This document shows positions 1 to 22,883 of a stretch of 22,883 bases of DNA, piece after piece. The position numbers and the translations under genes are program-made. Below the pieces are notes generated by a model. That model searched no databases, was not told the DNA's origin, and saw only the letters and a list, made by a program, of their open reading frames with translations. This stretch comes from a virus. Every line of letters starts with the position of its first letter. Position 1 is the stretch's first letter. Where the stretch lies: the IMG/VR virus record IMGVR_UViG_3300043438_000284, positions 1 to 22,883 of that record; one strand, 5' to 3'.

Positions 1-747
1 ATTAGTGATAACATTGCTAACAAGTACATGGATGCACGTCCATTCAGAGACTACAAGCACCTAGAAGAGTTTACCTTTACAAAAGGTAGTGGCGTAAACA
101 GTCGTGCTCTTGCTGCTCTTAGGGCTGTGGGTGGAGCAACCTTTACTGACAACCCACGTAATGACGAAGAGATCCGTCAAAACTTATATGAGTATCTAAA
201 TCTTCCAGAGTTTCAAACTTCTGTGCCACAGCACTACTATGCCTTTATGGATGAGGTCTGTGACTTTGAAGAAAAGGGTGCATTTATTCTTATGGGAATG
301 ATCAAAACAATTAAGCGTGGCAAAGGTTGGTCACGTGTTGAAATACTAGATAAAACTGGAAGTGTAGGTATCTTTGATGATGAACAAACAAGTATTGAGT
401 CTGGCAAAACTTATGTTCTTTTATGCAGCGATAATCGTATTGTTACTGCCATCCCTGCTGACGAGACTAGGAGTTCTGAATCTGGACTTGTAAAGATTCT
501 TAACTACCGCCAGCTTCCTTATAAAGACGAAGAACTATTTGTTGTTTCTTTTAAGCCAAGAATTACAAAGGCTGGAAAGAAGATGGCATCCTTAGTATTA
601 GCCGATACTGATCGTAAGTTACACTCAGTTACAGTATTCCCAACATCTTTTGCTAGGGCATACATGAAGATTGAAGAAGGACACTCTTATAAATTTTCTT
701 TTGGAAAAACAAAAGATGGAACAGTAATAATGGAGGATGTAGAATAA
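1..747 (+). CDS. DNA polymerase III alpha subunit-like protein, C-terminal part (5' truncated by the window edge)
   Basis: The reading frame is open from base 1, so this is the last 248 residues of a longer protein; the ATG at 28 is probably internal. The first part reads like the helix-hairpin-helix tail of DnaE-type polymerases, with a pattern of the form ARPF..YKHLEEF followed by VNSRALAALRAVGG. After about residue 90 comes an OB-fold-like beta region (FILMGMIKTIKR, then WSRVEILDKTGSVGIF), which in DnaE binds single-stranded DNA. The polymerase catalytic core would lie upstream and cannot be checked. The role would be phage genome replication. The stop overlaps the next start as TAATG, so it is co-transcribed with the MazG and RecA-like genes. 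The alternative is a stand-alone OB-fold protein, but the polymerase-tail pattern makes that less likely. Confidence 0.72.
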   Translation: MSDNIANKYMDARPFRDYKHLEEFTFTKGSGVNSRALAALRAVGGATFTDNPRNDEEIRQNLYEYLNLPEFQTSVPQHYYAFMDEVCDFEEKGAFILMGMIKTIKRGKGWSRVEILDKTGSVGIFDDEQTSIESGKTYVLLCSDNRIVTAIPADETRSSESGLVKILNYRQLPYKDEELFVVSFKPRITKAGKKMASLVLADTDRKLHSVTVFPTSFARAYMKIEEGHSYKFSFGKTKDGTVIMEDVE

Positions 748-1076
748 TGATTCATCTGTCACTAGATGGTATGGCAAAAGAGATTCACAAAACAGCAGTG
801 GAAAAAGGATTTTGGCCTAACAAGATTGATGACATTTTTGTCACTAAACAATTAATGATGATTGTATCAGAAGCTGTTGAGGTTATGGAAGCTATTCGTA
901 AAGACAAGGGCAAGCAAGAAGTAGCTGATGAAATGGCAGACATTATCATTAGAACTCTTGACTTGTATCAGGGGCTAAGAAATCACGGTTATGTTGATGG
1001 AGAGCTTCAAGTAGCACTAAATAATAAGACTGACTTTAATAAGTCACGTCCAGAAAGACATGGAGTAAAGTTTTAA
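747..1076 (+). CDS. MazG-like nucleotide pyrophosphohydrolase
   Basis: A 109-residue all-helical protein with the MazG/dUTPase-type metal motif: E42xxE45, then E62xxD65 (with E58xxD61 alongside). Proteins of this family hydrolyse NTPs or dNTPs to monophosphates and pyrophosphate in the cytoplasm. In phages they are thought to clear non-canonical nucleotides or adjust nucleotide or alarmone pools. The length fits the single-domain type. The start overlaps the upstream stop (TAATG), with GGAGG ten bases before it, and the stop overlaps the recA-like start in the same way. This points to translational coupling within the replication operon. The family call is firm; the natural substrate cannot be read from the sequence. 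Confidence 0.85.
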   Translation: MIHLSLDGMAKEIHKTAVEKGFWPNKIDDIFVTKQLMMIVSEAVEVMEAIRKDKGKQEVADEMADIIIRTLDLYQGLRNHGYVDGELQVALNNKTDFNKSRPERHGVKF

Positions 1077-2098
1077 TGACAACTATTGAAGAAGCGTTCG
1101 CATCACTAGATCCAAAGCTACGTAAGAGACTTTCTAATGGAGCAGGATTTAAAACAGAATATCAAAAAACACCAAGCCCAGGACTAAACCGTGCTCTTAG
1201 TGGTGGACTGCCTTATGGTAGACAAGTTCTTATTTGGGGAAGCAAGTCAAGTGCAAAGTCATCCTTATGTTTGCAAATGATTAGTATTGCACAAAAAGAA
1301 GGAAAGCTCTGTGCTTGGATTGATGCCGAGATGTCTTATTCAGAAGATTGGGCAAAAAGTTTAGGGGTAGATACTGATAACTTAATTGTATCTCAAGCAA
1401 GAACCATTAATGAAATGGTTGAGGTTGGCACAGGCTTGATGAATGCTGGAGTAGATATAATTGTAATTGACTCAATCACATCTTTGCTACCAGCCATTTA
1501 CTTTGAAAAAGGAACTGACGAGCTTAAAGAATTAGAAAATACTAAACAAATTGGAGCAGAGTCAAGGGACTTTAGTAATGCGTGGAAGATGCTCAACTAT
1601 GCAAATAATAAAGTTAAGCCTACGCTACTTGTCTTAATTAGTCAGAGTCGTAATAATATTAGTGCAATGTATACAAGTCAGCAACCAAGTGGTGGCCAGG
1701 CTACTAAATTTTATTCTTCATCTGTCATTAAACTATTTAGCTCTGAGTCTGACAATCAGGCTATCAAGGGTAAGATTCCTGTTGGAGATAAGCTAATTGA
1801 GGAAAAGATTGGTAGAAAAATTCGTTGGGAATTGCAGTTTAGTAAAACGAGTCCTGGCTTTCAGAGTGGCGAATATGATTTCTATTTTAGAGGTAACATG
1901 GTTGGTATTGATGTCATTGCTGATTTGGTTGATACAGCAGAACTTATGGGCATTGTAGAAAGAACTGGTGCTTGGTATATTCTTCCTGACGGCTCTAAGG
2001 TACAGGGTAGAGATGGTTTTATAAGTCGTGTGCGTGAAGACCTTGAGCTCCAAGGTTCAATCAGAGATCAGGTAAATGGCGTTGAATCAGCAAAATAA
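1076..2098 (+). CDS. RecA-like recombinase/ATPase
   Basis: 340 residues, close to the usual bacterial RecA length. The ATP-binding core is clear: a P-loop at residues 55-62 (GSKSSAKS), the catalytic-type glutamate E85 in WIDAE, Walker B at 127-132 ending in D132, and an LISQSR segment typical of RecA after it. RecA-family proteins form ATP-dependent filaments on single-stranded DNA and drive strand exchange; here the role would be recombination-dependent replication or repair of phage DNA. The P-loop is odd: the glycine before the conserved lysine is alanine (A60, codon GCA). It sits between MazG and a set of nuclease and resolvase genes, which fits a recombination module. UvsX-like or Sak4-like phage ATPases are the main alternatives; the length and motif spacing favour RecA proper. 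Confidence 0.9.
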   Translation: MTTIEEAFASLDPKLRKRLSNGAGFKTEYQKTPSPGLNRALSGGLPYGRQVLIWGSKSSAKSSLCLQMISIAQKEGKLCAWIDAEMSYSEDWAKSLGVDTDNLIVSQARTINEMVEVGTGLMNAGVDIIVIDSITSLLPAIYFEKGTDELKELENTKQIGAESRDFSNAWKMLNYANNKVKPTLLVLISQSRNNISAMYTSQQPSGGQATKFYSSSVIKLFSSESDNQAIKGKIPVGDKLIEEKIGRKIRWELQFSKTSPGFQSGEYDFYFRGNMVGIDVIADLVDTAELMGIVERTGAWYILPDGSKVQGRDGFISRVREDLELQGSIRDQVNGVESAK

Positions 2099-2276
2099 CC
2101 AAACGTTCTATACTCATCCTGGAAAGTTCTTGTGTCAAAGATGTAAAGAAGAAGTGCCAACTCTACGTCTTTGGAAAGATACTCTAGATCTAACTTGGCA
2201 ATGTTCAAAAAAACATGTATCAAGAGTTAGTCTTGCTAAGAAAACAAAAAAGGATTATCTTGAGCGAAAAGTCTGA
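2076..2276 (+). CDS. Small zinc-ribbon-like protein
   Basis: A 66-residue basic protein whose first 23 bases overlap the end of the recA-like gene. It carries C20xxC23 and, 20 residues later, C43xxxH47, which could form one zinc site. I do not recognise a named family. The ribosome binding site before ATG 2076 is poor (CAGG, three bases away); a TTG at 2082 would give better spacing. The end overlaps the next gene by 17 bases. The position between recA-like and nuclease genes suggests an accessory nucleic-acid-binding role, which is inference only. Confidence 0.6.
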   Translation: MALNQQNNQTFYTHPGKFLCQRCKEEVPTLRLWKDTLDLTWQCSKKHVSRVSLAKKTKKDYLERKV

Positions 2277-2544
2277 AAGCAAAAGAATTGGAGCCAAGCT
2301 TCATAAAAATTCTGGAAGAGGAACTCACAAGGGGGATGCAACCTTTGAGACTTTTACTGTAGACTTTAAAGAGGTTGGGAAAAGCTTTACTCTTAATAAA
2401 GATGTTTGGGCTAAGGCAACTACTGATGCAATTCGTAATGGTAATGATCCAGCCATCATTGTAGTAATTGGCGAGGGTACGCCAAAGACAAGACTTGCTA
2501 TAATAGAATTAGGAATACTAGAACAATTAACAGGAGAAAAATAA
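2260..2544 (+). CDS. Putative PD-(D/E)XK-type nuclease (Holliday-junction-resolvase-like)
   Basis: I place the start at TTG 2260, six bases after AGGA at 2250-2253, not at the in-frame ATG 2215, which lies deeper in the previous gene and has no obvious binding site. The resulting 94-residue protein has the order expected of a minimal PD-(D/E)XK fold: an N-terminal acidic helix (E6), SGRG, then D26 in KGD, then D35-x-K37 in VDFKE, then a KSFTL strand and a WAKA helix. Small phage proteins with this SGRG...KGD...D/E-x-K layout resemble resolvase-like endonucleases that cleave branched DNA. It would work with the recA-like and RuvC-like genes around it. The fold assignment is by motif; substrate specificity is unknown. 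Confidence 0.65.
   Translation: MSEKSESKRIGAKLHKNSGRGTHKGDATFETFTVDFKEVGKSFTLNKDVWAKATTDAIRNGNDPAIIVVIGEGTPKTRLAIIELGILEQLTGEK
2496..2504 (+). promoter_or_regulatory. Candidate extended -10 promoter inside the nuclease gene
   Basis: The sequence TGCTATAAT is a perfect extended -10 (TGnTATAAT). No good -35 lies 16-18 bases upstream. A start near 2511 would serve the gene at 2544. It lies inside a coding region, so it could be chance, although the same nine-base pattern recurs in five gene-start regions of this window. Confidence 0.35.
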
Positions 2545-2849
2545 TGGAACAAGATAAAACAACAATAGACATGGTTAATGGTTTGTCAGAAATTGCTGAC
2601 TACATGAACGACGAAGAACTAACGCAGGCTCTTACCTTTATTGCTAAGGTTATTATTAAGCCAGATATCCCACTTAACGTAGTAACGATTGAGATTGTAA
2701 GACTGCAGGCAATTGCCGCTAAAATGGCCTTCAGAGCCACCTGGATGGCCAATGTGGACAAGTCAGACCGTGGGAAGAAAAACCTATACTATACCGCAGC
2801 AGAGGCTATAAATAGTTTAGTATCTGCCTTGAAGTATATTACTCGCTAG
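2544..2849 (+). CDS. Hypothetical helical phage protein
   Basis: 101 residues, predicted mostly helical, acidic in the first 30 residues and more basic towards the end. No cysteine pairs, signal peptide or convincing membrane segment. The start overlaps the previous stop as TAATG with AGGAG upstream, so it belongs to the same operon. I recognise no family. Its place between two PD-(D/E)XK nuclease candidates suggests a replication or recombination accessory role, but nothing in the protein itself shows this. The last codons contain the promoter of the next gene. Confidence 0.7.
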   Translation: MEQDKTTIDMVNGLSEIADYMNDEELTQALTFIAKVIIKPDIPLNVVTIEIVRLQAIAAKMAFRATWMANVDKSDRGKKNLYYTAAEAINSLVSALKYITR

Positions 2850-2857
2850 TGTATAAT
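2829..2857 (+). promoter_or_regulatory. Sigma-70/SigA-type promoter for the Cas4-like gene
   Basis: TTGAAG at 2829-2834, a 17-base spacer, then a perfect TATAAT at 2852-2857. The -35 matches four of six consensus bases and the spacer is optimal. Transcription would start near 2864, giving a leader of about 22 bases before the ATG at 2886. Confidence 0.65.
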
Positions 2858-2885
2858 AGAACTCTAAGAGAAAAGAAAAATAATA

Positions 2886-3677
2886 ATGGCTAAAAATTTT
2901 TTACAAGAAGTAATGATTAAAAAGATTGCAGATAAAAAATCATTTCTAGATAACCAAGCACTAATTGAAAAGATTAATTCTGGCTATACCGTTAATCGTA
3001 TAGATAAGTTTACACAAAAGAAAACTTTTGCACCTAGCACTATCGCATTCTCTCATGGAGAGTGTCCAAGATACTGGTACCTTGCTTTTGAGGGCGGAGT
3101 GTTTGAAGATAATGCAGATGCTTATGGTGGTGCCAACATGACTGCTGGTACAAAGTCTCACGAGCGTATTCAAGAAGCCATGGGAAATGTTCCAGGACTT
3201 CTGGTTGATTCAGAGTTTAAGGTTGTAGCAAATGACCCACCTATCTTTGGATTTGGCGACGTCATTCTTAACTGGGAAGGCGAAGAGCTTCTTGGTGAAA
3301 TTAAGACTATGCCAATGGAAGGCTTTGAGTATCGTAAGAAAGTAGGTAAGCCCAAGACTGGTCACCTCATTCAACTTCTTATTTACATGAAGATTCTTAA
3401 AAAAGCAAAAGCAGTTCTTATTTATGAAAACAAGAACAATCACGACTTGTTGATTCTTCCTGTTGAAGTAAATGATTATTATAGACAATGGGTAGAAAAT
3501 GCATTCCAGTGGATGAGAGACGTTCGTAAGGCGTGGGTAGACAAAACCTTACCAACAAAAAACTACAGAGCTAATTCAAAGATCTGTAAGACTTGTCCAA
3601 TTTCAAAGGTATGTGCTGATGCAGGGGTTGGGTCTGTGAAGATTAAATCTCTGGAGGCATTAGTTGAAACAATGTAG
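2886..3677 (+). CDS. Cas4/RecB-like PD-(D/E)XK exonuclease with an Fe-S cysteine set
   Basis: 263 residues with all the marks of the Cas4/AddB-type nuclease fold. C60 in GECPRYW and a C-terminal triplet C234xxC237xxxxxC243 form the four-cysteine set that usually holds a 4Fe-4S cluster. Between them lie H92 (SHERI), D125 (GFGDVIL), E138-x-K140 (GEIK) and Q163xxxY167. These are the catalytic residues in the expected order. Such enzymes resect DNA ends; in phages they are linked to recombination-dependent replication. No Cas1, Cas2 or CRISPR repeats occur here, so a CRISPR adaptation role has no support. The gene has its own promoter at 2829-2857, although the ribosome site is a weak purine run. 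It overlaps the next gene by 14 bases. Confidence 0.88.
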   Translation: MAKNFLQEVMIKKIADKKSFLDNQALIEKINSGYTVNRIDKFTQKKTFAPSTIAFSHGECPRYWYLAFEGGVFEDNADAYGGANMTAGTKSHERIQEAMGNVPGLLVDSEFKVVANDPPIFGFGDVILNWEGEELLGEIKTMPMEGFEYRKKVGKPKTGHLIQLLIYMKILKKAKAVLIYENKNNHDLLILPVEVNDYYRQWVENAFQWMRDVRKAWVDKTLPTKNYRANSKICKTCPISKVCADAGVGSVKIKSLEALVETM

Positions 3678-3963
3678 TTGGTGCAGCAATCGCTTTAGTC
3701 CAAACGTACCATATCAAATATACTGCTCTTCTGTTTGTCGTGAAAGCGCAACAAAAGAAAAGATTGTTGAAAGACATAAAGAAAATAAAAGAAAAAAGAA
3801 TAGCCAAAAGAATAGACTTTGTGCTGCAAACTGTGGGACAAAGCTTTCAATCTACAATGATCATATTTTGTGCAACTCATGTCATGTAGATAAAAAACAG
3901 GTTAATAAAAAGATAAGAGAGCTGAAAGGATTTATGCATGACTATCAAAACGATAATAGCTAG
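3664..3963 (+). CDS. Small double zinc-finger protein
   Basis: The start is TTG 3664, supported by GGAGG at 3653-3657 six bases upstream; the frame lies across the stop of the nuclease gene. The 99-residue product is rich in lysine and has two cysteine clusters: C4xxC7 with CSSVC about 15 residues on, then CAANC and CNSC near residues 53-73. Between them is a highly charged lysine/glutamate/arginine segment that may be helical. Two zinc sites are likely, and the protein probably contacts nucleic acid or other proteins. It ends inside the RuvC-like gene. No family name is recognised. Confidence 0.7.
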   Translation: MKQCSWCSNRFSPNVPYQIYCSSVCRESATKEKIVERHKENKRKKNSQKNRLCAANCGTKLSIYNDHILCNSCHVDKKQVNKKIRELKGFMHDYQNDNS

Positions 3964-4516
3964 CAATAAGCCAAATACTATCTGCTCTATTGATGCTAGT
4001 ACAAATAGTCTAGCTTTTGCTATTTTTTCTGGAAACTCTTTAGACAAGTTTGGAAAGATTAATTTTCAGGGTATGAATACATATTCAAAAGTTAAAGATG
4101 CTGCACGTAAAACATTAGCATTGTTTAAGCAATTTGACATTGATGCAATTGTAATTGAGCATACGGTATTTATTAATAGTCCAAAGACTGCTGCAGATCT
4201 TGCATTGGTACAGGGAGCGCTTCTGGGGGCTGCAGGCATAGCAGGAATCAAAGTTGCTGGAGCAGTTAATCCAATTAGCTGGCAAAGCTTTATTGGTAAT
4301 GGAAAGACTACGAAAGACGCCAAGCTTTTGGTTCGTAATGAATTCCCTGGAAAATCTGACTCTTGGTATAAAAACTTTGATCGTGAATCTAGAAAACAAA
4401 AAACTATTAACTTTATTAATATTAACTATGATATAGTTGTTAGTGATAATGACGTAGCTGATGCAATTGGCATTGGTCACTGGGCTATTCATAACTGGGG
4501 AAAGTTGACAAAATAA
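3938..4516 (+). CDS. RuvC-like Holliday junction resolvase
   Basis: 192 residues with the RNase H-like nuclease layout of RuvC. D19 lies in the first strand (SIDAS), E74 in IVIEH, and D172/D175 in the C-terminal DNDVADAIGIG helix. Together these form the acidic metal site that cuts four-way DNA junctions. The middle region (ALVQGALLGAAG) matches the helix that follows the second strand in this family. In a phage the enzyme would resolve recombination or replication junctions before packaging, which fits its place between the recombination genes and the terminase. The ATG at 3938 has AAGGA at 3926-3930; another ATG four bases upstream is in the frame of the preceding gene. Confidence 0.85.
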   Translation: MTIKTIIASNKPNTICSIDASTNSLAFAIFSGNSLDKFGKINFQGMNTYSKVKDAARKTLALFKQFDIDAIVIEHTVFINSPKTAADLALVQGALLGAAGIAGIKVAGAVNPISWQSFIGNGKTTKDAKLLVRNEFPGKSDSWYKNFDRESRKQKTINFININYDIVVSDNDVADAIGIGHWAIHNWGKLTK

Positions 4517-4519
4517 ATA

Positions 4520-4675
4520 ATGAGTGTTAAACTATATACTAGCGATGTCTGGCTTCGCAAAAGATATGTTGTAGATAAAAAAACACCAGAGCAGATTGCA
4601 AAAGAATGTGGTGCTAGCGTTGAAACTATTTACGTTTACCTAGCAAAGTTTGGACTAAGGAAGAGTAAAAGATGA
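4520..4675 (+). CDS. 51-residue helix-turn-helix protein
   Basis: A short ORF from ATG 4520 to TGA 4675 that fills the gap exactly and overlaps the next start as ATGA. The product reads as a single helix-turn-helix: a basic first helix (WLRKRYVVDKKT), then PEQIAKECGASVETIYVYLAKFGL, which has the Gly/Ala turn and hydrophobic spacing of homeodomain-like resolvase or terminase HTH units. It could bind DNA as a small regulator or help the packaging genes downstream. Size and fold support a real gene; the function is not known. Confidence 0.7.
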   Translation: MSVKLYTSDVWLRKRYVVDKKTPEQIAKECGASVETIYVYLAKFGLRKSKR

Positions 4676-4938
4676 GTGTAAAAACAGAAGAAGATATCAA
4701 AAGAGTATGTCAAGAGGTCACAGATTTATTAATTTTTAAAAATAGATCTTATGGAGATTCAGCATTACATCCTTCAAGAATATTTTCAAAAACAGACAAT
4801 GTAGAACAACTTTTAGTTCGCATTGATGACAAGCTTTCACGCATACAGAATGGTCACGATTGGCCAGGGGACAACGAGATTGACGACCTACTAGGATACC
4901 TTATCCTACTTAAGATTGCAAAAGAAAGATCTGTGTAG
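4672..4938 (+). CDS. DUF1599-type (nucleotide-modification-associated) protein
   Basis: 88 residues. The pattern LLIFKNRSYGDSALHP, then RIDDKLSRI, then DNEIDDLLGYLILL matches the small phage family called DUF1599, or nucleotide modification associated domain 1. That family has been tied by genome context to hypermodified bases. No base-modifying enzyme (thymidylate-synthase-like, kinase or glucosyltransferase) is visible nearby, so a DNA-modification role remains open. The start overlaps the HTH gene stop (ATGA); the stop TAG shares its last base with the following GTG start. Confidence 0.65.
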   Translation: MSVKTEEDIKRVCQEVTDLLIFKNRSYGDSALHPSRIFSKTDNVEQLLVRIDDKLSRIQNGHDWPGDNEIDDLLGYLILLKIAKERSV

Positions 4939-5213
4939 TGGTAAGGCCTAGGAGAGAAGCATTAGTATCTCCAACAGACTTTAGTACAGAGCCAAGCTTT
5001 GAGCTTAATGGTTTTACCATTAGTGCAGGAGATATTGTAAAAGTTAATGGTGAGTATGGATCTAGATTTAAAGTATGTGGACTAACCACAAATAATAAGA
5101 CTGGCTCTCAATGGGTTGATTGCTTTGAGATTGTACGTGGTCAAATTGGCTCACTTAGAAGCTTTAAATCTGATAGAATTAAACGTACGCCAAAAAAGAG
5201 AGCAAAGAAATAA
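4938..5213 (+). CDS. Small basic protein with an SH3-like beta segment
   Basis: 91 residues, starting at GTG 4938 directly on the previous stop. The core (ISAGDIVKVNGEYGSRFKVCGL, here noted as residues 28-49) has the alternating pattern of a small SH3/KOW-like barrel, followed by a very basic tail ending RTPKKRAKK that could bind nucleic acid. The stop TAA overlaps the ATG of the small-terminase candidate. I do not recognise a named family. The order suggests a packaging or transcription accessory, by position only. Confidence 0.6.
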   Translation: MVRPRREALVSPTDFSTEPSFELNGFTISAGDIVKVNGEYGSRFKVCGLTTNNKTGSQWVDCFEIVRGQIGSLRSFKSDRIKRTPKKRAKK

Positions 5214-5749
5214 TGTCAGTAGAAGAAAACTTAGTTAAACATCTAGATGAAGTTAACAAGGTTGTTGAAGAATACCTAAAGGGCAATGACCCTACAAAGA
5301 TCTCTAAAGAGCTTGACCTGCCACGTACAAAGGTTGTAGCTCTAATTGAAGAGTGGCGACAGATGGCAGCTGATAATGCTGCTATCCGTGCACGTGCCAA
5401 AGAAGCGTTAGTTGGGGCAGACACTCATTACAATAAACTAATTGCCAAAGCCTATGAAGTAATAGATGATGCTACCACAACAGCAAACCTGGGTGCCAAG
5501 AATGGTGCAATTAAGCTTGTAATGGATATTGAAAAAACAAGAATTGATATGTTGCAAAAAGCTGGACTATTAGAAAACCAAGAACTTGCAGAAGAAATGA
5601 TTGATATTGAAGAAAAACAACAGATCCTAGTTGGCATTCTTAGAGACGTGGCTTCTGAGCATCCAGAAATACGTGACAAAATTATGTCAAAACTATCTCT
5701 GGTAGCAAGAAAAGGTGAGGTAATTACCGTTGTCCACAACAATGTTTAA
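5213..5749 (+). CDS. Probable terminase small subunit
   Basis: 178 residues. Residues 17-45 look like a helix-turn-helix (VVEEYLKGN, then ISKELDLPRTKVVALIEEW), followed by long helices rich in Ala, Glu and Lys that could oligomerise. This layout, with the gene directly upstream of and overlapping the large subunit, is what is expected of a small terminase that recognises the packaging site. Sequence alone would not be decisive, since small terminases diverge strongly; the call rests on the fold pattern plus position. Confidence 0.65.
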   Translation: MSVEENLVKHLDEVNKVVEEYLKGNDPTKISKELDLPRTKVVALIEEWRQMAADNAAIRARAKEALVGADTHYNKLIAKAYEVIDDATTTANLGAKNGAIKLVMDIEKTRIDMLQKAGLLENQELAEEMIDIEEKQQILVGILRDVASEHPEIRDKIMSKLSLVARKGEVITVVHNNV

Positions 5750-7523
5750 TGATTTTTTTGAAGCTTTAAAGAATGAAAACTTTGCTGAGATTCCAGTAGA
5801 CGCAAAAACATTTGTTGAGGGTGAAGCTTACCTAGGACAACCACCACTATCTCAAGTTCAGTATGATATTGTTGAAGCAATGAGCCAGATATATAAAAAA
5901 GAAGATCTAATTGATTTGATGGGAGCAATAGAGGGTGAAAAATATTACAAGAAGTATACAAAGAATGAAATTATTTTACAGCTTGGTAAAGGATCTGGTA
6001 AAGACTTTACCTCTACTGTTGCCTGTTCTTACATCGTATATAAACTCCTTTGTCTTAAGGACCCAGCGAGATACTTTGGAAAGCCAGGAGGCGATGCGAT
6101 TGATATCATTAACGTGGCGATTAACGCTCAGCAAGCTAAGAACGTTTTTTTCAAAGGATTTAAATCAAAGATAGAAAGATCTCCTTGGTTTGCTGGAAAG
6201 TTTTATGCAAAGGCAGACAGCATTGAATTTGACCACTCAATCACAGTCTACTCAGGACATTCTGAACGAGAGTCTCACGAAGGACTTAACCTAATTCTGG
6301 CGGTACTTGATGAGATATCAGGATTTGCACAAGAGATTGGTACTGGTAATGACCAAGGTAAGACAGCAGATAATATTTATAAAGCTTTTCGTGCATCTGT
6401 TGACTCAAGATTTCCAGACCTAGGAAAAGTTGCACTACTATCTTTTCCACGTTTCCCAGGAGACTTTATATCACAAAGATACGATGCTGTAATTGCAGAC
6501 AAAGATGTAGTAACAAAGACTCATAAATTTATTATGAATCCAGACTTGCCAGAAGAAGCTGAGGGTAATTCATTTGAAATTAATTGGGAAGAGGATACAA
6601 TCCTTAACTATAAGTTTCCAGGAATGTTTGCCTTAAAACGTCCTACCTGGGTTGTAAATCCTACTCGTAAAATTGATGACTTTAAGCTAGCATTTTATAC
6701 TGATCTTGGAGATGCTATGCAAAGATTTGCTTGTGTCCCAAGCTTCTCCTCTGACGCATTTTTTAAACAACGTGAAAAAGTTCAGGGTGCAATGACAATT
6801 CGTAATCCAATAGATCAGTTTAGAAGATTTGATGAAACCTTTAAGCCAGATCCAAACAAAAAGTATTACGTTCACGCTGACCTTGCACAAAAACATGACA
6901 AGTGTGCAGTGGCAATTGCTCACGTAGAAAAGTGGGTATCTGTTCAAGTAATGAAAGACTATGAGCAAGTAGTCCCAGTAGTAATTGTAGATGCTGTAGC
7001 TTGGTGGGAGCCAAAGAAGGAAGGCCCTGGAAACCTTTCAGAGGTTAAGCAGTGGATTCAAAACCTTAGAAGACAGGGGTTTGATCTTGGAATGGTTAGC
7101 TTTGACCGTTGGCAATCTTTTGATATTCAGAATGAGCTAAAGTCTGTGGGCATTAGAACTGAAACAGTATCAGTAGCAAAGAAGCATTATGAAGATATGG
7201 CTATGCTTATCTATGAAGATCGTTTAGCTATGCCAATGATTGATTTGTTATTTGAAGAACTTACAGAACTTAAAATTATGAAGAATAACAGAGTTGATCA
7301 CCCTAGAAAAAGTTCTAAGGACTTAGCGGATGCTGTTTGTGGTGCAATCTTTGGAGCTATTTCACACACACCAAGAGATTTGAATCTTGAGGTAGAGGTT
7401 CACACATGGTCTGATGCTACAAAGATAGCAAACAGAGAACAGCAAGATTTGTTAGAGGCTAACAGAAAAAAAGAAATGCCAGAAGACGTGCGTGACTTTT
7501 TAGATAGCTTTAACTTAATATAA
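5730..7523 (+). CDS. Terminase large subunit
   Basis: 597 residues from TTG 5730. I prefer this start to ATG 5742 because GGTGAGG at 5714-5720 sits nine bases before it. The ATPase has a packaging-type P-loop at 86-91 (GKGSGK) and Walker B LILAVLDE with D194/E195. The C-terminal RNase H-like nuclease has D384 in HADLA, D459 in SFDRW, and D531/D534 in the KDLADA helix. The protein pumps DNA into the prohead and cuts it at the start and end of packaging. Both domains look intact and no intein is seen. It overlaps the small subunit by 20 bases. No portal or capsid gene follows in this window; an RNR gene comes next, so the structural module must lie elsewhere. Confidence 0.95.
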   Translation: MSTTMFNDFFEALKNENFAEIPVDAKTFVEGEAYLGQPPLSQVQYDIVEAMSQIYKKEDLIDLMGAIEGEKYYKKYTKNEIILQLGKGSGKDFTSTVACSYIVYKLLCLKDPARYFGKPGGDAIDIINVAINAQQAKNVFFKGFKSKIERSPWFAGKFYAKADSIEFDHSITVYSGHSERESHEGLNLILAVLDEISGFAQEIGTGNDQGKTADNIYKAFRASVDSRFPDLGKVALLSFPRFPGDFISQRYDAVIADKDVVTKTHKFIMNPDLPEEAEGNSFEINWEEDTILNYKFPGMFALKRPTWVVNPTRKIDDFKLAFYTDLGDAMQRFACVPSFSSDAFFKQREKVQGAMTIRNPIDQFRRFDETFKPDPNKKYYVHADLAQKHDKCAVAIAHVEKWVSVQVMKDYEQVVPVVIVDAVAWWEPKKEGPGNLSEVKQWIQNLRRQGFDLGMVSFDRWQSFDIQNELKSVGIRTETVSVAKKHYEDMAMLIYEDRLAMPMIDLLFEELTELKIMKNNRVDHPRKSSKDLADAVCGAIFGAISHTPRDLNLEVEVHTWSDATKIANREQQDLLEANRKKEMPEDVRDFLDSFNLI

Positions 7524-7561
7524 ACAGATTTGTTTTTTATAAAACTCTAAACCAAAGCTTT

Positions 7562-7582
7562 AAGCAGTGTTTTGCTTTTTTT
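7562..7582 (+). terminator. Weak possible rho-independent terminator after the terminase
   Basis: AAGCA at 7562-7566 and TGCTT at 7573-7577 form a 5-bp stem with a six-base loop, followed by TTTTT. The stem is short, so termination would be inefficient. It overlaps an alternative hairpin at 7566-7590, and the two cannot form together. Confidence 0.3.
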
Positions 7583-7590
7583 AAAACACT
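7566..7590 (+). repeat. 8-bp inverted repeat around the RNR promoter spacer
   Basis: AGTGTTTT (7566-7573) and AAAACACT (7583-7590) are exact inverted copies with a nine-base T-rich centre. The repeat runs from just before the -35 position to five bases before the -10 of the RNR promoter. It could be an operator, or an RNA hairpin in read-through transcripts that competes with the weak terminator. Confidence 0.5.
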
Positions 7591-7600
7591 ATGCTATAAT
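7572..7600 (+). promoter_or_regulatory. Extended -10 promoter for the RNR-thioredoxin pair
   Basis: TGCTATAAT at 7592-7600 is a perfect extended -10; the -35 position (TTGCTT, 7572-7577, 17-base spacer) is weak. The expected start is near 7607, a 29-base leader. The left part overlaps ACACTAT (7586-7592), which equals one half of the NrdR-box consensus; no matching right half follows. Confidence 0.65.
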
Positions 7601-7635
7601 ATACATCTAACTCAATCAAGAAAGGCACCATCCTT

Positions 7636-9681
7636 ATGTCAGATTTTTTCTCCTTCAGACTTCCAGTAGATTTTGTTGAAAAATACACTACTGTAGAGGC
7701 ACCATTTGGTTTTAAAGACGCAGGAGAAAACTCCATTGGAGAAATTACTTTTGCAAGAACCTATTCTCGCATCAAAGAAGACGGAACTAAAGAACGCTGG
7801 TATGAGGTTTGTCGGAGAGTTATTGAGGGTATGTATTCTGTCCAGAAGAATCATGCAAAAGATAACCGCCTACCATGGAATGACTACAAGGCCCAGAAGT
7901 CTGCACAAGAAGCTTTTGATCGTATGTTTAACCTAAAGTGGACACCACCAGGACGTGGCATGTGGACATTTGGAACACCACTAACAATGGAAAAGCGTAA
8001 CTCTGCAGCACTACAGAACTGTGCCGTTGTATCTACAAAAGACTTAGACAAGAATGATCCAGGAGCTTTGTTTGCTTGGGTAATGGATGCTCTTATGCTT
8101 GGTATTGGTGTTGGCTTTGATACCCTTGGACAAGACAAGGCCTTTCCAATCCACGCACCAACGGAGCCAAAGGTAGTCTACGAGATTCCAGACACTCGTG
8201 AAGGTTGGGTAGAAGCTACAAGATTACTTCTTAACTCATTCTTGAGACCAAACCAAAATATTCAAGAGCTAGACTACTCGCTCATTAGACCATTAGGTGC
8301 ACCAATCAAAGGCTTTGGAGGAACTGCTTCAGGACCTGGACCACTAATTGCTTTGCATGAACAGATTAGTAAAGTTATTGGTGGAAGAGCTGGAGAAACT
8401 TTAGACTCTCGTGCGATTGTAGATATCATTAATCTAATTGGAACCTGTGTTGTATCAGGAAACGTGCGTCGTTCTGCTACTCTAGCTTTGGGTGTGGAGG
8501 GCGATGATGATTTCTTAAACCTAAAGAATGCAGAAGCTTTTCCAGAGCGCAACAGTTATGATCCAAAAAATCCAGGGTGGGCATGGATGAGCAATAACTC
8601 TATCTCTGCTACTGTTGGTATGGATTACTCAAAGTATGTAGATCGTATTGTAGATAACGGAGAGCCAGGATTTATTTGGTTAGATGTTGCTCGTAACTAT
8701 GGACGTTTGGCAGACCAACCAGATGGTGCAGACTACCGTGTAGTAGGCTTTAATCCGTGTGCAGAACAGCCACTGGAGTCCTATGAGCTCTGTACCCTAG
8801 TTGAGGTACACCTAAACCGTCATGAGTCCAAGGAGGACTTCCTACGGACTCTGAAGTTTGCCTATCTATATGGTAAGACTGTTACTTTGTTGCCAACACA
8901 CTGGCAGCAGACTAATGGAATCATGCAGCGTAATCGTCGTATTGGAACATCCCTGACAGGCATTGCATCTTTTGCTGATGAGAATGGTCTTCCAACTGTT
9001 CGTAACTGGATGGATGAAGGATACAACAAGATTCGTTTCTATGACAAGAAGTATTCTGAATGGCTATGTGTTCGTGAATCAATTCGTGTAACTACCGTAA
9101 AACCATCTGGGTCAGTATCACTTCTATCAGGTGCAACACCTGGAGTTCACTGGGGTCCAGGCGGTGCTTTCTACCTACGTGCTATTCGTTTTGGAAACAC
9201 AGACCCAATGTTACACCTTTTTAAAGCTGCAGGGTATAAGTGTGAAGACGACCTAGTATCAGCAAATACTACAGTTGTATACTTCCCAATTAAGTCTGGA
9301 CAAAAGCGTAGCGAGAAGCAGGTATCTTTGTTTGAGAAGATGTCTCTTGCTGCAACTGCTCAAGAGTATTGGTCAGACAATGGTGTATCAGTAACTCTAT
9401 CCTTTGACAAGGAAACAGAAAAGCAGCACGTAGCATCTGTTCTTAATATGTACGAGGGTAAGCTAAAGGCTGTATCATTCTTGCCAATGGGTAACACTGT
9501 ATACCCACAGCAACCATACACAGAGATTACAGAAGATGAGTATGACTACTACATTGGTCGTATTGCTAAGATTGACTTCTCTGCAATTTACGACGGTGTA
9601 GATAATCTAGAAGCACTTGGAGAATCATACTGTACAACAGACTACTGTGAAATTAAAATTCCAGACAAGAGAGCAAGGTAA
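7636..9681 (+). CDS. nrdJ: Adenosylcobalamin-dependent (class II) ribonucleotide reductase
   Basis: 681 residues of the monomeric ribonucleoside-triphosphate reductase type. The catalytic cysteines are all present: C129 (LQNCAVV), C375 in NPCAEQ as the thiyl-radical site with E377, C386 (YELC), and the C-terminal pair C666/C671 (CTTDYC). The spacings of 11 residues (375-386) and 5 residues (666-671) equal those of the Lactobacillus leichmannii enzyme (408-419 and 731-736). It reduces ribonucleotides to deoxyribonucleotides with coenzyme B12, so the phage depends on host or environmental cobalamin, but not on oxygen or a second subunit. It is somewhat shorter than that enzyme. AAAGG at 7621-7625 precedes the ATG by 10 bases. 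It is transcribed with the thioredoxin, whose start overlaps its stop. Confidence 0.95.
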   Translation: MSDFFSFRLPVDFVEKYTTVEAPFGFKDAGENSIGEITFARTYSRIKEDGTKERWYEVCRRVIEGMYSVQKNHAKDNRLPWNDYKAQKSAQEAFDRMFNLKWTPPGRGMWTFGTPLTMEKRNSAALQNCAVVSTKDLDKNDPGALFAWVMDALMLGIGVGFDTLGQDKAFPIHAPTEPKVVYEIPDTREGWVEATRLLLNSFLRPNQNIQELDYSLIRPLGAPIKGFGGTASGPGPLIALHEQISKVIGGRAGETLDSRAIVDIINLIGTCVVSGNVRRSATLALGVEGDDDFLNLKNAEAFPERNSYDPKNPGWAWMSNNSISATVGMDYSKYVDRIVDNGEPGFIWLDVARNYGRLADQPDGADYRVVGFNPCAEQPLESYELCTLVEVHLNRHESKEDFLRTLKFAYLYGKTVTLLPTHWQQTNGIMQRNRRIGTSLTGIASFADENGLPTVRNWMDEGYNKIRFYDKKYSEWLCVRESIRVTTVKPSGSVSLLSGATPGVHWGPGGAFYLRAIRFGNTDPMLHLFKAAGYKCEDDLVSANTTVVYFPIKSGQKRSEKQVSLFEKMSLAATAQEYWSDNGVSVTLSFDKETEKQHVASVLNMYEGKLKAVSFLPMGNTVYPQQPYTEITEDEYDYYIGRIAKIDFSAIYDGVDNLEALGESYCTTDYCEIKIPDKRAR

Positions 9682-9932
9682 TGAAACAACTATTACACTT
9701 TACAGCAACATGGTGTCAGCCGTGTAAACAAATGGAACCACTGATTGCAAAACTTGTTTCAGAAAATTTAGATATAAACTATGACAAGATTGACGTGAGT
9801 GATGAGTTTGATCCAGCAGTTGAGTATGGTGTTAAAGGTGTTCCAACTTTTATTGCAATAATTAACGGTAAAGAAGTTTCTAGACACACTGGAACTGCAA
9901 CAGAAGAAAAGTTGTTGAGTCTTTTTAATTAA
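9681..9932 (+). CDS. Thioredoxin/glutaredoxin-like protein
   Basis: 83 residues with the active site W11-C12-Q-P-C15-K and the cis-proline motif GVPTF (P56), so the thioredoxin fold is intact in its short phage form. It most likely re-reduces the C-terminal cysteine pair of the adjacent RNR. The ATG overlaps the RNR stop (TAATG), ensuring coupled synthesis. CQPC is unlike the CGPC of typical thioredoxins and the CPYC of glutaredoxins, so the reductase partner is uncertain. Confidence 0.9.
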   Translation: MKQLLHFTATWCQPCKQMEPLIAKLVSENLDINYDKIDVSDEFDPAVEYGVKGVPTFIAIINGKEVSRHTGTATEEKLLSLFN

Positions 9933-9938
9933 ATAAAA

Positions 9939-9947
9939 TGGTATAAT
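9939..9947 (+). promoter_or_regulatory. Extended -10 promoter for the secreted proline-rich protein
   Basis: TGGTATAAT is a perfect extended -10 seven bases after the thioredoxin stop; no convincing -35 is seen at the right distance. The predicted start is near 9954, so the leader before ATT 9989 is about 35 bases and begins with the hairpin at 9951-9977. Confidence 0.6.
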
Positions 9948-9950
9948 AGT

Positions 9951-9977
9951 CTTGTTAGAGATAACCCCACTAACAAG
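9951..9977 (+). repeat. 8-bp inverted repeat at the mRNA 5' end, overlapping the ribosome site
   Basis: CTTGTTAG (9951-9958) and CTAACAAG (9970-9977) are exact inverted copies with an 11-base loop. The right arm covers the first three bases of the AAGGAG ribosome site (9975-9980). The predicted transcription start (about 9954) would trim the left arm by up to three bases. The hairpin could protect the 5' end or dampen translation. Confidence 0.6.
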
Positions 9978-9988
9978 GAGACCCCACA

Positions 9989-11392
9989 ATTAAAAAATTT
10001 TTATATTCAGCAATAGTCTTAGCTATATTTTCTTTATCATTACTTTGGCCAACTACTGCTAAAGCATCTACAACTGCAGTGTGCGACACCTATCAAGTCA
10101 ATGGTGGTGATCAAGCATTCTTGATGAATTTAAATACCCCACTAGAATTTGGTGGCACTGTATATAATGGTAACGTTTACATAAGTCCAAAAGGAACTAT
10201 AACTTTTGGTCAGGGTGATTATACTTTTTGGGATTATCCAGCAACACCATCCATATCAATTGGCTCATGGGACTATCACGCTTTTGCAAATGACGCAAGC
10301 TCTCAGTGGGATCCAGGATGGGGTATTGGCAAAGATTTATACGTTAAGTATGGATCAACAGCAACTTCTATTTGCGTTGACTGGAAAGTAATGGTTTGGG
10401 GTCAGTCTTCTGGAGACCCAGTCTATATTAGAATGTTAGCACAGGTAGATCCAGTAAACTATACTTGGACTCCAACCTATCAGGTAAGCTCTAATGCACC
10501 AGGAGGAGCTAGATATGGTGTTCGTTATACTCAGGGTGGTCAGGTATTTCCTTTAGAGATTCAGACAATAACTGAGCCACCAACACCAGAACCTACGATA
10601 GAGCCTACCCCAGAACCCACTCCAGAAGAGCCCACGCCTAGTCCTACGCCTACACCAGAGCCTTCCCCAGAAGAACCTACCCCAAGCCCCTCACCAACTC
10701 CAGAGCCGTCTCCAGAGCCCACGCCTGAGCCTAGTCCAACTCCCTCTCCAGTCGAACCTGTTGAACCTGTCGTGCCACCAACCAACCCAGTAGACCCAAC
10801 ACCAGAACCTTCCCTGGAGCCTGAGCCAGTAGTCCCGCCAGAAATACAGCCAGAGGAACCAGAGCAAGCAGTAACGCCAATTGAAGAACCTGAAGAATCT
10901 GTAGAACCTTCACCCGAATTAACTCCTTCTATTATAGAACCAGAAGAAGAGTCTATCACATCTGCGGAAGAATTACCAGTAGATATTTCTTCAGAAGAAC
11001 TTCTGAACATAGACCTAGATCAAATTGAAGCAACGGATCTTTCTGAGGATCAGGTAGAAGCACTTGTTGAAGCAGCCCTGGAAGTGTTTGAAACAGCAGA
11101 ACCAGGATCTGACGAATACGAACAAGCTCTTGACGCTCTATTCCTAGCAGCTGAAGCAGACGACATCGTATTAGATGAGGCCCTAGCAGCCATCCCGCTT
11201 CTTGGAGACGTTCTTGGTGGAGCCACAGAACTTGTTAACTTTCTTGGAAATGCGGGGGCAGACATGAGTCCAGAAGTTAGAGAAGACTCAGAAAAAGTAG
11301 TAGTTACAGCAATTGTTGCAGTGCAAGCAGCACTATCAGCAGTTTCTATAAGCGGTATAGCAACAACAGTTAATTTAAGAAATGGAGCATAA
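9989..11392 (+). CDS. Secreted proline-rich surface-type protein with an ATT start codon
   Basis: The first canonical in-frame start is GTG 10079, but the frame is open from 9974 and encodes a textbook signal peptide upstream. Reading from ATT 9989 gives (M)KKFLYSAIVLAIFSLSLLW, then PTTAKA with cleavage expected after A26. AAGGAG at 9975-9980 lies eight bases before the ATT, and no ATG, GTG or TTG exists in between. The 467-residue product has a beta-rich domain with many aromatics (about 27-190), a Pro/Glu/Thr/Ser linker (about 196-310) like wall-spanning spacers of Gram-positive surface proteins, an acidic helical region, and a hydrophobic segment near 437-461. The last could anchor it in the membrane. 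No lipobox or LPXTG motif is seen. It is probably exported by the host Sec system; the role (surface alteration, exclusion, adhesion) is unknown. Confidence 0.75.
   Translation: MKKFLYSAIVLAIFSLSLLWPTTAKASTTAVCDTYQVNGGDQAFLMNLNTPLEFGGTVYNGNVYISPKGTITFGQGDYTFWDYPATPSISIGSWDYHAFANDASSQWDPGWGIGKDLYVKYGSTATSICVDWKVMVWGQSSGDPVYIRMLAQVDPVNYTWTPTYQVSSNAPGGARYGVRYTQGGQVFPLEIQTITEPPTPEPTIEPTPEPTPEEPTPSPTPTPEPSPEEPTPSPSPTPEPSPEPTPEPSPTPSPVEPVEPVVPPTNPVDPTPEPSLEPEPVVPPEIQPEEPEQAVTPIEEPEESVEPSPELTPSIIEPEEESITSAEELPVDISSEELLNIDLDQIEATDLSEDQVEALVEAALEVFETAEPGSDEYEQALDALFLAAEADDIVLDEALAAIPLLGDVLGGATELVNFLGNAGADMSPEVREDSEKVVVTAIVAVQAALSAVSISGIATTVNLRNGA
10573..10830 (+). repeat. Degenerate Pro/Thr/Glu-coding repeat tract
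   Basis: Irregular repeats of codons for PTPEPT, PSPEEP and PTPSP units in the secreted protein. The bases vary at third positions, so selection seems to act on the peptide rather than the DNA. The same tract produces the long glycine/serine-rich shadow reading frame on the minus strand. Confidence 0.75.
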
Positions 11393-11393
11393 C

Positions 11394-11579
11394 ATGAAAT
11401 TCTTAACAGCATTAGCTAAGGACGTCATAGATCAAGCATGGACATTGCTTGGTATGGTCGTAGCTTGGCTTGTCCTTGAAGGTTCCGCTAAGGAACTTAC
11501 AGGAAACCTCATATTAATAACCCTATTAGTATGGATAGTAACATTTCCAATCTTTCGTTATGAAAAGGAGGATAAATAA
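11394..11579 (+). CDS. Small two-span membrane protein (holin candidate)
   Basis: 61 residues from ATG 11394, with GGAG at 11384-11387 six bases upstream; an in-frame ATG at 11382 lies before that site and is unlikely to be used. Two hydrophobic stretches, about residues 15-30 (WTLLGMVVAWLVL) and 37-53 (LILITLLVWIVTFPIF), are joined by a short charged turn, with a charged tail ending RYEKEDK. This is the size and layout of a class II holin. No lysin gene is adjacent; the lysins lie 3 kb downstream, so the call is tentative. Confidence 0.6.
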   Translation: MKFLTALAKDVIDQAWTLLGMVVAWLVLEGSAKELTGNLILITLLVWIVTFPIFRYEKEDK

Positions 11580-11581
11580 TC

Positions 11582-11860
11582 ATGGGAGGTAAAATGAAGC
11601 AACCAGCAGTAACGGGTGGTTTGGATACCATCATAAACATCTTTTGGAGAATTATAGCAGTATTTGCAGCATCAGGACTAACGGTCTTAGGTGCTGGAGC
11701 AGTCGTTGGTGTTGAGCTATGGGATGCTGTCTTTATGGCAGGTATTCTAGGCGTAGCCACAGTGATTGAAAAACTAGCTAGATCTTTCCTAGAAGATGGA
11801 AAGCTTACTATGTCAGAGATTAATGAAGCCTTTGCTAAGGTAGACAAAAACTCTAAGTAA
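11582..11860 (+). CDS. Holin-like membrane protein
   Basis: 92 residues from ATG 11582, where AAGGAGG at 11565-11571 lies ten bases upstream; ATG 11594 with GGAGG four bases before it is the alternative and would drop four residues. One or two membrane spans cover residues 17-65 (IINIFWRIIAVFAASGLTVL, then a Gly/Ala/Val-rich segment and a second hydrophobic stretch). A soluble acidic tail follows. The layout recalls the r1t-type holins of actinophages. Together with the 61-residue gene before it, it could form a holin/antiholin pair. It ends seven bases before a strong promoter. Confidence 0.6.
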   Translation: MGGKMKQPAVTGGLDTIINIFWRIIAVFAASGLTVLGAGAVVGVELWDAVFMAGILGVATVIEKLARSFLEDGKLTMSEINEAFAKVDKNSK

Positions 11861-11867
11861 GCAATAG

Positions 11868-11896
11868 TTGACAGTCCCCTCTGGGTAGTGTATAAT
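11868..11896 (+). promoter_or_regulatory. Perfect consensus sigma-70/SigA promoter
   Basis: TTGACA at 11868-11873, a 17-base spacer and TATAAT at 11891-11896 match the consensus at all 12 positions. This is the best promoter in the window. Transcription should start near 11903. It also rules out ATG 11895 as the start of the next gene, since that codon lies within the -10. Confidence 0.9.
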
Positions 11897-11920
11897 GAAG
11901 ATACACCATTTTAGAGGGGA
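11875..11920 (+). repeat. Nested inverted repeats spanning promoter and ribosome site
   Basis: TCCCCTCT (11875-11882) and AGAGGGGA (11913-11920) are exact inverted copies. Inside them GTGTAT (11888-11893) and ATACAC (11901-11906) are a second exact pair. The outer left arm is in the promoter spacer, the outer right arm is the ribosome binding site, and the inner left arm covers the first half of the -10. In a transcript reading through from upstream, the two stems could stack and bury the ribosome site. Confidence 0.7.
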
Positions 11921-11927
11921 TTTTGTC

Positions 11928-12458
11928 ATGACCTGTATAGCTGCCATTAAAGCCAATGGCAAAGTATATATGGCTGGAGATCGTGGGGCATCAACTGATG
12001 ACACCATCATGCATATTTCTAAGCCAAAAGTTAAAGCATTTGGTCCATATGTAATAGGATATGGAGGAACTATGGAAGGTCAAAGATTACAATATAGCTT
12101 TGATCCTCCAAAACCACATCCAGATGAAGACCTAGATGTTTTTATGCACACAACATTTCTAAAATATCTTAAAGATTTTTATGAAGAATGGTGGGTTGAA
12201 ACATCAAAAGATGCAGAACTAGAAATGTTAATTTCAATTAAAGACAAGCTGTATGAGCATACCTCTTCAGACATGTCTATGAATGAGTTTTCTTCTAACT
12301 TCTTATCTATTGGATCTGGTTCATCCTTTGCTATGGGATATTTATCTGCAACTGTTTCTACTAAGATGACCCCAGAAAAAATGGTAGAAGGTGCAGTAAA
12401 AACTGCAATTAAATTTTCACCAACTTGCTCTGGCACCGTTGACATTCTATCCACTTAG
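11928..12458 (+). CDS. Proteasome/HslV-like Ntn hydrolase
   Basis: From ATG 11928 (GAGGGGA at 11914-11920) the product is 176 residues and begins Met-Thr-Cys-Ile-Ala-Ala-Ile. Removing the Met leaves Thr1, as in HslV and proteasome beta subunits. Counting from that Thr, D17 (AGDRG), K33 and S129 (within GSGS) fall exactly at the positions of the known catalytic and supporting residues. The mature length of 175 is that of HslV. D166 of archaeal proteasomes is not conserved (Cys here). Such enzymes cut peptide bonds inside ring-shaped chambers, in HslV fed by the HslU ATPase; no ATPase partner is seen nearby. Related phage proteins could be capsid-maturation or host-protein proteases, or inactive ring proteins. 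The promoter directly upstream suggests separate, strong expression. Confidence 0.8.
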   Translation: MTCIAAIKANGKVYMAGDRGASTDDTIMHISKPKVKAFGPYVIGYGGTMEGQRLQYSFDPPKPHPDEDLDVFMHTTFLKYLKDFYEEWWVETSKDAELEMLISIKDKLYEHTSSDMSMNEFSSNFLSIGSGSSFAMGYLSATVSTKMTPEKMVEGAVKTAIKFSPTCSGTVDILST

Positions 12459-12473
12459 GAGTACAATATACCT

Positions 12474-12734
12474 ATGAATAAAAAAACATTTGACGAATGG
12501 CTACAAGAAGGACTCTCTCTAGGGTTTTGTGGTCCAGCAATTTGTTATCCACATGACGGATTGCCATTAACTGAACAAGAAGATGAGCAATTTGGTGAGG
12601 GTGAAGATCCTTGCATACACATTATAAGACTCTACGAAGACTTGGAAACAAAGAAAGCAGTAGAAGAAAATCATTCTCCTTCTGTGTGGAGAGCAACCAA
12701 TAGTGGTTTTGACTTAACAATAAAGAAAGACTAA
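12474..12734 (+). CDS. Conserved-type small phage protein with three cysteines
   Basis: 86 acidic residues: an FDEWLQEG start, then GFCGPAICYPHDG, GEDPCIHIIRLYED and, near the end, SPSVWR. The three cysteines with a histidine in YPHDG could bind a metal. The pattern resembles a family of small actinophage proteins of unknown function that I know only as hypothetical. GGAG at 12457-12460 lies rather far (13 bases) upstream. It is followed within two bases by a very short basic gene. Confidence 0.7.
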   Translation: MNKKTFDEWLQEGLSLGFCGPAICYPHDGLPLTEQEDEQFGEGEDPCIHIIRLYEDLETKKAVEENHSPSVWRATNSGFDLTIKKD

Positions 12735-12735
12735 A

Positions 12736-12843
12736 ATGGCAAAAACAAAAGGTAACAGAAATGACAACCGCCCAAATGGAAAAGCTGCAAAAAAGCATCC
12801 AAAGATTTTTGATGCTATCAAGCGTCGTTTAATAAATAAATAG
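12736..12843 (+). CDS. 35-residue basic protein
   Basis: ATG 12736 begins one base after the previous stop and runs to TAG 12843, six bases before the tRNA-Asn. The product is strongly basic (AKTKGNRN start, GKAAKKHPK, IKRRLINK end) and could bind nucleic acid. The ribosome site is only a weak purine run. The codon use looks like that of its neighbours and the gene fills the gap neatly, but at this size the evidence is limited. Confidence 0.5.
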   Translation: MAKTKGNRNDNRPNGKAAKKHPKIFDAIKRRLINK

Positions 12844-12849
12844 TAACAA

Positions 12850-12921
12850 TGATCCATAGCTCAACGGCAGAGCAGAGAGCTGTTAACTCTAAGGTTCCTG
12901 GTTCGAATCCAGGTGGGTCAG
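12850..12921 (+). tRNA. tRNA-Asn (anticodon GTT)
   Basis: Cloverleaf: acceptor TGATCCA (12850-12856) with TGGGTCA (12914-12920, one T-G pair), D stem GCTC/GAGC, anticodon loop CTGTTAA with GTT at 12882-12884, T stem CCTGG/CCAGG with loop TTCGAAT, and discriminator G. Position 27-43 is a G-A mismatch. CCA is not encoded. Confidence 0.93.
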
Positions 12922-12926
12922 CTAAT

Positions 12927-12975
12927 GGTGTGGTCCATACCACTCTCAAGGGTAGAAGAGATAAAAATGGACACC
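12927..12975 (+). repeat. Hairpin-forming spacer between tRNA-Asn and tRNA-Gly
   Basis: GGTGT + TCCAT (12927-12931 and 12934-12938, two-base bulge between) pairs with ATGGACACC (12967-12975). The enclosed loop is 28 bases. The structure starts 5 bases after one tRNA and ends one base before the next, so it fills the spacer. Confidence 0.5.
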
Positions 12976-12976
12976 A

Positions 12977-13047
12977 GTGACTATCGCATAATGGTAGTGT
13001 GTAACCTTGCCAAGGTTAATGTGCGAGTTCAATTCTCGCTAGTCACT
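12977..13047 (+). tRNA. tRNA-Gly (anticodon GCC)
   Basis: Acceptor GTGACTA (12977-12983) with TAGTCAC (13040-13046) pairs perfectly. Anticodon stem TAACC/GGTTA with loop TTGCCAA (GCC at 13009-13011), T stem GCGAG/CTCGC with loop TTCAATT, discriminator T. The D stem contains two G-T pairs. CCA is not encoded. Confidence 0.93.
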
Positions 13048-13049
13048 CT

Positions 13050-13097
13050 GAGAGTATCCTAGCATGACTCATAAGAACCATTTCACTGGATGCTCTC
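13050..13097 (+). repeat. Hairpin-forming spacer between tRNA-Gly and tRNA-Asp
   Basis: GAGAGTATCC (13050-13059) pairs with GGATGCTCTC (13088-13097) over 10 bp with a single T-G wobble, again enclosing exactly 28 bases. It occupies the spacer from 2 bases after tRNA-Gly to 4 bases before tRNA-Asp. It is too short for a tRNA and lacks a T arm. Confidence 0.55.
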
Positions 13098-13101
13098 TTT
13101 A

Positions 13102-13175
13102 GGCTCTGTAGCTCAGTTGGTTAGAGCACTACCCTGTCACGGTAGGGGTCGCCAGTTCAAGTCTGGTCAGAGTCG
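13102..13175 (+). tRNA. tRNA-Asp (anticodon GTC)
   Basis: Acceptor GGCTCTG (13102-13108) with CAGAGTC (13168-13174, one G-T pair), D stem GCTC/GAGC, anticodon stem CTACC/GGTAG with loop CTGTCAC (GTC at 13136-13138), T stem GCCAG/CTGGT with loop TTCAAGT, discriminator G. CCA is not encoded. Confidence 0.94.
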
Positions 13176-13193
13176 CAAGGAAAGAGGTATTCT

Positions 13194-13937
13194 ATGGGTA
13201 AGCAAGAGATAATACTTAACAGGTTGTTGCCTGGCCCTCCAGTGTTTCCAGTAGTTCCATTAACAGCAAAAAGAAACTGGATGGATGACTCAAGGGATAA
13301 ATTTGCTTATAAGTGTATACCATTAAATATTGCTAATCAGTATGGCTATACAGTTTTGTGTCCAGCAGACTTCACTTTAGACTGGTATGGAGGGGTAGAA
13401 GAAAAAGATGTTGACTTCCAGGTAACATCTGAAGAAGAATATTTTAAAGATCACCTTCATAGTTATTTTGGTGGTGGAACTTTTACTATACATCTAGATT
13501 TTATTATAAGAACTCCAGAAGGTTTTTCAACTTACATTCGTGGAGTTCCTAATGAAACAAAGCAGGGACTTAAACCGTTAGATGCCATTGTTGAAACTGA
13601 TTGGCTATCCTATACTTTTACCTACAACTTTCTTCTTACAGAACCAGGCAGCTATAGCTTTAAAAAGGGTGAGCCCCTGTTTGTATTTTTTCCAATTGAA
13701 AGAGCAACTGTAGAAAAGTTTAAACTAAAAGAATCTAGAATAGAAGAAGACACAGAACTGTCAACAGACTTTGAAGACTATCATCGTAAAAGAATAAAAG
13801 CAATTTCGGTGCCAATAACAAAGCCAGTGTTTCAAAACTTTTATAGAAATGGGACAAAAGCATCTGGAGAAAAAGTCAGTATAAAAAACCACATTACAAA
13901 CTTGATTTTTGGTGGTAAGCGTGGTAAGATTAACTAA
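13194..13937 (+). CDS. DUF6065-type protein
   Basis: 247 residues lying between tRNA-Asp and tRNA-Thr. The order FAYKCIPLNIANQYGY, then FTLDWYGG, SYFGGGTFTIHL, the IRTPEGF segment, GVPNETKQGLKPLDAIVETDW and FTYNFLL matches the family I know as DUF6065, which occurs in bacteria and some phages and has no assigned activity. It is predicted to be beta-rich, cytosolic, and without a signal peptide. GGAAAGAGG at 13179-13187 is a strong ribosome site. Its insertion within the tRNA cluster suggests a cargo gene that entered or moved with the tRNAs. No catalytic residues can be named with confidence. Confidence 0.7.
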   Translation: MGKQEIILNRLLPGPPVFPVVPLTAKRNWMDDSRDKFAYKCIPLNIANQYGYTVLCPADFTLDWYGGVEEKDVDFQVTSEEEYFKDHLHSYFGGGTFTIHLDFIIRTPEGFSTYIRGVPNETKQGLKPLDAIVETDWLSYTFTYNFLLTEPGSYSFKKGEPLFVFFPIERATVEKFKLKESRIEEDTELSTDFEDYHRKRIKAISVPITKPVFQNFYRNGTKASGEKVSIKNHITNLIFGGKRGKIN

Positions 13938-13941
13938 TAAT

Positions 13942-14014
13942 GCCTCTATAGCTCATCTGGTAGAGCGACGCACTTGTAATGCGTAGGTGACGGGTTCAAG
14001 TCCTGTTGGAGGCT
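13942..14014 (+). tRNA. tRNA-Thr (anticodon TGT)
   Basis: Acceptor GCCTCTA (13942-13948) with TGGAGGC (14007-14013, one T-G pair), anticodon stem ACGCA/TGCGT with loop CTTGTAA (TGT at 13975-13977), T stem ACGGG/CCTGT with loop TTCAAGT, discriminator T. It begins four bases after the DUF6065-type stop. CCA is not encoded. Confidence 0.94.
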
Positions 14015-14021
14015 CTGATTA

Positions 14022-14030
14022 TGATATAAT
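14022..14030 (+). promoter_or_regulatory. Extended -10 promoter for Hsp20
   Basis: TGATATAAT is a perfect extended -10 eight bases after tRNA-Thr; no clear -35, since that position lies within the tRNA. The expected start is near 14037, giving a 53-base leader. Confidence 0.65.
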
Positions 14031-14041
14031 TTATATACCTG

Positions 14042-14054
14042 CCCCGTAAAGGGG
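14042..14054 (+). other. GC-rich hairpin in the Hsp20 leader
   Basis: CCCC (14042-14045) and GGGG (14051-14054) with a GTAAA loop lie about six bases from the predicted mRNA 5' end. No T tract follows, so it is not a terminator. The ribosome site AAGGAG (14078-14083) lies outside it and is not paired by it. Confidence 0.6.
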
Positions 14055-14089
14055 AGGAACAAGATAACTCGCTGAAAAGGAGAAATAAC

Positions 14090-14485
14090 ATGGTAACAAC
14101 ATTTACTACGGAGTTCTTAAAAGATCCGTTTTTTAATATGGGTTTGAATACCCTGGCAGCACCAAAACCTAGCTATCCACCATACAATATTGTAAAGATT
14201 GACGAAGATACTTTGGTCATGGAATTTGCGGTAGCTGGATTTAAAAGGGATGAGATCAGTGTTACAACTGAAAAGAATGTCCTAACTATCAAGTCAACAA
14301 AAGATGATTCTGACGATAAGGAATACCTGCACAAAGGTATTGCTGCTCGTAAGTTTACTCGTTCTTTTACACTACCTGAATATTTTGAGGTAGATGGAGC
14401 AACAGTTGACAATGGCATTCTATACATTAATCTAATTAGGAATATTCCAGAAGAGAAGAAGCCTAAAGTAATTAATATCAAGTAA
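14090..14485 (+). CDS. Small heat shock protein, Hsp20/alpha-crystallin family
   Basis: 131 residues. After a short N-terminal arm (1-35) comes the alpha-crystallin beta sandwich: VMEFAVAGFKRDEISV, then VLTIKSTK, RKFTRSFTLPE, and VDNGILYINL. It ends with INI inside KVINIK, the I-x-I motif that docks between subunits. These proteins bind unfolding proteins without ATP. Small heat shock proteins of this kind recur in aquatic phages, where they may guard capsid or scaffold proteins. It has its own promoter and a strong AAGGAG site. It looks complete and intact. Confidence 0.93.
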   Translation: MVTTFTTEFLKDPFFNMGLNTLAAPKPSYPPYNIVKIDEDTLVMEFAVAGFKRDEISVTTEKNVLTIKSTKDDSDDKEYLHKGIAARKFTRSFTLPEYFEVDGATVDNGILYINLIRNIPEEKKPKVINIK

Positions 14486-14528
14486 AAAAACAACCTGAGT
14501 ACGTTGATAAAAGGCTCATCTTAAAAAC

Positions 14529-14537
14529 TGATATAAT
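14529..14537 (+). promoter_or_regulatory. Extended -10 promoter for the M23-type lysin
   Basis: TGATATAAT is a perfect extended -10. TTGATA (14504-14509) is a good -35 sequence, but 22 bases away, which is too far for normal use. Transcription would begin near 14544. Confidence 0.65.
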
Positions 14538-14543
14538 AGAGTT

Positions 14544-14557
14544 ATGCTGAAAAGCAT
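14544..14557 (+). other. 5'-terminal GNRA-loop hairpin in the lysin leader
   Basis: ATGCT-GAAA-AGCAT is an exact 5-bp stem with a GAAA tetraloop. Its first base coincides with the predicted transcription start, so the mRNA would begin as a hairpin, an arrangement known to slow 5'-end decay. The ribosome site AAGGAG lies downstream and is free. Confidence 0.6.
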
Positions 14558-14580
14558 TTAACCCTATAAGGAGATTTAAT

Positions 14581-15267
14581 ATGACAACTTGGATTAGGCC
14601 AGTAGATGGCGGATCAATTTCGGATAGCTTTAACGGACACAAGAATCGTGCAAAGCCTTCAGTAAACCCAGGAGTTGACTACGCTGTTGCTACTGGAACA
14701 CCAGCAAAAGCCGTTGCTGACGGAACTGTTATTAATACTGTTCCAACCTTTGCTGGTGCTGGTGGACGCATGGTCTTCCTAAGCTTCCCATCAGGCCACA
14801 CCGCAGACTACCTACACCTTTCACGTATTGACGTACAGCCAGGACAAGCAGTAAAACAGGGTCAAGTAATTGGCTTAACTGGTGGCTCAGGTCTTGGCAA
14901 AGAAAACGGATATGGTGCACACCTTCACTTCTCATTCCGAGTTGGCGGTAAGCCGACAATGGGTGCTGGAAACATTGACTACGAAGCTTTCCGTGGAGCA
15001 CCTACAAGTGCTGCACCTGCCACCCCTGCAGCTCCAGCAAAGGCACCTGCTGCATCTGCTAGCGGAGCAAGGCCTTATCCTGGCAAAGAGCTTTTCAAAG
15101 GCTCTCCAGCAGGTCCAGACCTTGCTTATCTACAAAGCAAACTAGGCGTAAATCCCCCTGGCCCATTTGGTCCAAAGACTCACGCTGCTGTTGTTGCTTT
15201 TCAGGCTTCCAAGGGACTAAAGGCTGACGGCATTGTCGGCCCTTTAACTTGGTCCAAACTAAACTAA
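14581..15267 (+). CDS. Endolysin: M23-type peptidase domain plus peptidoglycan-binding domain
   Basis: 228 residues. Residues 8-140 follow the LytM/M23 layout: a VNPGVDYA motif with D33, ADGTV, YLHLS with H79, a GQVIGLTGGSG loop and GAHLHF with H114/H116. A proline/alanine linker (141-165) leads to a peptidoglycan-binding repeat (about 170-228, YLQSKLG to GIVGPLTWSKL). M23 enzymes cut the peptide cross-links of peptidoglycan with zinc. The first zinc ligand is altered: the His of HxGxD is N29. Relatives in actinophages also vary here, so activity is uncertain. There is no signal peptide, so release would need a holin. The ribosome site is AAGGAG, and the gene has its own promoter. Confidence 0.85.
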   Translation: MTTWIRPVDGGSISDSFNGHKNRAKPSVNPGVDYAVATGTPAKAVADGTVINTVPTFAGAGGRMVFLSFPSGHTADYLHLSRIDVQPGQAVKQGQVIGLTGGSGLGKENGYGAHLHFSFRVGGKPTMGAGNIDYEAFRGAPTSAAPATPAAPAKAPAASASGARPYPGKELFKGSPAGPDLAYLQSKLGVNPPGPFGPKTHAAVVAFQASKGLKADGIVGPLTWSKLN

Positions 15268-15286
15268 CCGAGAACGGTACCTGTTG

Positions 15287-15304
15287 GCTTTAGTAAAATA
15301 AAGC
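15287..15304 (+). other. AT-rich hairpin between the two lysin genes
   Basis: GCTTTA (15287-15292) and TAAAGC (15299-15304) with a six-base loop. No T tract follows, so it is probably a processing or stability element, if anything. No clear -10 is seen, and the amidase gene may be read from upstream. Confidence 0.4.
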
Positions 15305-15331
15305 AAACTCTAATAAAATAAGGAGAAAAAA

Positions 15332-16087
15332 ATGACATGGTATCCAAAAGTATCAGGCATTAAAGACAACGGATTTGGCGGTAGTCGTAATGGACAACCA
15401 ATAAATGGTGTAGTGATTCACCACGTTGCAGGAACTAACGGATTGGGGTATGTTGCGAACGCAAACACTCGCAACTCCCATCCAACCTATCACATCGCAA
15501 ACAGTGGGGCTGTGACTGGAATTGTTAATCCAGATCGCAGACCATACTCAACAGGTGGAACCCCTGACCCTAACTCTGTAACATTTGAGGTTGACAACTC
15601 ATCTGTTGGAGGGGACTGGCCAGTTTCCCCTGCTGCACTAGAAGCACTCATTGACGTAATTGTTTATCACGCCAGTCAGTCACCTAGGGCTGGAAAAGGG
15701 TTTGCTAAGAATGAACCTTCAGTTAAGCAATCAGAGTTCTTTATAGCTTGGCACTCACAGTACAAGGCAACTGCCTGTCCTGGACCTTTTATAATGTCCC
15801 AGCTAGACTACATAGTAGATCAGTGCAACAAAAGAGCTTCTGGTGTTGCACCTGCCCCTACCCCAGCTCCAGCTCCAGCAGCAATTCCAACAAAACCAAG
15901 ATTGACTAGCTCTTTAAAACGAGGATCAACAGGTGCAAACGTTCGTTACTTGCAGACTGCTCTTGGTGGTCTAAAAGTTGATGGACAGTTTGGCCCAATT
16001 ACTGATAAAGCTGTCAGGGCTTTTCAAGCAGCACAGGGAATAAAAGTAGATGGAATTGTTGGTCCTATTACTTGGGGTAGATTGTAA
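15332..16087 (+). CDS. Endolysin: N-acetylmuramoyl-L-alanine amidase plus peptidoglycan-binding domain
   Basis: 251 residues. The N-terminal 160 residues are an Amidase_2 (T7-lysozyme-like) domain: H30/H31 in VVIHH, PTYHIA, H141 in AWHSQ, and C149 in TACPGP form the zinc site. A proline/alanine linker (172-188) is followed by a peptidoglycan-binding domain (193-251, LKRGSTGANVRYLQTAL to GIVGPITWGRL) closely like that of the preceding gene. The amidase cuts between muramic acid and L-alanine, complementing the M23-type enzyme. No signal peptide. Strong AAGGAG at 15321-15326. The two lysins probably arose from shuffling of one binding domain. Confidence 0.93.
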   Translation: MTWYPKVSGIKDNGFGGSRNGQPINGVVIHHVAGTNGLGYVANANTRNSHPTYHIANSGAVTGIVNPDRRPYSTGGTPDPNSVTFEVDNSSVGGDWPVSPAALEALIDVIVYHASQSPRAGKGFAKNEPSVKQSEFFIAWHSQYKATACPGPFIMSQLDYIVDQCNKRASGVAPAPTPAPAPAAIPTKPRLTSSLKRGSTGANVRYLQTALGGLKVDGQFGPITDKAVRAFQAAQGIKVDGIVGPITWGRL

Positions 16088-16089
16088 AA

Positions 16090-16266
16090 ATGCCTATATA
16101 CGAGTATGAGTGTTCAGATTGCAAAGTTAGAGAAACATTTGTTCGTGGTATCAATGATGAAGATCCTGGATATCAGTGCAAGACTTGCAATTTGAGCCTC
16201 ACTCGTGTATACTCGTTAGGTGCCGTTATGTTTAACGGCAGTGGATTTTATAGTAAGGACAAGTAA
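16090..16266 (+). CDS. FmdB-family zinc ribbon protein
   Basis: 58 residues: MPIYEYECSDC at the start, a second CKTC pair at C30/C33, then VMFNGSGFYSKD at the end. The MPIYEYxC opening and the F.GSGFY ending are the hallmarks of the FmdB family of small zinc ribbon proteins, which are thought to be regulatory but are not well understood. The ATG lies two bases after the amidase stop, and the stop overlaps the next ATG (TAATG), so it sits firmly in an operon. Confidence 0.85.
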   Translation: MPIYEYECSDCKVRETFVRGINDEDPGYQCKTCNLSLTRVYSLGAVMFNGSGFYSKDK

Positions 16267-16505
16267 TGGTAGAAGCTAAACAAAAAGAATGGGTCCTTAA
16301 TGCAAATGATCGTTGTGATCATGGTTGCGACGCACAAGCCTATATTTATGTCAAGGGTGTAGACGGAGACTTATTGTTTTGTGCACACCACTATGAAGAA
16401 ATTATGAGTAATCCTTTGGGGTATAAAAACATGATGAGTTTTGCAATAGAAGTTGTAGACGAACGTGAAAAGCTTATTGAAAATAGGCTAAAGGGAGATG
16501 ACTAG
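16266..16505 (+). CDS. Small zinc-binding protein (DRCDxxC / CAHH type)
   Basis: 79 residues. DRCDHGCDAQAYIYV near the start and LLFCAHH about 20 residues on give two cysteines before and one cysteine with two histidines after, enough for a zinc site. This pattern is known from short actinobacterial and actinophage proteins of unknown function (DUF7455-like, from memory). An acidic helical tail follows. It is coupled to the FmdB-like gene by a one-base overlap. Confidence 0.75.
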   Translation: MVEAKQKEWVLNANDRCDHGCDAQAYIYVKGVDGDLLFCAHHYEEIMSNPLGYKNMMSFAIEVVDEREKLIENRLKGDD

Positions 16506-16910
16506 ATGTTTGAATATTATGTAAAACAAGTTACTAACGTTGTAGATGGAGACACTATTGACGTAGTTATTGATTTAGGGTTTGATATTAGTTTTACTTC
16601 ACGTGTTAGGTTGGCTGGCATTGATACCCCAGAAAGTCGTACAAAGGATAAGGCAGAAAAAGTTTTAGGCCTAGAGTCTAAGAAGTATTTGGCAGATCGT
16701 ATCAAGGCAGCAAAGACTGTTGTTATTAAAACTGAGAAGATGGATTCATCTGAAAAATATGGTCGCATCCTTGGTTGGCTATACCTTGATGGCGAAGGCA
16801 ACTCAATCAATACTGAAATGATTGAGAAGGGCTATGCCTGGGGGTACCTAGGAGACACCAAGGTAAAAGACTTTGAAGTATTGGCTAAGGCTAGAGCAAA
16901 GACATTGTAA
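16506..16910 (+). CDS. Staphylococcal-nuclease-like thermonuclease
   Basis: 134 residues with the SNase fold signature: D14-G-D16-T, R35LAGID40TPE43 and YGR87ILG carry the metal and catalytic residues (in staphylococcal nuclease D21, R35, D40, E43, R87). These enzymes degrade DNA and RNA with calcium. No signal peptide is present, so it acts inside the cell, perhaps recycling host nucleic acid into nucleotides for the RNR pathway. The ATG directly follows the upstream stop and its own stop overlaps the next ATG. It appears complete. Confidence 0.9.
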   Translation: MFEYYVKQVTNVVDGDTIDVVIDLGFDISFTSRVRLAGIDTPESRTKDKAEKVLGLESKKYLADRIKAAKTVVIKTEKMDSSEKYGRILGWLYLDGEGNSINTEMIEKGYAWGYLGDTKVKDFEVLAKARAKTL

Positions 16911-17236
16911 TGCTAGAGCCATCTATTGAAGAGCTAGTCCTTAGTGGAGTAGTAGAAGTTTCTGGAATTGATTCCAAAAGTGGTGAGTTTGTTTATAGCT
17001 TTACAAATGACATTAACGATGTTGTCCCCGAATTTATGCATAAAAGATTAAATTTTGTAAAAAATGAGGTAGATTTTTTTCTAGAGCTAGGCTTTCTTGA
17101 GATGAATAATCCAAAGTCTAGAAACCCAATACTGTTTTTAACAGACAAGGCTTTTGATGAAGAAGAGATCTCAGGCTTATCTAAAAGAAAACAAAGTTCT
17201 TTGGACGAAATAAAACGACTGTTTGAAGAAAGATGA
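16910..17236 (+). CDS. Conserved-type hypothetical phage protein
   Basis: 108 acidic residues. The opening EPSIEELVLSGVVEVSGID, then GEFVYSF, a helix-rich middle (NEVDFFLELGFLEM) and FLTDKAFDEEEISGLSK recall a phage hypothetical family in which the middle looks like a winged-helix-like segment. I know no function. It is coupled to the nuclease gene by TAATG. The promoter of the next gene overlaps its last codons. Confidence 0.75.
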   Translation: MLEPSIEELVLSGVVEVSGIDSKSGEFVYSFTNDINDVVPEFMHKRLNFVKNEVDFFLELGFLEMNNPKSRNPILFLTDKAFDEEEISGLSKRKQSSLDEIKRLFEER

Positions 17237-17242
17237 TATAAT
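17234..17242 (+). promoter_or_regulatory. Extended -10 promoter giving a leaderless transcript
   Basis: TGATATAAT, perfect extended -10. The usual start seven bases after its last base is 17249, the A of the next ATG. No -35 is evident and there is no ribosome site between the promoter and the ATG. Confidence 0.7.
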
Positions 17243-17248
17243 ATTATT

Positions 17249-18298
17249 ATGACAGAAAATAATAGCGGTGGCATCAAAGAGCCAGGAGACTGGCCAACTG
17301 GTAAGTCTAAAAATGTTGGTCGCAAACTTAAGGCAAAGCGTCGTAAGCCAGTATATGTTTCTGACTCTACTGGTGCTGTAATTGCTGGAAATAGTTCAAT
17401 GACAACAAAGTCAGCGATCAAAGAAGGTGACTTCGTAATGGGTCAGACTTCTGAGGGTGTTGTTCATGGAGTTGTTGAACACATCATGTGGGAGGGTGGA
17501 ACACTTGGAACACCTGGATCAGAGTATGCTCTTGAGTCTATGCCACCAGAAAATCCAGCGATGTCTGTAAGAATTTATGAAGAAGACGATGACACGTGGG
17601 AGCCAACCGCCTATAGCATTGGAATGATGTATGTAGACGCAACAGTTTTTGAAATGGAAGACCATGACATGGATGAAATGGAAATGATTTCAAAAGCAGA
17701 TAGCTATTCTCCAACATCTGGAATGAAGTCTGCAGCACGTCGTGCACTTAAATGGAAAGCAGAAGGAAAAGCTACAGGAGCTGGAACGCCAGTTGGCTGG
17801 GGTAGGGCAACAGATATCGTAGCTGGAAGATCAATGTCTTTATCAGTAGTTAAAAGAATGTATTCTTTCTTCGCCAGACATGAAGTAGACAAAAAAGGAA
17901 AAGACTTTTACAATACAAGCAATCCTAGTAACGGTCGTATTATGTGGGACGCCTGGGGTGGAGACGCAGGATTCTCTTGGTCACGTGCAATTGCAAACCG
18001 TGAAATGGACAAAGCCTTGTTTTCTAATTTTGGAAAAGACTATACAAATGTAGATCAGCTTACACAAATATTTAAATCTGTTACAGTTGGATCAATGGTC
18101 TCCTGGAACTCTTCTGGAGGAAGAGCATCTGGAAAAGTAACAAGAATTATTCGCAGTGGAACTTACAATGTTCCAGGAACAGACGTTAGCCTAAATGCTA
18201 GCGAAGAAGACCCAGTAGCAGTCATCAGACTATATCGTGATGGAGAAGCTACTGACACAACCGTTGCCCACAAACTAAAAACTTTACGAACCCTTTAG
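17249..18298 (+). CDS. Double Tudor/SH3-like phage protein with a conserved central domain
   Basis: 349 residues. Residues 56-132 and 277-349 are two beta-barrel modules of the DUF2945/hypervirulence-type Tudor kind (EGDFVMGQTSEGVVHGVV and GSMVSWNSSGGRASGKV). Between them, residues 152-250 hold a helical domain with the run KSAARRALKWK, GTPVGWGRA, MSLSVVKRMYSFFARHEV and GRIMWDAWGGDAGFSW. I know this domain from many phage and plasmid proteins, often near head genes, without a proven activity. Acidic and methionine-rich stretches (residues 133-148) separate the parts. It could be a virion or DNA-associated protein. The gene lacks a ribosome site and sits exactly at a predicted transcription start, so it is probably leaderless. 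Confidence 0.75.
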   Translation: MTENNSGGIKEPGDWPTGKSKNVGRKLKAKRRKPVYVSDSTGAVIAGNSSMTTKSAIKEGDFVMGQTSEGVVHGVVEHIMWEGGTLGTPGSEYALESMPPENPAMSVRIYEEDDDTWEPTAYSIGMMYVDATVFEMEDHDMDEMEMISKADSYSPTSGMKSAARRALKWKAEGKATGAGTPVGWGRATDIVAGRSMSLSVVKRMYSFFARHEVDKKGKDFYNTSNPSNGRIMWDAWGGDAGFSWSRAIANREMDKALFSNFGKDYTNVDQLTQIFKSVTVGSMVSWNSSGGRASGKVTRIIRSGTYNVPGTDVSLNASEEDPVAVIRLYRDGEATDTTVAHKLKTLRTL

Positions 18299-18312
18299 AG
18301 GTCGGAAAAACA

Positions 18313-18708
18313 ATGGAACTTTTTTTATTTGGGGTATTGACAACCCTAACCTTAATTGCTATAATTAGACAGTACAATAAAGCTAACTACCCTAAAAAGG
18401 ATAAGAAGGCTCTTGTTCGTCAAAGCTCTATGTTTTTATTAATTAAAAACTTTTTGCCAGACTTAATGTTTGATTCAAGACACAGATACAGTCAAGCAAT
18501 AATATACGAACAAGATAAGACGTTTGACTACATAGAGATGCCAGATAAAAAGGCATACTGGCTAGACAAAAATAAAATTTATTATGCAGAAGTAATAGAT
18601 GGAAAGTTTGATCCAGGTAATAAAAAATTAACTGAGATGAAAAATTTATCTGAAGAAGAAGTAAGCAAGTTGTTATACATTTACAATAGTTTAAAGAGTG
18701 GGTTTTAA
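18313..18708 (+). CDS. Membrane-anchored hypothetical protein
   Basis: 131 residues: one N-terminal membrane helix (ELFLFGVLTTLTLIAIIR, residues 2-19), a basic stretch (KKDKKALVRQ) indicating an inside tail, then a soluble domain rich in Lys, Tyr and Asp. No motif is recognised. AGAGGTCGG at 18297-18305 gives a good ribosome site eight or so bases before the ATG. It probably belongs to the same transcript as the double-Tudor gene. No function can be offered. Confidence 0.7.
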   Translation: MELFLFGVLTTLTLIAIIRQYNKANYPKKDKKALVRQSSMFLLIKNFLPDLMFDSRHRYSQAIIYEQDKTFDYIEMPDKKAYWLDKNKIYYAEVIDGKFDPGNKKLTEMKNLSEEEVSKLLYIYNSLKSGF

Positions 18709-18709
18709 G

Positions 18710-19060
18710 TTGATAATTGCAGTACAGGGTACAACTAATTTTAATGACTACAATATCTTTATGAGGTCTATGTCAGTTGGCATGTCTTCTCTTCCTAAAG
18801 AAGATAAAGAAATTTTAGTATACAGTGTTGGGCCTAAAAATATCAACAACTTTGTAACAGAATTTTGTAACATTACTGAACGTAGCCTAAAAGCTAGAGG
18901 TATCAAAATTAGATATAACAAGGTTCCTATTTCTTGGGCTGAACAAAACATTGACAAAATAAACTATCTCGTTTTTTTAAGCAAGCCAGGAGAGTATAAC
19001 TCTAAGCTGGTTGCTGAGGCAGAACTTAGCGGTATTGAAGTAGGGATATTTAGATACTAA
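18710..19060 (+). CDS. SLOG/Rossmann-like phage protein
   Basis: I choose TTG 18710, with the G-rich GAGTGGG (18696-18702) seven bases upstream, over GTG 18698, which has no binding site; the start directly follows the previous stop by one base. The 116-residue product reads MIIAVQGTTNFNDYNIFMRS, then EILVYSVGPKNINN, LKARGIKI and a final VGIFRY. This beta-alpha pattern (strand-GTTxFxDY-helix, strand-YSVGP) recalls SLOG-superfamily or DUF2493-like nucleotide-binding folds. The same pattern is known from phages as a conserved protein of unknown role. Nucleotide binding is inferred. Confidence 0.7.
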   Translation: MIIAVQGTTNFNDYNIFMRSMSVGMSSLPKEDKEILVYSVGPKNINNFVTEFCNITERSLKARGIKIRYNKVPISWAEQNIDKINYLVFLSKPGEYNSKLVAEAELSGIEVGIFRY

Positions 19061-19095
19061 TGTCAAATAATAAAACTCAAAATAAAGAGGTAAAA

Positions 19096-19305
19096 ATGGT
19101 AGTAGCTTCACTAGAGAAGATGGAAGAGATCGTCTCAAAAAATAAATCATTATCATGGGATGGTTGGAATGTAGTGGAACTCATTAAAACATCAGGGGCA
19201 CTTTACAAGCCTAATGGTGTAAAAATTAATGGAGTTTGGTATATCAAAAACATTTTTAACGCTGAATCTTATGGATGGAAAGTTCCAAGCAGATATGTGG
19301 AGTAA
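19096..19305 (+). CDS. Conserved-type small phage protein
   Basis: 69 residues from ATG 19096, where AGAGG (19086-19090) lies five bases upstream. ATG 19060, overlapping the previous stop as TAATG but without a ribosome site, would add 12 residues and remains possible. The core is KSLSWDGWNVVELIK, then NGVKINGVWYIKNIF and GWKVPSRYV, rich in aromatic residues, and probably a small beta-rich fold. It resembles a recurrent actinophage hypothetical. No catalytic residues are evident. Confidence 0.7.
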   Translation: MVVASLEKMEEIVSKNKSLSWDGWNVVELIKTSGALYKPNGVKINGVWYIKNIFNAESYGWKVPSRYVE

Positions 19306-19308
19306 GAC

Positions 19309-19593
19309 ATGCAAAACCAATCATGGAAAGACAAGGCTGCATGTCTTGGAGAAGAAACAAATGATTACTTTGATAATTATGAAGAAGATCTTGAACTAAG
19401 GCCTATAGTAGATAAAGTTTGTAGGGAGTGTCCAGTGAGAAAAATGTGTTTTGCTGCAGGGGTTTCTGGAAAAGAAACTGGAGTTTGGGGTGGAGTTTAT
19501 TTTGAACAAGGAGACATATCTAGGGAATTTAATAGACATAAAGCCAAAGAGGGCTGGGCAAAAACCTGGCAAGCACTAACAACGGATAGCTAA
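19309..19593 (+). CDS. WhiB-family iron-sulfur regulator
   Basis: 94 residues with the full WhiB set: C12, C38xxC41xxxxxC47, and GVWGG at 58-62. The cysteines hold a 4Fe-4S cluster; the glycine/tryptophan turn contacts sigma factor SigA. The family is found only in Actinobacteria and their phages, so this is the strongest host signal in the window. Phage WhiB proteins can rewire host transcription or block host WhiB2 function. The C-terminal tail (HKAKEGWAK) is basic but lacks a clear DNA-binding AT-hook. It may act on the many SigA-type promoters of this phage; that is inference. Confidence 0.95.
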   Translation: MQNQSWKDKAACLGEETNDYFDNYEEDLELRPIVDKVCRECPVRKMCFAAGVSGKETGVWGGVYFEQGDISREFNRHKAKEGWAKTWQALTTDS

Positions 19594-19595
19594 TT

Positions 19596-19820
19596 ATGGA
19601 ATATTGGTCATGGATACTTGCCGCTATTGGCGTTGCTGGAATTTATTTTGTAGGCAAGAAGACTCTTTGGGGCTGGTTTGTTTTGTTATTCAATGAGGCA
19701 ATCTGGATTATTTACGCAGTCATTACTGAGCAATATGGTTTTATTGTTTCTGCAATTGCATATGGCGTGGTTTATATTAAATCTTATCTACACTGGAAAG
19801 AGGATGCTAATGTACACTGA
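19596..19820 (+). CDS. Small three-span membrane protein
   Basis: 74 residues with three hydrophobic spans (about 4-19, 26-43 and 47-64), rich in Trp and Tyr (WSWILAAIGVAGIYFV, GWFVLLFNEAIWIIYAVI, GFIVSAIAYGVVYIKSYL). The layout is like a common actinophage membrane protein, and somewhat like one part of PnuC-type transporters, though too short for one. It could also act in lysis. It begins two bases after the whiB stop and overlaps the next gene by 11 bases. Confidence 0.75.
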   Translation: MEYWSWILAAIGVAGIYFVGKKTLWGWFVLLFNEAIWIIYAVITEQYGFIVSAIAYGVVYIKSYLHWKEDANVH

Positions 19821-20052
19821 TGCAATGAAAAGAGCCTTTCATTCAATAGAAGCTCCTAAAGGTTTTGCAGGGGTACAGCTTCTTGAAAATGAAAACTTTA
19901 TAACAATAAGGCTTGACGAAAAACTTTTTGCTAACCTTGATGAGTTTGCAAAACGTGAAGCAATTCAGTATGTATTTTTAGTAAAAAAGGCTCTAGAAGA
20001 CAATGGAGCAATTGTTCTTGTAGTAAGAAAAGCATTAGGAGAGAATAAATGA
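19810..20052 (+). CDS. Hypothetical phage protein
   Basis: ATG 19810 has AGAGG at 19799-19803 six bases upstream and gives 80 residues; earlier in-frame ATGs lie deep in the membrane-protein gene. The product (GVQLLENENFITIRLDEKLFA, then a helix, then AIVLVVRKALGE) looks like a small mixed alpha/beta fold without a membrane span. No family is recognised. It overlaps the following start by four bases (ATGA). Confidence 0.65.
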   Translation: MYTDAMKRAFHSIEAPKGFAGVQLLENENFITIRLDEKLFANLDEFAKREAIQYVFLVKKALEDNGAIVLVVRKALGENK

Positions 20053-20423
20053 TTGTTGATAATCAGTTTTTATATATTACATTGGTTGTAGTGCTTTCTT
20101 TTTTGAGCATTTTATTGGGTACCCTGCTAGTATTGTCTAGAAACAAAAATAAAAGTCTTAGCAACATAGTTTCCAATCGTGAAGAAATTGCTAATGAATC
20201 ATACATTAAGTTCTTAAATACTTCTAGAGATGATGCATTTAACTACATTGTAGAGGTTCAAGATAAAGTTAGTAACTTTGCAAGCAAGGTTGAGCCACAG
20301 CTTAACTATTTTAATACTTATGGTAAGGCAGTTCCAAGTCCACACACAATTATATTAGAGGAAATAGACTCTGCATATAAGGAACTTAAAACTATCTTGC
20401 CAGAGGAAAACAAGGAGAAATAA
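20049..20423 (+). CDS. Membrane-anchored coiled-coil-like protein (spanin- or holin-accessory-like)
   Basis: 124 residues: a strongly hydrophobic helix at 6-32 (LYITLVVVLSFLSILLGTLLVL), a KNKNKSL basic turn, then a helical charged body to the end. One N-terminal span with a long helical tail is a layout common among lysis-accessory and host-membrane phage proteins. AGGAGAG lies upstream of the ATG. The end leads, with AAGGAG, into the holin-like gene four bases later. Confidence 0.65.
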   Translation: MIVDNQFLYITLVVVLSFLSILLGTLLVLSRNKNKSLSNIVSNREEIANESYIKFLNTSRDDAFNYIVEVQDKVSNFASKVEPQLNYFNTYGKAVPSPHTIILEEIDSAYKELKTILPEENKEK

Positions 20424-20426
20424 AAA

Positions 20427-20747
20427 ATGAATACAAAGAATATCAAAGCAGCACTAGATTCATATGCACGTAACCTACTTGGTGTTGTGCTAGCACTAAT
20501 TACAACCACCATGACAAGTACTGGATTGGCATCGCCACTAGACTTTGGCACTGGTGAATGGCTAACAGTAGCTAATGGACTATGGGCAGCAGCTATCCCA
20601 ACAGTCTTGCGCTACATTAACAAGCAAGATCCAGCATTTGGACTTGTTGCTGAGGTAGTAGCTAAAGAAGCCTCTAAGAAGCTCTCAGAGGCTGCTAAGA
20701 AGGCTTCTGCAAAGAAGCCAGTAGCAAAGAAGTCTGCAAACAAGTAG
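20427..20747 (+). CDS. Holin-like protein with a lysine/alanine-rich tail
   Basis: 106 residues. Two hydrophobic segments, about 15-35 (NLLGVVLALITTTMTSTGLA) and 46-62 (TVANGLWAAAIPTVLRYI), are followed by NKQDPAFG and a basic tail of Lys/Ala repeats (KKASAKKPVAKKSANK). The arrangement matches a frequent actinophage holin type, in which the charged C terminus stays inside. It could release the two lysins. A histone-like DNA-binding tail is the alternative reading of the basic end. It closes the operon: a GC-rich terminator follows. Confidence 0.7.
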   Translation: MNTKNIKAALDSYARNLLGVVLALITTTMTSTGLASPLDFGTGEWLTVANGLWAAAIPTVLRYINKQDPAFGLVAEVVAKEASKKLSEAAKKASAKKPVAKKSANK

Positions 20748-20764
20748 ACCTTCTATAAGGATTG

Positions 20765-20789
20765 GGCGGGTCAGAGATGGCCCGCCTTT
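20765..20789 (+). terminator. Rho-independent terminator
   Basis: GGCGGGTC (20765-20772) pairs with GGCCCGCC (20779-20786) over 8 bp with one T-G wobble, a six-base loop, and then TTT. This is the only strongly GC-rich stem of this kind in the window; the T tract is short. It ends the long plus-strand operon after the holin-like gene. Confidence 0.8.
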
Positions 20790-20791
20790 CC

Positions 20792-20799
20792 TGTATAAT
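20792..20799 (+). promoter_or_regulatory. -10 promoter element right after the terminator
   Basis: TGTATAAT contains a perfect TATAAT at 20794-20799; the TG abuts it without the usual spacer base. The -35 position falls in the terminator loop and is poor. The predicted start (about 20806) is only four bases before ATG 20810. Confidence 0.5.
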
Positions 20800-20809
20800 G
20801 GGAAGTAGT

Positions 20810-21505
20810 ATGGACGTAGTATATATTTGTAAACCAGGGGATAACGAAGAGCTAAGATACTCAATTAGATCTGTTGTTAAAAACTTACCACACGATAAAA
20901 TCTGGGTAGTTGGTGGAAAGCCAGGCTGGTATACTGGAAACCACATCCCTGTTAGTCAGAATAGATCAAAGTATGTCAATGCTAAAAATAATCTAAGAGC
21001 TATATGTAACAGCCCTGAAATTTCAGAATCATTTATCTTAATGAATGATGACTTTTATATAATAAACAAAATTGACACACTTCCAAATACCCATGGTGGT
21101 TTTTTATTAGACAAAATAAACAATTATAAAATAAACAATGGTGTTGATCCTAATATAAGTGCTTACGGTAAGATGCTAATAAAAACAGAATCATTAATTT
21201 ATCGTAAACTTAAAACTAAAGTTATAAATTATGAGCTTCATGTTCCAATGATTATGGAAAAGAAAAAGTTGTCAAAAATTATTTTATTAGATGGGCTATG
21301 GAGATCGGTTTATGGCAATTTTTATAATGTGGGTGGAATAGAAATGGATGATGTTAAAGTATATGGATTAAATTCCAAACAAAAATCATATGACATTACC
21401 AACCTAAGATATGACTATCTATCTAGCAATGATGATTCGTTTAAAGAAATAAAAAGATTGATCCTAGATAGTAGGTTTAGATCTAAGTCCGTCTATGAGA
21501 TTTAA
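20810..21505 (+). CDS. Stealth-like/GT-A-type sugar transferase
   Basis: I choose ATG 20810 rather than TTG 20762, which lies in the terminator. The 231 residues open MDVVYICKPGDNEELRYSIR, continue with KIWVVGGKPGW, HIPV and ESFILMNDDFYII (D80/D81). This order mirrors the conserved regions of Stealth-type capsule phosphotransferases and GT-A glycosyltransferases: a strand with ELRYS, an IxxVG turn, and a DD metal site. It would transfer a sugar or sugar phosphate onto a surface polymer or a virion protein. Its 3' end overlaps that of the opposing glycosyltransferase by 42 bases. Base composition is more AT-rich than its neighbours. Confidence 0.75.
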   Translation: MDVVYICKPGDNEELRYSIRSVVKNLPHDKIWVVGGKPGWYTGNHIPVSQNRSKYVNAKNNLRAICNSPEISESFILMNDDFYIINKIDTLPNTHGGFLLDKINNYKINNGVDPNISAYGKMLIKTESLIYRKLKTKVINYELHVPMIMEKKKLSKIILLDGLWRSVYGNFYNVGGIEMDDVKVYGLNSKQKSYDITNLRYDYLSSNDDSFKEIKRLILDSRFRSKSVYEI

Positions 21506-22525
21506 ATACTGTGGTTTTAATTTTTCTACAGAAAAATTTTGTTGAGCTATCTCAAATGCTTGGTTTTTTAATTCATGTTTTAGATTACTATCTAAGTTAA
21601 TATATTCATCAATCAATTTAGCTAAATTTCTAGGATCTGCTGACAATAAAGCTATCTTCGTTTTAGCCATAAAAAATCCATCACTATGTGTTGCTGTAAG
21701 CCATTTACTTGGAAGAATTTGATTGTTTGGTGATATATCAGTCATAAAAACTGGCATTGCACTAAAAAGAGCTTCATTCATTGGAAGACAAAGTCCAGCA
21801 TATTTACGAGGCAATACCATGCCATCAAAACCATTATACATATCTTCACGATTAGCAGGATTGCCAACTTCAATCTTAAGCCTTGAATCTGTTGGTACTG
21901 TATCTATTGGCGTTTGGCTTTGAATAACAAGTTCGTAGTCAGCCTTTGAGTATTTAAGCATAGCCATAATTGTTTCTGTACCGTTTCGATCACGTGCGGC
22001 TCTTCTGCCACCTATGTGCAGCAATCTGTTGTGATCTTTAGATAAATTATTTTCTTTTATTTTGCTAAACAATAAATCATTGGTTGGTGGTGGTAAATGT
22101 ATAATCTTACATCTTTTACCAAACATAGACCTTACACGATCAATATTCCACAAACTTGGAGCAAGCAGAATATCTGCAAGTGGTGCCCTTGGAACAGAAA
22201 GATTTTCAAACAACTCATAGTTATATTGTAAGATGGTTGTAATTCCACGTGCTTTGGCTTTTAAAACTAGAGTGTCGCTATAAAATACTTCACAACTTAA
22301 AACAACGTCTAGTCCATTTAAAAATTCTTCAACAAGACTGTCTTCTGGGAATCCAAAACTGTTTATAACATTTCTTCCAGCATACCATTCTGGATGTTGT
22401 TTATTTTCATTAAAAGGTGTAGAGTCAATAAGAAGAATCTTTTCTGGGTTTAGCATTTCTACAAGTTCCCTTGTTTGATTTCCTAGTCCAGTATTATCAG
22501 ACCTAGCAATAATTCCCAGACTCAT
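21464..22525 (-). CDS. GT4-like glycosyltransferase
   Basis: 353 residues on the minus strand. It has the two-domain GT-B pattern: an N-terminal SLGIIARSDNTGLGNQTREL with the GNQT/GLG loop, a middle LLHIGGRRAARDRNGTETIM that opens the nucleotide-sugar-binding half, and GLCLPMNEALFSAMPVFMT near residue 265, the EALFSAMP helix typical of group 1 transferases. It would add a sugar from a nucleotide donor, in the cytosol. The start overlaps the upstream nucleotidyltransferase stop (ATGA), so the two are coupled. The shared role with the facing Stealth-like gene is inferred from position. Confidence 0.88.
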   Translation of the reverse strand: MSLGIIARSDNTGLGNQTRELVEMLNPEKILLIDSTPFNENKQHPEWYAGRNVINSFGFPEDSLVEEFLNGLDVVLSCEVFYSDTLVLKAKARGITTILQYNYELFENLSVPRAPLADILLAPSLWNIDRVRSMFGKRCKIIHLPPPTNDLLFSKIKENNLSKDHNRLLHIGGRRAARDRNGTETIMAMLKYSKADYELVIQSQTPIDTVPTDSRLKIEVGNPANREDMYNGFDGMVLPRKYAGLCLPMNEALFSAMPVFMTDISPNNQILPSKWLTATHSDGFFMAKTKIALLSADPRNLAKLIDEYINLDSNLKHELKNQAFEIAQQNFSVEKLKPQYLNLIDGLRSKPTI

Positions 22526-22883
22526 AGATCCATCTCTTTATATAGTTGCTTCAATCCCTTTAGTGTTCCAATGTCCATATATTTGCCACCTGGCTTTACT
22601 GCTCTGATGTCAGCACTGTTGGATAACCATTCTTTTAGTTGTTTTCCAGGGTGGTCTAGAGTTGTGTCTAAGTGTTTAATCATGTCTTTACTAAACATCA
22701 TGGTTCCCCACATGTCTAGGTAATCACAATTTTCTACCTTATCTTCAGACTGAATCACTTTATTGCCAGACAATAATACCTGCCCAACACGACCCTTTAA
22801 CTCATCTGTGCATTCCCAAACGCCCAAGACTAAGTCGGCATCTGTCTCTTTCATCATTTCTTTATAAATGTTTACTGGTGTAT
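22522..22883 (-). CDS. Sugar nucleotidyltransferase, C-terminal fragment (5' end beyond the window)
   Basis: The frame stays open to the window edge, reading TPVNIYKEMMKETDADLVLG before the ATG at 22857, so the gene starts outside. The visible part of about 120 residues has ADLVLGVWEC, GRVGQVLL, a DMWGTMMFSKDMI segment and a final PGGKYMDIGTLKGLKQL. This matches the second half of NDP-sugar pyrophosphorylases, where D in YMDIGT binds the metal. It would make the nucleotide sugar used by the glycosyltransferase next to it. The N-terminal GxGTR loop cannot be seen. Confidence 0.82.
   Translation of the reverse strand, partial: TPVNIYKEMMKETDADLVLGVWECTDELKGRVGQVLLSGNKVIQSEDKVENCDYLDMWGTMMFSKDMIKHLDTTLDHPGKQLKEWLSNSADIRAVKPGGKYMDIGTLKGLKQLYKEMDL

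Follow-up and report, generated by a model that had tools for sequence, protein, structure and literature searches.

Very few characterised genes start outside ATG, GTG and TTG. The infC gene of E. coli starts with ATT and is autoregulated by IF3, and in phage lambda the ratio of holin to antiholin (S105/S107) is controlled through two ATG starts within one gene. It has been reported that sigR of Streptomyces has a GTC start that is repressed by IF3, and that infC of the same genus starts with ATC (PMC5472188). A search of the open-access literature returned no case of a phage gene with an ATT (AUU) start and no report of a start of this class conserved across a virus family. The gene described here, designated SP, lies in a window of 22,883 nt (positions 1 to 22,883 of the IMG/VR virus record IMGVR_UViG_3300043438_000284, which is the whole stretch of DNA analysed). 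SP resembles sigR in its actinobacterial translation (likely, in the case of the phage), in the combination of a strong ribosome site with a conserved codon outside ATG, GTG and TTG, in a start that canonical callers misplace, and in being the first of a gene pair whose partner would be translationally coupled; it differs in that sigR encodes a cellular sigma factor with one fixed codon, whereas SP encodes a probable phage membrane protein whose start turns over among ATT, ATC, ATA, GTT and TTG. In infC, as probably in SP, AUU or AUC initiation is a selected state, but infC encodes IF3 and closes a feedback loop, while SP encodes no translation factor. The likeness to lambda S105/S107 lies in translation starts close to a holin, whose tuning would fix the ratio in which a membrane protein is produced; unlike in that system, SP has a gene of its own, is exported and starts with a non-ATG codon, and an antiholin function for it is a guess.

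The phage context of the window points to an actinobacterial host. The terminase large subunit is 54–56% identical to those of large Streptomyces siphophages (the Anedea, Bmoc, NootNoot group), and a WhiB-like protein, recognised by eye, is encoded at 19309–19593; from these two features together, the host is likely an actinobacterium, and the virus family that carries SP probably infects freshwater actinobacteria. The replication genes show partial synteny with phages of the same group, which are kin in terminase and replication genes, yet no relative of SP was found in sequenced phage records. In the window, the SP frame sits 3' of the ribonucleotide reductase and thioredoxin genes. The features of the locus are collected in Table 1.

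Table 1. Coordinates of the SP locus and of two control leaders in the window.
Feature	Position	Strand	Evidence or remark
Extended -10, TG-g-TATAAT	9939–9947	+	Sequence; TATAAT in nearly all leader-type relatives
Predicted transcript start	about 9952–9957	+	
5' stem-loop, CTTGTTAG (9951–9958) / CTAACAAG (9970–9977)	9951–9977	+	RNA folding of leaders
In-frame TAA closing the SP frame 5'	9971–9973	+	
Shine-Dalgarno AAGGAG	9975–9980	+	8-nt spacer to ATT
ATT, putative start codon	9989–9991	+	Non-ATG/GTG start at the homologous place in 53/59 distinct contexts
Signal peptide, (M)KKFLYSAIVLAIFSLSLLWPTTAKA	9989–10066	+	Sequence; pN/pS
GTG, start given by gene callers	10079–10081	+	Not conserved
SP gene, 467 aa	9989–11392	+	Stop 11390–11392
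hol1, small membrane protein, holin-like by context	11394–11579	+	ATG one base past the SP stop (TAAcATG)
hol2, holin-like membrane protein	11582–11860	+	Weak match to phrog_443 holin, E=0.0036
Control leader: TATAAT, hairpin CCCCgtaaaGGGG, AAGGAG, ATG 14090 of Hsp20-like gene	14025–14092	+	
Control leader: TATAAT, hairpin ATGCTgaaaAGCAT, AAGGAG, ATG 14581 of M23 peptidase gene	14532–14583	+	

The initial annotation had placed the start of a secreted phage protein at this ATT, with AAGGAG eight bases before it, a signal peptide with an AxA site, and a 5' stretch of the frame devoid of usual start codons. Re-reading of the sequence bears out each of these points: the SP frame contains zero ATG, GTG or TTG codons between the TAA at 9971 and the GTG at 10079, the ribosome site has the claimed spacing, and translation from ATT 9989 gives (M)KKFLYSAIVLAIFSLSLLWPTTAKA, followed by cleavage and then STTAVCD. 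This N-terminus comprises a charged n-region, a hydrophobic core with a 19-residue Kyte-Doolittle maximum of 1.82, and an AKA cleavage motif of the AxA type, so that all hallmarks of a Sec signal peptide are present as judged from sequence. A hydrophobic core was found in all 47 full-length SP proteins examined, and the N-terminal 19-residue hydropathy maximum has a mean of 2.04 over 47 full-length relatives. In the clade of the window, pN/pS is 0.51 over codons 2–29 versus 0.03 in the next stretch, which belongs to the mature part; changes in the signal-peptide codons are mainly silent or conservative, and variable columns favour the third codon position in most clades, the exception being the L153 clade, where codon positions 1, 2 and 3 have 19, 11 and 16 of them. 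These patterns indicate a signal peptide that is loosely constrained yet under selection, and ATT 9989 is the sole plausible start of the 467-residue signal-peptide protein.

Alignment of relatives at the start site confirmed that a non-ATG codon is conserved in position. A search of viral contigs gave 79 loci, and a second search with a distant member as query gave 17 loci that partially overlap with the 79; the start regions were read for each locus, and identical contexts were merged into 59 distinct contexts. The start is ATT in 27 of these, ATC in 6, ATA in 1, GTT in 8, TTG in 11, GTG in 3 and ATG in 3; that is, it lies outside ATG, GTG and TTG in 42/59 and is neither ATG nor GTG in 53/59. 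The odd codon stands at proper Shine-Dalgarno spacing in every clade. For instance, one aligned codon in L153–L160 is ATC, ATA or ATT, always within AGG RAA ATH, and in L163–L165, which have another exported domain and the same C-terminal domain, ATT follows AGGAG. In the GTT clade, where the initiating codon was assigned by Shine-Dalgarno spacing and by the conserved codons that follow, these codons (Lys/Asn-Lys-Arg-Leu-Lys-Ile-Arg) are kept through silent changes, and the sisters of this clade, L014 and L018, have ATT at an equal distance from GGAG. The ectodomain tree requires at least 20 start-codon changes, some of which may reflect recombination between leaders and ectodomains. ATT, whose rarity as a start was stressed in the initial annotation, is not as such what is kept, since ATC, ATA, GTT and TTG replace it in the family, and the conserved property of the SP start would be its weakness. 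The comparison of relatives shows the position of the start, the conservation of its non-ATG character and the turnover among weak codons, and on these comparative grounds it is near certain that SP is initiated at a non-ATG codon.

Upstream of the start, an exact TATAAT, often with a TG extension, is found 37–53 nt before the start in nearly all operon-heading copies, directly followed by a hairpin and then by a strong ribosome site; exact TATAAT is missing in five TTG copies (L009, L033, L041, L048 and L050). In the window, the hairpin is located at the predicted 5' end of the transcript, directly 3' of the extended -10. The stems have completely different sequences between clades and lie at the same place, so it is the hairpin and not the stem sequence that is conserved. 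The initial annotation had described this hairpin as overlapping the ribosome site and had taken it as a sign that expression may be held low. The inverted repeat itself is real, its overlap is restricted to the AAG of the site, and its use as evidence of repression fails: a leader of identical type precedes the late genes that start with ATG at 14090 and 14581, and the hairpin was accordingly rejected as a specific repressor of SP. Another late gene in relatives likewise has TATAAT, a 5' hairpin and a ribosome site with ATG. The hairpin is probably a general 5' stabiliser of late mRNA or a late leader, and since other late genes combine this leader design with ATG, the odd codon is a property of SP. 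Shared late-gene leaders were also seen in L014, L019, L053, L067 and others, with hairpins of up to about -19 kcal/mol.

Neighbouring genes in the same loci start in the usual way. ATG is used at 14/14 distinct sites of thioredoxin, 11/11 of ribonucleotide reductase, 13/13 of the nuclease, 28/28 of hol2 and 19/20 of hol1, and the terminase starts with TTG and GTG, which is ordinary usage. When 732 long open frames were scanned for those that have a strong ribosome site before a non-canonical codon and lack a canonical start early in the frame, 22 were flagged, 15 of which are the SP gene; the remaining seven look antisense or non-coding, and no other convincing gene was found among the 732. 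A phage-encoded initiator tRNA for AUU was also considered and rejected. The tRNAs of the window are for Asn, Gly, Asp and Thr, the tRNA-Met(CAT) of L026, L028 and L054 resembles an elongator, with G1 and C72 paired at its acceptor end, and no tRNA able to serve as an unusual initiator was found in the window or among the tRNAs of relatives examined. The window tRNA genes, Asn(gtt), Gly(gcc), Asp(gtc) and Thr(tgt), lie within 12850–14015, and tRNA-Asn is the most broadly retained of them among relatives.

SP is linked to lysis genes in the order SP-hol1-hol2, an operon that it heads in the window and that the initial annotation did not note, or in the order hol2-SP-hol1, often near an M23 peptidase; the identity of the holins rests on this context and on the weak phrog_443 match. 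The hol2 frame also strongly matches PHROG 26427 (E=6.9e-27), whose label 'nuclease' looks wrong for a holin-like protein. The order and the start codon go together. Where SP comes first, the start is ATT, ATC, ATA, GTT or TTG; the order hol2-SP-hol1 is found in six genomes (L007, L062, L161, L167, L168 and L169), and all six ATG- or GTG-started SP copies are from these genomes and are without TATAAT. The comparison shows the operon order and the lack of ATG and GTG in leader-type SP copies. The ribosome sites differ as well: median Shine-Dalgarno pairing is about -5.7 kcal/mol in the ATG/GTG copies (n=6) versus -8.3 kcal/mol in the non-canonical ones (n=42), with p=0.001 being indicative only, as related sequences are not independent and the canonical copies number six; ordinary window genes have -5.8 kcal/mol. 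These values assume the standard actinobacterial anti-Shine-Dalgarno tail, a further reason to take p as indicative. According to these medians, weak codons stand behind strong ribosome sites and strong codons behind weaker ones, as though SP initiation as a whole were kept close to a fixed level.

The protein encoded by SP in the window consists of the signal peptide, a beta-rich ectodomain (about residues 32–196), a Pro-rich linker and a helical C-terminal domain, with a hydrophobic segment near residues 437–455. Because of this C-terminal hydrophobic segment, together with a basic C-terminal tail in many relatives, SP is probably a type I membrane protein that is anchored rather than freely secreted; the export signal claimed by the initial annotation stands, and free secretion probably does not. 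In some relatives, the beta-rich exported domain is swapped for unrelated domains, and the C-terminal domain is conserved, which suggests ectodomain swapping. In L163–L169, the C-terminal domain (GADMSPxVRE) is joined to unrelated exported domains in different phages. The window protein had no hit in Pfam or PHROGs, its AlphaFold2 model (mean pLDDT 56) was too poor to assign a fold, a Foldseek search of the PDB returned no significant match, and cellular relatives were absent from the genome contigs searched. The most natural guess for the role of SP is a lysis-associated one, e.g., as an exported holin partner; an alternative guess is that SP is displayed on the infected cell and blocks superinfection.

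We consider it reasonably probable that, as a whole, a selected weak start on a strong late leader keeps the exported membrane protein SP scarce. Ribosomes would begin SP at ATT 9989 using initiator fMet-tRNA, and the product would be exported and probably anchored by its C-terminal hydrophobic segment. SP would head the operon SP-hol1-hol2 under a strong extended -10 late promoter, and the transcript would open with a 5' hairpin that stabilises it and would bear a strong Shine-Dalgarno. Selection would have kept the non-ATG codon as a weak start, so that little SP is made in comparison with its plentiful mRNA and with the holin-like proteins translated from that mRNA. Discrimination by IF3 is the likely physical basis of the weak start, with Streptomyces sigR and infC as precedents, and a low level of SP may be useful if a membrane or lysis-linked protein is harmful or mistimed in excess. 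Turnover among weak codons, with ATG and GTG only in the rearranged operon, is what is expected of selection for a low initiation rate, and the earlier proposal that expression is held low on purpose has become probable, weak codons being kept across relatives. The SP family offers a natural experiment with many replicates, in which start codons changed repeatedly and ATG was avoided, and a contrast set, in which altered gene order accompanies ATG or GTG; the evolutionary use of weak initiation is therefore directly testable in it.

Two other readings of the weak codon are possible but doubtful, and about equally so. In the first, the AUH/GUU start would tie SP, and perhaps the coupled holin, to the ratio of IF3 to ribosomes, with translation rising at a particular stage of infection. 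The SP codons are mainly of the class rejected by IF3, and in Streptomyces, whose infC has ATC, IF3 is proven to repress sigR through its GTC start (PMC5472188). However, members of the family do not all use IF3-discriminated codons: TTG, which is tolerated by IF3, occurs in 11/59 contexts, also upstream of holin-like genes, and ATG or GTG in 6/59; no reason is known for a change in IF3 during these infections. Because TTG copies exist, it is weakness that appears to be kept and not IF3 sensing. It is a little less likely still that IF3-discriminated starts gate the holin-linked operon, so that lysis timing tracks the IF3-to-ribosome state of the host; if true, an IF3-gated SP operon would be a viral counterpart of the infC and sigR circuits. 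In the second reading, the target of the throttle could be the holin and not SP: the weak SP start would throttle hol1 by termination-reinitiation and delay lysis, with the amount of SP being secondary. In nearly all copies, the SP stop adjoins or overlaps the start codon that follows (TAAcATG, ATGA, TAATG, TAAATG), and SP lies beside holin-like genes, often close to the M23 peptidase. Against this, many of the genes that follow carry a Shine-Dalgarno of their own (AGGAGG) within the 3' end of SP, and the hol2-SP-hol1 genomes mostly keep the abutment, yet start SP with ATG or GTG.

Explanations that dispense with a selected weak start fare far worse. Recoding, in which ribosomes would start at a canonical codon upstream, out of frame with SP, and then shift into the SP frame, is very improbable: the window leader does contain a TTG frame of 13 codons (9952–9993), but it is lost in relatives (a stop after three codons in L044, a different register in L010), the upstream start is not conserved, and the odd codon keeps its Shine-Dalgarno spacing throughout. 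Still less credible is a protein without the signal peptide, begun at GTG 10079 or at some canonical codon further downstream. An open reading frame list limited to ATG, GTG and TTG yields that call, and the initial annotation was right to dismiss it: no Shine-Dalgarno is seen before this GTG, its position is occupied by GTC, GTT or other codons in relatives, 15 distinct relatives have zero ATG, GTG or TTG from the upstream stop to the conserved Cys of the mature domain, and the signal-peptide codons are under selection. In addition, the homologues with ATG or GTG starts were checked and encode full signal peptides, with no signal-peptide-less GTG form among them. Calling genes by ATG, GTG and TTG only would strip the signal peptides from a whole protein family, with loss of the export signal and, in some relatives, of the first ~50 residues. 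A sequencing or assembly error of ATG to ATT, which has nothing in its favour except rarity, is refuted by ATT, ATC, ATA or GTT at this place in tens of contigs from different metagenomes.

Start assignment was also reconsidered elsewhere. The first-ATG call of hol1 at 11382 is probably wrong, and relatives point to the ATG at 11394. Similarly, the frame of an HslV/proteasome-like protease probably starts at ATG 11928 (MTCIAAIKANGKVYMAGDRG) and not at 11895, and relatives align from 11928. In L022 (5900–6001), the SP start region looks rearranged or misassembled, and part of the gene is duplicated.

Follow-up and report, generated by a model that had tools for sequence, protein, structure and literature searches.

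In the viral DNA analysed here (the window, by which we mean the whole stretch of 22,883 nucleotides), the gene for a proteasome/HslV-like Ntn hydrolase is preceded by an element in which a promoter, a hairpin and a ribosome site are merged. Our main reading, to which we assign a probability of roughly 0.75, is that this element controls a slot for exchangeable cargo genes: it would block expression from transcripts that read through from upstream, whilst RNA made from its own promoter would be translated. We hold it about as probable as its opposite that a single hairpin composite of 60 bases acts simultaneously as terminator of the upstream unit, as spacer of the next promoter and as the next ribosome site, and thus forms a two-layer insulator, effective at transcription and at translation, which stayed fixed in the phage group while an HslV-like peptidase, an M78-like metallopeptidase, a subtilase and a methyltransferase passed through the slot.

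Architecture and predicted folding of the element

All features of the element lie on the plus strand. It follows a gene for a membrane/holin-like protein of about 92 residues (11582..11860; phrog_443 holin, 0.0036; phrog_26427, 7e-27), the end of which marks the slot in relatives. The -35 hexamer TTGACA (11868..11873) and the -10 hexamer TATAAT (11891..11896) are separated by 17 bases, and the resulting promoter (11868-11896) matches at 12/12 positions, as no other does within 8 kb; the whole window contains two such perfect promoters, the second being at 18337. The left arm of the stem, GTCCCCTCTGGG (11874..11885), lies within the promoter spacer, and the right arm, TTTAGAGGGGAT (11910..11921), contains the ribosome site GAGGGG (11914-11919), 8 nt 5' of the ATG (11928-11930). 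The cores of the two arms, TCCCCTCT (11875-11882) and AGAGGGGA (11913-11920), are exact reverse complements, and as RNA the outer stem comprises 12 pairs including G.U (11874-11885 with 11910-11921). A nested stem, in which GTGTAT (11888..11893) pairs with ATACAC (11901..11906), is retained in most, not all, relatives. Both this second stem and the perfect promoter with one arm in its spacer and the other over the ribosome site had been described in the first-pass annotation, and the description proved exact. Judged from the position of the -10 hexamer, transcription would start near 11903, and any start 3' of this hexamer would exclude the left arm. The stem is followed on its 3' side by a U-rich tract, TTTTGTC (11921..11927), which is T-rich in nearly all relatives and has the character of a terminator-like tail whilst also forming the spacer between Shine-Dalgarno sequence and start codon. 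Exact 8-bp GC-rich inverted repeats occur twice in the window against an expectation of 1.07; the repeat alone is therefore not rare, and what makes it significant is where it lies and that relatives conserve it.

The cargo gene itself (11928..12458) encodes a protein of 176 residues that matches the family profile (Pfam Proteasome, 3.7e-7; phrog_1040 peptidase HslV family, 2.4e-19). Its sequence starts with MTC, placing a threonine at the N-terminus after the methionine, and shows the T1/D17/K33 pattern, with D17 replaced by E in some relatives; we take the numbering of these active-site residues to be that of HslV. A small conserved gene with an HDG motif lies 3' of the cargo (12474..12734; 47% identity to an ORF of locus L302); in phages without cargo it comes immediately after the element. 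Across the end of the Ntn gene (12439-12467), and at homologous sites in relatives, we also observed a consensus-like TTGACA-17-TACAAT/TATAAT arrangement with the AGGAG of the next gene between the hexamers; transcription from it would begin close to the ATG of that gene or beyond it, and this is probably a coding coincidence or a leaderless start.

Predicted folding differs strongly between the two kinds of transcript. RNA spanning 11875-11920 folds with -20.8 kcal/mol (z -4.3; 0/200 shuffles), whereas RNA of 11903-11945 reaches only -3.6 kcal/mol and is less structured than its shuffles. Among the 37 genes of the window, the start region of the Ntn gene has the highest opening cost, 19.0 kcal/mol with the upstream RNA included versus 4.5 kcal/mol without it. 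The same comparison of long and promoter RNA agrees with masking over 45 distinct elements, in which freeing the ribosome site is predicted to cost on average 18.6 kcal/mol when the RNA reads through and 3.5 kcal/mol when it comes from the promoter. As is characteristic of masking of the T4 gene e type, the stem joins sequence at or upstream of the promoter start to the ribosome site: the left arm lies 5' of the -10 hexamer in every element scored, so that by position a transcript from the near promoter would be without the 5' strand. Of 22 other perfect promoters examined in this phage group, none showed a comparable hairpin over a start site, and a scan with the pattern GTGTATAMT...RGAGGGG...ATG, serving as negative control, returned mainly unrelated chance sites without a stem.

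A slot with exchangeable cargo

The same 176-residue protein is encoded by 16 viral contigs. Their distinct upstream regions retain the -35 hexamer, the spacer, the -10 hexamer and both arms, and the sequence preceding these is unalignable. The distance from CCCCTC to GAGGGG is 32-35 nt, and predicted folds range from -26 to -33 kcal/mol for read-through RNA and from -0.7 to -2.5 kcal/mol for promoter RNA. Within this set the stem is 99% paired, the variation consisting of exchanges amongst G.U, G-C and A-U, and no pair differs from the commonest one on both of its sides. Shuffles are uninformative here because the left arm is nearly invariant; covariation in the Ntn set is thus weak and on its own could not exclude a DNA site, its strength coming from wider relatives, and for this reason the search was based on the slot. 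Relatives were not found in bacterial genomes, and named phages yielded distant Ntn relatives only. Three loci that had seemed to be without the element (L010, L011 and L056) were rejected as exceptions, as in these the element precedes a methyltransferase-like gene inserted ahead of the Ntn gene.

Slots were retrieved using the upstream holin-like gene as anchor with no requirement for the hairpin, leading to 80 slots fetched and 64 loci analysed. The element, consisting of a TTGACA-like -35 hexamer, an arm in the spacer, a -10 hexamer and a complementary arm, is present in 54 of the 64; among these 54, the spacer is 17 bases in 49, the -35 is TTGACA in 45 and the -10 is TATAAT or TATACT in 49. 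It begins 0-29 bases 3' of the upstream stop codon and the upstream genes are co-directional, which makes read-through plausible, though no more than that. The ten other slots comprise a decayed copy (L280), a locus in which hairpin and promoter are separate (L283), two in which a different gene comes next (L295, L300) and six more distant ones (the L338-L344 group). In further contigs whose neighbouring genes are the same, DNA-pattern scans located the element before an M78/ImmA-like metallopeptidase gene (HELxH; Pfam, 3e-7 to 4e-5). Altogether, the genes behind the element encode the Ntn hydrolase, the metallopeptidase, a methyltransferase-like protein, a Cys-rich protein (L284) and a subtilase (L308; Pfam, 5e-7), and in some slots the small HDG gene, which elsewhere follows the cargo, comes directly behind it. 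Because the cargo differs in this way, we assign the element to the slot and not to the Ntn hydrolase. The original proposal, that unmasking of the ribosome site depends on the promoter, is supported in its physics, given the covariation and the predicted folding of the 45 elements, and was incomplete in its scope.

In many contigs (L132, L148, L281, L308, L293) the cargo is often a peptidase, and the folds are unrelated (Ntn/HslV-like, M78-like metallopeptidase or subtilase); this suggests that the slot has a common role, which might be to remove proteins of the host. The region before the slot, in relatives as in the window (10079-11392), encodes a protein that looks secreted and contains a long stretch of Pro/Glu/Thr repeats, and four tRNA genes (Asn, Gly, Asp, Thr; 12850-14015) lie just 3' of the slot in the window. 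The only relative of the holin-like protein in the phage collection, from DSL-LC01 (51% identity), has a different neighbourhood, with a gene for 100 residues directly overlapped by the next one.

Predicted masking, probable termination and pairing of the arms

Beyond masking, the element exhibits a layer that resembles a terminator. The spacer between Shine-Dalgarno sequence and start codon is 72% T in the elements versus 26% T (53% A) in other genes of the window (p 9e-8), and it lies directly 3' of a GC-rich stem on the sense strand, which is the form of an intrinsic terminator, albeit a borderline one in the window, with a short tract of 4 to 6 U. With a terminator score we obtained positive values in 35 of the 45 elements as initially delimited, positive values for elements of the Ntn type if the stem is cut at the end of pairing, and a borderline value for the window (0 to +8). 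The role in termination is deduced from this U-rich tail together with plain hairpins found where the merged form is absent: L339, L340, L342 and L344 have plain terminator-like hairpins behind the holin-like gene, in L283 a hairpin with TTTTATTTTG is followed by a separate promoter, and L280 has lost the -35 hexamer and the start codon but retains the hairpin with TTTTTT. The hairpin is likewise retained in L290, L291, L305 and L335 though a start codon is absent behind the arm, so that L280, L283, L305 and L335 all exhibit terminator-like hairpins without a merged start. From these sequences we infer that the hairpin descends from a terminator, and it probably still terminates transcription from upstream.

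These observations bear on two narrower readings. According to the first, hiding of the ribosome site in read-through RNA is the sole effect of the hairpin, on the model of T4 gene e, and the U-rich spacer is incidental. The start codon stands immediately 3' of the right arm in 48 of the 54 elements, opening costs of the two transcripts differ by about 15 kcal/mol, and in T4 the same logic has a 100-fold effect on gene e (PMC3014915); however, a T-rich spacer occurs in essentially all elements where other genes are A-rich, and hairpins with a U tract persist with no start behind the arm (L280, L290, L305, L335) or with the promoter separate (L283), and we regard masking alone as less likely than not. 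The first-pass annotation had proposed masking: the ribosome site does lie in the 3' arm, but in view of the U-rich tract termination may matter equally. The second reading reverses the emphasis, in that the hairpin would end the upstream operon and the promoter and ribosome site inside it would merely save space. The U-rich tail, the plain hairpins at the same place in L339-L344, the separated arrangement of L283 and the survival of hairpin and TTTTTT in L280 all suit this explanation, which we nevertheless regard as rather doubtful: the ribosome site is in the 3' arm in almost all elements, even though a position after the tail is possible (L335), and hiding of this site physically follows for any read-through RNA that escapes termination. 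Less probable again is that the hairpin is mainly a site of RNase III processing or a stabiliser of the mRNA 3' end of the upstream transcript. Such a function also requires both arms in one RNA and would fit the 17-19 nearly continuous pairs reached in zincin-type slots, but it leaves unexplained both the U tract and the overlap of the stem with promoter spacer and ribosome site.

That the arms have paired as RNA through evolution, and do not match by chance, is apparent from the diverged elements. In a structure-free MAFFT alignment of 32 of these, a stem of 14 pairs gave a covariation score of 0.460 versus 0.273 (sd 0.020) in shuffles (0/500), with 60 double-changed cells versus 26.5 shuffled and changes on both sides in 11 of the 14 pairs; sliding the partner reduced the score to 0.23 or less, and RNAalifold recovered the same stem unaided. 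Co-variation of the arms in relatives, which had been named as the key check on the original proposal, is therefore strongly borne out. When arms were swapped amongst 29 representatives of less than 85% identity, an element's own arms gave -21.7 kcal/mol versus -14.2 kcal/mol for swapped ones (0/20,000 permutations), and with 12 representatives of less than 75% identity the result was still 0/20,000; these permutation figures overstate significance, as nearby phages are not independent, yet the effect survives thinning of the representatives. One locus, L329, retains the promoter with arms that pair poorly.

The pairing also argues against a DNA operator, at which a dimeric repressor would bind two half-sites and so control the promoter, an alternative raised in the first-pass annotation and now very unlikely. 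There is an exact dyad around the -10 region, and in close relatives the left arm is near-invariant. Against this, the half-sites diverge widely with pairing kept, leaving no conserved half-site; 127 of the 852 hairpin pairs, and about one fifth of the stem pairs, are G.U and break a DNA dyad; the distance between the arms varies, as the CCCCTC-GAGGGG spacing of 32-35 nt illustrates; and the window holds no third copy of an arm. A chance inverted repeat, although about one is expected per window, is refuted by conservation and covariation of the stem in dozens of phages and has a negligible probability.

Proposed mechanism and relation to known systems

In the mechanism that we propose for the merged element, RNA polymerase arriving from upstream would copy both arms, and the read-through RNA would form a hairpin of 12 to 19 pairs with the Shine-Dalgarno sequence in its 3' arm, which on the basis of the predicted folds would keep ribosomes from the cargo start. 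The hairpin and the adjoining U-rich tract would probably terminate a share of upstream transcription, and RNA extending past the hairpin would be untranslatable. RNA from the sigma-70-type promoter would start 3' of the left arm, form neither terminator nor block and be translated. The prediction is thus that the cargo's own promoter is the sole source of its expression, and that transcripts leaking in from upstream contribute none.

The closest precedents, which concern the translational half, are genes e (lysozyme), soc, 49 and I-TevI of T4, where the ribosome site is hidden in early read-through RNA but accessible in RNA from the late promoter, with the 100-fold effect mentioned above for e (PMC3014915). 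As in e, soc and 49, the 5' strand of the stem lies in the promoter region, the near-promoter transcript is without it and the ribosome site is in the 3' arm. In those genes the near promoter is the T4 late promoter TATAAATA, whereas here a full host-type -35/-10 promoter carries the arm in its 17-base spacer; a U-rich tail 3' of the stem and attachment to a slot with changing genes are further differences. With its consensus sigma-70/sigma-A promoter the element would work like gene e and yet stand outside the T4 set. The timing known for T4 gene e, in which read-through is early and the promoter late, cannot be carried over, given a promoter of the host sigma-A/sigma-70 type.

Leaders of the homing endonuclease genes I-TevI, I-TevII, I-TevIII and SegB of T4 and mobE of Aeh1 are similar, in that an accessory gene follows a hairpin by which the ribosome site is hidden in read-through RNA but in no other (PMC2988022). 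They differ in that the endonucleases reside in or near introns and use middle or late promoters, and there is no homology; a shared terminator-like tail is not reported in the text consulted (PMC2988022). In cluster K mycobacteriophages, which are likewise actinobacterial phages, the SAS/ESAS repeats lie at start codons and have an inverted repeat on their upstream side; the arms of ESAS are found at many genes and, in the view of their authors, give no support for RNA pairing (PMC3203893). We rejected ESAS as an explanation, since here the pairing covaries, the window has no second copy of an arm and other perfect promoters do not have it.

In the transposons IS10 and IS50, transcripts that enter from the surroundings form a fold that conceals the start of the transposase gene, which the element's own transcript does not do; the arms there stem from the ends of a mobile element, whereas the present locus has variable cargo and no mobile element. 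Morons of temperate phages are accessory genes with their own promoter and terminator, and the present cargo resembles them in being an accessory gene of a variable slot with transcription of its own. It differs in that the terminator-like hairpin, the promoter and the ribosome site overlap in one 60-base unit. In the part of the open-access literature covered, we found no description of such an overlapping composite in phages. The masking logic is known from few genes, of the T4 type. Our reading would add a large and separate phage group, probably actinobacterial, in which dozens of natural variants supply covariation evidence and the logic is tied to a gene slot with changing content. Should the terminator function prove true as well, the element would be a compact, naturally occurring cassette for insulated expression, whose merged, separated and decayed variants offer ready comparisons of termination and masking.

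The host is probably actinobacterial, as the nearest named relatives of the terminase are from Streptomyces phages and an ORF at 19309 appears WhiB-like by eye. Upstream of distant Ntn genes (L067-L072, L077, L089) we observed strong hairpins of about 13 pairs, CCAGGCGCTTAGG...CCTAGGCGCTTGG, situated 15-25 bases before the start and perfect in L089; their loops carry a -10-like TATAGT or TACAGT (TAGGATAC or TATAGT in, e.g., L067 and L089), and this is a different arrangement, perhaps another promoter in a hairpin. The second perfect TTGACA/TATAAT promoter of the window, at 18337, lies just inside an ORF (18313-18708). Finally, the most stable hairpin of the window (20763-20800) consists of GGGCGGGTC...GGCCCGCC followed by TTTCCTGTATAAT, with a -10-like TATAAT directly after it, and is likely a terminator.
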